Shown here: one piece after another, positions 1-64,000 of the stretch | Layout of the letters: every line of letters begins with the position of its first letter | How positions within the stretch are numbered: position 1 is the stretch's first letter | NCBI RefSeq assembly: GCF_026625745.1 | Contig: NZ_CP113061.1 | Coordinates: forward strand, 1,265,501 to 1,329,500 | Source of the DNA: Asticcacaulis sp. SL142 | GTDB lineage: Bacteria; Pseudomonadota; Alphaproteobacteria; Caulobacterales; Caulobacteraceae | Length of the DNA: 64,000 nt | Reading direction: 5' to 3' | Translations under genes and position numbers: made by a program | The notes under the pieces: generated by a model | Databases searched by the model: none | Told to the model about the DNA's origin: nothing | The model's input: the letters and a program-made list of their open reading frames with translations, nothing else

Positions 1-1400
1 CGTCCATGGCCTGCACGATTGCAACGCCGGTTCATGCGGCAGATGCGCCCGCATCAGCTCTGGCTCAGGCACCCGCAATTGCGACGGATCCGGCGACAAT
101 GGCCAAAATCCAGTCCATGATTCAGACCTATCCAGATGCCGGGCAGTTCATGGGCGCGGTTCTGATCGCCAAGGACGGACAGGTCGTGCTCGACAAGGGC
201 TTCGGGTTCGCCGACCGTAACGCAAAAACACAGATCACACCCAACACACGCTTTTACATCGCTTCGATGACCAAGCAGTTCACAGCGGCGGCGATCCTGC
301 TATTGGAAGAGCGCGGCAAGCTCAGCATCAATGATCCTATCGGCAAGCACGTGTCGGGACTACCGGCGTCCTGGGCGGCCATTCCTCTGATAAATCTGCT
401 CACCCACACGTCGGGCATTCCTGATTGGGGCAACCGACCTGAAGCGCAAGCGACACAGCTGAAGCCTATGACGGCGGAACAGATGCTGGCATTTGTTACG
501 GCGAAGCCGCTCGATTTCGTACCGGACACGGCTTACGCCTACAGCAACACCAATTACGTCCTGCTCGGCATGGCCGTTGAAAAGGCCAGCGGCCAGCCCT
601 TTGTGACCTTCCTGAAGGACAATATCTTCGTTCCGTTGGGGATGGAGGCCACCGCTGTCAATGTCGCGCTTCCGAGCCTCAAAGGCTACATTTACCGGCC
701 GGGCGGCTTGGACATTGAAACACCTAAAACCTACGATCAGACCTCAGCGTTGGGAGATAGCGGCATTGTCTCAACTACGCATGATCTTATGAAATGGCAG
801 CAGGGCCTGTTTGGTGGCAAGCTTCTGACACCGGCTTCACTTAGCAAGATGATAACGGCTTACAAGAACGACCGCGGCGTCAATGGCAATAACGGTTTCG
901 GGTTGGTCGTCCGGGCACCGCGCGGGGGCTTACGCCAATTTCACCACGGTGGGGCGCTTCCGGGTTTTCAGTCGACCATAGCTTGGTATCCCGACGCAAA
1001 ACTGTCGGTGATCCTTCTTGAAAACGTCGAAGCGCGCAAGCCCGCGCCGTCGGCGGAAGAGATGCGCGGTAATATCGTCACCGCCCTGACCGGAGGCGAT
1101 GTGCCGCCGCCCTTGGTCCATAAGGAGATTCAGGTCAGCCCCGACGTGCTGGCGGCTTATCTCGGCACCTATGAATTGGCCCAGCCGAAATTACACACGA
1201 TGACCATCACGCTCGAAGACGGTCAGTTGTTCGCTGAGTCTAAAGGCGCCTGGCGGTTTCCGGTTTACCCCGAAACCCCGACGCGGTTCTTCAGCAAACA
1301 TTTCGAGGCGCAGTTCGAATTCGTCACAGCCGCGGATGGTAAAGTCACCGGACTGGTCTTCCACAATGGCGGACGTTCAACGCCGGGCGTGAGGAAGTAG
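1..1400 (+). CDS. Secreted beta-lactamase-fold serine hydrolase (5' end outside window)
   Basis: Serine hydrolase of the class C beta-lactamase / D-alanyl-D-alanine carboxypeptidase (Beta-lactamase, PF00144) family. Counting from the first ATG in the window (position 6), the catalytic SMTK tetrad (SxxK) is at about residues 87-90, the YSN motif at about 179-181, and an HGG motif, equivalent to the KTG box, at about 314-316. A C-terminal domain of about 100 residues follows, as in many esterase-like members. The first residues (TPVHAADAPA) look like the end of a signal peptide whose hydrophobic core is missing, so the true start almost certainly lies left of the window. Probably periplasmic; substrate (peptidoglycan peptide or ester) is not visible. 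Confidence 0.85.
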   Translation, partial: SMACTIATPVHAADAPASALAQAPAIATDPATMAKIQSMIQTYPDAGQFMGAVLIAKDGQVVLDKGFGFADRNAKTQITPNTRFYIASMTKQFTAAAILLLEERGKLSINDPIGKHVSGLPASWAAIPLINLLTHTSGIPDWGNRPEAQATQLKPMTAEQMLAFVTAKPLDFVPDTAYAYSNTNYVLLGMAVEKASGQPFVTFLKDNIFVPLGMEATAVNVALPSLKGYIYRPGGLDIETPKTYDQTSALGDSGIVSTTHDLMKWQQGLFGGKLLTPASLSKMITAYKNDRGVNGNNGFGLVVRAPRGGLRQFHHGGALPGFQSTIAWYPDAKLSVILLENVEARKPAPSAEEMRGNIVTALTGGDVPPPLVHKEIQVSPDVLAAYLGTYELAQPKLHTMTITLEDGQLFAESKGAWRFPVYPETPTRFFSKHFEAQFEFVTAADGKVTGLVFHNGGRSTPGVRK

Positions 1401-1889
1401 CCGCTTTGAGCACAGCGTTGAGTTTCTGTGCACTTCCTGACCACAAGAGTCAAAAGTGCGCCCGAAGCGGTAACTTACGCGGCACCGCAGGCTGAGCCCG
1501 AAAGCGGAACTTGGCGAACTGTTAAGGCCCCACAATGGGGCAAAAAATTGGATAACGGCGGGCTTTACGTATGTCGCCACCGTTGCATCAGAATACCAAC
1601 ATCGACTCCTCAAATACAGCGGGCGGTAGTTATATGGACTTCGGCAAGTGGTAAAATAGAACCAATTCAAATACTGCAAGCAATTTAGACGTTTTATTGG
1701 TGAAATATAATTTCCAGGTCTGATACTTATTGGCTATCCGCCAAACATTTATTCAACATATTACCGCTCCCAGAGCCTTTGACTTTTAATCGTTCAGATT
1801 AAGCGATTAGCAATATTGATCGATTAAATTGTCATTTGAAAATACCTCACGCGTTGCGTCTGAAAGAGGTGTCGTAGAAGAATGAAGAC
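1401..1889. other. Gene-free stretch, no recognisable product
   Basis: About 490 bases between the hydrolase stop and the GGDEF-EAL gene. Short open frames exist on both strands but none shows family motifs or a convincing ribosome-binding site. The second half (about 1660-1860) becomes clearly A+T-rich and probably holds the promoter of the downstream gene. No hairpin terminator was recognised here. Confidence 0.4.
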
Positions 1890-4004
1890 ATGGAAACACA
1901 CCGGCCTCTTACTGTAGGCGAAAGTCAATGTCTCGACTGGCCGTTCGAGGATAAGGATATGTTCGAGATATTTTTCGAACACAATCCCATCCCCATGTGG
2001 GTATTTAACCTGGCAAGCCAAAAGATTTTGGCCGTTAATGCAGCGTCATGCGATTTGTATGGTCACAGCAAGCGCGACCTGATCGAAAAAACGCTTAATG
2101 ATCTTCATGCGCCGGGCGATTTCCTCAACGGGCGTATGAGTCCGGAAAGTCTGGCTGCGTTTCTCGTCCCAGAGCAGAACGTTACCCAGTTTAAGGCCAA
2201 CGGCGATAAAATAAAGGTGCTCCGCTTTGCCCGTCCCGCGCGCTATCATGGCGAAGACTGCGTTATCGTTTGGAATATCGATGTCACTGAGCGCGAACAG
2301 GCGTCCGTGGAACTGCAAAGTACACAGATTTTTCTTGATGCAATCGTGGAGAGCATACCCTCCATGCTGTTCGTAAAGGATGCTCGCGACGGCCGGTTTG
2401 TATTGTTAAACAAGGCGGGTGAGGAACTACTCGAATTAAGCCGCCATGACCTTATCGGAAAATCTGACTTCGATTTGTTCGACATTGAAGATGCAAAACG
2501 CTTCCGGCTGGCCGATCAGGAGGTGGTAGCGTCCGGAAAACTCGTTACTATCGAAAATGAACCGCTCACGACGCCAAACGGTGTGCGATCCTTAAGGACA
2601 CAAAAAGTTGGTGTGCCAGATATCAACGGAAAACCAAGATATCTGCTGGGTATTTCCGAAGATGTAACCGAGAAACTTCGGATAGAGGAACGCAGCCGTC
2701 ATCTGGCCTTGCACGATATCCTGACGGACTTGCCAAACCGGCTGCAGTTTCAGAACATCCTTGATCGCCATATCGATGCAAATTCTGCGACCGATAGTGA
2801 TTTCGCCCTGTTGCTGCTTGACCTCGACCGCTTCAAGGCTGTGAATGACAGTCTAGGTCACCATGTCGGCGATCACTTGCTACAACAGGTAGCAACGCGC
2901 ATGTTATCCCATATGGGGGAAGACGACGTCGTGGCCAGATTGGGCGGTGATGAATTCGGTGTGATCCATAAGGGTCAAATTAGTCTGGAGAGCACCACTC
3001 AGCTTGCAGGCCGATTGATCTCAGCCCTGTGTGAGCCCTTCACCATTGATGGACATTATGTCTCAATTGGATGCAGCGCGGGCCTTGCGTTGAGATCTTT
3101 GAATGGCGGCAGTGCCGATGCGCTCATGAAACGGGCCGACCTTGCGCTCTATGCAGCCAAATCCACGGGTAAAGGTGACTATGCGTGGTTTGAGTATGCA
3201 ATGGAGGAAAAAGCCGATCGCCAGCGTATTCTGCGTGAAGAACTCAGTACTGCCCTGGAAAAGAACCAGCTTTACCTCAACTATCAACCCATCGTCTGCA
3301 CGCGTACCCGCAAAATTATTTGCTTTGAAGCCTTACTACGTTGGGAGCATCCGACACGAGGTCTTATATCCCCTGACGAGTTTATCCCAGTCGCTGAATC
3401 CTCAGGCTTGATAGAGCCTATCGGTAGGTGGGTTCTGCAGCAGGCCTGCGCTGAAGCCACCAAATGGCCAAAAGCCATCAGACTCGCCGTGAACCTGTCG
3501 CCCGGGCAGTTCACCGGTTTCAGTTTGGCCGCAGACGTCACTAGGGCGTTGGAGCAATCAAAGTTATCGCCCCACCGGCTGGAACTTGAAATTACAGAGT
3601 CAATTTTCCTCACCGACACTGAGGAAAACGTCCGCATCTTGAACCAGCTCAAGCAACTGGGAATTCATATCGCACTGGATGACTTTGGCACTGGCTACTC
3701 AAGCCTTGCCTATCTGAGATGTTTTTCGTTCAATAAACTTAAAATTGACCGCTCGTTTATCTCCGACATGTCCTCCACGCCGGAAAACCTTGCTATCGTG
3801 CGCGCGGTTATTGGTCTGGGCAAAAGCTTTGGGGCAGTAGTCACTGCCGAAGGGGTTGAAACTGAGGACGAGATGGCATGCGTTACTCAGGAGGGCTGCG
3901 ATCAGGCTCAGGGCTACTTGCTGGGGCGCCCTATGACGGCTCACGACGTAGAGGCTATACTTGTGTCCTTACCCACGAACAGAAGGTTCGAGGGACGCGC
4001 ATAA
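1890..4004 (+). CDS. PAS-PAS-GGDEF-EAL bifunctional cyclic-di-GMP signalling protein
   Basis: 704 residues: two PAS sensor domains (about 20-135 and 145-262), a GGDEF diguanylate cyclase domain (about 270-430) and an EAL phosphodiesterase domain (about 440-690). The GGDEF signature is intact at residues 352-356, within RLGGDEFG. The EAL signature is intact at 480-482, and later EAL-domain elements are visible: NLSPGQF, ELEITES, DDFGTGYSSL, KIDRSFI, AEGVET and QGYLLGRP. Both activities could therefore be functional, though one is often regulatory in such tandem proteins. There is no signal peptide or transmembrane segment, so it is predicted cytosolic with a PAS-borne ligand or redox input. 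It would make or degrade c-di-GMP, which governs motility and holdfast in Caulobacterales. It appears monocistronic. Confidence 0.93.
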   Translation: METHRPLTVGESQCLDWPFEDKDMFEIFFEHNPIPMWVFNLASQKILAVNAASCDLYGHSKRDLIEKTLNDLHAPGDFLNGRMSPESLAAFLVPEQNVTQFKANGDKIKVLRFARPARYHGEDCVIVWNIDVTEREQASVELQSTQIFLDAIVESIPSMLFVKDARDGRFVLLNKAGEELLELSRHDLIGKSDFDLFDIEDAKRFRLADQEVVASGKLVTIENEPLTTPNGVRSLRTQKVGVPDINGKPRYLLGISEDVTEKLRIEERSRHLALHDILTDLPNRLQFQNILDRHIDANSATDSDFALLLLDLDRFKAVNDSLGHHVGDHLLQQVATRMLSHMGEDDVVARLGGDEFGVIHKGQISLESTTQLAGRLISALCEPFTIDGHYVSIGCSAGLALRSLNGGSADALMKRADLALYAAKSTGKGDYAWFEYAMEEKADRQRILREELSTALEKNQLYLNYQPIVCTRTRKIICFEALLRWEHPTRGLISPDEFIPVAESSGLIEPIGRWVLQQACAEATKWPKAIRLAVNLSPGQFTGFSLAADVTRALEQSKLSPHRLELEITESIFLTDTEENVRILNQLKQLGIHIALDDFGTGYSSLAYLRCFSFNKLKIDRSFISDMSSTPENLAIVRAVIGLGKSFGAVVTAEGVETEDEMACVTQEGCDQAQGYLLGRPMTAHDVEAILVSLPTNRRFEGRA

Positions 4005-4629
4005 ATGGATGCTGTGATGCGTTCTCTAACTTCAACGGCCTGGGATATCGATCCAGGGCGCGTGTTGCCCCCTTAGTGTCCCCCACGGCATCATATTGCC
4101 TTTCTGAAGGCCTCTTCTTTCCCCGAACATAAGATGCATCTTCGACCTCAGGTCAGCCAAGCGCCCATTCCAGACATCTCATCCGCGCCGGCACACTCAA
4201 GAGCGGACATAGGGTTCGCGGTCACAAATATCCAAACTAAAGAAATCGTTTCCCCAAGAGCTCGAGCGCCTTCCAAATCCAGTGCGGTTCGATTCAGTGG
4301 CTCCTGCCTGCGTGGTAATTCGACAACAAAAAGCACAGTTTAGCGCGGCCAAAGAATTTGCCTAGTTCGGCTTCACTATGTCGGTAATCCCGTCGAATTC
4401 GGACTTTTGCTCGTCACTAACGCTGTCACGAAGCTCATCGAACCTATCGGCAAGAAATTGTCGCGTACTCTAACGAGTGCTCCCAGATATTCGCGCTAGC
4501 AAAAATGAATGCCAATTACCTTATAAAGACGCTCAGCTAACTAACGAGGGTCATCCGCCCCAAAAAAGTGCTTGCAATTAATCGGGCATGACCGCATACC
4601 TTGTATCACAAAGTAACATGTGATGCACC
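4005..4629. other. Gene-free stretch between c-di-GMP gene and padR
   Basis: About 625 bases with only short open frames (70-85 codons) on both strands, none with family motifs, good codon pattern or ribosome-binding site. It may be a decayed gene or a long regulatory region. I could not assign any function. Confidence 0.35.
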
Positions 4630-4986
4630 ATGACTTCATCCGATAAAACATCTGACACGCGACGAACGCAGCTTTACAAGGGCGTGCTGGATTTGGCGCT
4701 CCTAAGTTTGCTGGATGAAGGCCCGCAATATGGTCTGCGGATTCTTGATCAATTACGCGAAGGCGCGGGGCTGGATCTGTCCGAAGGCACGCTCTATCCG
4801 CTGCTTCATCGGTTGAATAAGGCCGGGCTGATACTGTCGGAGTGGCGGCACGAGGCCGACGCCTCACACCCGCGCAAATACTATGCGCTGACCGCGCAGG
4901 GTCAGGCGGAACTGGTTGCCCAGCGCCATGACTGGTTGAATTTAACCCAAAACCTAAACGCTTTTCTTTTGCGGAGATCGTCATGA
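4630..4986 (+). CDS. PadR-family transcriptional regulator
   Basis: 118-residue winged-helix regulator of the PadR family. The typical core is visible: LLSLLDEGPQYGLRIL followed by LSEGTLYPLLHRLNKAGLI (recognition helix) and a wing with HPRKYYALTAQGQ. PadR repressors bind near their own promoter and usually control the adjacent membrane-protein gene. The stop overlaps the ATG of the next gene in an ATGA junction, which implies translational coupling and a two-gene PadR/HAAS cassette, a widespread pairing. No strong Shine-Dalgarno sequence precedes the ATG. The family call is firm; the ligand and targets are unknown. Confidence 0.9.
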   Translation: MTSSDKTSDTRRTQLYKGVLDLALLSLLDEGPQYGLRILDQLREGAGLDLSEGTLYPLLHRLNKAGLILSEWRHEADASHPRKYYALTAQGQAELVAQRHDWLNLTQNLNAFLLRRSS

Positions 4987-5558
4987 ACGACCTAGGCACC
5001 ATTCAAACTTGGCTAAACGATCTTGAACGGGCGCTGGCGGGTTTGCCCGAAGTCAGCCGTCGCGATATTGTCTTTGAGGCCCGCACCCACCTCGAAGACC
5101 GTGTAGCGGCAGGGCTGTCAGCCGATTCGGCCCTGCACGGGTTCGGTACCGCTAAGGACTATGCGCGACCTTTTATTGAGGACTATCTGCTGTCACGAGC
5201 GATAACGTCAAATCGCAGTTTACATATGATCAAGGCCCTGATCACCTATTGCGCTAAAAGCGTGGTTGCCTTCGTCGGCTTAACCTTTACGGCCGCCTTT
5301 GCAGGTCTGACGCTGATTAATCTGCTGTGGCTGATTGATAAGATAATCAGTCCCGATAAGGTCGGTTATTTTACCGGCGCAGGCTACCGCAACTATATCG
5401 GACGACTGCCCGCCAATGCTGTCGATGCCACGGAACACCTTGGGGCCTGGTGGTATGTTCTGACGATTGCCGGTATTATTCTGTCGCTATTCATGGCCCG
5501 GCTATGTCTGCGCCTGTCGGGCTTTGCCATTGTGCGGGCCCGTTCAAAATCGGCTTAA
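4983..5558 (+). CDS. HAAS-type (DUF1700-like) membrane protein partnered with PadR
   Basis: 191 residues. The N-terminal 75 residues form the acidic and hydrophobic HAAS-like domain (WLNDLERALAGLPEVSRRDI, followed by ARTHLEDR and a DYLLSRA helix). At least two hydrophobic transmembrane segments follow, at about 90-115 and 155-178. Genes of this type are commonly translationally coupled to PadR regulators, exactly as here (ATGA overlap), and are thought to be membrane-associated regulatory partners. The molecular function is unknown. Confidence 0.75.
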   Translation: MNDLGTIQTWLNDLERALAGLPEVSRRDIVFEARTHLEDRVAAGLSADSALHGFGTAKDYARPFIEDYLLSRAITSNRSLHMIKALITYCAKSVVAFVGLTFTAAFAGLTLINLLWLIDKIISPDKVGYFTGAGYRNYIGRLPANAVDATEHLGAWWYVLTIAGIILSLFMARLCLRLSGFAIVRARSKSA

Positions 5559-5671
5559 GACCAGAACACCCCTAAATCTGAGCTAACCCATAAAACCGCC
5601 GGACACCGGAAACTCTGCGCACCACGTCAGAGGCTGCGGTTGTGCGCGCACACTCTCACAGGAACGCTGAC

Positions 5672-7828
5672 ATGACATGGCACTCACCTTTAACGGCTTT
5701 GCTGGCCTCAACCGCTTTAGTTATGAGTCAGGCTGCACCAGTTGCAGCACAGGACACGGCTGAAAAACCGCCCCCAAAGCCCGATAAAGCTAAGCCGGAT
5801 AGTGACCTTAAAACCGTAACGGTGACCGCCGCCAAACCCACCACAAAGATCGACCGTGATGTCTATGATCCCAAAACCGATCCGGCCACGCCAACCTCAA
5901 GTGCTGCCGAGGTCCTGAACAAAGCACCGGGCGTCTATGTCGATCCGGAAGGGAATGTGACCCTGCGTGGCAATGCCGCGGTGCAAATTCTGGTAGATGG
6001 TAAGCCATCGGCAATGATGCAGGGCAATTTTCGCGCCATTACCCTGCAATCCCTACCTGCCGATGCCATCGCCTCTATTGAGGTTATGACCACGCCGTCC
6101 GCTCAATTCAGCGCAGATGGCGGCGGCGGCATCATCAATATCGTCATGAAGAAAAACCGGGGTCTTCGCCCAATCCTGGGGGTGCGGCTCGGGGCCGGTA
6201 ATGAGGGCCGCTATAATGCAAGCGTAAACTCAGGTGTCGCCAAAGGCCGGTTCACCTTCAACGGCAGCCTGAACGCTAACCGGGATACCCGCCAACCCGA
6301 ATTTTCCATCAACCGCGAACGCTATACACCGGCAGGCACAGTGCGCTTTAGCGGGCTCAGTGACTTGCCGCAGTCAACCGACAGTTATGGCTTTATCGGT
6401 GCCGCTGGCTTTAATGCCACCGATACCGATACGGTGGGGTTAGAGGTGACGCTGAACCACACCGACTATAGATCGAAGGGGCTAAGCGGCTTTGAGGAAC
6501 GCGATCCTATCGGTCAGGTGACGACCCAATACCAGAGCCGTGATGATCGCCGGAATGACAGTCAGCAAGGATCGGTACGCCTTAGTTTTAGTCATGACGG
6601 TGACACAGAGGGCGAAACTTTCAAGGCCGACCTGCGGCAGAACCGCAGCATGCAGTCGAGTGAAAACCTATCGGACTACAGCTTTACAACCGCGTCCCAA
6701 AACCGGCGGACTTTACGATCCGGTGACAACACCCAGCATACCCTGGCCATGAGTCTTGACTATAACCGTCAGCTTTGGGGTGGAGTGTTCACCTCTGGCC
6801 TTGATCTGAGCGCCAATGCGGCAAAAACCGATAATGCCGAATATAACCTAAGCCTGAATACGACTGCGCGCGTACTGGATCCCCGACGCAGCAACGCCTA
6901 TGAGGTCGATCAGGATCAGATTGAAGGGTACGTCACCTATCAAAAAGCCATCGGCGTCCGCTGGACGGTGCTGAGTGGCCTTCGGGTCGAGACCACGAAT
7001 CTGACGCTCAATCAGGTGACCAGCCGAGTCTCTGTGAGGCAGACCTATAGCCACATCCACCCCAGCTTTGCCGTGCAATACCTGCTGAGCGAAACGACAA
7101 AACTACGATATAATTATGGGCACCGCATTACGCGACCAAATGCGGGAGACCTCAATCCTTTCGTCATCTATTGGGACGACCGCAATGCCCGTTCAGGCAA
7201 TCCGGATCTGAAACCGTCAGAAACACACCTCAACGAACTGCGCTATGAATATAATAACCGCGCCAAAAACCTCACCTTTACGGCGACCTGGTTTTATAAA
7301 AAGAACGAAAATGTCTTTGTCGAGCGCAGCACCTATATCGACGATAATGTCTATCTGAGCCGACGCGAAAATGGCGGTGACGGGACGGAAAACGGCCTTG
7401 ACCTGATGTATAATCGTCGTATCGGGACGAAGTGGGATGTTAATCTGCAAACCACGCTAAAGCATGAGCAGCGGCCGCCGCGATCCTCAACCTTCACAAC
7501 GATCACTGAGGCGGATTCGATCGCCGGCGGTTTACGCATCGGCTACAGGATGTCCCCGAAGGAACAGGTGCAGGTTTCGCTCAATGCCGCAGGCAAGCAA
7601 CTGACGGGTCAAGGCTATACCAAACCGACCCATCGCTGGAGCGTAAGCTACAGTCGGCGGATAAACGGCAAGCTAACCGCCACGGCAAATCTTCAGGATC
7701 ACTCCACGTCGCGTAGCATTATCGAAAACCAGGCCGGGCGCACCGTCACTGAATTTAATCTGGGCGGCCTCAACGTTATGTTCGGCTTGCAAATCAATCC
7801 GTTCGGCATCAGCGGGAACGGGCGTTAA
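5672..7828 (+). CDS. TonB-dependent / outer-membrane beta-barrel receptor
   Basis: About 718-residue outer-membrane receptor. The signal peptide is LTALLASTALVMSQAAPVAAQ. A linker rich in Pro and Lys, a plug domain (AAEVLNKAPGVYVDPEGNVTLRG, split as AAEVLNKAPGVYV and NVTLRGNAAVQILVDGK) and a beta-barrel follow. The plug sequence SIEVMTTPSAQFSADGGGGI and the ending resemble the 'outer membrane beta-barrel family' TBDRs. I chose the ATG at 5672, which starts MTWHSPL directly before the hydrophobic core and has a CAGGAA ribosome-binding site about 10 bases upstream. An in-frame GTG at 5642 would add ten unlikely residues. Gene order suggests its own transcript. The substrate is unknown. Confidence 0.88.
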   Translation: MTWHSPLTALLASTALVMSQAAPVAAQDTAEKPPPKPDKAKPDSDLKTVTVTAAKPTTKIDRDVYDPKTDPATPTSSAAEVLNKAPGVYVDPEGNVTLRGNAAVQILVDGKPSAMMQGNFRAITLQSLPADAIASIEVMTTPSAQFSADGGGGIINIVMKKNRGLRPILGVRLGAGNEGRYNASVNSGVAKGRFTFNGSLNANRDTRQPEFSINRERYTPAGTVRFSGLSDLPQSTDSYGFIGAAGFNATDTDTVGLEVTLNHTDYRSKGLSGFEERDPIGQVTTQYQSRDDRRNDSQQGSVRLSFSHDGDTEGETFKADLRQNRSMQSSENLSDYSFTTASQNRRTLRSGDNTQHTLAMSLDYNRQLWGGVFTSGLDLSANAAKTDNAEYNLSLNTTARVLDPRRSNAYEVDQDQIEGYVTYQKAIGVRWTVLSGLRVETTNLTLNQVTSRVSVRQTYSHIHPSFAVQYLLSETTKLRYNYGHRITRPNAGDLNPFVIYWDDRNARSGNPDLKPSETHLNELRYEYNNRAKNLTFTATWFYKKNENVFVERSTYIDDNVYLSRRENGGDGTENGLDLMYNRRIGTKWDVNLQTTLKHEQRPPRSSTFTTITEADSIAGGLRIGYRMSPKEQVQVSLNAAGKQLTGQGYTKPTHRWSVSYSRRINGKLTATANLQDHSTSRSIIENQAGRTVTEFNLGGLNVMFGLQINPFGISGNGR

Positions 7829-7977
7829 TCCAGCCTAGATGCCTTCAATTTCAACGATGCGCCCCTTGCGGACATTGTGTCCAACTGCGTGCGAGCACAC
7901 CACAAGCGGACATTTCCCAACCGCACGCTTATTCTCAGCCGTCGTCGTTGGTTTAAATCCGTGGCACACTGGCGACG

Positions 7978-8424
7978 TGACGTGCTCCCCAAAAATCGAG
8001 GCCATTTAAAACTGGAATTTTCCAATTAAGATCCCGCTTTCGGGATGAGGAGAATTTCAAGAAGAAGTCGAAGTTCACGGAGTCGCAAATTGCGTTCATC
8101 TTTAAGCAGGCAGATGACGGCGTGGCGGTTGCCGAGGTCTGTCGCAAGGCCGGCATATCGGACGCGACGTTCTACAATTGGCGAAAAAAGTACGCTGGAT
8201 TGATGCCGTCAGAGATGCGGCGCATGCGTCAATTAGAAGAAGATAACGCGAAGCTGAAACGCATTGTCGCGGATCTGTCGCTTGATAAAGCCATGTTGCA
8301 GGATGTTCTCGCAAAAATAAGCCCCCAATATCACACGTTTCTGGCTCAATGGCGCTTGCCACACCCTGAGCCCTAACCCCCGGAAATTCTAGTTTCGGGT
8401 GGCCAAGAAATGGGGAGCAGGTCA
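7978..8424 (+). mobile_element. Internally deleted IS3-family element (MITE-like remnant)
   Basis: A 447-bp element bounded by near-perfect inverted ends: left TGACGTGCTCCCC (7978-7990) and right GGGGAGCAGGTCA (8412-8424), whose complement is TGACCTGCTCCCC, a 12/13 match. A second inner inverted pair is AACTGGAATTTTCC (8010-8023) against GGAAATTCTAGTTT (8382-8395). It retains only the orfA part of an IS3 element; the roughly 0.8-kb orfB integrase region is absent. No matching target duplication was seen directly outside the ends (ACG versus AGC). It is therefore non-autonomous and could be mobilised only by a related transposase elsewhere. Confidence 0.75.
8059..8376 (+). pseudogene. IS3-family transposase OrfA, start codon lost and 3' end deleted
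   Basis: The frame reads KKSKFTESQIAFIFKQADDG, then VCRKAGISDATFYNWRKKY, then a leucine-zipper-like segment ending DKAMLQDVLAK. This is the helix-turn-helix and coiled-coil OrfA of IS3 transposases (HTH_Tnp_1). Where relatives begin with ATG the codon at 8059-8061 is AAG, so the normal start is lost. After DVLAK the sequence leaves the family and runs into a stop at 8374-8376, with no OrfB downstream. It is non-functional in its present form. Confidence 0.8.
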
Positions 8425-8487
8425 AGCTAGCGGTAAAACTAATTTTGAACTGGATTAAATCCCGGGGCAACGTCGGGGCTGACCCCC

Positions 8488-8901
8488 ATAATCGATATTG
8501 GTGACCGATACGACATCCACCCTGCGCAGAAAACCGTTGTTGGCAAACGTCTGGCGCTGACGGCCCAGCGGATCGCCTATGGTGAAACCGTGCCTCAGAG
8601 TCCCTTGCCGCAAAAAGTCGAACGATCAGACGAGAACCTGATAATCACTTTCACAGACACTGGGGCTGGCCTACGCACGCTCAGCGGTGATTACGCCATC
8701 GGCTTTGAGGTGTGAGGCTCAAGGGGCTGCACCTATACAGTAGCCAGTGTAGATGGCGATCATGTGATCCTCGTCGGCGCAAACCGGCCAGACGCGCAAA
8801 GGGTGCGCTATGCTTGGGCGGACTCTCCGGTCGTTAATTTGTTTAACAGCGAGGACCTGCCCGTCACGCCTTTTGAAATGGTAATAGAGAAAGGCATGTG
8901 A
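8488..8901 (+). pseudogene. Sialate O-acetylesterase-like protein, C-terminal fragment with internal stop
   Basis: The frame starts with DIGDRYDIHPAQKTVVGKRL and continues through RIAYGETVPQS to GFEV. After an in-frame TGA at 8713-8715 it resumes in the same frame (TYTVASVDGDHVILVGAN, then RVRYAWADSPVVNLFNSEDL and PFEMVIEKGM) to a stop at 8899-8901. The IHPAQK...RLA...AYGE and VRYAW..P..NL.N..LP..PF patterns are hallmarks of the C-terminus of SASA-family sialate/9-O-acetylesterases, usually found in glycan-utilisation loci. The N-terminal catalytic three quarters are missing. The fragment abuts the IS3 remnant, so a larger gene was probably lost by IS-mediated deletion. Confidence 0.78.
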
Positions 8902-8932
8902 TTGAGGTAGTGCCCTAAACTTGGAGATGGTG

Positions 8933-9255
8933 TTAAACTTGTGTTGTTACCTTATGAAGCGCTACCCATTCCTTACATCGAGGATGTCGTAGATTTATGC
9001 GGTTGCAGGCCAGCTCTGCCGTAGCGAGGAAGGTTGAACCTGGTTTATCGTATTGCATCGCGATGCTGGGGAACTGTTTGAGCTTATTGAAGAAACGTTC
9101 CACGATGATACGCTTTTTGTAAAGCCATGGACTGAAGTCGATTGGGCCAAGAGTGTGCCCAGAGCGCACGCCCTTCCCTCGACTAAAGGCTTCGGCAAAC
9201 GCTTCATGACTTCCGTAATCGCGATCACCTGTTGCTGAATAGTCGCGTACCTTCC
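8933..9255 (-). pseudogene. IS5-family transposase, C-terminal remnant
   Basis: Read on the minus strand the frame gives RDYSATGDRDYGSHEAF, then SPWLYKKRIIVERFFNKLKQ, then IAMQYDK and FLATAELA before TAA at 8933-8935. The YKxRxxVERFFNKLKQF...YDK...FLA pattern is the C-terminal catalytic-Glu region of IS5 DDE transposases. Upstream in this frame there is a stop near 9256, and the DDE N-terminal half is not found, so the copy is truncated. The A+T-rich bases just beyond the stop (8905-8932) resemble an IS end. Confidence 0.75.
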
Positions 9256-9314
9256 AGATTCAGGCTTATGTCTCACTCCATACTCAACTTGGTACGGCGC
9301 AATCCGACGCGGCT

Positions 9315-9491
9315 ATGGCGGGCGAAGAAGGTAATGGTGATCTGCCTAGCGACGAACTGCGCAAAGCACTTGGAAAAGCTTCTGATAGAACCAAAGAAGA
9401 AATCGAAGAAATATTTACAGATGTTTATCGTAAGGTAACGGGTGTTTCCGATTACCAGCCATTTATTCCGCCAGCGCCAAGCATAGGTTAG
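9315..9491 (+). pseudogene. Orphan 58-codon tail of an unidentified protein
   Basis: An open frame MAGEEGNGDLPSDELRKAL, then DRTKEEIEEIFTDVYRKVTG, ending FIPPAPSIG before TAG. The frame is already open upstream (QLGTAQSDAA) and has charged, helix-forming composition that looks protein-like rather than random. It lies between the IS5 remnant and an A+T-rich patch and has no ribosome-binding site, so I interpret it as the C-terminal stump of a gene cut by insertion or deletion. I do not recognise the family. It could instead be a real small ORF. Confidence 0.35.
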
Positions 9492-9538
9492 CTATCCAAA
9501 GGCGACAGCCCGTAGAGAAATGAAGATAGCGACAGGTC

Positions 9539-9748
9539 TTAGCCGCCGTAAAATCGCTTCTTTATGATTGCTACGGAATTGAGTAGAGACAATTGAAAGC
9601 GCCTATGATTGTCATATTCAAATATAGAAAGCTCTTTTATTGCGTCATATTCGCTAATTATTTCATTTACCATTTGAATCATCTCCTGAATTCCATGTTC
9701 AGGGATAGCTTTTTGATATTCTTTTACTTTTTGATATAACTTTTCCAT
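9539..9748 (-). CDS. Small A+T-rich hypothetical protein
   Basis: 69 codons from an ATG at 9746-9748 (MEKLYQKVKEYQKAIPEHG...). An in-frame TTG at 9761-9763 would add five residues (MINSF). The product is all-helical and charged (IQEMIQMVNEIISEYDAIKE, then FEYDNHRRFQLSLLNSVAII), with no signal peptide or transmembrane segment. Codon choice is strongly A+T-rich compared with the flanking genes, which points to foreign origin. No clear ribosome-binding site is visible. It is oriented against the upstream protein stump, so a toxin-immunity or phage-type cargo gene is conceivable but unsupported. Confidence 0.4.
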   Translation of the reverse strand: MEKLYQKVKEYQKAIPEHGIQEMIQMVNEIISEYDAIKELSIFEYDNHRRFQLSLLNSVAIIKKRFYGG

Positions 9749-9866
9749 AAAACTATTTATCAAATTTCGTTAAATATTCCATCAATACGAATCTAGTGTT
9801 GAGCCTTTAATTTTCAAAATTACTAAAATCAACAATTTAAATTATTCCTGAAATTTCAGGCCGAGA

Positions 9867-10716
9867 TTAGGCTCAGGATCTGTTGATTAACAGGATTCCC
9901 AAAAAATGGTTGTTGTGCTTCACTTATGGTCGGAGGACTTTCCATGAGTGATTTGTTTTTGCTGTCTGAGCGCCAGTTCCAACGCATCTGTTCGTATTTT
10001 CCACTTTCGCACGGTGTGCCGCGTGTGGATGACCTTCGGGTTGTGAACGGGATTATTTACGTTATAAAACATGGGCTTCAGTGGAAAGATGCGCCGTCTG
10101 GTTACGGTCCCTACAAGACGCTGTACAACCGGTTCATGCGCTGGAGTCGGCTGGGTGTGTTCAACCGCATTTTCGCGGTCTTGGCCGGACAGGCCGGTGA
10201 ACCGGATCGTTTGATGATCGACGCAACCCACCTGAAGGACACAGGACGGCGGCAAGCCTCCTTAAAAAGGGGCTGTTTCCCGCTGCATCGGTCGCACGAA
10301 AGGCGGCCTCAACTCAAAGCTCCACGCTGTGACAGACGCTCAGGGGCGGCCTTTGGTGCGGCTTCTGTCTGAAGGCCAGATGAGCGACTACAAAGGTGCG
10401 GCCCTGATGCTCGACTCTTTGCCCAGGGCCAAAAGCCTGTTGACAGATCGCGGCTATGACGCTGACTGGTTTCGCAAAGCTTTGATCGATAAGGGTATTA
10501 CGCCCTGCATACCGCCAAGGCAAAACCGGAAAATCCAGATCGACTATGATAAGACGCTCAACAAACAGCGCCACAAAGTCGAGAACATGTTTGCAAAACT
10601 GAAGGACTGGCGACGTATCCACCCCCGTTATGACAGATGCGCACGCACTTTCTTCTCAGCCACACTCATCGCCGCTACCGTAGCCTTCTGGATCAATCAA
10701 TGAGGCCTGAGCCTAG
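9867..10716 (+). mobile_element. IS5-family (IS427-like) insertion sequence
   Basis: An 850-bp element with inverted termini. The left end reads GCTCAGGATCTGTTGATT from 9871; the right end reads GATCAATCAATGAGGCCTGAGC, here given only as its last bases CCTGAGC (10706-10712) pairing with GCTCAGG. Each end is flanked by YTAG (TTAG at 9867-9870, CTAG at 10713-10716), consistent with the TA-type target duplication of IS427-group IS5 elements. It encodes one transposase frame, broken by frameshifts. It sits directly on the 3' side of the A+T-rich patch and close to the terminator of the neighbouring TBDR. Confidence 0.82.
9944..10703 (+). pseudogene. IS5-family transposase, disrupted by two single-base deletions
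   Basis: The N-terminal part (MSDLFLLSERQFQRICSYFP, then QWKDAPSGYGPYKTLYNR and DRLMIDATHLK) and the C-terminal part (GGLNSKLHAVTDAQGRPL, then LLTDRGYDADWFRKAL, NKQRHKVENMFAKLKDWRRI and AFWINQ) form a complete IS5 DDE transposase of about 250 residues. The parts are in different frames. One base is missing near 10233-10245, just after ATHLK, and another near 10280-10285, just before IGRTKGG. The catalytic Asp residues lie in MIDATH and TDRGYD and the Glu in KVENMF. The start is set by a GGAGG site seven bases upstream of the ATG at 9944. A programmed single frameshift would not repair it, since two shifts are needed. Confidence 0.82.
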
Positions 10717-10741
10717 GCATTAGCGCTGCCGCCTTTTAAAT

Positions 10742-10768
10742 AAAAAGGGCGGCAGTGATTTGCCGCCC
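10742..10768 (-). terminator. Rho-independent terminator of the minus-strand TBDR
   Basis: On the minus strand GGGCGGCA, a six-base loop and TGCCGCCC form a perfect 8-bp stem (10768-10747), followed by TTTTT (10746-10742). It lies 16 bases beyond the TBDR stop codon. The right arm also pairs with CTGCCGCC at 10726-10733, giving an alternative hairpin facing the IS. Confidence 0.85.
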
Positions 10769-10783
10769 TTCAGTACTCAATAG

Positions 10784-13690
10784 TTAGAAACTCTTGCTCA
10801 TGCGAAGATAGAACTGACGTCCCAAATAGCCGGAACGATACTGACTTCCCCAGGCATAGATGCCCAGACGGCCGGGTGAACCGGTGTTGTCACCGGCGCT
10901 AAGAAGTGGCGCCTCTTCGTCGGCGATGTTGATGACGCCAGCGTTGACTGTCCAGGTCTTGGCCTGATAGCGAACCGTCAGGTCATGCGTTGTCCAGTCA
11001 GGGGTGAAGTTCTTGTTGTAAGCCAACGGTGCATAGGTAAAGCTAACCACTCCGTCTTCTTCACGATAGCCCTGATTGGTGGACTCGCCGACATAGTTCA
11101 GGGTCCAGTAGACGGTCCAGTCCTTATGCTTAAACGAGGTCTGGATATCACCCACCAGCTTGGGATCAGCTACGGTGCCGTTGTAATCGACTACGGTATC
11201 ACCTGGGAAGAGTTGTGTCTTAGATTCCTTAGTATGGGTGGCATCGAGATCAATCTTGAGTGTACCGAAGTTGAACTCTTTTTCATAAGAAACCGTGAAA
11301 TCGACACCGCTAGTTTCTTCACTTGGAATATTGCGATAGCTGGCATCAATGAAGGTGATATAGTTTGTGTCCGGGTCACGGGTGAATAGGTCGCAGAAAC
11401 CATTGTTGGGATAGGTTTCCTGACCGTAACATGCCCCGACCACACCGGCACCCGTGCTCAGAATCTGGTCTTCAACTTCGATGCGCCAAAAGTCGATAGC
11501 CATTTTCAGGCCGGTATCCGGAGGCGTCAAGGCAAAGCCAAAGGTCGTTGCGGTTGACTCTTCTGGATTGAGGCTGGTGCTGCCGGAGTACTCCAGCAAG
11601 GTCGAAGGGCCGTTACCGTCGTAGTCCGCCGGGATACCCTCTGCGGCGCAGTTGTCACGTACCGTCTGGCTCTTGACCAGTTGCCCGCTTTCGTCCGTGC
11701 CGCCCCAGTTGATGCAGGGGTCAACAGAGCGCTGGGACAGATATGCCGTCTGAGCGTTCAGGAACATTTCGTAGAGCGCGGGCGCACGGAATGATGTGCC
11801 ATGAGTGGCGCGGAAACGGAAGGTGTTATCGACGGCCCAGTTTAGACCGACCTTATAGGTAAATGCATCACCGACGCTGTCATAGTTGGAGTAACGACCA
11901 GACAGGTTAAGTTTTAGATCTTCAAAGAAGGTCTTACCATTAATGAGAGGCGCTTCCAATTCGAAATAGGCTTCCGATAGAGCGTCGTCGCCCTTGGTGA
12001 TACCGGCACTGGCCGATCCCCATGAGTTGGCCGCACGGGAATATTCACCCGGAACGTCGTTGATCTTGTCCTTGCGGTAAGAGATACCGAAAGCAGCTCC
12101 CAGCGGACCGGCCGGCAGTTGGAACAGGTCACCGGTAGCGGTCGCTTCAAAGATCGTCTGCTCGTAATCCGTCTTGCCGGTTTCCGTCAGGAAGAAGTAG
12201 TCGCGCTCGGCCTGGGTCAGTACACCGTCATTAAGTGCTGCCGGTGTCATAAGGTTGAGCGGCACGCAGCCTGCAGGGGCTTCTGGCGGACATACGCCAA
12301 TGAATTCAAACGTATCTTCGTTCAGACCTGTACCGTAGAACAGGCGATCTTTCGGCACCACATCACCGGTATATTCGCCCTTGCTCTTGGAATAGGACAA
12401 ATAGCTATCCCATGCCCAGCCTTTGTAGTCACCGCGGGCACCAAATACGCCGCGATAGACATCGATTTCCTGAGCGGCGTCAGATTTTGTCAGGAAGTAA
12501 GGGTAAACATAGGCACCAGTACGGGCTGGGCCGTTGGCAATATCATAAGCTGAGCCCGTACCAAAAGGGTTTTGTGGAGAGTCAGGCCCATAGTAAGGGA
12601 AGATGTAACGCAGGCCTTTTTGTTCAGACTCACGTCGATTAACCAGCAACTCTGTGTAAAGTTCAGCGCCGCCTGCCCATTCAGGACGATATTCGCCCTG
12701 AGCAAAGAGGGTATAGCGCTTGACCGGAGAATAGACCGTGACGCGATCTTCGATAGCCGGATCATATTGGCGGTCGGCCTGCGGCACCGGCCCAAACCAG
12801 CCCGGTACGCCAAAGGCTGAGCTGCCCTCACGGGGTATACGGAAATAGGTGTCGTCAATAGCGATACCGCCGGTGAGTGATCCCCAGCAGGTATATTCAC
12901 CGGTCAAATTGCTGACCAGATCGGCACGCGTACCGTCTTCGTTGAAGATATAGTCCTCGGCGCAATCAAATCCTTTGCGGTCGCCTTGGGTCAGAGCCTT
13001 GGTTTCCGAGAAACTGCCCGAAATCAAGAAGTGGCCCTTATCGAAGCGCCTACCCCATATGCCGGAGAAATCATAGGATTCGGCGCCACCAGCCTCGGGG
13101 ACACGAGCCGTCGCGTTAAATTCCAAGCCTTCAAAATTGCTGCGAGTGATGACGTTGACCACACCAGCCACAGCGTCAGAACCATAGATGGACGAGGCGC
13201 CGTCTTTCAGAATTTCGTAACGGCTGACGACCGCGTCCGGAAGGGTATTCAGGTCAACCGCAGCTACGGTACCACTTACACCGGCGGGCGGCATGCGGCG
13301 GCCATTCAGCAGCACCAGCGAACGCTGAGCGCCCAGACCACGCAGGGAGATCGTGTTGATCCCGCCACCGCCATCAAGAACGTAACCCGTGAACGTCGAG
13401 TTGATCTGTCCTGAACCGTTAGCAACCGAAGAGCCCTGCAGAACCTCTGCGGCGCTGATCAAGCCTGCCGCCGTTGATTTTTCAGCGGTGATGATCGTTA
13501 CCGGCGAGGCAGAGGTAAACTCTTTGCCTTTAATACGCGAACCGGTGATGACGACTTCGGTAACCACTTCCTCTTCAGTGGTGGTCGTCGTCTCTGTTGA
13601 CACTTCCTGAGCCAGGGCAGGAGCCGTCATCATCACGCTGGTGAGAACGCTGCTAGCCAATAACCATTTGCGGGGAGATAAAATGGACAA
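10784..13690 (-). CDS. TonB-dependent receptor (large)
   Basis: About 968-residue outer-membrane receptor. It has a signal peptide ending PALAQE, a TonB-box-like segment (EVVTEVVITGSRIKGKEF), a plug domain (SAAEVLQGSSVANGSGQIN, LRGLGAQRSLVLLNGRRM and IYGSDAVAGVVNVITRSNFE) and a long beta-barrel ending in the terminal aromatic FYLRMSKSF. The SRIKG and NGRRMPP features place it in the TBDR subfamily typical of Caulobacterales and Xanthomonadales peptide or glycan loci. I chose a TTG start at 13690 because a strong GGAGG lies five bases upstream. The in-frame TTG at 13702 overlaps that ribosome-binding site and is unlikely. It follows an S9 peptidase gene in the same direction, separated by a terminator, which suggests peptide uptake. 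Confidence 0.92.
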   Translation of the reverse strand: MSILSPRKWLLASSVLTSVMMTAPALAQEVSTETTTTTEEEVVTEVVITGSRIKGKEFTSASPVTIITAEKSTAAGLISAAEVLQGSSVANGSGQINSTFTGYVLDGGGGINTISLRGLGAQRSLVLLNGRRMPPAGVSGTVAAVDLNTLPDAVVSRYEILKDGASSIYGSDAVAGVVNVITRSNFEGLEFNATARVPEAGGAESYDFSGIWGRRFDKGHFLISGSFSETKALTQGDRKGFDCAEDYIFNEDGTRADLVSNLTGEYTCWGSLTGGIAIDDTYFRIPREGSSAFGVPGWFGPVPQADRQYDPAIEDRVTVYSPVKRYTLFAQGEYRPEWAGGAELYTELLVNRRESEQKGLRYIFPYYGPDSPQNPFGTGSAYDIANGPARTGAYVYPYFLTKSDAAQEIDVYRGVFGARGDYKGWAWDSYLSYSKSKGEYTGDVVPKDRLFYGTGLNEDTFEFIGVCPPEAPAGCVPLNLMTPAALNDGVLTQAERDYFFLTETGKTDYEQTIFEATATGDLFQLPAGPLGAAFGISYRKDKINDVPGEYSRAANSWGSASAGITKGDDALSEAYFELEAPLINGKTFFEDLKLNLSGRYSNYDSVGDAFTYKVGLNWAVDNTFRFRATHGTSFRAPALYEMFLNAQTAYLSQRSVDPCINWGGTDESGQLVKSQTVRDNCAAEGIPADYDGNGPSTLLEYSGSTSLNPEESTATTFGFALTPPDTGLKMAIDFWRIEVEDQILSTGAGVVGACYGQETYPNNGFCDLFTRDPDTNYITFIDASYRNIPSEETSGVDFTVSYEKEFNFGTLKIDLDATHTKESKTQLFPGDTVVDYNGTVADPKLVGDIQTSFKHKDWTVYWTLNYVGESTNQGYREEDGVVSFTYAPLAYNKNFTPDWTTHDLTVRYQAKTWTVNAGVINIADEEAPLLSAGDNTGSPGRLGIYAWGSQYRSGYLGRQFYLRMSKSF

Positions 13691-13845
13691 GATGCCCTCC
13701 AATTAATACCATTCACTAAAGCGACACTATCCCGTCACTTTTCTGACGCAATCGGAATCCGTAAATAATGAAACAATAAGCCCCACTGTGACATTGAAGC
13801 CGCATTTTCTCCCTAATGGCGATGTTTTTCGGTTGATTTGAATGA

Positions 13846-13877
13846 CAAAAAGGCCTCGCTTTCGAAAAAACGAGGCC
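13846..13877 (-). terminator. Rho-independent terminator after the S9 peptidase gene
   Basis: GGCCTCG (13852-13858) pairs with CGAGGCC (13871-13877). Read on the minus strand the stem is followed by TTTTTGTC. It lies about 30 bases past the peptidase stop and before the TBDR start at 13690, so the TBDR probably has its own promoter in 13691-13845. Confidence 0.8.
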
Positions 13878-13908
13878 GCATTAAGTTTAAATATTTACCG
13901 GTTTTGGG

Positions 13909-15915
13909 TTACATAAGACCGCATTTCGAGCTTTTGAGATAGCCTTCGATCAGACCCAAAGTTTCTTCATGCCATTCAGTGCGCCACGGTAGGGTATGCC
14001 ACATACCTTTGATTTCATGGTATTCAACGTCTTTTCCGGCCGACTTCATGGCCTTAAAGAACATGCGCGAATGATCGGTGTCCGCTTGCCGGTCATGGTC
14101 GCCGTGGTACAGCATGATCGGGATATTGGCCTTATCGACGTTTTTCAGCGGGTCCATTCCAGTCACTGTCCAGCCCTGTACGTCACGTTGCAGGTGGTTA
14201 TCACCCCACAGATTGCCAATACGGTCGAGACTGGCGACACCGGCCCCGGCAATGGCACACTTATATGGGCTCTTGGGGCGCACGGATGCCGCAATGGCCG
14301 CGAAGCCACCATAAGAATAGCCGAAAATGGCCATGCGCTTAGGATCAGCTACGCCTTTTGAAACCAGATAGGCCGCCGCATCATCCTTATCGTCCTGCAT
14401 CTTTTGGCCCCATTCCTTGTCCCCAGCGGTCCAAAGCTTATAGCCCCATCCGTCAGAGCCACGGTACTGCGGCTGAATGACCGCTATACCGCGCGTGGCC
14501 AGAAACTGCGTCCATCCGGCACCGTCCCACCCAAGATCATCGCGCGCCCACGGACCGCCATGGGGCATTACCACCAATGGCACCGGCCCCTTGGCAGGTG
14601 TCCATTCCGGCGGATAGGTAACAAAGGCCGGAATTTCCAGGCCGTCTCGCGCTTTAAAGGTAATATATTCCGCCTTGCCCAACGCCTTCGGATCAATCCA
14701 TGGGCGCTGTTTGCCCAGCAACGCCAGTTTTCCGCCCTTATAGAGATAATATTCCGGCGGCAAATCAGGGGCTTCGACCGTTACAATGGCACTGTCGCGC
14801 GTATCTTTATTCAGGTTAATGTAAACATTCTTATCCGGAAAGACGGCTTTAATTGAACGCTGAACCGGCTCCCATTGCTCATCCAAAATGACCTGTATCG
14901 CCGCAGGGCCATTGACCGTAATACTTGAAATCGTAGAGGTCTTGGCCGCCCGATTAGGTTTGAACCCCACACCTGATACGTCGAATTTGTCATTTGCAAA
15001 CAGAGGCTCAGCCGAAAAAGTCTGCGACTTGATATCGTAGCTGTAGATCGCCTGATAATTGCGATTGAGGTTGCTGGCGACGATCAGTTTTGATGGATCA
15101 GTATCAAAGCCCATAGGTGAAATATTGCGACGGTTTTTAAGCTCATAGCTCAAAGGCGCATGATAGACCCATTGGCCCGTACCCCGATCCTTGATGTAAA
15201 CCTTGTACCAAAATTCGTTGCTGACAGGTTCGATTTCAGCCTTGATTAGCGGCTCACCTGTGGCCAGATCGACACCAGAAGACAGGAATGCCGTCTTTTC
15301 GCCGCCCTTAGCCAAGAGGCGGGTCTGGGCCGTCTTGGTGTTAAATTCAAAAATTTCCTGAGCGCCCGTATCGAGATCGGCTTTCTCCATCAGGATCAGA
15401 TCTGGATTATACAGATCATCATTGAAAATACCGACCGTAATGCCGCGTTCCTCGGCTTCGCGAACCGCCTTGTTACGAGTTCCCGTTGTGCGGAAAGGTT
15501 CCTCAAACGAGCGTCCCTCAAGGTCCGTGAAATAAAGTTTGCGTGTCAGGGTTGGGCGGCCGTCCCGCCCAGTTATAGCCGTTTCCGTAATGAAGAAAAT
15601 CCGGTCATTGCCAATGAAGTCCACGCCGACAATGCGCATATTTTGCGACGGCACCCACACGGGTGTCTTTGATAGATCATTTGCGTCCCAGATCGAAATC
15701 ACCGGCCACTTCTGGCCTTTGGCAGCGACAATAGCGGCGACATGCTTACCATCAGGCGATATGGTCGCGTTAGTGATAGCTTCATACTGAGATAAGGCTT
15801 CGATGGGTAAAGGAGCCGCCAAAGTGCTGCCAGAATATGCCGAGCCTGAAACAGTCAGAACTGCATATGCAACTTTCTGCCAGCCTTTGAGGGTTTTAGT
15901 TATCTTGTGCGCCAC
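13909..15915 (-). CDS. Secreted S9-family prolyl-oligopeptidase-like peptidase
   Basis: 668 residues with an N-terminal hydrophobic signal (VAYAVLTVSGSAYSGSTLAA), a beta-propeller N-half (about 35-400) and an alpha/beta-hydrolase peptidase domain. The nucleophile is Ser534 in FGYSYGGFAA, the Asp lies in HGDHDRQADTDHS and the His in MWHTLPWRTEW. The oxyanion region MPHGGPWARDDLGWD is typical of dipeptidyl/acylaminoacyl peptidases (Peptidase_S9, PF00326). I chose the GTG at 15915 because GGAGG sits five bases upstream. An in-frame GTG at 15927 lies upstream of that site. Probably periplasmic, cleaving peptides brought in by the neighbouring TBDR. It ends in a clear terminator. Confidence 0.92.
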   Translation of the reverse strand: MAHKITKTLKGWQKVAYAVLTVSGSAYSGSTLAAPLPIEALSQYEAITNATISPDGKHVAAIVAAKGQKWPVISIWDANDLSKTPVWVPSQNMRIVGVDFIGNDRIFFITETAITGRDGRPTLTRKLYFTDLEGRSFEEPFRTTGTRNKAVREAEERGITVGIFNDDLYNPDLILMEKADLDTGAQEIFEFNTKTAQTRLLAKGGEKTAFLSSGVDLATGEPLIKAEIEPVSNEFWYKVYIKDRGTGQWVYHAPLSYELKNRRNISPMGFDTDPSKLIVASNLNRNYQAIYSYDIKSQTFSAEPLFANDKFDVSGVGFKPNRAAKTSTISSITVNGPAAIQVILDEQWEPVQRSIKAVFPDKNVYINLNKDTRDSAIVTVEAPDLPPEYYLYKGGKLALLGKQRPWIDPKALGKAEYITFKARDGLEIPAFVTYPPEWTPAKGPVPLVVMPHGGPWARDDLGWDGAGWTQFLATRGIAVIQPQYRGSDGWGYKLWTAGDKEWGQKMQDDKDDAAAYLVSKGVADPKRMAIFGYSYGGFAAIAASVRPKSPYKCAIAGAGVASLDRIGNLWGDNHLQRDVQGWTVTGMDPLKNVDKANIPIMLYHGDHDRQADTDHSRMFFKAMKSAGKDVEYHEIKGMWHTLPWRTEWHEETLGLIEGYLKSSKCGLM

Positions 15916-16126
15916 GGTCACCTCCACAAATTACGCCCTAAATGAGACGCTATATTTTTTGGCCGTCAAGTACTTTAGTTTCAATCGAAGCTTATTTCAC
16001 TACAGAGCATGACGCATTCCGGCCGAAAAGATGAAAATGCAGGTGGAGCACGTCATCCCCCTATCCAGACAAGCGATCCTTATTGAAAGAAGCCCGGTCG
16101 CTCGGCGGACGTAGTCATTACGTTTT

Positions 16127-16273
16127 CACGTTTTCCCACCCATTCGGACAGGGCTCCGGCCGATGAGCGAGAACACGGTGACAGCGGCATTACGTCGGCT
16201 TGGCATTAGCGGGGACGAAATGACCGCCCATGGCTTCAGAAGCACCGCCAGTAAATTTCTAAACGAGGCCGAG
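16127..16273 (+). pseudogene. Tyrosine-recombinase (integrase) C-terminal fragment
   Basis: The frame reads HVFPPIRTGLRPMSENTVTA, then ALRRLGISGDEMTAHGFRST, then ASKFLNEAE. This is the segment with the HxxR box (HGFR) of P4/IntS-type phage and island integrases. The N-terminal two thirds and the catalytic Tyr are missing, with a stop just upstream, and the frame fuses to an unrelated winged-helix sequence near 16274. It marks a former integration or deletion junction. Confidence 0.75.
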
Positions 16274-16666
16274 TGCTGGCCAGACATCATCGTCGATGAA
16301 GCCAACCTCAAGGTAAAAATCGCGGCGCTACGTCGAGTGTTGGGAGATGGCATGGAATCCACCAGATACATCGCGACAGTTGCGGGAAGATGATATCGGT
16401 TTGTTGCCCCTGTCTAGCGTTTTGACCTTGAAGACATACCCGGTTCAAAATCCCCGGCGCACCCGCGTCCCTTCCTCAACAGCAATAGCGTTTTCGGATG
16501 GATTGACGTAACCAACTCCGTGTTGAGAGAACTTCGGGAGATGCGCCCCGTTTCAATAGTCGGGGATGGCGGTATTGGTAAGACGACCGTTGCCAAGCAG
16601 GTCGCTGATAAAGCGGGTAAGGCGTTCCCAGCCGGTGCGATTTACGGTGTGGGCGTCGCGCTTTAG
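16274..16666 (+). pseudogene. Winged-helix regulator with P-loop ATPase domain, decayed
   Basis: The sequence CWPDIIVDEANLKVKIAALR continues with RVLGDG, then STRYIATVAGR. After a TGA at 16391-16393 it reads YRFVAPV, which is the OmpR-type wing pattern (GRGYRFVAP) with Gly changed to a stop. Further on, SVLRELREMRPVSIVGDGGI and GKTTVAKQVADKAG give a P-loop (GDGGIGKTT) of the NB-ARC/STAND type, ending at TAG 16664-16666. This matches the architecture 'winged helix + ATP-binding domain' regulators. At least one nonsense codon and internal losses make it non-functional. Confidence 0.7.
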
Positions 16667-16908
16667 TGTATTGATTACCGCGATGCCACGACATGGGGGT
16701 GATGCGATTGCAGCCCTTATGGCCTTGCCACCCTTGGCGAGGGCCTTGGTCATCGCCACCTTGTCCCTGCGCCTGAACAGTCTGAGTCCAGGATCTCTGG
16801 GTTAGGTCTCGCCGTAATACGACAAAAAACGCACGCCTTTGACACATGCACCAAGCTTTTATGAATCGTTTAATTTTGAAATGGCACTAAACTGCGGTGA
16901 CGAATTAA
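16667..16908. other. Unassigned filler between two pseudogenes
   Basis: About 240 bases with open frames on both strands but no recognisable family. Both the plus-strand frame (MPRHGGDAIAALMALPPLAR) and the minus-strand frame (MAMTKALAKGGKAIRAAI) look faintly transposase-like, but I cannot support either. GGCACTAAACTGCGG near 16883 resembles the outer end of the decayed IS5 copy that follows. Confidence 0.3.
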
Positions 16909-17345
16909 TCATTTAAGCCAAAGCATGATGCTGGCGATTTTGATAAATCCGAGGAAGTTGGCGGCGAGTTTATCATATCGTGTGGGAATTCGCCGCCATT
17001 GCTTGAGTTTGACTAAGAAACCTTCGGTTCCCCAGCGTTGTTTGTAGGCGATACGATCGTAACTGTTCTGGTATTTGCCATGACGCCGAGGCGGGATGAC
17101 GGGCTAAGCGCCTTGTTTGAGAATGAGATCATGCAGGCTATCGGCATCGTATGCTCGATCCGCGAGGACTTTTTCAGCGCATAATCCGCGCGTCAGATCA
17201 CAGGCCGGCACCATGTCATTTTTGCTGGTCGGAGCCAAGCTCAAAGCGTACCGGGAGACCCAGCGCATCAACTACTTTTGGCTTCGAACCTGCCCCGCGA
17301 ACGGCCAAGAGTCTGGACTTGCGATCCCCCCTTTTAAAGCCAGCT
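16909..17345 (-). pseudogene. IS5-family transposase, decayed copy
   Basis: On the minus strand the frame reads RGDRKSRLLAVRGAGSKPK, then VVDALGLPVRFELGSDQQK. After a one-base shift it gives DMVPACDLTRGLCAEKVLAD and RAYDADSLHDLILKQGA, then an in-frame TAG where relatives have Lys, then PVIPPRRHG. The C-terminal part reads KLKQWRRIPTRYDKLAANFL and IASIMLWLK before TGA at 16909-16911. The ADRAYDAD and RRI.TRYDKLAANFL motifs are diagnostic of IS5 transposases. The N-terminus is lost. The usual NxIERxF region is diverged (WGTEGFLVKLK), consistent with neutral decay. Confidence 0.8.
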
Positions 17346-17474
17346 TGTCAAGCCTAAACCAGCCCCTAGTCGTATACCATATTTAATGTTTCACATTTTC
17401 ATTATGCTGTTGTTACGCATCAACAGTAGCACGCGCCCCATTCCATCACACTTGGTTCCGGGGTCCGTTACGAC

Positions 17475-19898
17475 ATGTCTATTCTTTCTGCGTTTAATTT
17501 TCGCGCCTTACATAGCTCAGCCTCGCTGCTGCCTATTCTTTCGGCCGCGGCCCTTGCCACGCTCATCGCGCCCGCCGCGGGCGCTCAAGCCCCCGCTGAA
17601 GACGCCGTGCAGGAAGTCATCGTCACCGGCACACGCGACAAAGGCCGCACTAAGTACGACAGCCTGACCCCGGTCGATGTCATCTCGGCCAAGGCCGTGC
17701 AGGACGGCGCGTCGTCTGAACTGGCCGACAATCTGGCGCAGGTCATCCCGTCGCTTCAGGTGCTTAAGCTGCCGTCGTCAGATGGTTTACAGTTCATCCG
17801 CCCGGCCCGCCTGCGCGGCCTGGGATCGGACCAGACCCTGGTGCTAATCAACGGTAAGCGCTTTCACCGTTCGGCCTTTCTGGGACAACGCGGTGCTCAG
17901 GGTGCTGACCTGAATAAGATCTCCAGCCTCGGTATCGGCCGGGTCGAAGTGCTGCGTGATGGTGCCTCGGCTCAGTACGGCTCTGATGCCATCGCGGGCG
18001 TGATCAACATCCAGTTGGATCAGCGCCCAGGCGTGGCAGCCTACGTACAGCGCTCGCAATATTTTGAAGGTGACGGCGAAACGACCCGTGCCGGTATCAA
18101 GGCCGGTAAGACCTTTGACGCAGGCTTTGTCACCGCCGCATTTGAATGGGCCGATGCGGCCATGACCTCGCGCAGCCATCAACGTGCCGATGCTCTGGCC
18201 TATGAAGCGGCCAATCCGGGTGTTGATCTGCCCGATCCGGTTCAGCACTGGGGCGCACCGGACACCAATAACTACAACTTCACCTTTAACGGCGCTTTGG
18301 ATACCGGCTTTGGTGAGCTCTATGCGTTTGGTACCGCCGCCAAGGGCGAAGGCATCAACGATATCAACTGGCGCATCCCGTCGGCCACCTCGAACGCCAG
18401 CGTCTATAAGACGGTGCCCAGCTTTCCGGGCTGGGATCTGAAATCGGTCTATCCGCTCGGCTTTACCCCGCGTGAAGAGGCCAAGTATCAGGATTATCAG
18501 GCCGTGGCGGGCCTGCGTGGCGGCGGCGAGGTCTTTACCTGGGATCTCAGCGCCTCGATCGGTGAGAACGAAACCGAGTTCTATCTCTATAACACGATCA
18601 ATGCTTCGATGGGGCCGGACTCGCCGTTTGACTTCTTCCTCGGCACCCAAACTCAACGAGAAGTCAACCTCAATGCCGACGGCGTTTACCGGCTGGATGT
18701 GGGCTTGTCTGAACCGCTCAACATCGCCTTCGGGGCTGAGCGCCGCGAAGAAACCTATAAAATCGGCGCGGGTGATGCGGCCTCATATGCGGTCGGTGCC
18801 GGTGCCAAAGACGGTTTGGCCGTAGGTTCCAACGGCTTCCCCGGCTTCTCGGACGTTCAGGCCGGAGAATGGTCGCAGGAAAGCTACGGCGCCTATGTCG
18901 ATGTCGAAGGCAAGATCACGCCGGAATGGACATGGGCGGCGGCCGTCCGTTACGAAGACTTCGACAGCTTTGGCGACACCACCAACACCAAGCTGTCCAC
19001 CCGTTATGATTTCAGCCCCAAGTTCGCCGCCCGCGGTTCGGTCTCAACCGGCTTCCGCGCACCAACACCGGGCCAGATCAACTCGTTGTCGGTTTCTCAA
19101 GGTTTGGATACGGTCACGCTTCAGGTCTTCACCAATGGCCGCCTGTCACCGCTGAACCCGATTGCCGTCAGCAAGGGTGCCAAGCCACTTGAGCCGGAAG
19201 AGTCGGACAACCTGACCATGGGCTTTGTCTGGCGCACCGATATGGGCCTGTCGGGCACGATCGACCTTTATCAGATCGACGTTAATAACCGGCTAGGTCA
19301 GTCATCGTCGATTACACTTACTAAGGACGAAAAGGACGCTTTGGTGGCACAAGGCTATCCGGCGGCGGCCAGCTTTACCTCGGTCTACTGGTACACCAAC
19401 GATTACGACACCCGCACCAAGGGTATCGATGTGGTAACTTCCTATGCCCGCCCAATGTGGGATGGTCAGTTGAACCTGACTCTGGCCTACAACACCAATA
19501 AGACCCTGATTACCGGCGGGTCGCTTACCGCCAATCCGACCACGAAGCGCAACTTTGAGGAGGGCTTGCCCCGGAATAATGCCAGCTTTACCGGCAATTT
19601 CCGCAAAGGCGCCTTCGAGTATCAGGTGCGGGTACGCCATTACGGTAGCTGGACCGACTCGACCGGCAATTCGACCGGCGACATCTTCCAGACCTTTGGC
19701 GTAATGAACTTTGTCGATGCCTCGATGCTCTATGACATCAACAGCAACCTCTCGCTTAAGGTCTCGGTTGAAAACATCTTTGATGACTACCCTGAAAAGG
19801 CTCTCTTTCAGGCCTCACGCGGGATCGAATATTCGCGTAACGCCCCTTATGACACCTATGGCGCTCAGGCCTATGTCCGCCTGAACGCCAAGTTCTAA
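17475..19898 (+). CDS. TonB-dependent receptor
   Basis: 807-residue outer-membrane receptor with signal peptide (SAAALATLIAPAAGAQ), TonB-box region (EDAVQEVIVTGTRDKGR), plug (LADNLAQVIPSLQVLKLP, then LRGLGSDQTLVLINGKRFH and AQYGSDAIAGVINIQLD) and beta-barrel ending YVRLNAKF. The gene is more G+C-rich than the mobile debris upstream. The Shine-Dalgarno sequence before the ATG is weak. A terminator-like hairpin and a PLP-enzyme gene follow immediately, so the enzyme may act on the imported compound. The substrate is not determinable. Confidence 0.92.
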   Translation: MSILSAFNFRALHSSASLLPILSAAALATLIAPAAGAQAPAEDAVQEVIVTGTRDKGRTKYDSLTPVDVISAKAVQDGASSELADNLAQVIPSLQVLKLPSSDGLQFIRPARLRGLGSDQTLVLINGKRFHRSAFLGQRGAQGADLNKISSLGIGRVEVLRDGASAQYGSDAIAGVINIQLDQRPGVAAYVQRSQYFEGDGETTRAGIKAGKTFDAGFVTAAFEWADAAMTSRSHQRADALAYEAANPGVDLPDPVQHWGAPDTNNYNFTFNGALDTGFGELYAFGTAAKGEGINDINWRIPSATSNASVYKTVPSFPGWDLKSVYPLGFTPREEAKYQDYQAVAGLRGGGEVFTWDLSASIGENETEFYLYNTINASMGPDSPFDFFLGTQTQREVNLNADGVYRLDVGLSEPLNIAFGAERREETYKIGAGDAASYAVGAGAKDGLAVGSNGFPGFSDVQAGEWSQESYGAYVDVEGKITPEWTWAAAVRYEDFDSFGDTTNTKLSTRYDFSPKFAARGSVSTGFRAPTPGQINSLSVSQGLDTVTLQVFTNGRLSPLNPIAVSKGAKPLEPEESDNLTMGFVWRTDMGLSGTIDLYQIDVNNRLGQSSSITLTKDEKDALVAQGYPAAASFTSVYWYTNDYDTRTKGIDVVTSYARPMWDGQLNLTLAYNTNKTLITGGSLTANPTTKRNFEEGLPRNNASFTGNFRKGAFEYQVRVRHYGSWTDSTGNSTGDIFQTFGVMNFVDASMLYDINSNLSLKVSVENIFDDYPEKALFQASRGIEYSRNAPYDTYGAQAYVRLNAKF

Positions 19899-19918
19899 GC
19901 TTAGCGTTGTTCTGATCC

Positions 19919-19952
19919 GGGGCGGGCCGATTCCTAGGTCCGCCCCTTTGTG
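19919..19952 (+). terminator. Terminator or attenuator between TBDR and PLP-enzyme gene
   Basis: GGGGCGG (19919-19925) pairs with CCGCCCC (19940-19946), then TTTGTGTTTTT. The U-rich tail ends only a few bases before the candidate ATG codons of the next gene (19958 and 19973). Either it terminates the TBDR mRNA and only read-through expresses the enzyme, or it acts as a partial polarity element in one operon. Confidence 0.75.
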
Positions 19953-19972
19953 TTTTTATGGAAAACCTGCCC

Positions 19973-21229
19973 ATGCACCGCCGCACCCTGTTGACCGCGC
20001 TGGGGGCCATGCTGCCCGTAACCGTAAACGCTCAAACCACCGCGAACCTTAGCCCCCCAGCCGGGCCAAAGGATGAGACCGGCTGGACAAAGGTCGCCGC
20101 CGCCTATCCGGCCCGACTTGACTGTGTGATCAATCTCGAATTTGGCGCGTTTGGCCAAATGCCGCTGGCGGTTCAGGCGGCGTTTGCCCGCTATAGTGAA
20201 ACCGTCAATCTGCAGGGGGCCTATTTCACCCGTCGGGAGTTTGCGCCCTACTACATGCGCCTGCGCCAGCAAATCGCCACCGCCCTTAATGCCGACCCGC
20301 TGGAGATCGCGATTACGCGCAACGCGACCGAAGCCATGCACGCCCTGATCAGCGGCTACAACCGCCTGAAACCTGGTGATGCGGTGCTGATGGCCGACCA
20401 TGATTACGACAGCATGCAGACCGCTATCGACTGGTTGAAAACGCGCCGGGGCGTCGAAATTACGCGCATCGCCCTGCCCCATCCCGCCAGCCATCAGGGG
20501 CTGATCGATGCCTACGAACAGGCGCTAAAAGCCCACCCCAAGGTGCGTCTGATCCTTCTGACCCAGATCGGTCACCGTAGCGGGCTGAGGTTACCGGTGC
20601 GCGAGATCATCGCTATGGCGCGTGCCCGCGGCGTCGATGCTCTGGTCGACAGCGCCCATGCCTGGGGCCAGATGCCCGTCGATGTTAAGACCGAAGGCTT
20701 TGAGTTTGCAGGCTTTAACCTACATAAATGGATCGGCGCCCCGCTTGGTGTCGGTGCGCTGTATATCCGGCGCGACCGCATTTCTGACATTGATCCGTTC
20801 ATGGGTGAAGCCGTCAGCGAGCTCGATCTTGTCTCCGCCCGCGTCCATACCGGAACCGCCAATTTCGCCGCCCAGATGGCCGCCATAGAGGCCCTGAGCC
20901 TGCACGCCCGCATCGGGTCTGCCGCGTGTGAGCAACGACTGTCGTACTTGCGTGACCTGTGGGCTGAACCGGCGCGAGACCTGAAAACGATTGATGTGCT
21001 GACGCCGGCCGATCCGCGCCTGCATGTTGGGATTACCTCGTTTCGCCTAAAGCATGATCCATCACCGCAAGCTCATGCGGCCGCTGCCAAACGGCTTTTA
21101 GATGAGCACGGCCTGTTCACCGTCCTGCGCACCGGCCTTGACGGCGGGGCCTGCATTCGGGTGACGCCGGGCTTCAGTTCAACCCCGGCCGATATGGCCA
21201 GGCTTTTGAGCGCTTTGCGCACCCTGTGA
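19973..21229 (+). CDS. Exported PLP-dependent aminotransferase class V (isopenicillin-N epimerase-like)
   Basis: About 418 residues. A twin-arginine-like signal (MHRRTLLTALGAMLPVTVNA) precedes a fold-type I PLP domain. The cofactor-binding Asp lies in ALVDSAHAWGQM, and the Schiff-base Lys in FAGFNLHKWIGAPLGVGALY. The ITRNATEAMHALISGYN segment matches the class V/cysteine desulfurase/epimerase superfamily. The ATG at 19973 has GGAAA eight bases upstream and begins directly with the RR signal. The ATG at 19958 would add five residues without a ribosome-binding site. It lies 60-75 bases after a TBDR. It probably epimerises or deaminates an amino-acid-like substrate in the periplasm; the exact reaction is unknown. 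Confidence 0.85.
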   Translation: MHRRTLLTALGAMLPVTVNAQTTANLSPPAGPKDETGWTKVAAAYPARLDCVINLEFGAFGQMPLAVQAAFARYSETVNLQGAYFTRREFAPYYMRLRQQIATALNADPLEIAITRNATEAMHALISGYNRLKPGDAVLMADHDYDSMQTAIDWLKTRRGVEITRIALPHPASHQGLIDAYEQALKAHPKVRLILLTQIGHRSGLRLPVREIIAMARARGVDALVDSAHAWGQMPVDVKTEGFEFAGFNLHKWIGAPLGVGALYIRRDRISDIDPFMGEAVSELDLVSARVHTGTANFAAQMAAIEALSLHARIGSAACEQRLSYLRDLWAEPARDLKTIDVLTPADPRLHVGITSFRLKHDPSPQAHAAAAKRLLDEHGLFTVLRTGLDGGACIRVTPGFSSTPADMARLLSALRTL

Positions 21230-21285
21230 GGGCCGCTGCGAAGCCTGAGAAACGCCCTTGTGCACGAAGCGATAATTTTAAATTT

Positions 21286-21996
21286 GGGGCTGTCGTAGAT
21301 AAGGCAACTTATCTATGGTGGCCATATGGGAATAAAGCGCTGTAAATTAAGCCGAAAAGTGCCGAATAGGCTTCTGGAATTTTTCGTTCTGGAAGTGACC
21401 GCGCGTTCGGCTGCGGATGTGTTAGGCTTGCAGGTTAACACAGCAGCCTTATTTTACCACAAAGTCCGAGAACTGATTGTTGAGCAGGCTGCAGCACAGG
21501 AAGAATTGCTCGGCGGGGAAGTCGAGGTTGACGAGAGCTATTGCGGGGGCGTGCGCAAAGGCAAGAGAGGGCGCGGCGCGCTTGGCAAGGTGCCTGTCTC
21601 CGGCTTGCTGAAACGGGGCGGGAAGGTCTATGTCGTGCCCATACCAGACGCAAAGGCGGCGACCCTAATGCCGATTATTCGCAAGAAAATTCAACCCGAT
21701 AGCATCGTCTATACAGATACATTCAGCAGTTACAGCGCACTTGATGTATCCGAGTTCCATCACAGCCGTATCAATCACTCCAAGCCGTTTGCCGACAAGC
21801 AGAACCACATCAATGGCATCGAGAATTTCTGGAACCAGGCCAAGCGTGTCTTGCGAAAATACAACGGCATTCCTCGTCAAAACTTCTTCTTGTTCCTCAA
21901 AGAATGCGAATTTAGATTCAACCACGGTTCGCCCAAAGACCAGCTCAAAACACTGAGACTTTGGGCGATACTCTAAGCCTTATCTACGACAACCCC
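21286..21996 (+). mobile_element. IS1595-family (ISXO2-like) insertion sequence
   Basis: A 711-bp element. The left end GGGGCTGTCGTAGATAAGGC (21286-21305) and the right end GCCTTATCTACGACAACCCC (21977-21996) are inverted repeats differing at one position. It carries one intact transposase gene and nothing else. The 8-bp flanks do not match (TTAAATTT versus AATAATAG), so either the target duplication has mutated or a flank was rearranged. Confidence 0.9.
21326..21976 (+). CDS. IS1595-family transposase (ISXO2-like, DDE_Tnp_IS1595)
   Basis: 216 residues, apparently intact. The catalytic region reads EVEVDESYCGGVRKGKRGRG (first Asp), DSIVYTDTFSSYSAL (second Asp) and NHINGIENFWNQAKRVLRKY (the N/E/H-type third residue position), ending RQNFFLFLKECEFRFNHG. 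The N-terminal zinc-binding and helix-turn-helix part found in longer relatives is reduced, giving a short ISXO2/IS1016-type protein. It fills the element almost end to end, with only 20-40 bases to each inverted repeat. Confidence 0.92.
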   Translation: MGIKRCKLSRKVPNRLLEFFVLEVTARSAADVLGLQVNTAALFYHKVRELIVEQAAAQEELLGGEVEVDESYCGGVRKGKRGRGALGKVPVSGLLKRGGKVYVVPIPDAKAATLMPIIRKKIQPDSIVYTDTFSSYSALDVSEFHHSRINHSKPFADKQNHINGIENFWNQAKRVLRKYNGIPRQNFFLFLKECEFRFNHGSPKDQLKTLRLWAIL

Positions 21997-22102
21997 AATA
22001 ATAGAGGCCTTTAATGGCTGATATTCAATCTGCTTGGGGCTTTAAAAAACCCAGCTAAAGCCACATCATACCTTCTTAAAATGTGCCTGAGACATATGTC
22101 AG

Positions 22103-23101
22103 TTATGCCTTCTTTTCAACTACAAGACCTATGCTTGTTGAGACGTATTGATAAAGGTTAATCTTCAAGTGCGGTGGAGCAAATGGCGGAAAATCGATAT
22201 GAAAATCATGTTGACCTGCACCTGGCCAAAAATTCCAGTCCCAGACCTTGTGACCTTGCTGACGTAACCGGTCTGTTAACTTTTCCAAATCTTGGCGACG
22301 GAAAAGGCATGTCGGAAACCCATCAATAGTCTTGTCATTAGAGGACAGATTAAACTCTGTTGTGTGAACAGCAATCCCGCCGGGCTTCAAGGTTTCAAGC
22401 GTGTTTTCGATAAATTGCAGACCGGGTTCGATTCCACCAATATGCTCTAGGGAACACGAAGACCAGCAGAAATCGAAGTCACGCAGGTCGGTTGGAATAT
22501 TCAGCATATCAACTTCGCGGAAGCTGACATGCTGCTCCATGTCTTCCCAAGAACAAATATCTTCTCGCCAAAGTTGCTTTAAACTGTCAGAAAATTGCTG
22601 AGATACGCGCCACATTTCACCGATTTCTTGCGGGCTGTCGCTTGCATGGACCTTAACACCTCGCTTAGCCAGCATAGACGGAATCGGTTCTGCGCCCACT
22701 GCAAATACTAATCCGCGTTTGCCCGCTTGCGTCATCCCTGTAACTTCTAAGGCGCGCCAGATATAAGCCCACTCCCAATATTTGCGGTGTATCTCAAATG
22801 TGCTTACCCCAATCGTGGTAAGGAACTCCGTATAATGCCGCTCTTGCATCTGGCTGTAGGTGGCCATTTGAGAGGATGGGCTCTCAAGCGTCGGCTCTTT
22901 GATGCGCATCTCGCCATTGACAATCGGCGGCAAAAGGAAACTTGGAATGCCATATTCCTGGTTTCGTATAATTGCGAAGAATTCTGACGAATCGATAAGT
23001 CTGCCGCGAAGCTCCCGAAGATCGGCGTTAACTGCAATCTGCCAATCGATTGTTGCTTCAGACTCTGGCTCCCGATTAAGAAACAGTCGATAGCACCACA
23101 C
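22103..23101 (-). CDS. SAM-dependent methyltransferase with DUF4214-like N-terminus, possibly 5'-truncated
   Basis: 332 residues from a GTG at 23099-23101. The N-terminus (YRLFLNREPESEATIDWQIA) resembles the DUF4214/PhyR-linker module found in surface-polysaccharide proteins. Residues from about 125 on form a class I methyltransferase: RGLVFAVGAEPIPSMLAKRG (motif I), VKVHASD, then FDFCWSSCSLEHIGG (motif IV) and LETLKPGGIAVHTTEFN. No ribosome-binding site is present, and an in-frame TAA lies three codons upstream, so the normal start may have been lost. Codon usage is more A+T-rich than in neighbouring housekeeping genes. It stands alone beside an IS1595 copy, so transfer and truncation are plausible. 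A role in glycan or lipid methylation is only a guess. Confidence 0.7.
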   Translation of the reverse strand: MWCYRLFLNREPESEATIDWQIAVNADLRELRGRLIDSSEFFAIIRNQEYGIPSFLLPPIVNGEMRIKEPTLESPSSQMATYSQMQERHYTEFLTTIGVSTFEIHRKYWEWAYIWRALEVTGMTQAGKRGLVFAVGAEPIPSMLAKRGVKVHASDSPQEIGEMWRVSQQFSDSLKQLWREDICSWEDMEQHVSFREVDMLNIPTDLRDFDFCWSSCSLEHIGGIEPGLQFIENTLETLKPGGIAVHTTEFNLSSNDKTIDGFPTCLFRRQDLEKLTDRLRQQGHKVWDWNFWPGAGQHDFHIDFPPFAPPHLKINLYQYVSTSIGLVVEKKA

Positions 23102-23431
23102 TACTTCTTAACGCGTAACTGGCCCGTTTTTCCCCACATATGCGATCTCGCTGTTTCCAGATCGCAGCCTTGATGCACTATCTCATTTACATCCGTCAAG
23201 CTGGTAAAATTGTCCCGCACAATAATTTGTTCAGCGTTATTTAGGCCCAGCAATATGACTCAGATCGCCTCCCATAAAGTCTTAGGGTGTCAATTATGCA
23301 CCGATAATCTGGTAAATGAGGGTGACATCTTGGCGCTATGTATGGGTTTCAAATCCAAACTCGCCGGTCAGGCGTAAACAGGCTGCATTTACATAAATGC
23401 TTAACCTTAACTCTGATCTACAGGTGCCTCC
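23102..23431. other. Intergenic region upstream of the outer-membrane protein gene
   Basis: About 330 bases between the methyltransferase N-terminus and the outer-membrane protein gene. No ORF, tRNA or IS end was recognised. The last 100 bases probably contain the promoter of the plus-strand gene. Confidence 0.35.
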
Positions 23432-24283
23432 ATGAAATATCGTTCAGGCCTAAGCGCCTTAGTCTTGATATCTGCCACCGCCCTTGCCACTACCGCTTCC
23501 GCTCAGGCCGTCGATGCCGGGCGCTGGGCCGTCAGCGGCAGCGTCGGTTCGGAACTGTCCACCTCCGGCGATGTCCACGGTGGCGCCACTACCGGCGAAA
23601 TTCCGCTCAGCGTCATCGCCTCCCTGCGCGATCCCGGTGCCCCCGCCCTGCCCGGTGCAATTACGGCCACCGGCAATGCCGGTCAATTGCGCATTCAATC
23701 GCGCGGCTTTGACGACATCTATGACAACCCGATGACCTTTAACCTTGAGGGCACCTATGGCCTCGGCGGCGGGCGCGAAGTGTTCGGCAGCTTTGATTAT
23801 GTCAAGGCCGACGAAGGCTCGGTTCAGGTCGGCACGGCGGCTGTTGTCAATGGCACCACCACCGTCGCCGAAGTGCCGGTCTATGGCCGCTTTGGCGAAT
23901 ATAAAGGCATGGGTGTCTCCGTCGGCCTGCGTCAGTGGTTCAACGAAGGTGGCACCTTCCAGCCCTATATCGCCGGTCGCGTCGGGGCCTCAAAGATTGA
24001 TGCCATTGACGCCAGCTTCACTATCCCGGATCTAACCATCAATCAATCTCTGCAAAACGTGCCGTTCTATGACGAGACCACCATCCTGACCGCCGGGCTT
24101 GATGTCGGTGTGTCCTACGCTCTGTCGGAAACGGTGTCGGTGTCGGCTGAAACCGGCGTGCGCTATTACGGCGACCTCGATGGCAACGACAGCGCCATCG
24201 GCGGCTTGGGCCTGGCCTCAATCAACGAAGAAGGCAAGCGCGTCACCTATCCGGTCAGCATTAAACTGCGGACCGTGTTCTAA
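23432..24283 (+). CDS. Outer-membrane beta-barrel protein, function unknown
   Basis: 283 residues with a signal peptide (LSALVLISATALATTASAQA). Alternating amphipathic strands rich in Gly and aromatic residues follow (MTFNLEGTYGLGGGREVFGS, then VSVGLRQWFNEGGTFQPYIA), ending KLRTVF with the C-terminal Phe required for BAM-mediated assembly. The length and strand number fit an 8-to-10-strand barrel of the OmpA/porin-like class. It has its own upstream region and a shared bidirectional terminator with gatB downstream. No enzymatic motif is visible. Confidence 0.75.
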   Translation: MKYRSGLSALVLISATALATTASAQAVDAGRWAVSGSVGSELSTSGDVHGGATTGEIPLSVIASLRDPGAPALPGAITATGNAGQLRIQSRGFDDIYDNPMTFNLEGTYGLGGGREVFGSFDYVKADEGSVQVGTAAVVNGTTTVAEVPVYGRFGEYKGMGVSVGLRQWFNEGGTFQPYIAGRVGASKIDAIDASFTIPDLTINQSLQNVPFYDETTILTAGLDVGVSYALSETVSVSAETGVRYYGDLDGNDSAIGGLGLASINEEGKRVTYPVSIKLRTVF

Positions 24284-24304
24284 GCTTTGGTGTAAGTAGT
24301 AAAA

Positions 24305-24336
24305 GGCCGCTGTCTTTCACGGACAGCGGCTTTTTT
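24305..24336. terminator. Bidirectional rho-independent terminator
   Basis: GCCGCTGTC (24306-24314) pairs with GACAGCGGC (24322-24330), with TTTTTTGTTTT on the plus side and CCTTTTAC on the minus side. It serves the outer-membrane protein gene from the left and gatB, whose stop is at 24340, from the right. Confidence 0.88.
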
Positions 24337-24339
24337 GTT

Positions 24340-25845
24340 TTACAGCCCCAGCTTGGCTTTGAGTATCTCATTGACCGCAGCCGGATTAGCCTTGCCGCCG
24401 GTCGCCTTCATGACCTGACCGACGAACCAGCCGATGGCCTGCGGCTTGGTGGCCACTTCGGCGGCCTTGTCCGGGTTGGCGGCGATAATATCATCAACGG
24501 CCTTTTCGATCGCGCCGGTATCGGTGACTTGGCGGAGGCCATGTTTTTCAACAATCTCGGCAGGGGTTATCGTCCCCTTGCCGTCCCACATGTGCTCAAA
24601 CACGGTCTTGGCGATCTTGGATGAAATCACGTTGATTTCGATCAGTTCGACCAGACCGGCAATATGCGCGGGCGGCAGCGGGCTTTGGTCAATCTCAAGG
24701 CCGTCTTTGGTCAGGCGCGCCAGCAGTTCATTGGTCACCCAGTTGGCGACCAGCTTAGCGTCACGGCCAGATGCTGCGGCTTCAAAATAGTCAGCCCGCG
24801 CCTGCTCGGTGATCAGCACAGTCGCGTCATAGACGCTCAGGCCGTACTGGTTGACCAGCCGCTGACGCTTATCATCCGGCAACTCAGGCAGGGATTTTTT
24901 GATGTCCTCGATCCAGGCCAGTTCCAGTTCCAGCGGCAGCAGGTCGGGATCGGGGAAGTAGCGGTAATCATGTGCTTCTTCCTTGGACCGCAAAGACCGC
25001 GTCTCGACCTTGACCGAGTCGAACAGGCGGGTTTCCTGATCAATCTTGCCGCCGTCTTCGATGATTTCGATCTGGCGTCGGGCTTCGTACTCAATCGCCT
25101 GCTGCATAAAGCGGAACGAATTGACGTTCTTGATCTCGCAGCGCGTACCCAGTTGCTTGAAATCACCCGTCTCGCGGAAGCGCTCATAGGCACCGGCTTT
25201 ACAGACCGACACGTTGACATCGGCGCGCATATTGCCTTTTTCCATATCACCGTCGGAGGTGCCGAGGTAGACAAGGATGGTGCGGATCTTCTTGAAATAA
25301 GCCACCGCCTCTTCGGCCGAACGGATGTCGGGCTTACTGACGATTTCCATCAAAGCCGTACCGGCGCGGTTCAGGTCAACATAGGTCGCATTCGGATCAA
25401 GGTCGTGGATCGACTTACCGGCGTCCTGTTCCAAATGCAGGCGCTCAATGCGCACCGTCTTTTGCGAACCATCGCTAAGGTCAATGAGCACCTCGCCTTC
25501 GCCGACAATCGGGAAGAACAACTGGCTGATCTGATAGCCCTGCGGCAGATCGGGATAGAAATAGTTCTTACGGTCAAAGCGCGAATGGGCATTGATCTGC
25601 GCCTTGAGGCCGAGCCCCGTCCTTACCGCCTGCTCGACGCAATATTTGTTGAGCACCGGCAACATGCCCGGAAACCCGGCATCGACCAGCGAGACCTGCT
25701 CGTTCGGCCCGGCGCCGAAGCCTACGGCCGCGCCCGAAAACAGCTTTGAGTTTGAGGCCACCTGCGCATGGATTTCAAGCCCGATGACAAGTTCCCACAG
25801 GCCAGTACGGCCTTGAATGGTTTTGGTGTTGGATTCTGTGCTCAT
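24340..25845 (-). CDS. gatB: Aspartyl/glutamyl-tRNA amidotransferase subunit B
   Basis: 501 residues. GatB is the kinase/amidase-transfer subunit of the GatCAB complex that converts Glu-tRNA(Gln) and Asp-tRNA(Asn) to Gln- and Asn-tRNA. The family signatures are complete: [71 protein letters not shown], and a C-terminal YqeY/GatB tail ending [21 protein letters not shown] chose ATG 25845 (MSTESNTK), which gives normal family length. The in-frame ATG 36 bases upstream would add an odd hydrophobic leader. gatC and gatA are not in this window. Confidence 0.97.
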
Positions 25846-25881
25846 CCAAACTCTATAGCCGAAACCAAATCCCAAGGCCAA

Positions 25882-25907
25882 GCCGGTTTGTTAAAAATTA
25901 AACCGGC
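25882..25907. other. Hairpin between gatB and the upstream 43-codon gene
   Basis: GCCGGTTT (25882-25889) pairs with AAACCGGC (25900-25907) around an A+T-rich loop. No long U tract follows on the minus strand, so it may be a weak terminator of the small gene or a structured leader of gatB mRNA. Confidence 0.4.
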
Positions 25908-25921
25908 ATTTCTGTGGGAGC

Positions 25922-26053
25922 TTAGTCTTTTTTGATGTTCAGCAAAGTCGCCTGCTGGCCCTTGCTGAAGCCCGCGGATACCGTCTCGACCTTGACCTTG
26001 GCGGCCTTCGGTTTGCGGACTTCCTTGTTGCTCTTTTTTTGTCCCTTGGCCAT
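25922..26053 (-). CDS. Small basic hypothetical protein
   Basis: 43 residues (MAKGQKKSNKEVRKPKAAKV continuing with KVETVSAGFSKGQQATLLNI). The ATG at 26051-26053 has an AGGAG ribosome-binding site seven bases upstream, which makes this start far better than longer in-frame candidates. The N-half is a Lys/Arg-rich, probably disordered tail, suggesting RNA or DNA contact. I believe similar short proteins occur across alphaproteobacteria, but no function is known to me. Confidence 0.7.
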   Translation of the reverse strand: MAKGQKKSNKEVRKPKAAKVKVETVSAGFSKGQQATLLNIKKD

Positions 26054-26151
26054 CGTCGTCTCCTGTTGTGAGGGCTGGATGCGAACGGGGCCGAACATTT
26101 GGCGGCGAACACAGGCCCTTGTGACAGATATTAAAGACAAATGCGCGCTAA

Positions 26152-27420
26152 TTATTTCGCCACCACCTCGCCGCCCTTCATGACAAAGGCCGGTTTTTCC
26201 AGAACGGTCACATCGGTCAGCGGATCGCCCACAACCCCAATCATATCGCCGTAATGGCCTACGCGCAGCGAGCCGACATCCTTGGCCTGCCCTAGGGCCT
26301 GAGCGGCATTGACGGTGGCTGACTGAATGGCCTGCAACGGCGTGGCCCCATAGCGCACCATGACCGCAAACTGTTTGGCATTGTCGCCGTGCGGATAGAC
26401 GCCAGAATCGGTGCCGTAGACCATTCTTACCCCGGCCTTCAGCGCCTTTTTGAAGTTCTGGCGCTGAATTTCGGCAATATCGCGGTCTTTTTTCAGGCTT
26501 TCTTCGAGGACACCGTTTTTAGCGCCTTCGGACTGGGTATATTCGGTGTTGTAGATATCCATCGAAAACCAGGCGCCTTTTTGGACGGCCAGCTTGATGC
26601 CCTCATCGTCAACCAGAGACGCGTGCTCGATGGTATCGACTCCGGCGCGGATAGCGTCCCTGATCCCCGACGCGCCGTGGGCATGGGCGGCGACTTTCAA
26701 GCCCTGCATATGGGCTTCATCGACAATCGCCTTCATTTCCTCATATGAAAGCTGCTGGCCACCCGGTGTCGTGCCGCGCGAAAACACCCCGCCGGTGGCG
26801 CAAATCTTGATAACCTGAGCGCCGTATTTCTTAAGGGTGCGCACCGACCTGACCCCTTCGGCGGGGCTGTCGGCATTATAGGGGTTTTTCGACTGGAACG
26901 ACGGCGGAAAGTAAGTCGAGTCGCAATGGCCGCCGGTCGCGCCAAAACTCATGGCGGCGGTGACCACACGCGGCCCCTTGACCACGCCTTCCTCGATTGC
27001 TTCACGTAAACCCACATCATTATAGTCACCGGCACCGACATTGCGCACGGTCGTAAACCCGGCCTTCAGTGTCTTTTCGGCATTGGGCACGGTCATGATG
27101 CCCCAAAAACGATCGGTAAACTGCAACCCCGTATAGCCGCCGTAAGTTGGATCGCTATCCAGATGCACATGCATGTCGATCAGGCCGGGCAGAAGGGTCA
27201 CCTCCGGCAGATTGATCAGTTCGGCATCCGATGGAACATTAAGCTGCCCCTGCGGGCCGACCGCGGCGATGCGGCCATCAATGATCATGATGGCCGGTTT
27301 TTCGACCACCTTGCCGGTTTCAACCTCGATCAGCTTGGCCGCATTGACCACCACGGTTTTGGCCTCAGCCGCGCCCGTCACAGCTATAAATGCACACGTC
27401 GCCAGCCACAGATTTTTCAT
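26152..27420 (-). CDS. Secreted metal-dependent amidohydrolase
   Basis: 422 residues with a signal peptide (MKNLWLATCAFIAVTGAAEA). It belongs to the amidohydrolase superfamily (imidazolonepropionase/Xaa-Pro dipeptidase-like subgroup). Metal ligands visible are HVHLD (HxH), the Lys-containing segment QVIKICATGGVFSRG, VAAHAHGASG, DTIEHASLVDDEG and the Asp in VYGTDSGVYPHG. ATG 27420 has AAGGGG eight bases upstream; an in-frame GTG at 27426 is too close to it. It diverges from a TBDR gene 387 bases away, so the pair may form an uptake-and-hydrolysis unit, perhaps for prolyl dipeptides or cyclic amides. The substrate is not determinable. Confidence 0.9.
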   Translation of the reverse strand: MKNLWLATCAFIAVTGAAEAKTVVVNAAKLIEVETGKVVEKPAIMIIDGRIAAVGPQGQLNVPSDAELINLPEVTLLPGLIDMHVHLDSDPTYGGYTGLQFTDRFWGIMTVPNAEKTLKAGFTTVRNVGAGDYNDVGLREAIEEGVVKGPRVVTAAMSFGATGGHCDSTYFPPSFQSKNPYNADSPAEGVRSVRTLKKYGAQVIKICATGGVFSRGTTPGGQQLSYEEMKAIVDEAHMQGLKVAAHAHGASGIRDAIRAGVDTIEHASLVDDEGIKLAVQKGAWFSMDIYNTEYTQSEGAKNGVLEESLKKDRDIAEIQRQNFKKALKAGVRMVYGTDSGVYPHGDNAKQFAVMVRYGATPLQAIQSATVNAAQALGQAKDVGSLRVGHYGDMIGVVGDPLTDVTVLEKPAFVMKGGEVVAK

Positions 27421-27482
27421 GATCACGTCCCCTTACACTAAAGCCTGTCAACAATAGCCGGGGATATAGCAATGAAAAGCGC

Positions 27483-27597
27483 TTATTTGCAGCGCAACAT
27501 GAAACACAGTAAAATATCACCTCATTAAAGTCGTCATAAGGTTGTTTTATTTGCAAAAAGACATGATCGACACTGATTATTTCAACTATGCAAATAA
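27483..27597. promoter_or_regulatory. Three-copy TTATTTGCA motif in a divergent promoter region
   Basis: TTATTTGCA occurs at 27483-27491 and 27547-27555, and inverted (TGCAAATAA) at 27589-27597. The outer copies extend to an 11-base inverted match, GCTTATTTGCA against TGCAAATAAGC. They lie in the A+T-rich gap between the divergent amidohydrolase (27420) and TBDR (27807) genes, where a regulator would sit to control both. This is an operator candidate by pattern only; no regulator gene is adjacent. Confidence 0.5.
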
Positions 27598-27806
27598 GCC
27601 ACACAAGATCGTATAAGATTTTTTGCGCGCACTTTTGAGCATAATTGCGTTTGAAAACCCCAGAATCCGTAATAGTGTGACAATTATTGCCCTCATAAGG
27701 CGATAAAACAAAAATCAGTAACAGCTTCGGTCGTCAAAAGAACCGAAGCACCAGGGTCAGCCGCCTTATCCTTAATTGAGGCGGTTGTGTAAAAAGGAAC
27801 ACCAGG

Positions 27807-30800
27807 ATGAAAAACACCCGTAATTACGGCGTGACCAAGGTCGTGCGCCCAATCAAATCCACCATGATGACGGCCTCGGTTCTGGCCTTGGCACTGGCCG
27901 CCGGTGCGGCTATGGCACAGGAAACCGCTCCGGCCCCCGCCGAAGACGACGTGACCGAAGTGGTCGTGACCGGCTTTCGCGGCAGCTTGAAAAGCGCCCT
28001 GAACGTCAAAAGAAATAGCGCCGGCACGGTCGATTCGATCCTGTCCGAAGATGTCGCCAAATTCCCGGATTCCAACCTGGCCGAATCGATGCAGCGCATC
28101 CCCGGCGTCACCCTGTCGCGCGGCGACGGCGGCGAAGGCCGTAACATTTCCGTGCGCGGCTTAGGCCCTGGCTACACCCGTGTCCGCCTGAACGGCATGG
28201 AAGGGGCGGCGCAAACCGGATCGTCGGACATTTACGGCGCGGGTAACTCCGGCCGCAGCTTTGACTTCAACGTCTTCCCGTCGGAAATCTTCTCGGCCTT
28301 GTCGACGCGTAAAACGGCCTCTGCCGATGTCGAAGAAGGCTCATTGGGTGCCACGGTTGACCTGCGCTCACCGCGTCCGTTCGATTATCGCGAAGATCAG
28401 GTCTTAAGCTTCACGGCTAAGGGCGTGTATAACGAGGTGAGCAAATCCACCGATCCGCGCCTGTCGCTGCTGGCCTCCAAGAAATTCGCCGATGGCAAGT
28501 TCGGTATTCTGGGCACCCTGACCTATCAGGATCGCAACATCCGCGAAGTCGGTTATTCTGCGGTTGATATCCTGCCGTCCAACATCAATGGCTTTAATGC
28601 CGTTCGTCGCGATGCCGCAGGCCTTCCGGTTACGACACCTCCGTTGACCGAAGTGCAGCCGTTCTGTACGCCTATCGGCTGGGTATCACCGACCGGGGGA
28701 GCCACCATCAGCCCTGATCCATCGGTTCACGGGGCCAAGGGGGCCACGGCCACCAACTGCTCGACCAACAATCCGCGCACCGGCACAATTGCCGCCTATA
28801 ATACCATCTATAATCTGCGCCGCGCAGATGCCGCCGCCGTTCCGGGTTCAGGCGCCTTCTTCCCGCGCATCCCGCGTTATGTGAACTCTGAGCAGGACGC
28901 CAAGCGCACCGGCGGCAGCCTGACCTTCCAATGGCGCCCGGACAGCGACACCGAAGTTTCGCTCGATATGCTCTATTCCAAGTACGAAGTTGAGCGCCGC
29001 GACAACTATATCGCCATGCTGTCCCTGGCCCGAAATATCGGCAATAACGGCCAGCCGATGGTCTCGGTCAAGGATGTCGAATTCGACGACAATGGCTCAC
29101 TGGTCTACGGCCTGTTTGACGGCATGGATATCCGCTCCGAAGGGCTGGTCGATCAGTTCACGTCCGAGTTCAAGCAAGCCAACCTGAACTTCCGCCGCCG
29201 CTTCACCGAACGCTTTGAAGTGTCCGGTATGGTTGGCGTATCAGAGTCGGTGTGGGACGGCCCGATGCGCCTGCAAACCTTTGTTGACATCATCGATGCC
29301 GACAATGTGTCGATCGATTTCCGGGGCGGCGGCACGACGCCGGTGCTTGATTTTGGCGTCGATGTCTCTGATCCGGCTAACTTCCTTTATGCTCCGGGTG
29401 GGTCTGACGGCACGGTTACCGGCGGCTTCTCGGTTCAGGGTAAGCCCGCCAATAACACAACCAAGATCACCACCATCAACCTCGACACCAAGTATGAGTT
29501 GAATGCCGACGTCACGTTCAAGGTCGGCGCGCAGTACCGCGAAAACGATTTCAACGCCTATAACCTGAACCTGATCCCAAGCCAGGTTGCGGTCAAAGCC
29601 CTGCCCGCCGGTGTAACCCTGGCCAGCATCACCACGCAGATCACGGGCGTAGATGAACTGTGGGGCGGCGGCGCACCGTCAAGCTGGCTGGCGGTTGACT
29701 CTGCCAAGTGGCGCGATGTCTTTGATTTCGACAGCTTCCAGTACTGCGGGGTCGAATGTGGCGCCGGAAAGTCGCAGATCAAGGAAACGGTCAAGAGCGT
29801 CTATTTCATGACCGAATTCAATACCGACAGCCTGCTGCCGATACCTGTACGCGGCGATGTCGGTATCCGTACCGTCTTCACCGATCAGTTCGCGGTCGGT
29901 CATATTCCGGTGCCCGTACCTGGCGGTCTGCCATATCCGACCCGTGGCCTGCGTAACGAGGTCGAGCGTAGCTACAGCTACACCTTGCCGTCCGCCAACG
30001 TCGTGTTTGAGATAACGCCGGACCTTCTGGCCCGCTTCTCAGCCGCCAAGGTCATGTCCCGTCCGGAACTGGGCGCACTTACCCCCTCCAGCGGCGTGAC
30101 CTTCACGACCCGCACCGGCACGATCAATAATCCGTTCCTGGATCCGATCCGCGCCACCACCTTTGATGCGGCTCTGGAGTGGTATTTCCGCCCGGGAGCT
30201 CTGGTATCTGTCGCCTATTTTTACAAAGATATCAAGACCTTCGTTCAACGCGTCAATGAACTGGTGCCTTATAATGAGCTTGGCCTGCCCGAAGAATTAC
30301 TGGTTGGCAATGCCAGTGGTGCCGTGGCCACCGACCTGTTTAACGTCGCCCGCTTCACCAACACCGAGGGCGGCCCGCTCAAAGGCTATGAGTTGAACGC
30401 CCAGTTTGAACTCGACTTCCTGCCCGGCCCGTTTGCCAATATCGGGGTGTTGGGTAACTACACCAATATCAGCTCTGAGATCACCTATATCCTGTCTCCG
30501 ACCGTCACCACGACCAACGACCTGACCGGCCTGTCGCGGGAATCAGCTTCGGGGACCATCTACTACGAAGATGATAAGTTCAGCGTCCGGGCCACCGGTT
30601 CCTATCGCGGCAACTACATCCGCGGCATCCCGGCCTCGGCGGGCAGCGATCTGCAAGGCAATGACGATACCTTCTATGTCGACGCCTCGGCCTCCTACGC
30701 CGTCAGCGACCGCCTGAAGATCTCGCTCGAAGCCCAGAACCTGACCGATGAGCAGAACCGCCTGTTTATCGACTCGACCCGTGAGGACACCCTGTTTGAG

Positions 30801-30848
30801 ACGCGTATTGGCCGCACGGTCACCTTTGGCATGACCTACAAGTATTAG
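27807..30848 (+). CDS. TonB-dependent receptor (large)
   Basis: 1013-residue outer-membrane receptor. The signal peptide ends AAGAAMAQE, a TonB box follows (DDVTEVVVTGFRGSLKSALN), then a plug (DSNLAESMQRIPGVTLSRGD and the NISVRGLGPGYTRVRLNGME segment) and a very long barrel ending GRTVTFGMTYKY. The GFRGSL...KR...DSI.SEDVAKFPD...ES.QRIPGV pattern is the Caulobacter/Xanthomonas-type TBDR family associated with carbohydrate or amino-sugar uptake. AGGA sits six bases before the ATG. It has a strong terminator downstream and a long A+T-rich divergent promoter region upstream. Confidence 0.94.
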   Translation: MKNTRNYGVTKVVRPIKSTMMTASVLALALAAGAAMAQETAPAPAEDDVTEVVVTGFRGSLKSALNVKRNSAGTVDSILSEDVAKFPDSNLAESMQRIPGVTLSRGDGGEGRNISVRGLGPGYTRVRLNGMEGAAQTGSSDIYGAGNSGRSFDFNVFPSEIFSALSTRKTASADVEEGSLGATVDLRSPRPFDYREDQVLSFTAKGVYNEVSKSTDPRLSLLASKKFADGKFGILGTLTYQDRNIREVGYSAVDILPSNINGFNAVRRDAAGLPVTTPPLTEVQPFCTPIGWVSPTGGATISPDPSVHGAKGATATNCSTNNPRTGTIAAYNTIYNLRRADAAAVPGSGAFFPRIPRYVNSEQDAKRTGGSLTFQWRPDSDTEVSLDMLYSKYEVERRDNYIAMLSLARNIGNNGQPMVSVKDVEFDDNGSLVYGLFDGMDIRSEGLVDQFTSEFKQANLNFRRRFTERFEVSGMVGVSESVWDGPMRLQTFVDIIDADNVSIDFRGGGTTPVLDFGVDVSDPANFLYAPGGSDGTVTGGFSVQGKPANNTTKITTINLDTKYELNADVTFKVGAQYRENDFNAYNLNLIPSQVAVKALPAGVTLASITTQITGVDELWGGGAPSSWLAVDSAKWRDVFDFDSFQYCGVECGAGKSQIKETVKSVYFMTEFNTDSLLPIPVRGDVGIRTVFTDQFAVGHIPVPVPGGLPYPTRGLRNEVERSYSYTLPSANVVFEITPDLLARFSAAKVMSRPELGALTPSSGVTFTTRTGTINNPFLDPIRATTFDAALEWYFRPGALVSVAYFYKDIKTFVQRVNELVPYNELGLPEELLVGNASGAVATDLFNVARFTNTEGGPLKGYELNAQFELDFLPGPFANIGVLGNYTNISSEITYILSPTVTTTNDLTGLSRESASGTIYYEDDKFSVRATGSYRGNYIRGIPASAGSDLQGNDDTFYVDASASYAVSDRLKISLEAQNLTDEQNRLFIDSTREDTLFETRIGRTVTFGMTYKY

Positions 30849-30869
30849 GTAAGCGTACCCGTAAACTAA

Positions 30870-30903
30870 AAGCCGCCGGTGTCACCACCGGCGGCTTTTT
30901 TTA
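30870..30903 (+). terminator. Rho-independent terminator after TBDR
   Basis: AAGCCGCCGGTG (30870-30881), a four-base loop and CACCGGCGGCTT (30886-30897) form a perfect 12-bp stem followed by a run of T. It separates the TBDR from the hydrolase-cupin pair. Confidence 0.92.
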
Positions 30904-30991
30904 TCCCCCATATATCCCCCGCAACGGTTTTCTGCAGGCCAGCCCATACTGATATGCTGTGCCTTCACCTATTAGTTGAAAAGGCACTATC

Positions 30992-31924
30992 ATGCTCAGA
31001 CGAACCTTCTTCGGCGGCAGTATTGCCGCTGGCGTGGCCGTATCCATGGCGACCGTGGCACGGGCTCAGGTTCCTGCGTTTCCGGTCAGTTTCAAAACAC
31101 AGGAAATCACCACCAACGGCACAACGCTTCATGTCCGCACTGGCGGTAAGGGCCCGGCGGTCATCCTGCTGCATGGCTACGGCGAAACCGGTGACATGTG
31201 GGCGCCGTTAGCGGCGGATTTACAGCGCGACCATACCGTCATCGTGCCTGACCTGCGCGGCATGGGCCTCTCAGCCCGAGCCGATGGCGGCTACGATAAA
31301 AAGACGCAAGGCATTGACATCGCCGGTGTCATGGATGCGCTCAAGGTCAAGAAAGCCGACCTCGTGACCCATGACATAGGCAATATGGTAGGTTTTGCCC
31401 TGGCCGCCCAGTATCCGGAGCGGATCACACGCTTTGTCCTGATTGACGCACCGGTGCCTGGAGTCGGGCCGTGGGAGGAGATTCTTAAAAACCCGCTGCT
31501 GTGGCACTTCCGGTTCGGCGGCCCGGATATGGAACGGCTGGTGGCCGGGCGTGAGCGTATTTATCTCGACCGGTTCTGGAACGAGTTCTCCGCTGATCCG
31601 TCAAAATTCACTGAAGCCTCGCGCCAGCATTACGCCGCCCTCTATGCGCAACCGGGCGCCATGCATGCGGGCTTTGCCCAGTTTGCCGCCTTTGATCAGG
31701 ATGCGGTCGATAACCGCGCCTTTCTGACCAAGGGCAAACTCACCATGCCGATACTGGCGGTCGGCGGTGAAAAATCCTTCGGAAACGGCATGGCTACGGT
31801 CATGGAATTCGCGGGCAGCCGTGTCACCGGCGCGGTCGTACCCGCATCAGGCCACTGGATCATGGAAGAAAATCCCGCTGCTACGGTAAAGATTGTGCGC
31901 ACCTTCCTGGACACAACGCTATGA
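30992..31924 (+). CDS. Tat-exported alpha/beta hydrolase with Asp nucleophile (epoxide hydrolase/dehalogenase-like)
   Basis: 310 residues with a twin-arginine-type signal (MLRRTFFGGSIAAG). In the alpha/beta-hydrolase core the oxyanion motif is HGYG (61-64) and the nucleophile elbow is THDIGNMVG with Asp128 in place of Ser. That substitution is characteristic of soluble epoxide hydrolases and haloacetate/haloalkane dehalogenases. The catalytic His is in PASGHWIMEE. The segment YLDRFWNEFSADPSKFTE is a typical cap-domain feature of epoxide-hydrolase-like proteins. The stop overlaps the ATG of the cupin gene (ATGA), so the two are translationally coupled. The substrate is unknown. Confidence 0.88.
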   Translation: MLRRTFFGGSIAAGVAVSMATVARAQVPAFPVSFKTQEITTNGTTLHVRTGGKGPAVILLHGYGETGDMWAPLAADLQRDHTVIVPDLRGMGLSARADGGYDKKTQGIDIAGVMDALKVKKADLVTHDIGNMVGFALAAQYPERITRFVLIDAPVPGVGPWEEILKNPLLWHFRFGGPDMERLVAGRERIYLDRFWNEFSADPSKFTEASRQHYAALYAQPGAMHAGFAQFAAFDQDAVDNRAFLTKGKLTMPILAVGGEKSFGNGMATVMEFAGSRVTGAVVPASGHWIMEENPAATVKIVRTFLDTTL

Positions 31925-32412
31925 AAGCACTCACCTTATGGCCACTCGCCCTATTCATTCTGATAGCCGCCCCGGTTACGGCCCAGACGCCCGCTACCCA
32001 ACCGGGGCATGCTCGCCTGACGCCCGGTGATATCGCGGCTCTATCGAAAACCAGTGCCGGTGTCGGCACATCCGGCATGGCCGGAATCGAAACCACGATA
32101 CTGTATGGCGATCCAACCCAAGCGGGTCTCTATACAATTAAACTTCAGGTGCCACCTCATACGCGCATTGCCGCCCACAGCCACCGTGACAATCGCTCAG
32201 CCATCGTGATCAGCGGGGAGTGGTATTTTGGTTATGGCCCCCTGACCGAAGACATCAAGGTCAAAAAATTGACGGCTGGTAGCTTTTACACGGAACCTGT
32301 CGGTGAGCCCCATTTTGCCATCACTCACGAACAGCCGGCGATCGTCTATATTACGGGCACAGGGCCGACCGACACGGCCTATGTCGATGCCAACAAAGAC
32401 CCGCGCAAATAG
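31921..32412 (+). CDS. Exported cupin-domain protein
   Basis: 163 residues with a signal peptide (LTLWPLALFILIAAPVTAQ) and one cupin barrel. The first metal-binding motif is AAHSHRDNRSAIVISGEWYF and the second EPVGEPHFAITHEQPAIVYI, although the second His-rich motif is less canonical. Translationally coupled to the exported hydrolase by an ATGA overlap, so the pair likely handles one compound in the periplasm. Whether it is an enzyme such as a dioxygenase or isomerase, or a binding protein, cannot be seen. Confidence 0.82.
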   Translation: MKALTLWPLALFILIAAPVTAQTPATQPGHARLTPGDIAALSKTSAGVGTSGMAGIETTILYGDPTQAGLYTIKLQVPPHTRIAAHSHRDNRSAIVISGEWYFGYGPLTEDIKVKKLTAGSFYTEPVGEPHFAITHEQPAIVYITGTGPTDTAYVDANKDPRK

Positions 32413-32416
32413 TGGC

Positions 32417-32764
32417 CTAGGTCTTAGGGCCACGCACATATTTGAGCGTTTCTTTTAGCTGTGCCTGAAGCATGTCATTGGCATCAGTGCGGACATGGCC
32501 ATTGGCGAAGATTTTCGATATCACCTCGGCATATTCGCGGTAGTTGCGCAACTCATAGGCCGCCGCCATCTTATCCGCCGTAGAGCCATCCTTGCTGCCC
32601 AACTGTTCCATAATGGCATGAAAGCGCTGATAGCGCTCATAGCGGTTGCGCTCGGCCTGCACATTGACAAACCACATGGCCGCCCAGGCCAGCACGATCA
32701 AGGGTAAGACCAGTACACCCCACGCAATCGCATCTTGCCACGTCGCTATCATCTTAGTCACCAT
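32417..32764 (-). CDS. Membrane-anchored hypothetical protein
   Basis: 115 residues with a single N-terminal transmembrane helix (AIAWGVLVLPLIVLAWAAMW). A charged helical cytoplasmic domain follows (ERNRYERYQRFHAIMEQLGS, then MAAAYELRNYREYAEVISKI). The tyrosine- and arginine-rich DUF4760-like arrangement is a possible match, but I am not certain. It converges with the cupin gene, four bases apart. An in-frame ATG four codons later is an alternative start. Confidence 0.6.
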   Translation of the reverse strand: MVTKMIATWQDAIAWGVLVLPLIVLAWAAMWFVNVQAERNRYERYQRFHAIMEQLGSKDGSTADKMAAAYELRNYREYAEVISKIFANGHVRTDANDMLQAQLKETLKYVRGPKT

Positions 32765-32789
32765 CCACGAAGAGTTGCGCCGTTTCTGG

Positions 32790-33435
32790 ACGGCTTAGGT
32801 CAATGGCGTGAGCATATGCAAAATAAGGGCCTAACCCCAATGATTTTCATGCTTAACGCGATTTTTGGCTGAGGACGAAAGCCATCATCGCCGAGTGCCT
32901 CGGCCAACGATTAGGCGGAAACGCAGATTGCTTACTGCTGAGTGCTTCTAAAATTATCGGAGAAATTTTGGCACCCAGCTCCGGCCTAAATAAACATTTG
33001 AACTAATTGAATTAAAAATACACCAACTCGAAATTACACTTCAATATAAATTAACACTCCGTGCTAATTTCGCAACGAATTGAGTAAATGTTCATCAAAA
33101 AATTCCGACACTCTATTTTCACAAGAAAGTCCATATTTATTAGGTGAATTCCATGGGTATAAGTTCAGTTTAGACTTTAGTTTGAATTAACGCCCAGACC
33201 GTAAATCTCTCCGTTGATCCCATGGTAAGCCCTAAACCGGACATACGGTTCGCAGCGGGGGCCTCCACACAGCAGAATGGGCCTTTGGGGCAACCTCGCT
33301 TTTATTCGAAGGACTATGGCTTAGACGAGATCATATCAAAAGACTACCGAGTAGCAGTGGCCCCCAGAATGGCATATCTTGGGTCAAGGATCGTAGTCGA
33401 GAAGCTCTGGGTCAGTCTTCAGTAAATAACGACGG
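32790..33435. other. Long A+T-rich gap before the glycan locus
   Basis: About 645 bases without a supportable gene. 32990-33180 is markedly A+T-rich. One 67-codon frame on the plus strand (33222-33425) has neither a ribosome-binding site nor family motifs. The stretch may be the left flank of the polysaccharide locus or an old insertion scar. No IS ends were recognised. Confidence 0.35.
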
Positions 33436-35193
33436 TCATGGCCTCCCCCCTTGCGCATACATGCCAATGACTGCGCCGGTGAAGCCACCGGCTAAAGCTG
33501 TACCAATAACCTTTGCATCTGCGTTTTCCAGAACGGGAATATAGACGCGGTTATTAAAGCTATACTTGAAATCAATCTGCGCCTTATCGATGTCTAATCT
33601 TAGATAAACTGGTGTCCCTGGTGGCGCGTTGATCGCATGTTCGGCAAGAACCACACCGGTTTGCGGATCATTCCCACCTTGTCGCTTCCTCACCCGCAGA
33701 ACGGGACCACCCTCAGTATTCCGGCCAAGGGTGAAGGTGTAGAAGAACTCATCGTTTTGAACTGCCATTAACCCGGCTTCGTCGTCGGCTTCTGCTGGTA
33801 AAAATACCACCTTAGTTGTCAGGGTGGCCTTCATATGCTGGAGTCGACGGCCTACAAATGAGGGCTGCCCCCCGCTACCCAGTTGATCAGTTCTTGGGTT
33901 AATCTTCAGCTTGCCGTTGCCAGTTGCCCACCACTGACTGCGAGGCGTTCGAATAAATAACCATTGTGGGGCGAGCACCTTGGCATCGAACTCGTCCCTT
34001 ACGGTAAAGTTGCCCGTTGTCGGAATATTCGGGCGCCGCCCCTGGGTCAGATTTGGGCGCTCAGGTCTATAGGGAAGAGCTTTGCCCTTTTCGAGAATGA
34101 TCGGCCAACCATCAACCCACGAGACTGGAAGAAGGAAAGTCTCACGCCCCGTCTGGAAGTTACCAGGGTCCTGGGGCGCAGTCGCCAGATCATAGACCCG
34201 CGTCCCCAAAAAAACGGCCCACCATTGCCCTTTTTCATCCTGAAACATATCCGCGTGTCCGGTTGCGGTGACCGGATCGGGGCGGCCGTCAGGCAAACCA
34301 TGCTGAGTAAGGATAGGATTGTTTGGGTTTGGAGTGTATGGCCCGAAAGGGGTATCAGATCTGTAGGCCAGTTGCTGGTGCGTGTATCCGGTGCCGCCCC
34401 CTGCCGCCGACAAATAATATCGGCCATCAACTTTATAGAGATGGGGGCCTTCGATATAATCGGTATTCCATGGGGCTTTTTCACCGCCATCGACAAGCAT
34501 AATGTCTTCGGATCGCGGCGCGAACGTGACCGGATCGACCTCCATGAGCCACAGGGCGGTGTGTGCGGGGTAGCGTTTGTTTAAAGGATCGCGATGATGA
34601 ACAATGTAAACCTTGCCGTCGTCGTCGAAGAAAAGCGAAGGATCGATTCCATCGATGTGCGGCAACCAAATCGGGTTTGACCACGGCCCCGCCGGATCCT
34701 TAGTGGTTATAATGAAATTGCCGCCGCAACCGACGCAGGTCGTGATAATGTAAAAGGTATCGCCCTGATGCCGGATCGTCGGCGCGTAAATGCCGTTATT
34801 ACCCAGATGGAGCTTGTCGAAAGGCATCATATCCGGACGGTCCAGCGCGTTACCGATCTGCGACCAGCTAATCAGATCACGGCTGTGGAAGACTGGAATG
34901 CCGGGATAAAAACCGAAAGTGGAATTAACCAGATAATAGTCACTACCTACACGAACGACGCTGGGGTCAGGGAAATAGCCCGCGAGGATGGGGTTCTGAA
35001 AGTGTGTCTCTGCAAGAGGCTCATCAAAGAGGTCGTCAGATCCGGAATACTCGAACCAGTCGAAGACCGCCTCATGAGAATTCTGAGTCAAAGCGAGGCT
35101 TCTAAGACCGGGATTGCTGCATCCGGATAAAAGTCCGGCGGCACTGATAACAAGCCCTAAATAACTGATGGCTGATTTCATTTTCGTCCGCAT
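33436..35193 (-). CDS. GH43-family glycosidase lipoprotein (beta-xylosidase/arabinofuranosidase-like)
   Basis: About 585 residues. A lipoprotein signal has lipobox LLSGC with Cys25. The five-bladed propeller GH43 domain spans about 65-370, and a C-terminal beta-sandwich accessory domain about 390-580 (GH43_C2/DUF1349 type: FTVRDEFDAKVLAPQW). Catalytic acids are visible: Asp76 in YFPDPSVVR (base), Asp in IDGIDPSLFFDDDG (pKa modulator) and Glu in YIEGPHLYK (acid). ATG 35193 has GGAAGG six bases upstream; the longer in-frame start lacks one. It removes xylose or arabinose at the cell envelope. It diverges from the dehydrogenase gene, so they likely share a regulatory region at 35194-35329. Confidence 0.92.
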   Translation of the reverse strand: MRTKMKSAISYLGLVISAAGLLSGCSNPGLRSLALTQNSHEAVFDWFEYSGSDDLFDEPLAETHFQNPILAGYFPDPSVVRVGSDYYLVNSTFGFYPGIPVFHSRDLISWSQIGNALDRPDMMPFDKLHLGNNGIYAPTIRHQGDTFYIITTCVGCGGNFIITTKDPAGPWSNPIWLPHIDGIDPSLFFDDDGKVYIVHHRDPLNKRYPAHTALWLMEVDPVTFAPRSEDIMLVDGGEKAPWNTDYIEGPHLYKVDGRYYLSAAGGGTGYTHQQLAYRSDTPFGPYTPNPNNPILTQHGLPDGRPDPVTATGHADMFQDEKGQWWAVFLGTRVYDLATAPQDPGNFQTGRETFLLPVSWVDGWPIILEKGKALPYRPERPNLTQGRRPNIPTTGNFTVRDEFDAKVLAPQWLFIRTPRSQWWATGNGKLKINPRTDQLGSGGQPSFVGRRLQHMKATLTTKVVFLPAEADDEAGLMAVQNDEFFYTFTLGRNTEGGPVLRVRKRQGGNDPQTGVVLAEHAINAPPGTPVYLRLDIDKAQIDFKYSFNNRVYIPVLENADAKVIGTALAGGFTGAVIGMYAQGGRP

Positions 35194-35329
35194 CCCAGGC
35201 CTTCCTCTATAAGTTTTTGTTGCCGCCTCATCGGCTTTCGCACACACGATTTAACCCAACAAGTCATAAAGCGGCTTGATTGCTTTCACAAGCGGTAGTA
35301 CCTATCCTATATGGATTTTTGAGGTCAGT

Positions 35330-36340
35330 ATGAAAACGGTTATATGTGAAGCCCCGCAGTCTCTAGGTGTTGGTGAGCGCTCAAAACCACAACACAGCGA
35401 GGGACAGGTGCTCATCCGCATTCGCCGGGTAGGTTTATGTGGCACAGATTACCACATATTTGCTGGCGACCAACCATTTCTGGCCTATCCCCGTGTCATG
35501 GGTCATGAGCTGGCCGGCACCGTGGCCGCTACCGATCCGGACTCTCCTTTTCGGGAAGGCGATCTGGTCACGGTCAATCCGTACCTGCCCTGCGGCCGCT
35601 GCATCGCCTGTCGCAAGGGCAAGCCAAACTGCTGCGTAGATATACAGGTTCTTGGTGTGCATATTGATGGCGGCATGACTGAATATCTGTCAGTGCCTAA
35701 AGACGCCGTCATTTCCGTTAGCGATCTCACCCTTGATCAGGCCGCTATGGTCGAATTTCTGGCGATCGGCGCTCACGCGGTTCGGCGCGGAGACACACAG
35801 ATAGGTGATCGGGCCCTAATTGTCGGGGCCGGGCCGATTGGTGTTGCCACGGCTCTGTTCGTGGCCATGTCCGGAGCAGAGGTCACCCTTACGGATACGA
35901 GCGAGGAACGCCTGAATCACGCCCGCAACAAGGTCGGTATACCCCATACGGCCGTTGTTGACGACCGTCTTGAAGATTACTTCAGACAGCGCACCCATGG
36001 CGAATTTTTTGATGTCGTATTTGATTGTACCGGCAGCGCTAAGGCTATTGAAAAGGGCTTCGGCTATGTGGCCCACGGCGGCCGATATGTCCTGGTCAGC
36101 GTGGTTAAAAACGACATCAGCTTTTCCGACCCCGAATTCCATAAGCGCGAGATGCAGCTTATAGGTAGTCGCAACGCGACCAATGAAGACTTCTTGCGGG
36201 TTATTAATGCGATTAGTGAAGGCCTTATCCCAACCGATGCCTTAAAAACCCACAGCTTTGCCCTGTTTGACCTCCCACAGGTTATTCCGGATCTCATTGC
36301 CAATCAGGGATCCGTACTTAAGGCCATTGCGGAACTTTAA
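35330..36340 (+). CDS. Zinc-binding sugar-acid/alcohol dehydrogenase, L-galactonate 5-dehydrogenase-like
   Basis: 336 residues, medium-chain dehydrogenase. Catalytic zinc ligands are Cys in GLCGTDYH, His/Glu in MGHELAG and Glu in VEFLAIGAHAV. The structural-zinc loop is CGRCIACRKGKPNCC. The Rossmann motif is VGAGPIGVATAL. The segments VLGVHIDGGMTEYLSVP and FSDPEFHKREMQLIGSRNAT closely follow E. coli LgoD (YjjN), which oxidises L-galactonate. In a locus with an alpha-L-fucosidase and beta-galactosidases this suggests oxidation of a fucose- or galactose-derived sugar acid. ATG 35330 has GAGGT upstream; an earlier in-frame ATG at 35276 would add 18 unlikely residues. Confidence 0.88.
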   Translation: MKTVICEAPQSLGVGERSKPQHSEGQVLIRIRRVGLCGTDYHIFAGDQPFLAYPRVMGHELAGTVAATDPDSPFREGDLVTVNPYLPCGRCIACRKGKPNCCVDIQVLGVHIDGGMTEYLSVPKDAVISVSDLTLDQAAMVEFLAIGAHAVRRGDTQIGDRALIVGAGPIGVATALFVAMSGAEVTLTDTSEERLNHARNKVGIPHTAVVDDRLEDYFRQRTHGEFFDVVFDCTGSAKAIEKGFGYVAHGGRYVLVSVVKNDISFSDPEFHKREMQLIGSRNATNEDFLRVINAISEGLIPTDALKTHSFALFDLPQVIPDLIANQGSVLKAIAEL

Positions 36341-36489
36341 CTCCTCACACTGATCGGTACTGCAATCACCCGATCCCGGTAAGACCGGCCTAGAAAATAA
36401 TGCAATCAGCGCTAACCACGACACTGCATTTTTTATATTTGCAATATATTTTTATTAGCAGGCGCACAGGCGGAAAAGAGATAAACGGT

Positions 36490-36751
36490 GGAACGAAACG
36501 CACCGAAGGCAATGACCGCTACCTAGCCTAGTATGCCCCCGGTGCCGTGCCTGAGGCGGTAACCAAGTCGTTGCGGGACGCCGGGGCCTGAGTTTGACGC
36601 CGCCAAAAAAGCCGAAAGTGACCGTTACAATCCGGACGTTCAGGCCTGGGAGACGCTGATGTGGCAGTTTCAGCAAGCGCTACCGTTCGCCAAACTGGGT
36701 GAGAAGTGGTTGCCGATGGAAAAAATCTACGCTCTGTCCGATCAACCCTGA
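36490..36751 (+). pseudogene. L-rhamnose (or L-fucose) mutarotase-like gene, broken by internal deletion
   Basis: Two frames carry pieces of one small protein. Around 36490-36590 the frame reads GNDRYLA, a TAG, then YAPGAVPEAVTKSLRDAGA. From 36593, one frame on, it reads FDAAKKAESDRYNPDVQAWE, then TLMWQFQQALPFAKLGEKWL and PMEKIYALSDQP before TGA at 36749-36751. The HxPGAVxPEVxxSLR...W..LM......P...PMEEVF order is that of RhaM-type mutarotases, about 105 residues, which interconvert sugar anomers. The middle (about 20 residues with the central strands) is deleted, plus a stop, so it is non-functional. It fits a former deoxy-sugar catabolic step of this locus. Confidence 0.65.
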
Positions 36752-36760
36752 GGGTAAGCG

Positions 36761-38266
36761 TCACGCCGACGGTTTCAAGCCTTTGATAAACTCATAGTGC
36801 CCTGGCAAGGTGACCACGCCATTGCGGATGACCGATTTCATCCGGTCGAGCGTGGCCTTGATGTCATCCGCGTCGATCAGATCAGCCTGCGGGTCGTAGG
36901 TCTTGGGGTATAGCCCCTGCCCCAGCATGACCGCCACCCAGCTCGTCTCATTAAACAACTCGCCCTTTTCAATAATCAGGCGGCCCGAATTGGCGAATAC
37001 CGCCATGCGCGCCCTAAGCGTATCGGGCACCTCCATCGCCGACACATAGCGCCAGAAGTCACTGTCCTGCCTTTGGGTTTGCTTATAGTGCAAAATCACA
37101 AAGTCCCTGACCGCCTCGATCTCCGTTGCCATGAGATGGTTGTAAAGATCGGTTTCATCCCGGTTAAAACCTGCCGCTGGAAACAGGGACATGAGCGTGG
37201 CGATACCGCGCTGAATCAAATGAATACTGGTCGATTCAAGCGGTTCGATAAACCCTGATGCCAGCCCCAGCGCCACCACATTCTTATGCCAGCACAGCTT
37301 GCGTCGGCCGGTTTGAAACTTCAGCCGGCGCGGTTCAGCCAGTGCCACACCGTCCAGTTGCTTCAGCACCTCAACTTGCGCCTCATCATCGGAGATAAAA
37401 TCGCTGCAATAGACATGGCCATTGCCGGTTCGGTGTTGCAGCGGGATACGCCAGAACCAGCCGCTGCGGCTGGCGGTTGATCGGGTATAGGGCAAAAGCG
37501 GCCCCGCTGAGGCAGATGGCACCGCCACGGCACGGTTCATGGGCAGCCAGTGCGACCAGTCGGTGTAGCCCGTTTTTAAGGCCTGCTCGATCAACAACCC
37601 GCGAAAGCCTGAGCAGTCGATGAACAGATCACCTTCGATCTGACGGCCATCCTCAAGGCTTAAGGACTGCACAAAACCGCTATCACTGTCCTGTTGGACG
37701 GCGGTGATGCGGCCATCAATATGGGTTGCCCCGGCTTCAACCGCTACGTCTTTGAGCAGTTGGGCATAGAGGCTGGCGTCGAAATGCAGAGCATAGGACA
37801 TCCGTGACAGGACATTGCGCGCATCATCAACCGGGCGGGCAAACTTAACCGCGTGCGCCGCCTGGGTGCACATTGAATAGTCTTCGAGGTTACCGCGACG
37901 AGTACGCAGCCAGTGATGGTGAAAGTGGACGCCGCCGATGTCAGAGCCCGTTTTCCCAAAGGGGTGAAAATAGCTGTCCCCGATCTGGCCCCAGTTTACA
38001 AACTCAATGCCGAGCTTATAGGTCGCTTGAGTTCTGCGGATTACGGTCTCTTCATCCAGCCCCAGCAGCGCATTGAACTGGAGTATCGGCGGGATAGTGG
38101 CTTCGCCCACGCCGACAATGCCGATCTCTGAGGACTCGACCACCGTTACCGAAACCCTCCCTGGCGCGAGCTTGGTCGATAAGGCAGCCGCGGCCATCCA
38201 GCCGGCCGTGCCGCCACCAACCACGATCACCTTCTTTACAGGTCGCGTGTGCAATTTATTCCCCAT
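36761..38266 (-). CDS. Flavin-dependent tryptophan-halogenase-family protein
   Basis: 501 residues. The FAD-binding motif VVGGGTAGWMAAAAL lies at 15-29. GVGEATIPPI (52-61) and Lys84 in ATYKLGIEFVNW correspond to the halogenation Lys. The WxWxIP motif is present as WFWRIP at 270-275, and the conserved Glu region reads SGFIEPLESTSIHLIQRGI. All key residues of PrnA/RebH-like halogenases are thus retained. It needs a flavin reductase, and none is in the window. Homologues embedded in TBDR carbohydrate loci of Caulobacterales and Xanthomonadales are common and have no proven substrate. It follows the TBDR at 38392-41232 on the same strand, with two hairpins between them. Confidence 0.92.
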   Translation of the reverse strand: MGNKLHTRPVKKVIVVGGGTAGWMAAAALSTKLAPGRVSVTVVESSEIGIVGVGEATIPPILQFNALLGLDEETVIRRTQATYKLGIEFVNWGQIGDSYFHPFGKTGSDIGGVHFHHHWLRTRRGNLEDYSMCTQAAHAVKFARPVDDARNVLSRMSYALHFDASLYAQLLKDVAVEAGATHIDGRITAVQQDSDSGFVQSLSLEDGRQIEGDLFIDCSGFRGLLIEQALKTGYTDWSHWLPMNRAVAVPSASAGPLLPYTRSTASRSGWFWRIPLQHRTGNGHVYCSDFISDDEAQVEVLKQLDGVALAEPRRLKFQTGRRKLCWHKNVVALGLASGFIEPLESTSIHLIQRGIATLMSLFPAAGFNRDETDLYNHLMATEIEAVRDFVILHYKQTQRQDSDFWRYVSAMEVPDTLRARMAVFANSGRLIIEKGELFNETSWVAVMLGQGLYPKTYDPQADLIDADDIKATLDRMKSVIRNGVVTLPGHYEFIKGLKPSA

Positions 38267-38312
38267 GATTTCGTGGTATTAAGCTAGGCCGTATATTTGA
38301 GAGTACTACGAA

Positions 38313-38347
38313 TTAGAGCGCCTACGCAAAGAACGTAGACGCTCTAA
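38313..38347 (-). other. Long intergenic hairpin between TBDR and halogenase genes
   Basis: TTAGAGCG plus CTACG (38313-38325) pairs with CGTAG plus CGCTCTAA (38334-38347), with one bulge per arm. No U tract follows on the minus strand, so it is more likely an mRNA-processing or stability element, or a protein-binding palindrome, than a terminator. Confidence 0.5.
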
Positions 38348-38357
38348 ATCAAGACGT

Positions 38358-38384
38358 AACCGGCCGGACGGAACCCGACCGGTT
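38358..38384 (-). terminator. Weak hairpin just after the TBDR stop
   Basis: AACCGG (38358-38363) pairs with CCGGTT (38379-38384), eight bases past the TBDR stop on the minus strand, with no U run. Possibly a partial terminator that lowers halogenase expression relative to the TBDR. Confidence 0.4.
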
Positions 38385-38391
38385 CGCTCTA

Positions 38392-41232
38392 TCAATACTT
38401 CAGACGAATACGCGCAGATACGCGGCGATCGTTGATTTGGTAGTTACGTCGGAGTATTTCTCTGGCGAAGAAGGTCTTTTGGACCGTGTCCGTCAGATTC
38501 TGCCCGTCAATGGTAAATGAGACGTGGTCGTTCAGATCATAACTCACCGAGGCGTCAAGCGACCCATAAGCCTTGAAGTAGACTGGCAATGATACGGCAC
38601 CGGTTTCGCTTACCGTGTCCAGATACGTCGAGCGCCAGTTATAGGCGACCCGCGCATTCCAGCCATACTTGTCATAGAGCAGCATGAGGTTATAGCTGTC
38701 CTTCGACAAATCTTCCAGCGGCACCGCAAATGGTGTGCCTCCGACCGTGGTCGAAGCGATCGTACCCGCATTACTATCAGCAAGGGTGTAGTTCGCCGCA
38801 ATTCCGAGCCCAGACCACGCGCCGGGGAGGAAATCGAAGAACTTCTGGCCGGAGATTTCGAAGCCCTCGACGTAACCACTGGTCACGTTCGTCAATTCAG
38901 ACCCGTTGAACCGAACGACACCGACCCCCGGGATGGTTTCGGTGAACTCAGCGCCCCGCGTTGCGATCAGATCGACCAGGTCCTTTTTAAAGAAATCAAT
39001 CGTGAGGCTGCCGTCTTTAGCGAAGTACCATTCGAAAGACAGGTCATACGATGTCACGCGCTCAGGATTGAGGTTTGGATTGCCATTTCTACTGAAGCTG
39101 CCCTGATAGGGATTGGTCGTCGCATTATATGGGTTGTTTTGGTCTACAGTATTCGGCAACGCATTTTGATCTGTGTAATTGGGCGAATAACTGAAGGTCG
39201 GGTTAAGTTGCGTAAAGTCCGGCCGATATATGTTTTTAGAGTAGGCGAAGCGCGCCTGGAGATTTTCAGTCAGATGTACCCGAAGGTTGAAGCTCGGCAA
39301 TAAGACATTATACTTGTTGCCTCCAGATAAGGGCCCCTCGGTCTGCACTACGGTTGGATTAGCGCCACCTGATGTCCGATAGCTGAGCGCCTGGTAACCT
39401 TCCCCCGTTGCTTCCGTTTGAACATAGCGAACGCCCAGGTTCCCGTCGAAGTCAAACCCACCCAGTTGCGAACCAAATGTCGTGCGCAGGTAGAATGCGA
39501 CGTCATCTTGTTCGATGGGGCTAAACGTCCGATGGAGTGGATCGCTGATGTCAGGATAGCCGACCGTGATACCCGTGAGCGTCTTATAGTGCGCGAAGGC
39601 GTCCTGATGATTTAGTGTATCATTCCCAAGCCACTGCAGGACAGGACCAAATACCAAATCAGCCCCGTCGCCACGCAAAATCGATGCCTGGCCGGGATTA
39701 ATCTCAACGAACTCAGGATTATCTTCAACGGGCGTGAAAATGCCGTTCCAGGTGTTGGCGTCGCGATTCATCGCATCTTTGCGGCTATAGCGTACGCCCG
39801 ACTTGAATTGCTTGAAAAATCCGTCGTCGAAATCCCAGGTTAGATCGAGTTTGAGGGCATCGGCCTCCGCCGTATTTTTGGTTATGAAAGGTTGAATCGC
39901 CCCATAGCTATAACTTGTCGGGTCGCTCAAGAAATTCGGAGTGTCCGAACCCTGGATCGGAAAATCGCCAGTGTTGTCGAAGACATAGTTATAATTGCCT
40001 GCGTCTAAGAAAAGATAGGTATTCATGCCGGTGCGGTTGACCTTGGAATCCAGGTGCTCGTAATCCGCATCCAAACGCAGATTTGGTGTCACCTGCCATT
40101 TGAAACCAGTCGAGAACTCGGTTGTTCTCGTCTTACGAATACCGCCGTAAATGATGGAAATGCCGCCTGTACCGGTACGCGCACCCGCCACGGCGACCCC
40201 GTCTTCCACCTGGTAGGTTCCAACCGGCGTTGCATTGCCGTTAATGAAGTACGAGTTGCCGGCATCTATGAAGCGATAGTCCGAGTTGAAAAGCTGGGCA
40301 TAGGCTTCAAAGTCGTCATTTGGGCGCCACTGCAGGACGATGTTTTGGCTGCTGCGCTTTCTGCTGCCGCTGCCGACGTTAAAGCCGCCGCCGTCGGGCA
40401 CCAGAATATTCTCGGTCTCATGGCCCGGAACCGGCGTGCAGCGCAATTGCGAGCCATTTGGCGTCGGGGTGACCGGCACGAGGTTACCGCCGGAGTCCAA
40501 GACACAAGGACCGTGGTAGTAATAAGGTTCCATCTGGACCAAATCCTCACGGAAGGCAGACTTCTGGTATGACGCGTTGGCGAGGAAACCGATCTCACCG
40601 ATACGGGTAGACCACCGGTTACTGTAAAGCGCCGAATAGCTTTCGCCGGTTTCCTTAGCCAGGTCATAGTTGGTAACAGACGCCGTTGCCGACATTACTC
40701 TGCCCTTGGCATCAAACGGCTTACGCGTAATGAGGTTAACCGTGCCGGCCAGGGAGCCTTCGATCATATCTGAGGACGGGTTTTTATAAACGTCAACTCG
40801 CGACAGCAGATCGGGCCCGATTTCGTCATACGACAAGCCAACGCCGCCATTTGCCGAGAATATATCATGGCCGTTGAGTTCGGTCCGAACCCGGGTTAGG
40901 CCGCGAATGAGCACCTGCTGACCCTCGCCGCGAATACGTTGAATCTGGATACCGGGAATACGCTGCAACGATTCGGCGATGTTTACGTCCGGAAACTTTC
41001 CGATGTCCGTGGCCGTGATCGAATCGACAATCTGGTCGGAATTTTGCTTGATCGCCTGAGCCGTCGCCAGACTACGGCGCAGGCCGGTGACGACTACAGT
41101 TTCGGTATCATCACTTGCCGTATTATCTGCGTCTGCGGCGGCCTGATCCTGAGCTAACGCTCCCCCTGCTATCAGAACCGATGCGATAGCCAGCACAGAC
41201 ACCCCTGAACGGGTGCGTGTAAATATTTTCAT
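38392..41232 (-). CDS. TonB-dependent receptor of the glycan-utilisation locus
   Basis: 946 residues. Signal peptide ends AGGALAQD, TonB-box region is DTETVVVTGLRRSLATAQAI, and the plug reads PDVNIAESLQRIPGIQIQRI with LIRGLTRVRTELNGHDIF and SDMIEGSLAGTVNLITRKPF. A long barrel ends RVSARIRLKY. A GGAGGG ribosome-binding site lies about ten bases before the ATG. It lies between the halogenase gene and the divergent GH42-GH29-GH2 genes, so it is the likely outer-membrane importer for the oligosaccharides. An inverted repeat 55-75 bases upstream of its start could be an operator. Confidence 0.94.
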   Translation of the reverse strand: MKIFTRTRSGVSVLAIASVLIAGGALAQDQAAADADNTASDDTETVVVTGLRRSLATAQAIKQNSDQIVDSITATDIGKFPDVNIAESLQRIPGIQIQRIRGEGQQVLIRGLTRVRTELNGHDIFSANGGVGLSYDEIGPDLLSRVDVYKNPSSDMIEGSLAGTVNLITRKPFDAKGRVMSATASVTNYDLAKETGESYSALYSNRWSTRIGEIGFLANASYQKSAFREDLVQMEPYYYHGPCVLDSGGNLVPVTPTPNGSQLRCTPVPGHETENILVPDGGGFNVGSGSRKRSSQNIVLQWRPNDDFEAYAQLFNSDYRFIDAGNSYFINGNATPVGTYQVEDGVAVAGARTGTGGISIIYGGIRKTRTTEFSTGFKWQVTPNLRLDADYEHLDSKVNRTGMNTYLFLDAGNYNYVFDNTGDFPIQGSDTPNFLSDPTSYSYGAIQPFITKNTAEADALKLDLTWDFDDGFFKQFKSGVRYSRKDAMNRDANTWNGIFTPVEDNPEFVEINPGQASILRGDGADLVFGPVLQWLGNDTLNHQDAFAHYKTLTGITVGYPDISDPLHRTFSPIEQDDVAFYLRTTFGSQLGGFDFDGNLGVRYVQTEATGEGYQALSYRTSGGANPTVVQTEGPLSGGNKYNVLLPSFNLRVHLTENLQARFAYSKNIYRPDFTQLNPTFSYSPNYTDQNALPNTVDQNNPYNATTNPYQGSFSRNGNPNLNPERVTSYDLSFEWYFAKDGSLTIDFFKKDLVDLIATRGAEFTETIPGVGVVRFNGSELTNVTSGYVEGFEISGQKFFDFLPGAWSGLGIAANYTLADSNAGTIASTTVGGTPFAVPLEDLSKDSYNLMLLYDKYGWNARVAYNWRSTYLDTVSETGAVSLPVYFKAYGSLDASVSYDLNDHVSFTIDGQNLTDTVQKTFFAREILRRNYQINDRRVSARIRLKY

Positions 41233-41287
41233 GATTTTGGTTCCCTCCGCCCCCCGCCCTTATCGGCGAGTAAGCTAAAGTGAACTT

Positions 41288-41305
41288 ATATGATAATATT
41301 CATAT
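41288..41305. promoter_or_regulatory. Operator-like inverted repeat upstream of the TBDR
   Basis: ATATGA, six bases, TCATAT, centred about 64 bases before the TBDR start. An octamer ATATGCGA overlaps its right side (41302-41309) and recurs at 41720-41727, nearer the GH42 gene, so one regulator could act on both divergent units. Pattern evidence only. Confidence 0.35.
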
Positions 41306-41592
41306 GCGAAAGTTAAATTTATTTAGGAAACCCGCAAAACGGTCACATCCCGCACACTTGCAGCATTTGAGCAACACTCACCACATCCTCCATTTACGAG
41401 TCAGCTATCCATCTGATAAATATAATTTTTTAAAATTTACTTCAATTTCCTTTATTTAATAAGCCTAGAAAAATTCACGAACTTCTCACTAAAAATTGAA
41501 CATCATCTCAATAAATGGCTTGATCGGCACTCCCGTTTGTTTTATTCACGGTAATGACTTTCCAAAATACATGGAAACTCCCAGCGCCCCTC

Positions 41593-41626
41593 AACCTCCC
41601 CGGCCCTCCCCGAGGAGGTTGTTTTT
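41593..41626 (+). terminator. Orphan terminator-like hairpin in the divergent region
   Basis: AACCTCC (41593-41599) pairs with GGAGGTT (41614-41620), followed by GTTTTTT. It points along the plus strand but no plus-strand gene ends before it, since the TBDR runs the other way. It could be the end of a short plus-strand RNA starting around 41300-41560, or a leader attenuator for the glycosidase operon at 41871. Confidence 0.6.
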
Positions 41627-41870
41627 TCATCACGCTCTGCATTGTATAAACCCTCCCCACACTGGATAGAAATGTACAAAGCTAAAGCCCTTACTTTCTC
41701 ACTTGAAAATATATTTCAAATATGCGAGTCGAGACGCCAGGGAGACCAATTAAACTCACCTTGCATACATTTGAAGTAAGGGCATTATTGCGCCTAAAAC
41801 TGACCATCTGCGTATACAGGCAAAGCAGAACACGCATTTTGGCAACTAACAATCACTGAGGAGACTTCTT

Positions 41871-43923
41871 ATGAGGCTGGCCAAAACTCTTCTGTATTCC
41901 GCCGCAATCCTTACCGCATCCTTCAGCATTGCCGGGGCACAGACGGCCACCACAAGGCCCGATGGGCGCGTCGAAAGCGGCCTTTATGTCGGGGCCAACT
42001 ACCAGCCCGTTGACCGCACACCTGCCCAGATTACCTACGACATCGGCCTGATGAAGAAAGCGGGTTTCAAGGTGGTGCGCATGGGCGATCTGTCCTGGGA
42101 CTATTTCCAGCCGGCCGAAGGCGTCTATACCTTTGAAAAATTCGACGCGGTTTTGAATGAAATGCACAAGGCCGGCATTAAGGTTATGGTCGATATTCCG
42201 GGCCTGCCGGCACCAATGTGGCTGCACAAAAAATATCCCGGTGTTGATCTGGTGACCCAGAACGGCACGCGCCTTTATGCCGCCGAACGGTACATGGACA
42301 ACATCAGCGATCCGGACTACCGCCGCTTGGCCAAGGCGCTGGGTGAAGCCATGACCAAACGCTACGGTAAGCATCCGGCCGTCATCGCCATCGGTTACAA
42401 TAACGAAATCGGCAACGGCTTCATGTCCTATTCCGCCGCCGATCGTGAGCGTTTTATCGTGTGGCTGAAAGACAAATACGGCACGCTCGATGCCCTGAAC
42501 AAGGCCTGGGCCACCCAGCGCTGGGCGCGCACCCTCACCGACTGGGATCAGGTTGAAATTCCTTATGGTGACGGCCCTGGGCCTTTTGAGCGTTACCTTG
42601 ACCTGCATCATTACTGGTCTGATGTTACAGTGGGCACGCTGATGGATCTTGAGCAGTCGCGCCGTAAATATGCCCCCGATAAGCCGACCATCTCCAATCT
42701 GTGGGACTCCAGTGAGCGTAAGGGTTTCAATTATCTTGAAACCTACAAGGATTATGTCAGCTACGGGGCGTTCGGATATTATGCCGGTGACCCGATCAGC
42801 GGCGGCTTTGAAACCCTAATGATGAAGGGGACCCTGCCGACACCGGTCTGGTTCAATGAGTTTCAGGCCGGCGGCGGCGGATTTTACGGCGCCAAGGGCC
42901 GCTCACGCATGTGGGCGCATTTTGGCCTGCTGAATGGTGGTCAGGCCGTACTGGCCTGGACGTTCAACAGCCATCTGGGCGGTGAAGAACAGGCGCTGTT
43001 TGGTCTGGTCGACCATGACGACACCCCCTCCTGGAAGCTGGACGAATTTGCCACCATCGCCAAAGAGTTTAAGCAGAATGGAAAAAATGGGCTTTCCGCG
43101 CGACTTAAAGCCCGAAGTGGCGATTGCCTATTCGTTTGAGGCGCGCGTAGCCTCAAACCCCAAAAGCTGGTCCAACACGGTCAAGCAGTATATGACCACG
43201 CCGTATCTTACTCAGGCTCATAATGCCTTTTCGCCGCTCTATGCGGACAATATAGACATGGCCGTCCTTAACATCGCTGAGGAAGACCTGAGTCGTTACA
43301 AGCTGGTGGTGGTGCCGGGCATCTACCTGATGGATAAGGCATCCGCTGATAATCTCAGGAAATACGTGAATGGCGGCGGCACCGTCGTCATGACGGCCAT
43401 GTCGGCCAAGGTCAATGACAACAATCAGTGGTTCAACACCCCTCTGCCGGGGCAGTTGTCCGATGTGTTCGGCCTGAAAACGCGTGAGTTCTATCGGACC
43501 GAAAAGCCTTTGACCGGCAAGATCGGCGATGCCGGTTTTACGACCACCATCAATTTCTACGAAGTGTTGGAACCCTCGACCGCCAAGGTTATGGGCAGTT
43601 TTGACAATGTTGACGGCGCGCCACCGGTGATCACGGTCAATCAATACGGTAAGGGCCGCGCCATCTATGTGGCCACCCCAGCCCAGCCGTCGGTCATGGC
43701 GCCTCTGTATAAACAACTCTACACAGACCTTGGCCTGAAAGTGGGCCCGAAAACCCCCGAAGGCGTCTATGCGCGCACGGTGAATGGGCAGACTCTTTAT
43801 GTCAATACGACGACGGAGACGAAAACCGTAGCGATTGACGGCAAAAAGACCGGGGTGCTGTCGGGCACGGCCTGGAGCGATACCCTCACCCTGCCGTCTT
43901 ACGGCGTGGAATTTCTGAAATAG
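41871..43923 (+). pseudogene. GH42 beta-galactosidase interrupted by a one-base frameshift
   Basis: Secreted GH42 enzyme with signal peptide LLYSAAILTASFSIAGAQ. The TIM barrel is complete: acid/base Glu179 in IGYNNEIGNG and nucleophile Glu330 in PVWFNEFQAGG. The frame then shifts at an A6 run (43082-43087). Read as A5, the protein continues KQNGKMGFPRDLKPEVAIAY through the glutamine-amidotransferase-like trimer domain (LVVVPGIYLMDK...GGGTVVMTAMSAK) and the C-terminal domain to YGVEFLK, about 683 residues in all. As given, translation ends at 43139 (422 residues). The truncated product keeps both catalytic Glu but loses the trimerisation domain. This could be a sequencing error, a recent mutation or slippage. 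The protein would remove terminal beta-galactose. Confidence 0.85.
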
Positions 43924-43958
43924 CCGCGACACAAAGAAAAGATAACAGGGTCAAAACC

Positions 43959-45524
43959 ATGACAACCATCAGCAAACGACAATTACTGGGCGCGCCCTTG
44001 CTGGCCGCTTTAGGGGCGTCAGCTTTGTCCGCTAAGGCGGCAGATAGCTGCGCGCCGACACCACCGGCGCCTAAATTTGATCTGCCGATGCAGTCCGGCA
44101 AGTTCACCGCCGAAGTCGCCTCTTTAAAGACTTACGAAACACCGGCGTGGTTCCGTGATGCCAAATTCGGCATATGGTCGCACTGGGGACCGCAGGCCGT
44201 GCCCAAGGTTGGCGATTGGTACGCCCGCCAGATGTATATTCCCGGCCATCCGCACTATACCCACCACGTCAAGACCTATGGCCACCCTTCAAAGTTCGGC
44301 TTCAAGGACATCATCCCGCTATGGAAGGCCGAAAAGTTTGACCCGGAAGGGTTGATGGACAAATATGCTGACGCGGGCGCCAAATATTTTGTCAGCATGG
44401 GCGTCCACCACGACAATTTCGACCTGTGGAATTCGCGGCATCACCGCTGGAACGCGGTCGCTATGGGGCCTAAGCGCGACATCGTTGGTGATTGGAAAAA
44501 AGCGGCTAAAAAACGCGGTCTGAAATACGGGGTGTCTGAGCATCTGGCCGCCAGCTACACCTGGTATCAGACCAGCCACCAGTATGACCAGTTCTGGCCC
44601 CTGCTGGGCACACCCTATGACGGCGCCAATCCGGAAAATTTTGACCTCTATCACCCTAATAAGGGCGAATCCTTCGTCAACACCCCGGAAAGCTGGTATA
44701 CACAGAACCCTGAGTTCCAGCAGGTCTGGTACAACCGCATGAAGGATCTGGTCGATCAGTATGAGCCTGACCTGTTTTATTCTGATGGCGGTCTGCCGTT
44801 CGGTCAGGTTGGGCGCAGTCTGGTCGCCCACCTCTATAACCGCAGCGTCACCGGTAAGGGCAAGGCCGAGGCCGTCTATACCTGCAAGGATTCAGGCTCT
44901 GGCGAGTTCCACAAGGAAGCCAGCGTTCAGGATGTCGAGCGCGGCGTTTTAGCCGGCATAAATCCATACCCGTGGCAGACCTGCACCTCAATGGGCGACT
45001 GGTTCTACAGCGAAGGTTATAAGTATAAAACAACCGCAGATATCGTTTATATGCTGTCCGATATCGTCAGTAAGAACGGCAACCTGCTGCTCAACGTCGT
45101 GCAACTGCCCGACGGCAGTCTGCCGCCCGAGTCCGAGGCGTTTCTGAGCGAAATGGCCGCCTGGATGAAGATAAACGGGCCGGCCATTCATGGTACGCGT
45201 CCATGGAAAATCTTTGGCGAAGGCCCGACCGAAACCTCAGGCGGTGCGTTCAAGGAAAACGCCGCCTATGTGGCGCAGGACATCCGGTTTACGACCAGGG
45301 GCAAGACACTTTATGCGATAACCTTGGGCGAACCGCGCACAGATGTGGTCATCAAATCTCTGGGCAAGCGCGCCAATCTGGCTGAACGGCCGGTGCGTAA
45401 AGTGCAGGCTCTGGGCTCATCCGCGGCCTTACGCTTTCAGCAAACGGATGAGGCCCTGGTCATCAGCCTGCCGCCTAAGCTACCCACGGCCCATGCCAGC
45501 GCCTTTCAGATTACCTTTGGCTAA
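43959..45524 (+). CDS. GH29 alpha-L-fucosidase
   Basis: 521 residues with an N-terminal export signal (KRQLLGAPLLAALGASALSA). GH29 catalytic domain: WFRDAKFGIWSHWGPQAVP, YFVSMGVHHDNFDLWNSRHH, KYGVSEHLAASYTW and nucleophile Asp276 in LFYSDGGLPFGQ. KNGNLLLNVVQLPDGSLPPE is the conserved end of the barrel, and a beta-sandwich C-terminal domain follows. It releases terminal alpha-L-fucose from glycans. It begins 35 bases after the GH42 gene, so the two are co-transcribed, and it ends in a strong terminator. Lack of the common HHDGF (here HHDNF) is a small variation. Confidence 0.95.
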   Translation: MTTISKRQLLGAPLLAALGASALSAKAADSCAPTPPAPKFDLPMQSGKFTAEVASLKTYETPAWFRDAKFGIWSHWGPQAVPKVGDWYARQMYIPGHPHYTHHVKTYGHPSKFGFKDIIPLWKAEKFDPEGLMDKYADAGAKYFVSMGVHHDNFDLWNSRHHRWNAVAMGPKRDIVGDWKKAAKKRGLKYGVSEHLAASYTWYQTSHQYDQFWPLLGTPYDGANPENFDLYHPNKGESFVNTPESWYTQNPEFQQVWYNRMKDLVDQYEPDLFYSDGGLPFGQVGRSLVAHLYNRSVTGKGKAEAVYTCKDSGSGEFHKEASVQDVERGVLAGINPYPWQTCTSMGDWFYSEGYKYKTTADIVYMLSDIVSKNGNLLLNVVQLPDGSLPPESEAFLSEMAAWMKINGPAIHGTRPWKIFGEGPTETSGGAFKENAAYVAQDIRFTTRGKTLYAITLGEPRTDVVIKSLGKRANLAERPVRKVQALGSSAALRFQQTDEALVISLPPKLPTAHASAFQITFG

Positions 45525-45531
45525 ACCTGCA

Positions 45532-45558
45532 AAAGGCGTGGTAAGTCCACGCCTTTTT
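45532..45558 (+). terminator. Rho-independent terminator after GH29 gene
   Basis: AAAGGCGTGG (45532-45541) pairs with CCACGCCTTT (45547-45556), followed by T residues. It ends the GH42-GH29 transcript before the GH2 gene. Confidence 0.88.
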
Positions 45559-45951
45559 AAAGTATCTAGGCATGGTCAGCACCGCGGCGATATAGCCGTA
45601 AAAAGCAAAGATTGGGAAACTAACAAAACTAAGCACTATGGGGCGAGATTGTGGCCCCGTTACGCCATAATTCTCGTACAAATGAGCTACAAGAACTTGC
45701 GAGCTTTCACGAAAAAATAGTAACTACCTTACGCAGGTGAAGCTACAAAAAATTCATTCCAACTTGGTGCTTTGGCTTCGATACTAAGCGCTCCGGGCAT
45801 TGATGCTCTTAACAATTTTTTTGTTCTGAGTGTATTGGTAAACATAATGCTGAGACTCGAGGTTGATAAGATTACGAACAAAGCCGCAGCCTAAAATATA
45901 GACTGCACACCTCCCAGAACACATAACTCAGACAATTGACAGGGACTACAG
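45559..45951. other. Promoter region of the GH2 gene
   Basis: About 390 A+T-rich bases without a supportable ORF. Since a terminator precedes it, the GH2 gene needs its own promoter here. I could not identify a confident -35/-10 pair or operator. Confidence 0.4.
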
Positions 45952-48420
45952 ATGACATTTCCGCCTGCAAGTCGCCGATACGTCCGGCAAAAAGCCGTAA
46001 AGGCGTACTTTTTAGTCTTTTTCCTGACTGCATTTTTGAGCGTCTGGTCGCAGGCTGTGGCTGAGGTGCGCGATGTGTCGCAGGGATGGTCATTTCATAA
46101 AGGCGACGTGAACGGGGCCGAACAGGCAAGCTTTGATGATCGGAACTGGCTTAAGGTATCTGTGCCGCATGACTGGTCGATCATGGATAAGGCCGATGGC
46201 GCCCCACCGTTTGATCCGGCCGTCGCCGGTGGTCAGGATTCAGGCTACCTGCCGGGCGGCGTCGGCTGGTATCGTTATCGCCTGAACTTAAAAGATGCAG
46301 ATACCTCAAAGGTCACGCGCTTAAATTTCGAAGCGGTCTATATGGATGCGGATATCTGGGTAAACGGCACCCATGCCGCTAAACACCGCTTTGGTTATAG
46401 TGCCTTTACGGTCGATCTGACCGGCAAGGTGCGGGCCGGTGACAATATCATTGCCGTGCGCGTCAACCATGTCGATCCGTCATCACGCTGGTACGCCGGA
46501 TCAGGCATTATCCGTCCGGTCAATCTGGAAGTTCTTAACTGCGTTCACATCACCCCCGACAGCGTGTTTGTGACAACGCCTGATCTGACCGAGGCCGCCG
46601 GTGTTGCCCGCGTGGCGTCAACCGTCAAAAACTGCGGCAATAAGAACCGCTCAGTCGAATATGCCGTTAAAATCCTAGCCCCTGACGGCTCAGTCGTCGC
46701 GCAAACGACCCGCAGCACGTCTGTGCCGGCCCATAAAGATACCAGCCTGGAGCAAAACCTGACCGTGACCCGCCCCAAGATGTGGTCACCGGACTCTCCT
46801 GCACTCTATACTCTGGTTCAGGAAGTGCGTATTGAGGGTAAGGTGGTGGACGAACGCCGCACCCGCTTTGGCTTCAGAACGGTCACCATGGATGCCGCCA
46901 ATGGCCTGCGCGTCAATGGTAAGCCTATCCTCCTCAAGGGCGGCAATATCCACCATGACAACTATATGATTGGTGCCGCTGGCAGCCCCGATGCCGACCG
47001 CCGTAAGGTCGTTTTGATGAAAGCGGCGGGCTATAACGCCGTCCGCAGTGCCCATAACCCGGCCAGTCAAGCGACCCTCGATGCCGCTGACGAACTGGGG
47101 ATGCTGGTAATCAACGAAGCCTTTGATGCCTGGAACAATAATAAGCGACCTATGGACTATGCCCGTTTCTTCAAAGAGGACTGGCCACAGGATCTGACCA
47201 GCCTCGTCATCAGTGGCCGTAACCACCCCAGTGTGATCATGTGGAGCATTGGTAATGAAATCCCGGAGCAAGGCACACCGCTGGGGGTCGAGACCGGCAG
47301 AAAACTGGCCGAGCATGTGCGCAAGCTAGACCCGACCCGACCGGTTACCCAAGCCGTCAATGCCGAACGCGATGTTGGCAATGCCCAGTTTCCGGTTATG
47401 GACATAGCCGGATATAACTACCGCGCGCACTTCTTTGCCGAAGATCATAAGGACTATCCTGAGCGTGTAATGTATACGGCAGAATCGACGCCGAAGGACG
47501 CTTTCACCTATTGGCGCCTGGTTGAAACCATGCCGTGGGTGATCGGGGATTTCGTGTGGACGGCGGTCGATTATCTGGGTGAAAGCGGCATCGGCTGGAT
47601 GGGCTATACACAGGACTGGCAAAAGCTTGGGCCTTACCCATGGCATCTGGCCTATAGTGGTGAGATTGACGCCACAGGCCGCAAACGCCCGGCGGCCTTC
47701 TACCGGCAGGTGATGTGGAAATCCGGCATTGATCCGGTGGCCGCGTTTGTAAAACAGCCCGAAGGCACCGAGGACCTGCCTGACCGAAACCTGTACCCCA
47801 TCACACCACCACATCTGGACTGGTCTCTGGAAGATATCCACCCAAGCTGGACGTGGCGAGGTCAGGAAGGCAAGACCTTGGATGTCGTGGTCTTTTCCGA
47901 ATTTCCTGAGGTGGAACTGTTCCTCAACGATAAGAGTCTGGGCCGTAAACCGGTGTCGGTCGCCAGCGAATACCGCGCCAATTACCGCGTGCCATATGCA
48001 CCAGGGCAATTGATAGCCTTGGGCTACGACAAGGGCCGCGAGGCCGGACGATGGGAACTGAAAACCGCCGGCGCGTCATCTGGCTTCAAAGTGACGGTCG
48101 ATCGTCAGACCTTTACAGCCAATGGCCAGGATCTGGCCTATGTGACGATTGAACTGACCGATGCCCAAGGTGTGCCGATCTATGCCCAGACCAATGACCG
48201 GAAGGTTACGGTTAAGGTCTCTGGCGCAGGCACACTGGCGGGTATTGGTAATGGTAATCCGCAGGACGCATCAAGCTTTCAATCCGGCATGCGTAAAACC
48301 TTCCATGGCCGTGTGGTGGCCGTGGTCAAGGCGAGTCTGACCGCCGGCCCGATCACCGTCAAGATCGACGCCGAGGGTATGGCCAGCCAGCAGGTGCAAC
48401 TCACCTCTGTGGCACCATAG
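45952..48420 (+). CDS. GH2-family beta-galactosidase
   Basis: 822 residues with an N-terminal signal/anchor (YFLVFFLTAFLSVWSQAVA). Domains in order: sugar-binding jelly roll (about 40-200; GVGWYRYRLNL, DADIWVNGTHAAKH), immunoglobulin-like domain (about 205-310), TIM barrel (about 320-600) and C-terminal beta domains (DUF4982- and Big-like). The acid/base is Glu436 in MWSIGNEIPEQ and the nucleophile Glu511 in MYTAESTPKD. FVWTAVDYLGESGIGWMGY is typical of this GH2 subgroup. It removes beta-galactosyl residues in the periplasm. It is the last gene of the glycan locus, and its stop lies next to an integrase remnant. Confidence 0.93.
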   Translation: MTFPPASRRYVRQKAVKAYFLVFFLTAFLSVWSQAVAEVRDVSQGWSFHKGDVNGAEQASFDDRNWLKVSVPHDWSIMDKADGAPPFDPAVAGGQDSGYLPGGVGWYRYRLNLKDADTSKVTRLNFEAVYMDADIWVNGTHAAKHRFGYSAFTVDLTGKVRAGDNIIAVRVNHVDPSSRWYAGSGIIRPVNLEVLNCVHITPDSVFVTTPDLTEAAGVARVASTVKNCGNKNRSVEYAVKILAPDGSVVAQTTRSTSVPAHKDTSLEQNLTVTRPKMWSPDSPALYTLVQEVRIEGKVVDERRTRFGFRTVTMDAANGLRVNGKPILLKGGNIHHDNYMIGAAGSPDADRRKVVLMKAAGYNAVRSAHNPASQATLDAADELGMLVINEAFDAWNNNKRPMDYARFFKEDWPQDLTSLVISGRNHPSVIMWSIGNEIPEQGTPLGVETGRKLAEHVRKLDPTRPVTQAVNAERDVGNAQFPVMDIAGYNYRAHFFAEDHKDYPERVMYTAESTPKDAFTYWRLVETMPWVIGDFVWTAVDYLGESGIGWMGYTQDWQKLGPYPWHLAYSGEIDATGRKRPAAFYRQVMWKSGIDPVAAFVKQPEGTEDLPDRNLYPITPPHLDWSLEDIHPSWTWRGQEGKTLDVVVFSEFPEVELFLNDKSLGRKPVSVASEYRANYRVPYAPGQLIALGYDKGREAGRWELKTAGASSGFKVTVDRQTFTANGQDLAYVTIELTDAQGVPIYAQTNDRKVTVKVSGAGTLAGIGNGNPQDASSFQSGMRKTFHGRVVAVVKASLTAGPITVKIDAEGMASQQVQLTSVAP

Positions 48421-48479
48421 GCTGAACTCAGGTAAGCGCTTGTCGCGCTTCTTGACCAGATGGTTGACGCGACGATCAT

Positions 48480-49079
48480 ATAGCCGTTGACCGATACTGG
48501 CCCAAGAAGCTCCTTTAAACCCTTGGTCTTGGCCATTTTAGCGGCGGCGCTGGCGGTCAGTTTTGAATACCTCTTGCGGGCGTTCGACGGAAGCCAGCGC
48601 AGGGTGTCCAGAAGCTTCCTACATGCCTCCCTGTCGATGTGTTCCACCGGAGTATCCTTGCCGAGGATGTCAAACAGGACGCTCACCATTTCATGATACC
48701 GGGCGACGGTCTTGGACATCCGTTTCTTCGATGGGTCATTGATGAAGAGCGTGAAGACCTCTTCAAAGGTCTTCCCTTTAGCGTCTGGCTTAGATGCTGG
48801 CGGTAGAGGGTTGATTGCAATCGGCTCAAACGCATGGCCCTCAGCATGTCGTAGCCATTGCTCATATTCCATGCCAACCAGCCGAGCCTTTCGGACAGCT
48901 TCACCCCATCGTCCAGTCTTCAACGATCTGACGAAGAACGCCTTGCCGACGATGGGTCTTAGAGGGCGTGGGATCGACCATCTGACATAGATCGTTCTGC
49001 CCCGGACGATAAAACCCCGACGATTACGAAGCGAGGCTGATTCTCGACCTGATTCAGAGATCGTCAGAGCTTTCGCCAC
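48480..49079 (-). pseudogene. Truncated tyrosine-recombinase integrase beside tRNA-Leu
   Basis: About 200 codons from GTG 49079 encode the N-terminal, DUF6538-like part of an integrase: RRGFIVRGRTIYVRWSIPRP, then RPIVGKAFFVRSLKTGRWGE and a SAM-like core-binding domain (TFEEVFTLFINDPSKKRMSK, EHIDREACRKLLDTLRWLP). The family match stops at LLGPVSVNGYM near 48480. The catalytic domain with R, H and Y is missing, and the frame continues as nonsense into the GH2 3' end. It points away from the 3' end of tRNA-Leu, 160 bases distant, as is usual for island integrases. Confidence 0.82.
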
Positions 49080-49239
49080 CCGTCTTTTCGATGATCGGTT
49101 GCCACCCTTTTGGACAGCATGGATGAGACGCTTGGAACCCCAGAATGATACAAACTGTTGCTACAGTCATGACGCACGCTGACGCTACAGGCGTTTAAAA
49201 GACTGTACTGTATGGATTTTTCGGGATTTTCGGTAAGTT

Positions 49240-49324
49240 TGGTGCCCCCGGTCGGACTCGAACCGACACACCTCTCGGTACCGGATTTTGAATCCGGCGC
49301 GTCTACCAATTCCACCACAGGGGC
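49240..49324 (-). tRNA. tRNA-Leu (anticodon CAA)
   Basis: 85 bases on the minus strand, from 5' GCCCCTG (49324-49318) to the encoded 3' ACCA (49243-49240). The acceptor GCCCCTG pairs with CGGGGGC (one T-G wobble). The D-loop has TGGTAGACGCG, the anticodon stem-loop is CCGGATTCAAAATCCGG with CAA as anticodon, there is a long variable arm (TACCGAGAGGTG region), and the T-loop is GGTTCGAGTCC. Class II features and CAA give a Leu tRNA reading UUG. Its 3' end is a typical attachment site for the integrase remnant next to it. Confidence 0.96.
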
Positions 49325-49423
49325 CCGTATTACGGATTTTTAGCGCGGTAAGGACGGCGGTGATAAAGGCTTTTTTAGCCCCACGCAAGCCTAAATCCGT
49401 TACCGTTCACAGTCTTAATAACC

Positions 49424-50335
49424 TTAAGCCAGTCCGGGCCGGCGGCGCTTTTTGGATGAGGGCGGCGTCGGATCTGGCTCAGGCCGACGCGGCGCCTCGG
49501 CAGCCGACTGTACGGCCTCAGCATAGCTGGCGGAAGGTGTAGGATGATGTCCGCCCCCTGAGTGCCCACCTGAGTGCGGGCCATGTTCTTCAGGCGGACG
49601 CGTGAACGGATTGCGGCGGCGGCGCGGACGGGGCGCTCCATCGAAAGAGACCCCAAGAATGTCAATTTCTGGCCGTATATCCTCAGAATACAGCAGTTCT
49701 TCCTGAGCATCTATGATCAGCTTTTTGACATATTGCTTGTTACGCCAAAAGCTATCCAACTCCTCGACGGCCATGCGGATGGCGGCGCGGTGCTCCTGAT
49801 AACGCATCGGCATGTGACCGCCGCCGGTGTAAACTTGGGCTGGCGAGACTATACCCACCGGCGGCGTTCCCGGTGTTGTGCCGCCGAAATTGAGATTGAC
49901 CGGCACCAGAATGGTTCCGTCTTTGGCGCCGTCTTTTTTAGGGAGGGCGTCGTCTTTGGCGTCCAGCGCCTTATTAATTGTGTCGCGCAGCTTTTTGATA
50001 TCACTGCATAAGGCCAGTGTTTTACCTAATCGGCTGTCAAGAACGGCTAAAAGCTCGTTCGTTGGCGCGTAAATGCCGTCAGTCGTGGACACAATGACCT
50101 TATCCAATGCGCGGCGCACAGCTTCATAGATATTTTCAGCCGACCGTTCTCTCTGGCGTCTAAGGGTTTTACGTGTATCCGACTTGCCCTTGGCATAGGC
50201 GGCCCACAACAAAAACGCCAGAATAAGGGCGACGACGACGGCAAGGAACAGCAGGCTCAGGTCATAGGACACGGTCTCATACGCGAAGTCGTTGGGATCT
50301 TCCGCCGGAGTAAATGAGTCGTACCTCATAGCCAT
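49424..50335 (-). CDS. Single-pass membrane protein with disordered tail, unknown function
   Basis: 303 residues. One transmembrane helix (LSLLFLAVVVALILAFLLWA, about 27-48) is followed by a basic stretch (KSDTRKTLRRQRERSAENIY). A helical cytoplasmic domain runs to about 215 (EAVRRALDKVIVSTTDGIYA, LDSFWRNKQYVKKLIIDAQE). The last 80 residues are a low-complexity tail rich in Pro, Arg, His and Gly. I do not recognise the family, though a similar layout occurs in uncharacterised Caulobacterales proteins. Monocistronic, upstream of a MarR regulator on the same strand. Confidence 0.7.
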   Translation of the reverse strand: MAMRYDSFTPAEDPNDFAYETVSYDLSLLFLAVVVALILAFLLWAAYAKGKSDTRKTLRRQRERSAENIYEAVRRALDKVIVSTTDGIYAPTNELLAVLDSRLGKTLALCSDIKKLRDTINKALDAKDDALPKKDGAKDGTILVPVNLNFGGTTPGTPPVGIVSPAQVYTGGGHMPMRYQEHRAAIRMAVEELDSFWRNKQYVKKLIIDAQEELLYSEDIRPEIDILGVSFDGAPRPRRRRNPFTRPPEEHGPHSGGHSGGGHHPTPSASYAEAVQSAAEAPRRPEPDPTPPSSKKRRRPGLA

Positions 50336-50486
50336 GTTCAGAACTTCCCCCGCCTGCGCTCAGCCGCCCGTATAGTGAGATTCCGGGCGCACCTGTCGTA
50401 ACCGTTAACACAAGGGTTAGGTTAACACAAACGCTCACGCTCTGACGAGTCCCGGATGCCTGAATGGCGAAGTTCCGGTGCTGAAA

Positions 50487-50948
50487 TCACTTGGATTTGT
50501 CGTTTTGTACCTTGAGCGCGGCCTCTTCGACACGGCGCAGCAGGTCTTTGAGCACGACCACCTCTTCCGCGCTCAGGTTCGCCAGGACGACTTTTTCAAA
50601 CTCGACCGCCGACGGCGCAACATCGGCAAACAGTCGCTCACCCTCCGAACTCAGAATCAGGTGGTGTGAGCGGCCGTCATATTCATGGGGCGCGCGGGTG
50701 ATCAGACGGCGCTTAGCCAGGGCCTGAGCGGCGCGTGAGATCGTGACCTTATCCATGCCGGTGCGCTTAACCAGCGCCTGCTGGGTCGAGGGACCATCCT
50801 CATTCAGCACCCAGATCAGCCGCCATTCCGGAATTTTCAGCCCGTGGATGCTATCGTAGGCGGTTGAAATAAGCGTGCTAACCGCGTTTGACGCTACCGA
50901 CAAACGGTAGGGAAGGTAATCATCAAGCGCAAGCTTACTCACCGACAT
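50487..50948 (-). CDS. MarR-family transcriptional regulator
   Basis: 153 residues with a winged-helix core: IPEWRLIWVLNEDGPSTQQA, LVKRTGMDKVTISRAAQALA (recognition helix), then KRRLITRAPHEYDGRSHHLI (wing with the DGRSHHL signature of MarR). Flanking helices form the dimer interface. ATG 50948 has CAGGAGG nine bases upstream and is preferred over an in-frame ATG 39 bases earlier. MarR proteins usually repress efflux or catabolic genes in response to aromatic ligands. No obvious target gene adjoins it except the DedA-like gene 270 bases away in the opposite direction. Confidence 0.92.
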   Translation of the reverse strand: MSVSKLALDDYLPYRLSVASNAVSTLISTAYDSIHGLKIPEWRLIWVLNEDGPSTQQALVKRTGMDKVTISRAAQALAKRRLITRAPHEYDGRSHHLILSSEGERLFADVAPSAVEFEKVVLANLSAEEVVVLKDLLRRVEEAALKVQNDKSK

Positions 50949-51215
50949 ATCGAATAGCCTCCTGAAGCGTGAAAATAGTGCGCCCATCGTTACCGGCGCA
51001 ACATAGTCATATTGTTGTCACGGTTATGCCTTGACGCAACCCTTAATACAAATGAGTTTTAGTTAATCCGCCAAACACCGCCGCTAAACCGCCCAATCCG
51101 CTAAAGCACACCACATTTCTGAGATAAAGTTCGCCCATAACGACAAAGCCGTTTGCTTAGCGAGTGCAACATGGCATAGACGTCCAATCACTCATTTCAG
51201 ACCAAAGAATTTCAC

Positions 51216-51797
51216 GTGCTGCGCAATTTATATAACTGGATGCTAAAGCTGGCTGGCAGCCGTCACGCGGAAAAGTCTTTGGCGATTGTATCCTTTACTG
51301 AAAGCTCTTTCTTTCCCATTCCGCCCGACATCATGCTGGCGCCCATGGTTTTGGCAAGGCCTGACAAGGCCTACCGATACGCTCTGGTCTGCACCATCGC
51401 CTCCCTGCTGGGCGCGCTTTTGGGATACGCGATCGGGTATTTTCTGGAACCTGTGGGCGTGGCCATTTTAAAATTCTTTGGCTACACACAGGGCTTGGCT
51501 GAGTTTCATATTTTTATGGAAAAATGGGGTGCCTGGGTCATTATTATCAAAGGCTTTCTCCCCATCCCGTTTAAGCTGGTGACCATCGCGTCTGGCTTGG
51601 GCCATTTAAATATGGCGGTCTTTCTGTTCAGTTGCGCCCTGACGCGTGGCGCACGCTTTTTACTGGTCGCCTTCCTTATCAAAAAGTTCGGCCCGGAAAT
51701 CACCCATCACATTGAAAAACGCATCTATACGGTATCGGCCATAGCGGTGGCGGTGCTCGTTTTACTGATCGTCGCGATGAAGATGATCCCGCACTAA
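51216..51797 (+). CDS. YqaA/DedA-type (VTT/SNARE-associated) membrane protein
   Basis: 193 residues with four or more hydrophobic segments. SFTESSFFPIPPDIMLAPMV and IIIKGFLPIPFKLVTIASGL are the re-entrant hallmark loops of the DedA/VTT family, close to the YqaA subgroup. Such proteins are implicated in polyprenyl-phosphate or phospholipid flipping and membrane homeostasis; the specific substrate here is unknown. It starts with GTG at 51216 and has only a weak ribosome-binding site. Monocistronic. Confidence 0.88.
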   Translation: MLRNLYNWMLKLAGSRHAEKSLAIVSFTESSFFPIPPDIMLAPMVLARPDKAYRYALVCTIASLLGALLGYAIGYFLEPVGVAILKFFGYTQGLAEFHIFMEKWGAWVIIIKGFLPIPFKLVTIASGLGHLNMAVFLFSCALTRGARFLLVAFLIKKFGPEITHHIEKRIYTVSAIAVAVLVLLIVAMKMIPH

Positions 51798-51958
51798 GCG
51801 GGCTTTTAGGGGGGCTTTGGGCGGATTTCCCCCGCTCCTCTGGATACTTAGTCAAAAACGGTGCGACAAAGCTGGAAATCTGTTGCATGATGCGCGCCGC
51901 TGGATCACACACTGGCGGCGGGTTACCGCGACGATTACCGATTGCGTGCGGATAGGGA

Positions 51959-52534
51959 ATGAACGCTTCAAAATTCGATAAGGACGGCCAGAAAATAACC
52001 ATGCGGGCCGCGCTCCTGTTCGGCCGGTGGTGGACGATTACAGCCCTGATTGCGTCTCTGGCCCTGCTGATGACGGCCCATGCGTTTCAGAAATTCGGCG
52101 GTCTGGATCCGTGCCATCTGTGCCTTAAGCAACGCGACATCTACTGGATCGCCGTGGTGGTCTCGCTGATCGCCAGCGTCTGGGCGCTGTTTACCGGTGC
52201 CAAGGGCCCGCCAAGGGTGTTTGCCTTTGTGCTGTTTGCCATTTTTGCCACCGGCGCGGCCTTGGCCCTGTTTCATGCCGGGGTCGAGCTGAAATGGTGG
52301 CTCGGCCCCGAAACCTGCACCGGCGGCGATGATATCAGCATCGATTCGATGGCCGCTCTGCTATCGGGCGCACCGATCACCATCCCGCAGTGCGATGTGG
52401 TCGCCTGGAAAATGTGGGGCCTGAGCATGGCTGGCTGGAACGCCATCATTTCGGCTATTCTGGCGGTATTGAGCTTTATCGCCTCCCTGCGACTAAAATA
52501 CTTCTTCCGCCGCCCTAAAAACCTGACAAAATAG
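51959..52534 (+). CDS. dsbB: Disulfide bond formation protein B
   Basis: 191 residues with four transmembrane helices. The first redox pair is Cys-His-Leu-Cys in LDPCHLCLKQRD, after the first helix. The second periplasmic pair is Cys in GPETCTGGDD and Cys in TIPQCDVVAWKM. DsbB re-oxidises DsbA and passes electrons to ubiquinone; the upstream ubiquinone-pathway gene coq7 nearby is consistent with respiratory context but not functionally linked. An alternative start at 52001 (MRAALLFGRWW) would also keep all helices. Confidence 0.92.
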   Translation: MNASKFDKDGQKITMRAALLFGRWWTITALIASLALLMTAHAFQKFGGLDPCHLCLKQRDIYWIAVVVSLIASVWALFTGAKGPPRVFAFVLFAIFATGAALALFHAGVELKWWLGPETCTGGDDISIDSMAALLSGAPITIPQCDVVAWKMWGLSMAGWNAIISAILAVLSFIASLRLKYFFRRPKNLTK

Positions 52535-52614
52535 GCTTTATATTTGTCGCGCATTTGTATCCAAAAACCGCCCTACACTTTTTGGAACGCGCTTAGTCCT
52601 GCGGAAACCCTGCC

Positions 52615-53220
52615 ATGAGTGACGATATTCTGGTCGAAGACATCCCCGAAGCGGTCACGCCCACACCGTCAGGTGTGCCGCCCCGTCCGGGCAAGGGTGC
52701 AGTGCGCCACCGCTTAGAGGAAATCCTGCGCGTCGATCACGCCGGTGAATTAGCCGCCGTTCACATCTACCGCGCCCAGAGCATGGTCTTTTCCGCCACG
52801 CCTGAGCGGGCGTTAAGCCACGACCTCAAGCGCATGGAGTTTGAGGAACAGGTTCATCTGGACCGCTTTAACGCCTTGATGCGCGAACACGACGTCCGCC
52901 CTACGGTGATGACGCCGGTATGGCGGCTGGCGGCCATGGGGCTTGGGGTCGGCACCGCGCTGCTGGGGCCAAAGGCGGCCCACGCCTGCACCGAAGCGGT
53001 CGAAAGCGTGATCGAAAAGCACTATGCCGAGCAGATCCAAGACCTGAAAGACCGCGAACCCGATCTTGCCGCCGAACTGACCAAATTCCGCGAGGATGAG
53101 ATCGGCCATAAGGATCATGCGGTTAGTGCCGGTGCCCATCAGGCCCCCGCCTACCCGCTACTGTCGGCGGTCGTGCAGGCCGGCTGTCGTCTGGCCATCA
53201 AGATCAGCGAAAAGATATGA
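52615..53220 (+). CDS. coq7: Demethoxyubiquinone hydroxylase (DMQ monooxygenase)
   Basis: 201 residues of the ferritin-like diiron COQ7 family. Ligands are visible: Glu in RVDHAGELAAVHIYRAQ, Glu-Glu/His in RMEFEEQVHLDRFN, Glu in EAVESVIEKHYAEQI and the FREDEIGHKDHA motif at the C-terminus. It hydroxylates 2-octaprenyl-3-methyl-6-methoxy-benzoquinol in ubiquinone synthesis, peripheral to the inner membrane. A proline-rich N-terminal tail of about 30 residues is family-typical in alphaproteobacteria. It lies six bases from the DUF1003 gene, so the two probably form an operon. Confidence 0.95.
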   Translation: MSDDILVEDIPEAVTPTPSGVPPRPGKGAVRHRLEEILRVDHAGELAAVHIYRAQSMVFSATPERALSHDLKRMEFEEQVHLDRFNALMREHDVRPTVMTPVWRLAAMGLGVGTALLGPKAAHACTEAVESVIEKHYAEQIQDLKDREPDLAAELTKFREDEIGHKDHAVSAGAHQAPAYPLLSAVVQAGCRLAIKISEKI

Positions 53221-53226
53221 CCGCCC

Positions 53227-53703
53227 ATGACTATAGACCCCGATAAGGTGCGCGCGTTTAGTCTGCGCCACCTGCACGGCAAGACGCCTGAATTGTCATT
53301 TGGCGATCGCATGGCCGACAAAATCGCCGCCATAGTCGGGTCGTGGCGGTTTATCATCATTCAGTCGGTACTGCTGTTCGGCTGGATTTTGGTCAATGTC
53401 TTTGCCTGGATCAAGGCGTGGGATCCGTACCCGTTTATCCTGCTTAATCTGGCCCTGTCGTTTCAGGCGGCGTTTACCGCCCCGATCCTGATGATGTCGC
53501 AGAACCGTCAGTCCGATATCGATCGTGGTAAGGCGCAACTGGATTACGATGTAAACCTGAAAGCCGAACTGGATATCGAAGCTCTGCACCAAAAGATCGA
53601 CATGATGCGCGAAGACGATATCAACCGCCTGATCAAGCTGGTCGAGGTGTTGTGCGAGGAACGTAACGCCCGTTTGGCGCAAGAGACAGCCAAGCCTGAC
53701 TGA
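53227..53703 (+). CDS. DUF1003 membrane protein
   Basis: 158 residues with two transmembrane helices (FIIIQSVLLFGWILVNVFAW and ILLNLALSFQAAFTAPILMM). The MMSQNRQSDIDRGKAQLDYD signature is the hallmark of DUF1003. A helical cytoplasmic tail follows (EALHQKIDMMREDDINRLIK). Function unknown. Closely follows coq7 (6-base gap), so co-transcription is likely. Converges with a minus-strand gene two bases away. Confidence 0.92.
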   Translation: MTIDPDKVRAFSLRHLHGKTPELSFGDRMADKIAAIVGSWRFIIIQSVLLFGWILVNVFAWIKAWDPYPFILLNLALSFQAAFTAPILMMSQNRQSDIDRGKAQLDYDVNLKAELDIEALHQKIDMMREDDINRLIKLVEVLCEERNARLAQETAKPD

Positions 53704-53704
53704 G

Positions 53705-54031
53705 TCAGATATTCATAAATTCCAGGCTGTGGCGCAGTTTTTCGATGATGGTTTCGCGCACATCATCATCCAGATCACCCAGTTCCAACTGCACATCGCC
53801 ATTGGCCGCGACCCGAACCGTCACCGGCTCGCCCTGAAAGGTAAAGCGGGTGACTTTCGGGCCAAACAGCCGCTCACGACGTGTTTCCAGATTGACCTTA
53901 AGCGCCGATTGTAACGCCGTTTCAAACTCGTCACGCTTAACCGCCCTATAACCTTCGGCTGCCCGTTCCCCCGACAACGCAAAGTGCAGAACGCCGAATT
54001 TACGACGATCCAGCTCAAACCGAATGGGCAT
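53705..54031 (-). CDS. Small hypothetical protein downstream of HNH endonuclease gene
   Basis: 108 residues of mixed alpha/beta character (MPIRFELDRRKFGVLHFALS, then AAEGYRAVKRDEFETALQSA and ELGDLDDDVRETIIEKLRHS). No signal peptide or transmembrane helix. It begins three bases after the HNH gene stop, implying one transcript. I do not recognise the family. Confidence 0.7.
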   Translation of the reverse strand: MPIRFELDRRKFGVLHFALSGERAAEGYRAVKRDEFETALQSALKVNLETRRERLFGPKVTRFTFQGEPVTVRVAANGDVQLELGDLDDDVRETIIEKLRHSLEFMNI

Positions 54032-54034
54032 ATT

Positions 54035-54595
54035 TTATGCCTCCAGCAAAGTGTCCCAATACAGGTAATCTACCCAACTTTCGTGAAGATAGTGAGGCGG
54101 AAAACGACGCCCCAGCTCCTGTAGCTGATACATTGTTGGCCGGTGTGGGTTTTTTGTCGGCATCATACGTGCCTGCTGGGGAGTTTTTCCCCCTTTGCGC
54201 AAGTTGCACGGCGCGCAGGCCGTCAGGATATTCTGCCAGGTCGATTTTCCACCCTGAGATACCGGCACCACATGATCAAAGGTAAGGTCATGCCGCGCGC
54301 CGCAGTACTGGCACGCAAACTTATCGCGCAGGAACACATTGTAGCGCGTAAAGGCCGGCGGGCGGTTCTGATCGATGTAGGATTTGAGGGCTATAACGCT
54401 CGGCAGGCGCATCGACATCGACGGAGAGCGGATTTCGAGATCGTAGGTCGACACCACATCGACGCGACCTTCGTAAACCGCTTTCACGACTTCCTGCCAC
54501 GGACGGGTCGATAAGGGGTAATAGCTCAGCGGCCTGAAATCGGAATTGAGCACAAGAGCGCGCCAGTCCGAAGGGGGGCTTTTTAAAATATTCAT
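54035..54595 (-). CDS. HNH endonuclease
   Basis: 186 residues. The beta-beta-alpha metal HNH domain is complete: CQYCGARHDLTFDHVVPVSQ, then GGKSTWQNILTACAPCNLRK with two CxxC zinc knuckles and the catalytic His in the DHVVP segment. The N-terminal 80 residues (VLNSDFRPLSYYPLSTRPWQ, EVVKAVYEGRVDVVSTYDLE) match the conserved free-standing HNH family that is nearly universal in alphaproteobacteria, so it is probably a housekeeping nuclease rather than a homing enzyme. First gene of a two-gene unit. Confidence 0.93.
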   Translation of the reverse strand: MNILKSPPSDWRALVLNSDFRPLSYYPLSTRPWQEVVKAVYEGRVDVVSTYDLEIRSPSMSMRLPSVIALKSYIDQNRPPAFTRYNVFLRDKFACQYCGARHDLTFDHVVPVSQGGKSTWQNILTACAPCNLRKGGKTPQQARMMPTKNPHRPTMYQLQELGRRFPPHYLHESWVDYLYWDTLLEA

Positions 54596-54868
54596 CGCCG
54601 CATCCTTCGCATCGCGTAAGGGGTCAGGGCGGGTAAGCGACAGGGTACGGGGAAGACGCGGCCTCCTTATGTGTCGTCAGTGGTTATCCACACATCCATT
54701 TAGAACCTGATTCACCGAAAAAGAAACAGTGAAATTTATGCGACACTTTATTACGCTCAGGTGCCGCGAGGCTCGCCGCATTGGCGGCGGCGGCCAGTTT
54801 ACGAACTTTGGCGCCCTTGCCAAAACTCACTAAGCCAGCTTAGTGAGTTTTGGAGACTATTTTCCGCC

Positions 54869-55696
54869 ATGACCTACATTACCCGCTTTGCCCCCTCGCC
54901 CACCGGATATCTGCATTTGGGCCATGCCTTTAGTGCGCTGACGGCGTTTGAAGCGGCGCGCCGTCACGGCGGTGCGTTCATCCTGCGTCTTGAGGACATC
55001 GACCACACCCGCTGCCGCCTGGAATATGAGCAGGCGATCTATGACGACCTGCGCTGGCTGGAGCTTGACTGGCCCGAACCCGTCCTGCGCCAGAGCGAGC
55101 ACATGGCTGACTATCAGTCCGCCCTTGAACGGCTGAAAAGCATGGGGCTGGTTTACCCGTGCTATAAAACCCGCAAGGAACTGATGCTGGAGGCCTTAAG
55201 CGCCCCCCAAGACACGCCGCCTCTACCGCCCGCCGATGCGCCGCTGGATCGCGAACCCGCATGGCGACTATCTTTGGCGGAGGCTTGCGACTATCTGGGT
55301 TCGCGCTGGGGCGGCCTTGGGTTTGAGGAACAGGGCCGTGGCCCGCATGACGAGCATGGCTGGCAAGTGGCCGATCCACAGGTCAATGGCGATGTCGTTC
55401 TGGCCCGCAAGGATGTCGGTATCGCCTATCATCTGGCGGTCGTGGTCGATGATGCCCGTCAGGGGATCACCCACATCCATCGCGGCCATGATCTGTTTGA
55501 GGCCACCCACACTCAGGTTTTGCTTCAGGCCCTGCTGGGGCTGCCGACCCCGCAATACCATCACCACGCTCTTTTGCTTGACGAAACCGGTCAGCGTCTG
55601 GCCAAGCGCAAGGGCTCAAAATCCTTAGCCGATCTGCGTAAAGAGGGTGCAAACCTTGAAAGTATCAAACGCCTTCTGAGCGTTAATCCAGTTTAA
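54869..55696 (+). CDS. gluQRS: Glutamyl-Q tRNA(Asp) synthetase
   Basis: 275 residues. A truncated glutamyl-tRNA-synthetase-like enzyme that attaches Glu to the queuosine base of tRNA(Asp). The HIGH-equivalent motif is FAPSPTGYLHLGHAFSALTA and the KMSKS-equivalent is QRLAKRKGSKSLADL. The anticodon-binding domain is missing, as expected for GluQRS. Notable is the absence of the usual C-x-C...Y...C zinc cluster: only Cys at VYPCYKTRKE and scattered residues remain. ATG 54869 begins MTYITRFAPS, fitting the family. Its 3' end overlaps the convergent lipoprotein gene by 14 bases. Confidence 0.93.
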   Translation: MTYITRFAPSPTGYLHLGHAFSALTAFEAARRHGGAFILRLEDIDHTRCRLEYEQAIYDDLRWLELDWPEPVLRQSEHMADYQSALERLKSMGLVYPCYKTRKELMLEALSAPQDTPPLPPADAPLDREPAWRLSLAEACDYLGSRWGGLGFEEQGRGPHDEHGWQVADPQVNGDVVLARKDVGIAYHLAVVVDDARQGITHIHRGHDLFEATHTQVLLQALLGLPTPQYHHHALLLDETGQRLAKRKGSKSLADLRKEGANLESIKRLLSVNPV

Positions 55697-57275
55697 ATGC
55701 CGTAAGAATTCCAGTCCATCGCAGATCATTAGATATATAATCAAATCCACTTTCAGCTATTATAAGGTATCTTTCAGGAGTTATAATAACTCTTCCCGGC
55801 TTATCACAACTCCAAATAACCTGCCTTGTATTTATATCTATAGCATATAATTTATACATAGAGCTTACGAATATAACATTATTAGCAACAACAGCGTTAC
55901 CCATAACTTGTTTTTGCTCTATCCATGGCCCTTCTGATACTGTCAAAGACCACTTTATAGCGCCTGTTTTCTCATCAATAGCATCTAGTTGCGGAGGATA
56001 AGTCCGAAAAGCATAGACCACACCTTTGGCATATGCCGGCTCAATCCTGTAGCCGAACGAAGATGTCCAAACTTCGCTTGCTTTGACAGTATCAAAGCTT
56101 CTGAGTTTTAAGTTCCCTAAATAATCAAAAGTATAAGCAGGTACTAAAATCCTCCCACCTTCAGTTCCGACAACAGAATATTCGTAGCTATATCCATCAG
56201 ATTCAGCAGATTTATCCTCAATATCAGACAGAAGATGGCCATTTTCCGTACCGTAAGTTTTCACACTTCTATCAGAATATAAATTAATTCCAGAGCTATC
56301 TATTGCCGTAGAAAGCACAGCCGATCGACCTACATTGTCTTGCTTCCATAAAAACTCTCCATCGGAAGCCCTGTACGCAGAGACCTTAGGATTTTCAGAC
56401 CCATACATAAAGAAGATGTTTCCGCTATAAGCATTTGTCTTTCCGACAACACGATCCGAAGCAGAAACTCTTTTTATAACCTCGCCATTTTTTGAATTTA
56501 AAAACACATGAATATTATTTGAAAAATTTGGAGATATTGTTAGAGCAACTGTATTATCAGAAAACACCAGACCTCCAGATAATATCCCTTCACCAGCTTC
56601 ATAAGACCATATCTGATTTCCGGTTTTAACGTCCAAAGCAGCAACACCGCCGTAGTTTATATTGACCCCTGTGATCCTCTGAGCGTATAAAAGGCCACCT
56701 CCAGGTATTATATTACCATATAAATTTGAATACGAATTGCTCCATACCTTAGTCATTTTACTTGGATTTATATGTATATCTACATAAGCTGAATGCTTAG
56801 AGTCTCTTTGATTCACGCCCCAAGGCTTAAGGTTAACTATTACTTTGTAGTCAAATTCTTTTGTCGTATTAGGATATACGGTCGCGCAGGCCACATCCTG
56901 ACACAGGCGGAATGTAACCTTGCCTGTATACTCCCCGCCGCCAAGATCGCTTTTGGTTTTAAACTTTGCGCTGAACTGACCAGACGTTGAGGTGGTTAAG
57001 CTGCCATCCAATGTCAAAAAACCGGCGTCATACTGCACATCCGGATAGATAGGGGTCGTTGCCGAACCTGACTGCGTGGCCGTAAAGCTTAAAGAGGTTT
57101 CGGTTTGACCTTCCACCACATCGGCTGATTGGGAAGTCGCCGAGAGGGTCACGCTAGGGGGTGGTGGGGGAACGGGTGGCGCCGAGGATCCACCCCCGCC
57201 GCCTCCGCCGCCTCCGCAAGCCGCCAAACTCATCGGCAAGATAATTGCACAGGCAAGGCCTGACAGGTGGCGCAT
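55683..57275 (-). CDS. Lipoprotein with PQQ-type beta-propeller, compositionally chimeric
   Basis: About 530 residues. Lipobox LPMSLAAC, then a poly-Gly tract and a Pro-rich linker. A beta-sandwich follows (about 40-150; VTLSATSQSADVVEGQTETS), then an eight-bladed PQQ/WD-like propeller with repeats such as GGVAALDVKTGNQIWSYEAG, VSAYRASDGEFLWKQDN and LYAIDINTRQVIWSCDKPG. This is the BamB-like or outer-membrane-anchored propeller architecture; no enzyme motif is seen. ATG 57275 is chosen, with GGGG upstream. The first 400 bases of the gene match neighbours in G+C, whereas 55700-56870 is strikingly A+T-rich, so the propeller part may have been acquired by recombination. Confidence 0.82.
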   Translation of the reverse strand: MRHLSGLACAIILPMSLAACGGGGGGGGGSSAPPVPPPPPSVTLSATSQSADVVEGQTETSLSFTATQSGSATTPIYPDVQYDAGFLTLDGSLTTSTSGQFSAKFKTKSDLGGGEYTGKVTFRLCQDVACATVYPNTTKEFDYKVIVNLKPWGVNQRDSKHSAYVDIHINPSKMTKVWSNSYSNLYGNIIPGGGLLYAQRITGVNINYGGVAALDVKTGNQIWSYEAGEGILSGGLVFSDNTVALTISPNFSNNIHVFLNSKNGEVIKRVSASDRVVGKTNAYSGNIFFMYGSENPKVSAYRASDGEFLWKQDNVGRSAVLSTAIDSSGINLYSDRSVKTYGTENGHLLSDIEDKSAESDGYSYEYSVVGTEGGRILVPAYTFDYLGNLKLRSFDTVKASEVWTSSFGYRIEPAYAKGVVYAFRTYPPQLDAIDEKTGAIKWSLTVSEGPWIEQKQVMGNAVVANNVIFVSSMYKLYAIDINTRQVIWSCDKPGRVIITPERYLIIAESGFDYISNDLRWTGILTAFKLD

Positions 57276-57535
57276 TTCATCCCCCAAACGGAACTGTTTT
57301 TACAACATAATATTACCGCTTTTGTTAATCATGCCTCAATTTGCCGTCAACCCAATCACTACCAGAGGGCGAATTTAACCAAATAATTGCCACCAGCCGG
57401 TATAAAAAAAAACGCAGGCTCCGTCAGGAACCCGCGCCTCATTTTTTAAAATTTGATCGCGTATCTTAATCCAAAAGCGGCACACAGTTATTGACTGCGT
57501 AGAACTTCGTTTGGGATGCGTTTTCTAAAAACCAC

Positions 57536-57739
57536 TTAGAGCAGTTTCAAATCGACCGCTGCGGTCTTGCCACGCTCGGTTTGCAGTTCGTAGGCGATCT
57601 TTTGACCATCAGCCAGACCTTGCAGGCCCGCGCGCTGAACGGCCGAAATGTGTACGAACACATCTGAACCACCGTTAGACGGCTGAATGAAGCCGAAGCC
57701 CTTCGTTGAGTTAAACCACTTGACTGTACCTTCAGCCAT
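57536..57739 (-). CDS. Cold-shock domain protein
   Basis: 67 residues, one cold-shock (OB-fold) domain: GTVKWFNSTKGFGFIQP (RNP1 FGFI) and SDVFVHISAVQRAG (RNP2 VFVHI). It acts as an RNA chaperone. The ATG has AAGGAGAG upstream. A 370-base gene-free leader upstream is typical of cspA-type genes with long 5' untranslated regions. Family assignment is secure; cold induction is not shown by sequence. Confidence 0.96.
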   Translation of the reverse strand: MAEGTVKWFNSTKGFGFIQPSNGGSDVFVHISAVQRAGLQGLADGQKIAYELQTERGKTAAVDLKLL

Positions 57740-58111
57740 GATGCTCTCCTTATCTAAAACGAGCTGTTATCGAGGTGGGAAGCGCACTTCCCGTAGACAA
57801 TCGCATATCTCGGTAGCAGTTAGTTTGAGATCAGGAGACATGGCCCTAAAAAGGAACATATCACCGGAGCCCGTGGTATCGGCAGCCAGACTAACGAATT
57901 GTGCAAGCATTAAGACAGCGGTTTTTTTAACGGTCAAATAAAAACGCTGTAAAATGGCCCCTCTCCTCATAAAAAACCCGTGAGATTCATCAGAACAATG
58001 TTATCCAATGCGCGTGGTGGCTAAAAAAATGGCGCGCCCCCCCTTCTGTGGCGCGCCTGCCTAGGCTAAATATCAATCCGCGTCTTTTTCTGCCGGGAGT
58101 CCCTCTACCCT
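57740..58111. other. Long leader/promoter region of the cold-shock gene
   Basis: About 370 bases without a convincing gene. Read on the minus strand, GGGAAG-TGCG-CTTCCC (57778-57793) forms a tight stem-loop about 40-55 bases before the csp ATG. A 67-codon frame spans 57767-57970 but has no family motifs. Two copies of the palindrome GGCGCGCC lie at 58031-58038 and 58050-58057 and can pair with each other. On the minus strand the pair is followed by ATTTTTTT, giving a terminator-like structure with no obvious gene to end. Confidence 0.45.
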
Positions 58112-59176
58112 ATGCGCGCCTCCGTCCTTAGACGCCTGTTCCTTAAGCGGGTTTTGTCACTTCCACCAGCCGTCCTGCGCTTTCTGGCGGGCGGCAGCGT
58201 CGTCCATGTCGATGGGCGCACCCTTGATGCGCAGACTCAATTTCTGTGGCGCACCTATCTGAGCAGCCACCACCCGACACCCCTGACCGTGAACGCAAGC
58301 TCGCTGGAGTTGGCCCGGCAGGAATGGCGGGACGCCGCAAACCTAATGTGCGCCCCTCTGGATGGGCGGGTGCGCATTGAGCCGGTCGGCAGAACGCCCC
58401 AGATCAGTGGCCAGATCACCGCCCCGATCAGCGGACAGTTGATCCGCCCGCTGCTCATAGCCCCCGATGCACCGTTGATTGTCTTTTTTCACGACGGCGG
58501 CGGTGTACTGGGCGGGGCTGAGTTGTCAAAAAGCTTTGCCACACTTTTGGCGGCGGAAACCAAGAGCCCGGTCTATTTGCCCGACTACCGACTGGCACCA
58601 GAGCACCGCTTTCCAGCCGCGTTGGAGGATGCCCGTTTGGCCTATGACTGGGCCGTGGCCAATGCGGAATCCCTGGGAGTGATGACGGGTGCGGTCGCGG
58701 TGGGCGGACAATCGATTGGCGCGTCCCTCGCCACGCGGCTATGCCTTGACCTCAAACGTGAGTTCAAGCCTCTGCCCGTCGCTCAACTGTTGATTTCACC
58801 GTTGCTTGATCTGGCCGATGACACGATTGCCGCCTCGGCCTATGCGAAAAGCTGGCCGGTGTCGTCGGCGGATATCGCCACCCTGATCGATCACTACGGC
58901 GGTGCGGGCATCAACCTGACTTCGCCGCAGGTGTCACCGCTTAGGGAATCTGTGGTCGTAGGACAACCCAAGGCCCTGATCGTGGCTGGTGGCCTCGATC
59001 CCGTCGCCCATCAGGCCGAGGCGTGGACGCGCCGTCTGATGGAGGCCCGCACTGAGGTGGTTTATCGTCGCTACGACACCCTGCCACACAGCTTTCCGTT
59101 ATTTACAGATGTCGTTGATTCCGCCCGCAGCGCCGCCTTAGATATTTCGCAAAACTGGCTGAAATTATTGGCGTAA
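58112..59176 (+). CDS. HSL/acetylesterase-type alpha/beta hydrolase
   Basis: 354 residues. Hydrolase core: oxyanion motif FHDGGGVLGG (normally HGGG; one residue differs), LPDYRLAPEHRFPAALEDAR, nucleophile elbow VGGQSIGASLA (GxSxG), Asp in AGGLDPVAHQAEA and His in TLPHSFPLF. This is the hormone-sensitive-lipase branch (Abhydrolase_3). No clear signal peptide, though the N-terminus is basic and hydrophobic. Likely an intracellular or membrane-associated carboxylesterase. Convergent with pyrD, 11 bases apart. Confidence 0.9.
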   Translation: MRASVLRRLFLKRVLSLPPAVLRFLAGGSVVHVDGRTLDAQTQFLWRTYLSSHHPTPLTVNASSLELARQEWRDAANLMCAPLDGRVRIEPVGRTPQISGQITAPISGQLIRPLLIAPDAPLIVFFHDGGGVLGGAELSKSFATLLAAETKSPVYLPDYRLAPEHRFPAALEDARLAYDWAVANAESLGVMTGAVAVGGQSIGASLATRLCLDLKREFKPLPVAQLLISPLLDLADDTIAASAYAKSWPVSSADIATLIDHYGGAGINLTSPQVSPLRESVVVGQPKALIVAGGLDPVAHQAEAWTRRLMEARTEVVYRRYDTLPHSFPLFTDVVDSARSAALDISQNWLKLLA

Positions 59177-59187
59177 CAGATACCGTC

Positions 59188-60273
59188 TTAACCCTGACCC
59201 ACAGCTTGGGAAATGTGCGTGAAGCCATCCGCTTTCAACCGCTTGACCAGATCGCGCTTGATGCGGTCGGTCAGCCCTGACCCTTCATAGACCAGCGCCG
59301 AATAGATCTGCACCAGCGAAGCCCCGGCCCTGATCTTGGCATAGGCCCGTTCGCCGGAATTGATGCCGCCTGCCCCGATCAGCATCAGCTTGCCGCCCGA
59401 TGCGCCATAAGCCACGCGCAGGGCCTGCGTCGATAACGCAAACAAAGGCTCCCCCGACAGACCGCCGCTTTCACCGGCATGGGCGGACCTAAGCGTGTCC
59501 GGCCGTTCCAGCGTCGTATTGGAAATGATCAGCCCGTCCAGCTTATGATCAATGGCGCTTTCGACCGTATCCACAATCTCCGCGTCATCTAGATCCGGCG
59601 CGATCTTAAGAAAGATCGGATAGTTGGTGCCGGTCACGCTTTTAAGATCATGGCGCGTCTCGGCGATGCGCGACAACAGCTCATCCAGATGCCCGCGCCC
59701 CTGCAAAGCCCGCAGTCCCGGTGTGTTGGGGGACGAAATATTGACGGTAAAATAAGAACTCAAGCCCCACAGGGTTTTCAGCCCCGTCACATAATCAGCC
59801 ATGCGGTCGGTAGCGTCTTTATTCGCGCCAATATTGGCTCCGATGACCGCATGGTTTGGCCGTCCGGCATAGCGGCTCAGATGGCCGGAAAAGACCTCAA
59901 GCCCCTTATTGTTGAACCCCATGCGATTGATAACGGCTTCGTCCTCTTTCAGGCGAAACAGACGCGGTCGGGGGTTGCCCGCCTGCGGCAGAGGGGTGAC
60001 CGTACCACATTCGACAAAGCCAAAACCGGCGCGAATCATGGCCAGCGGCACGTCGGCGTTTTTATCAAAACCGGCGGCAAGCCCTACGCAATTGCCGACC
60101 TCAAGCGTCCCGCCGTCATAGGGAATAGTTACGCTCAGTTCCGGCGGATTATAATCCGACGACGGCCCCATTCCCGTCACACTGCCCAATTTCAGCAGGT
60201 GCAGGGTCGCGGTATGAGCGTCTTCGCCATCTAGGCCGTGCAGCGCCCTTACTACCGGTTTGAAGATATCCAT
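59188..60273 (-). CDS. pyrD: Dihydroorotate dehydrogenase (quinone), class 2
   Basis: 361 residues. FMN- and quinone-dependent class 2 enzyme of pyrimidine synthesis, at the inner-membrane face. N-terminal helices for membrane binding precede VGLAAGFDKNADVP, GTVTPLPQAGNPRPRLFRL, NRMGFNNKG, YFTVNISSPNTPGLRALQG (with catalytic Ser) and LIGAGGINSGERAYAKIRAG (FMN phosphate loop). It starts at the TGATG junction with the upstream phosphatase gene (one-base overlap), so translation is coupled. Confidence 0.97.
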   Translation of the reverse strand: MDIFKPVVRALHGLDGEDAHTATLHLLKLGSVTGMGPSSDYNPPELSVTIPYDGGTLEVGNCVGLAAGFDKNADVPLAMIRAGFGFVECGTVTPLPQAGNPRPRLFRLKEDEAVINRMGFNNKGLEVFSGHLSRYAGRPNHAVIGANIGANKDATDRMADYVTGLKTLWGLSSYFTVNISSPNTPGLRALQGRGHLDELLSRIAETRHDLKSVTGTNYPIFLKIAPDLDDAEIVDTVESAIDHKLDGLIISNTTLERPDTLRSAHAGESGGLSGEPLFALSTQALRVAYGASGGKLMLIGAGGINSGERAYAKIRAGASLVQIYSALVYEGSGLTDRIKRDLVKRLKADGFTHISQAVGQG

Positions 60274-60791
60274 CAGGCCGGTTCCTCATCGGCACCGATC
60301 AGGTCTTTTGGCTTATAGAGCCCGTCATAGGTCGGACGCCCCGCCACATCGACTTCAAACACGGTCGCGGTCGCGGTCGGGTAGCTGCCGCGGATACGGT
60401 CCGTGATCTCAGGCCCTGCCGCCCCTTCATAGAGGTATTCAGACACCAGATACTGCACACCCGGATTATGGGCGATGACCAGCAGGCACTCACCGCGATC
60501 GTCATGGGCCTCAATGAACTGACGCAGTTTGCGCGAGCCAGCATTATAAAGCGCGTCGTTCACTTCGGCGTCGATCCCACCAAACACGGCTGATACCTGC
60601 TCAAAGGTCTGAAGCGTGCGGTGGGCCGAAGAGACCAGCGCAAAATCGGGCTTTAGCCCATAATCTTTCAGGGCCAGCGCCACCGCCGCCGCTTCGCGCA
60701 AGCCCCGTGGGGCCAAGTCGCGATCGAAGTCTTCGCCGCTTTCGGCGTCTTTTTCCGCCTTGCCATGGCGCATGATAATCAGATGTTTCAT
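60273..60791 (-). CDS. SixA-like histidine phosphatase
   Basis: 172 residues of the histidine phosphatase (phosphoglycerate-mutase-like) superfamily. The catalytic RHG lies in IIMRHGKAEKD, a second Arg in SSAHRTLQTFE and the second His in LVIAHNPGVQYL. The short SixA branch lacks the mutase insertions. SixA dephosphorylates phosphohistidine in phosphorelays or PTS proteins; the target here is unknown. Forms a coupled pair with pyrD (TGATG). Confidence 0.9.
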   Translation of the reverse strand: MKHLIIMRHGKAEKDAESGEDFDRDLAPRGLREAAAVALALKDYGLKPDFALVSSAHRTLQTFEQVSAVFGGIDAEVNDALYNAGSRKLRQFIEAHDDRGECLLVIAHNPGVQYLVSEYLYEGAAGPEITDRIRGSYPTATATVFEVDVAGRPTYDGLYKPKDLIGADEEPA

Positions 60792-60856
60792 GACGGGTGA
60801 TATGGCCCAAAATCTATGACTCTAAAAGCAGAATTAACGGGTCTCAAATTAAAATT

Positions 60857-61603
60857 TCATGCCTTTTCGATCTCGCGCGCCGTCGGCACGGGCTTCGCCC
60901 CCAGAGCCTCACGGATATCGCTTAGGATCGATTTGTCAGCGGACTTTTGAGTCAGCGCCACAAACGGTCGGCGACCCGCTTCCATCAGGATCAGACCGCC
61001 ATTCATCGGCAGCACGTTCGGCACGATCATTTCAATCGTCTTTGACCAGCGCGTCAAGGCCCGCCACGGCGGGGTGTAAAGCGCGTATGACCAGGCCAGC
61101 GGTTCAAGCTCAGCGTCACGAATGGCGGTTTCAAGCTGCATGCGGCTATAGGGCAATCCGTGGCCAAACGGCGTTTTTTCGGCATGGGCCCAGAACCCGC
61201 CGCGCGCCGCCACCGCAATAATCAGACGGCCATTGGGTGACAGCAGGCGCGAGGCCTCCAGCAACAGACGCTCAGGGTTTTGCGCTTCTTCGAGGGCATG
61301 GATCAGCAGTATTCGGTCGAACAGACCGCCCGAAAACGGCAGGGCCTGCTCATCGACCAGCACCGAGCGTACGCGCAAATCTTCGGGCCAGATTTCGGCC
61401 CCCTGCGCTGCCGGCATGGCCGCCAGCACCCGCCGCGCCTTGGCAAACGGGGCCAGATACGGCGTGGCATAGCCCAGCCCCAGCACATCGAGCCCGGTCA
61501 CATCATCCCACGCTTCCATCAGCTTATCGCTGACCATCTGGCGGGCCATCATCCCTTCGGGGGTGGTATAAAACCGGTTTAAATCTTCGACCGAACGGCG
61601 CAC
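60857..61603 (-). CDS. Class I SAM-dependent methyltransferase
   Basis: 248 residues. Motif I region is DVTGLDVLGLGYATPYLAPF, followed by LVDEQALPFSGGLFDRILLI (motif II/IV) and LLLEASRLLSPNGRLIIAVA. The Methyltransf_11 pattern is complete though the G-rich loop is GLGYATP. It starts at GTG 61603 (MRRSVEDLNRFY), consistent with homologues. It is divergent from gloB; in many alphaproteobacteria this gene neighbours gloB. The substrate is unknown. Confidence 0.88.
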   Translation of the reverse strand: MRRSVEDLNRFYTTPEGMMARQMVSDKLMEAWDDVTGLDVLGLGYATPYLAPFAKARRVLAAMPAAQGAEIWPEDLRVRSVLVDEQALPFSGGLFDRILLIHALEEAQNPERLLLEASRLLSPNGRLIIAVAARGGFWAHAEKTPFGHGLPYSRMQLETAIRDAELEPLAWSYALYTPPWRALTRWSKTIEMIVPNVLPMNGGLILMEAGRRPFVALTQKSADKSILSDIREALGAKPVPTAREIEKA

Positions 61604-61696
61604 GGGCTACGCAAATCCTTATAGGAACTCTTCTTTTCAGGGCATTATGTTAGCAGCAATTCCCCTGAACATACAACCGTCCCCTATTTTACACAT

Positions 61697-61733
61697 GGCC
61701 ATTCTTTGACAATAGGGCCATTCTTTGACAATA
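61697..61733 (+). repeat. Tandem 18-base repeat with duplicated TTGACA upstream of gloB
   Basis: GGCCATTCTTTGACAATA occurs at 61697-61714 and again at 61716-61733. Each copy contains TTGACA, the -35 consensus (61706-61711 and 61725-61730). From the second, a 17-base spacer leads to TACACA at 61748-61753, placing a possible transcription start at or next to the A of the gloB ATG (61760). Confidence 0.6.
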
Positions 61734-61759
61734 CCAATGGCCGCACTTACACAAGGGAC

Positions 61760-62509
61760 ATGGCTCTTGATATCCGCGTCTTCCCCTGTCTTCAGGACAA
61801 TTACGCCTTTTTAGTGCGCGATCAGGCGACGGGACAGGTGGCAACCATCGACACCCCCGACGCGGACATGATTGCGAATGCGATATCGGGTTTGAGCTGG
61901 GGGCGGCTTGACTACATCTTCAACACCCACTGGCACCCCGATCACACGAACGGCAATCAGGCGCTGAAAAACCGTTTTGGCTGCGAGATTTTCGGGCCGC
62001 AGGAAGTGAGCCGCAACGCCCCGCTTGATCAGGTCATACACCCCGGCGATGAGATCGCTCTTGGGGAAACGCGTTTTGAGATCATGGATTTGCGTGGCCA
62101 TACCGCCGGTCAGATTGGCTATGTAAACCGCGATTTTAAAGTCGCGTTTGTCGGTGACTGCCTGTTCGTGCTGGGCTGCGGGCGGCTGCGGGAAGGCTCT
62201 GCCGCCGATATGTGGGCGAGCCTGACGCGCCTGATGACCCTGCCCGAAGACACCCTGATCTACAGCGCTCATGAATATGCGCTGGATAACCTAAGATTTG
62301 CCGAAAGCCTTGATATCCATGATGATCTGGCGGTTCAGGCCAGCCATTTGCGCACGCTCAGGGCTCAGGGTCTGCCCACCGTACCGTCACGCCTTGGCGA
62401 CGAAATCCGCGCCAATCCATTCCTGAAACTCCCGCTCATGGAGCCGGATTTTGACGCGCAGGCGAACCGTTTTGGCGATCTTCGCGCCCGCAAGGATCAG
62501 TTTCGCTGA
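61760..62509 (+). CDS. gloB: Hydroxyacylglutathione hydrolase (glyoxalase II)
   Basis: 249 residues. Metallo-beta-lactamase fold with the zinc motif NTHWHPDHTNG (HxHxDH), further ligands in DLRGHTAGQIGY, the Asp in AFVGDCLFVLGCGR and the His in IYSAHEYALDNLRF. The C-terminal glyoxalase II domain (TVPSRLGDEIRANPFL) is complete. It hydrolyses S-lactoylglutathione to D-lactate and glutathione. I chose ATG 61760 (MALDIRVFPCLQDNYAFLV), which matches the family N-terminus; longer frames begin in the promoter repeat. Confidence 0.96.
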   Translation: MALDIRVFPCLQDNYAFLVRDQATGQVATIDTPDADMIANAISGLSWGRLDYIFNTHWHPDHTNGNQALKNRFGCEIFGPQEVSRNAPLDQVIHPGDEIALGETRFEIMDLRGHTAGQIGYVNRDFKVAFVGDCLFVLGCGRLREGSAADMWASLTRLMTLPEDTLIYSAHEYALDNLRFAESLDIHDDLAVQASHLRTLRAQGLPTVPSRLGDEIRANPFLKLPLMEPDFDAQANRFGDLRARKDQFR

Positions 62510-62693
62510 CACGCCACAAATTTGCCGCAAGTTACAACCTATCAATGGCACATGACCTTACGTCAAAACTTGTGTCGGTTTCAGTTGCAACCGTGACCAA
62601 AAAAGGGCATAAGTAGGCCATAAGTAACCTGCGTATAATCTGAACATGTGATTCCACCGCTTCTGCGGTCAAACCCTATCCCGCGCAGACGTC

Positions 62694-63341
62694 ATGTCAT
62701 CTATATTTGACATCGTTATTTCCTTCGTCGCCGCGCTGATCGCGGCGGCCTTTGCCCATTTCGGCGCTTCGGAAATACCCGCTGGACGCAACCTGCCCGC
62801 GGCGGCCACTCCGCCGGAAGCCACATCCTATATGGAGCCCGCGCCCGTAACGGCACCTGAACCACCGGCTGCCCCGGTGGCTCCGCAACCGATCAGCGAT
62901 ATTCAAGTTGATCAGGACGAAGCTGAACACGCGGCGGCCATCGCCGAACAGGCCGAATACGAAGCTGAAATGATCGCTCACGAAGCGGAAATGAAGGCCC
63001 ATGAAGCGCAACTCAAAGCGTTTGAAGACCAGATTGAAGCGCGTATCGAGGCGGTTCACCGCAAGGCCGAGGCCCGCCACCTGTCAAACCTGTCGTTCCG
63101 GATCGACGGCAAAACCGTGAGCGGCATCAATGTTACGCTGCCGCAGAATTTCACGCCTGAGCATTTCAACCCCGAAGCCTTTGCTGTGCCTCCGATTGAT
63201 GTCGCCTCCCTCGAAGCCGCAAAATCCCACGCCCAGCCATTGGAACGGGTAGCACAAGCCGCCTGCAAGGCTGCCGAAGCCGCCCGCGTCCAGCAAATGA
63301 TGACCCAGCACGCACACCCTTCCGGTGACGTGGTTCTGTGA
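62694..63341 (+). CDS. Alanine- and glutamate-rich membrane-anchored hypothetical protein
   Basis: 215 residues. An N-terminal transmembrane helix (FDIVISFVAALIAAAFAHFG) precedes a Pro/Ala-rich linker. A charged coiled-coil-like helix (about 75-125) contains a short repeat around EAEM-KAHEA (EYEAEMIAHEAEMKAHEAQL), and the C-terminal region is helical. No catalytic motif. It may be an envelope-associated or structural protein. Separated from gloB by 185 bases and from the next gene by about 170. Confidence 0.65.
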   Translation: MSSIFDIVISFVAALIAAAFAHFGASEIPAGRNLPAAATPPEATSYMEPAPVTAPEPPAAPVAPQPISDIQVDQDEAEHAAAIAEQAEYEAEMIAHEAEMKAHEAQLKAFEDQIEARIEAVHRKAEARHLSNLSFRIDGKTVSGINVTLPQNFTPEHFNPEAFAVPPIDVASLEAAKSHAQPLERVAQAACKAAEAARVQQMMTQHAHPSGDVVL

Positions 63342-63512
63342 GTTATAAATGCCGCTAAGGTGCGGCATCTCCACGAAAAATTGACAAAAATTTTGACAAA
63401 CCCCTTTACCATACGCGCCGGTTGAGGATAGCGTTTCCCCTCATTGGAGAAGCCAAGCCGGGGGAGAAGCCAGCCCGATGGATAATCCGGATATGGCTCA
63501 AAGGTGCCGTTT

Positions 63513-64000
63513 ATGAAATTCAGAACCCGTCCGCCGCTTAATCTGACCGCGCCACAAGTCGACGCCGAAGCGCGTGAGGCTGAGACTAATGCCGCCCCGT
63601 CAGCATCGGCGGATGATATTTTTGATGACGTGGCTATCCCGACCCCACCCCCGGAGGCCAGCCCGCCGGTCGCCACCCGTACCGCCCCCCCTTCGCGGGC
63701 GCGGTCGTCGGAACTACAGCCCTTACACACCCCCACCCGTCGTCAGGAAATGACGGTAAATTCAGGCCCTTACTGGGTTGGTGCCACTTTTGTCAGCCTG
63801 CTGTGGGCACTGGGGCTGGCCGCCTTCGCTTTGGGTGCCGAAGCCCAGCTTGACGCCTTTGTCACCGCCCCGCTTAAGGCGATCATCCTTGTATTCATGG
63901 GCCTGTTCCCGGCGGGCATGGTGTTCGCCTCGGCCTTTTTGCTGCGTCAGGCCGCGATTTTGGCCAGAGAGACCCGCCGCGCCTCAGACCTTGCCGACTC
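63513..64000 (+). CDS. Membrane-anchored protein, N-terminal part (continues past the window)
   Basis: At least 162 codons remain open to the right edge. It has a cytosolic N-terminus rich in Pro, Ala and acidic residues (about 1-85). Two hydrophobic segments follow: VGATFVSLLWALGLAAFALG and AIILVFMGLFPAGMVFASAF. A helical stretch then begins (LLRQAAILARETRRASDLAD). AAGG sits eight bases before the ATG. The layout (disordered N-terminus, two transmembrane helices, presumably a long coiled coil) resembles TipN-like polar proteins of Caulobacter, but this is a guess from topology only. Confidence 0.6.
   Translation, partial: MKFRTRPPLNLTAPQVDAEAREAETNAAPSASADDIFDDVAIPTPPPEASPPVATRTAPPSRARSSELQPLHTPTRRQEMTVNSGPYWVGATFVSLLWALGLAAFALGAEAQLDAFVTAPLKAIILVFMGLFPAGMVFASAFLLRQAAILARETRRASDLAD

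Follow-up and report, generated by a model that had tools for sequence, protein, structure and literature searches.

The window, the whole 64,000-nucleotide stretch of Asticcacaulis sp. SL142 DNA analyzed here, contains a gene of the flavin-dependent halogenase family among genes for glycosidases and a TonB-dependent receptor (TBDR), and the question raised by this locus is what such an enzyme does beside them. "Tryptophan halogenase" is the source name of many of the scored members of the class, and names of this kind suggest a place in secondary metabolism; the genes for PrnA, RebH, and PyrH belong to secondary-metabolite clusters. The comparisons described here assign the examined part of the class to outer-membrane nutrient uptake, and we are highly confident that these enzymes are dedicated accessories of TBDRs.

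The Halogenase-family Gene and Its Locus

The open reading frame of the original prediction is genuine and lies on the minus strand: the 501-residue protein matches PF04820 over positions 1-456 of the 458 in the profile (625.7 bits, E 6.6e-188), and the plus-strand frame over the same positions contains several stops (Table 1). The claim that all residues needed for halogenation are kept holds for the GxGxxG motif, Lys84, the WxWxIP motif, and Glu344 but fails for the Gly of the Fx.Px.Sx.G halide motif, which is replaced by Ser347. This replacement lowers, but does not remove, membership of the PF04820 halogenases, because the active halogenase BrvH shares the exception, Ser also occupying this position in BrvH according to the available portion of PMC7336383. 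In an alignment of 175 rows, in which the window protein is present twice, 25 rows lack Lys and/or Glu and constitute the dead second-gene class described below; both residues are kept in all remaining rows. Loss of the Lys or Glu in alignment, which had been named in advance as one outcome that would speak against a halogenase, does not occur in the window protein. The genome is a single contig and contains 10 clusters with a total of 12 PF04820 genes, all of which retain the Lys and the Glu. The four motifs are invariant across the 10 copies that were aligned; the other two, L020 and L021, represent a second subtype whose own-genome sequences have a WTWDIG motif and a Gly at the halide position. 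It had also been noted that no flavin reductase is nearby, and the sole PF01613 match in the genome is indeed at 526,710, about 0.78 Mb away. Judged from its residues, the window enzyme very probably has intact halogenase chemistry.

The description of the gene as lying among glycosidases and a TBDR is also upheld, profile matches confirming GH43, GH42, GH29, GH2, and the TBDR, the last of which is on the same strand as the halogenase gene and 125 nucleotides from it. Some further features of the locus should be recorded. The first of the two overlapping frames of the GH42 gene carries the catalytic domain and the second the trimerization domain, reflecting either a frameshift or a sequencing error; by eye, an own-genome frame (L021:4196-6340) resembles an uninterrupted relative. 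Short open reading frames close to two other halogenase loci of this genome (L021:6413-6895, minus strand; L018:4096-4434, plus strand) have C termini that resemble, by eye, the end of the GH29 fucosidase in the window, and they look like remnants of duplicated loci. A 266-residue DUF6538 open reading frame, which we take to be integrase-like, is beside tRNA-Leu(caa) at 49240-49324 (region 48279-49324) and suggests an old insertion site, but an island at this tRNA gene is not supported, as the window contains no second exact copy of any stretch of the tRNA region 13 bases or longer.

Table 1. Positions of the enzyme gene, its motifs, and its neighbors in the window, with arrays at other loci
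Feature	Position	Strand	Remarks
GH43 with GH43_C2 domain	33436..35247	-	Profile match
Zinc-type alcohol/sugar dehydrogenase	35276..36340	+	Profile match
BrvH-type flavin-dependent halogenase-family gene	36761..38266	-	501 aa, ATG start
Ser347 codon, at the canonical halide-site Gly	37226..37228	-	Ser in 142/175 alignment rows
Glu344 codon (Glu of PLEST)	37235..37237	-	Glu in 154/175 alignment rows
WxWxIP motif (WFWRIP), residues 270-275	37442..37459	-	Alignment
Catalytic Lys84 codon	38015..38017	-	Lys in 154/175 alignment rows
GxGxxG FAD motif, residues 17-22	38201..38218	-	Alignment; coordinates worked out by hand from the ORF
Spacer with two strong predicted stem-loops	38267..38391	-	125 nt; near-perfect inverted repeat 38313-38347
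Partner TBDR, TIGR01782 type, upstream of the enzyme	38392..41232	-	946 aa
Receptor plug Tyr149 codon	40786..40788	-	Correlate of linkage from column scan
GH42 gene split over two frames	41871..43923	+	41871-43139 and 42934-43923; profile matches
GH29 alpha-L-fucosidase (PF01120)	43959..45524	+	Profile match
GH2 beta-galactosidase-like	45952..48420	+	Profile match
Ordered four-gene arrays with dead second gene, beside TBDRs: L024, L028, L033, L036, L043, L062			
Ordered four-gene arrays with dead second gene, beside TBDRs: L073, L080, L153, L156, and others			

Linkage and Co-inheritance with TonB-dependent Receptors

The genome has 57 TBDR barrel matches above the cut-off, and 7 of the 10 halogenase clusters are within 2.5 kb of one, compared with a mean of 1.18 for random placement and no trial in 20,000 that reached seven; barrel matches, which are shorter than whole TBDR genes, were used for the observed and random counts alike. 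Among the other clusters, L018 is within a run of glycosidase genes and has a TBDR roughly 12 kb upstream, L016 is beside Cupin_8 and DUF6445 genes with no TBDR within 5 kb, and L020 has none within 40 kb. The closest paralogue of the window gene in its own genome is L016 (66-67% identity). No close orthologue was found in 12 genomes of the same genus (best 52-55% identity among the matches listed); the best named locus among the matches listed is L022 of Sphingomonas sp. Leaf10 (62% identity), the best full-length protein match among those listed has 70% identity, and Asticcacaulis and Sphingomonas recur among the named protein matches listed. The class is very large, at least 7,997 of the 8,000 scored candidate proteins matching at E ≤ 1e-100. 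PF04820 matches also occur in the control genomes of Caulobacter vibrioides and E. coli. Phage-borne copies were considered and set aside as a different group, the best 80 viral relatives listed sharing 29-36% identity.

The linkage extends across taxa. The best 80 named loci, selected by how well they matched an alignment of ten own-genome genes, include Alpha-, Beta-, and Gammaproteobacteria; 71 of them have a TBDR within 5 kb of the matched array (64 within 1 kb), and another two have one 7-10 kb away. The remaining seven show no TBDR, but four of these records are shorter than 10.4 kb, L069 has only 1.7 kb before the match, and L097 only 0.8 kb after it, so that both flanks are present only in L075. 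A TBDR is also within 5 kb in 19 of 20 picks from relatives, spaced by hand down the list of matches listed and including two on 10-kb contigs; the exception is L169. The recurrence of the pairing with TBDRs, asserted in the original prediction, is upheld. Enzyme and receptor genes are found in same-strand, divergent, and convergent arrangements. The window locus belongs to the TBDR-linked group as defined here, since the distance of 125 nucleotides to its TBDR gene is well inside the 5-kb limit and its enzyme agrees with the partner receptor in the trees.

Enzyme and receptor are co-inherited. The distances in the enzyme and receptor trees of 50 loci are correlated (Mantel r 0.674; partial r 0.642 after taxonomic order), the loci, the enzyme representing each (position-4-like or single), and the order labels all having been chosen by hand; shuffles within orders gave a mean of 0.243 and a maximum of 0.379, and none of 2000 reached 0.674. 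The window groups with L022, L023, L030, L074, and L076 in both trees, with a support of 0.95 for this clade in the enzyme tree, but the wide "position 4" class was rejected as a clade (support 0.0). When the TBDRs of the own genome and of relatives G002 and G009 were grouped at 45% identity, 41 groups were obtained, of which 11 are linked to a halogenase, 30 are unlinked, and none is mixed, and the linkage state changes five times on the tree; in this count two TBDRs that were ambiguous, their nearest enzyme gene being at 3-5 kb, were omitted, and the TBDR 12 kb from L018 was taken as unlinked. In a separate observation, the TBDR-halogenase array of a record titled Arthrobacter sp. TPD3018 (L083, QDFQ01000001.1) nests among the Sphingomonas loci L088 and L033, and the record is probably mislabeled, since TBDRs would not be expected in a Gram-positive genus.

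The receptors were scanned by alignment column for a candidate target residue in a discovery set of 66 linked and 20 unlinked TBDRs (69 linked were found, and three under 700 aa were dropped), by array class in 33 of 35 loci (all except L040 and L042), and in a test set of 59 TIGR01782 matches at E ≤ 1e-100 from G002 and G009, a further 59 from G007 and G011 being left unused. No aromatic residue both universal in linked TBDRs and specific to them was found in these three scans. One correlate of linkage is an aromatic residue at plug position 149, which in the discovery set is Tyr or Phe in 65 of 66 linked TBDRs and 6 of 20 unlinked ones and in the test set is aromatic in 18 of 20 linked and 10 of 39 unlinked ones (p 3.7e-6); by receptor group, with the two ambiguous TBDRs dropped, p ranges from 1e-4 to 2.7e-3. 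Many multi-enzyme loci have Phe at this position, and among linked TBDRs Val, Gln, or Ser is also found there. Tyr149 is not claimed as a fixed target because an aromatic residue is also present in unlinked sister lineages. Arg at plug position 122 (61 of 66 linked and 1 of 20 unlinked) was likewise discarded, being weaker in the test set (14 of 20 and 9 of 39) and His in the window receptor. The Trp content of linked TBDRs is barely higher than that of unlinked TBDRs (1.42% and 1.26%, respectively).

Tandem Arrays, Companion Genes, and the Spacer

Many of the related loci contain several halogenase-family genes in tandem. In 26 of 27 intact arrays of 3-4 genes among the named loci listed (L027 and L048, cut by contig ends, being omitted), the second gene lacks the Lys and/or the Glu, the sole exception being L094, and the same is true of all eight such arrays from relatives; no position other than the second is affected in any of these 35 arrays, which are not independent, as they include near-duplicates such as L073/L080 and L154/L167. 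Elsewhere, a dead gene is second in the two-gene array of L164 and also in a minus-strand pair in L026, the first gene of which is cut. The second gene of the four-gene arrays of L031, L040, and L067 is short (344-368 aa) and is a further reduced dead paralogue. It should be noted that the losses were read from automatic alignments, which are least sure for the most divergent members, and that "dead" is a reading of the residues, because the Glu is kept in four of these genes, which have Arg in place of the Lys, and the Lys is kept in four others, which lose the Glu. The GxGxxG or WxWxIP motif is also gone from many of them, but the dead genes still match PF04820, over nearly its whole length in seven of eight scanned (121-347 bits). 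The 25 that are long enough for the tree form one clade with a support of 1.0; this could partly reflect long branches drawn together, but the constant second position argues for real kinship. The conserved dead paralogue calls for explanation. The window itself has a single active gene rather than a tandem array of this kind, and no such dead gene is present in its genome.

Certain companion genes recur, several of them of oxygenase type. Among the 73 of the best 80 named loci that have any TBDR, Cupin_8 is present in 14, DUF6445 in 7, a TPR protein with a 2-oxoglutarate (2OG) oxygenase in 6, and SapC in 1, the last an undercount from a single-sequence model. The set at L029, L055, L059, L068, L085, and L096 is a recurrent one, composed of a second TBDR type, a halogenase, a TPR protein, and a 2OG-Fe(II) oxygenase (PF13759). 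In the own genome, three of four SapC genes are within 4 kb of a TBDR (those at 1060267 and 3145849 adjoin one, and that at 975936 is about 3.8 kb from one), with none near the gene at 19563; all three Cupin_8 genes over the cut-off (1061057, 1907013, and 1961803) are within 2 kb of a TBDR or halogenase gene. JmjC/Cupin_8 enzymes are able to modify proteins.

The spacer between the receptor and enzyme genes of the window is predicted to fold strongly (z -5.59), and its inverted repeat, searched as an exact pattern on the outer arms, occurs once in the genome. As no terminator-like site was found on the minus strand of the spacer, the strong fold suggests that less enzyme than receptor is made, yet the 3' ends of receptor genes often fold. 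A z below -2.5 is found in 42 of 47 linked spacers but only 4 of 60 stretches after halogenase stops, and the same z threshold is passed by the 3' ends of 17 of 18 linked and 18 of 39 unlinked TBDRs. The stem-loop is thus in part a generic feature of receptor 3' ends and was rejected as a special signature of halogenase loci.

Proposed Function and Relationship to Known Halogenases

The enzyme adjoins and evolves with the receptor whatever the sugar, which suggests that it probably services the receptor and not a particular food molecule. Sugar-independent linkage, intact catalytic residues, and the open active site of its relatives lead us to propose, with somewhat less than even confidence, that a catalytically competent BrvH-type flavin halogenase acts as a dedicated accessory of the upstream TBDR, with the receptor or a partner protein as its probable target. 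The chances that the target is a protein appear about equal to those that it is not, and the receptor itself, the best-fitting option, is a possible rather than a probable target. Enzyme and receptor would share a transcript, with the enzyme synthesized in the cytoplasm at a lower level than the receptor and supplied with FADH2 by an unlinked flavin reductase; a halide, presumably bromide in preference by analogy with BrvH, would be oxidized and then transferred, by way of Lys84, to an aromatic side chain offered to the open active site. The likeliest target would be some protein belonging to the receptor system, with the not yet exported receptor chain as the first candidate, so that the product would be a post-translational modification and not a modified sugar or free tryptophan. 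Inspection by eye shows no signal peptide on the enzyme, so that its encounter with the receptor would have to precede export. Ser347, the lack of a TBDR within 5 kb of L016, the barely raised Trp content of linked receptors, and the single SapC companion among the 73 loci also weigh against the proposal.

The original prediction had included a sugar-linked aromatic such as a feruloyl group among the possible substrates, and it may be asked whether the enzyme acts in catabolism on an aromatic group of the imported glycan (feruloyl or similar), either carried or released. The gene does lie among glycosidases, and 46 of the best 80 named loci have at least one tested glycosidase type (GH13 in 18, GH31, GH97, and GH3 in 10 each, GH43 in 6, and GH74-like in 5), these counts being likely undercounts because they come from single-sequence searches. 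However, 16 of the GH13 loci also have a TBDR within 5 kb, and starch-type substrates, to judge from the GH13 family, would have no aromatic ester. Beta-glucan-type genes accompany other TBDR-linked named loci, the GH31, GH74-like, and GH29 genes of L022 and L030, the loci nearest to the window, would make up a xyloglucan-like set, and in 34 of the best 80 no tested glycosidase was found. In two relatives, the frequency of glycosidase neighbors is not clearly different between linked and unlinked TBDRs (7 of 18 and 8 of 39, p 0.20, by single-sequence searches), and halogenation of a food molecule brings no evident benefit. Because the class follows receptor lineages over unrelated sugars, a feruloyl role was rejected as the main reading, and action on a glycan aromatic is regarded as highly improbable.

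The chemistry or the product might instead be different from that proposed. Halogenation could have been lost in the cell, leaving a flavin monooxygenase or oxidase that uses the same Lys/Glu site for hydroxylation, release of peroxide or hypohalite, or redox sensing. Such a change would be in keeping with Ser347, with the little bromide that freshwater or soil hosts would be expected to encounter, and with the very low activity of BrvH on indole (2.5 mU/mg in the available text of PMC5945002), but BrvH with the same Ser brominates indole and its K83A mutant is inactive (same portion of PMC5945002), and the Lys and Glu are retained in every aligned row outside the dead class; we consider a non-halogenating enzyme unlikely. 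It seems similarly doubtful that the product is a small halogenated aromatic, such as an indole-type signal or defense compound, or a modified small peptide, made by an enzyme that is merely co-regulated with nutrient receptors. The reported activities of the group are confined to indole and its derivatives in the parts of PMC5945002 and PMC7336383 that are available, which favors this explanation, but the agreement with the receptor tree and the constant linkage state of each receptor group exceed what co-regulation needs. In addition, no biosynthetic-looking family is among the recurrent neighbor families annotated, rare families aside, the spacer has only 125 nucleotides, and the small open reading frames at 41.2-41.9 and 36.3-36.8 kb show nothing notable by eye.

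A protein-directed receptor accessory, the reading preferred here, can be extended to a more general one, which is speculative and at present unlikely, in which halogenase-type oxidative modification is an unrecognized layer of maturation or protection of TonB-dependent nutrient receptors. Each receptor lineage would be served by a flavin halogenase of its own or by an ordered array in which two or three paralogues are active and a single conserved dead one acts as an adaptor, sometimes with Cupin_8, SapC, or DUF6445 partners. The receptor would be marked before export, for example with tuned gating or blunted recognition by phages or bacteriocins as the outcome, and the indole brominase activity of BrvH and Xcc4156 would be an in vitro shadow of this role. 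Should the receptor prove to be the substrate, its halogenation would represent, to our knowledge, a new kind of outer-membrane protein modification.

Papers on Xanthomonas sugar loci reportedly list halogenase-like genes, and the halogenase-TBDR link itself may already be known to some. Among the titles and abstract openings of the literature matches listed, no description of the link was found, in agreement with the earlier statement that the pairing has no accepted explanation; nor was any experiment tying such an enzyme to a receptor, or any mention of the ordered array with a dead paralogue, found in these sources. The CUT loci of Xanthomonas and the sugar loci of Caulobacter resemble the window in combining a TBDR with glycosidase, LacI, and MFS genes, and a halogenase is not named as part of such loci in the literature matches listed or in the available passages of PMC11337851, PMC8269204, PMC6299022, and PMC11340318.

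Among enzymes of known structure, the best relatives of the window protein are 9luq (512 bits), BrvH (491 bits), and Xcc4156 (472 bits), whereas the free-tryptophan halogenases PrnA, RebH, and PyrH score far lower, at about 252-301 bits. The latter have the Pfam family and catalytic residues in common with the window enzyme but differ in having a closed Trp loop and a Gly at the halide site (PMC7336383). Aligned with BrvH, the window protein has no insertions, and its gaps of 4, 1, and 1 residues are outside the loop regions; both substrate-loop positions, as placed by the legend in the available part of PMC7336383, appear short, and the closed Trp-binding loop of PrnA and RebH appears to be absent. 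By these comparisons, the window enzyme is not of the free-tryptophan type.

BrvH (6frl), a halogenase from a Brevundimonas-like metagenome, is 47% identical to the window protein and shares with it the Lys, the Glu, the WxWxIP motif, the Ser at the halide site, and the lack of extra loops. Xcc4156 (6y1w), a brominase of Xanthomonas campestris with an intact Lys and Glu, is also 47% identical but has Asn at the halide site (available part of PMC7336383) in place of Ser347. The best match, 9luq, is 49% identical and is described as a "Tryptophan halogenase" by its PDB molecule name only. In the portions of PMC7336383 and PMC5945002 that are available, BrvH and Xcc4156 have open active sites, do not halogenate free Trp, and are proposed to act on a peptide; their native substrate is called unknown in the former. 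The available text of PMC5945002 places a second halogenase gene next to that of BrvH, and the word TonB is absent from that paper. The phylogeny that had been suggested as a check places all three enzymes with TBDR-linked lineages but BrvH apart from the window gene: BrvH joins the leading gene of the two at own-genome locus L019 (57.6% identity, support 0.994), Xcc4156 groups with L015 and L090 (support 0.994), and 9luq falls with L053 (support 0.985), within a wider group that includes L054, L071, L098, and L100 from GH97/amylase-type loci. L019, L015, and L053 are all TBDR loci, that of L015 having the order TBDR, SapC, Cupin_8, halogenase. The biochemically tested orphans therefore belong to lineages linked to TBDRs in the present data, the context in their own genomes aside, and this linkage provides a concrete place to seek the native substrate of BrvH and Xcc4156.
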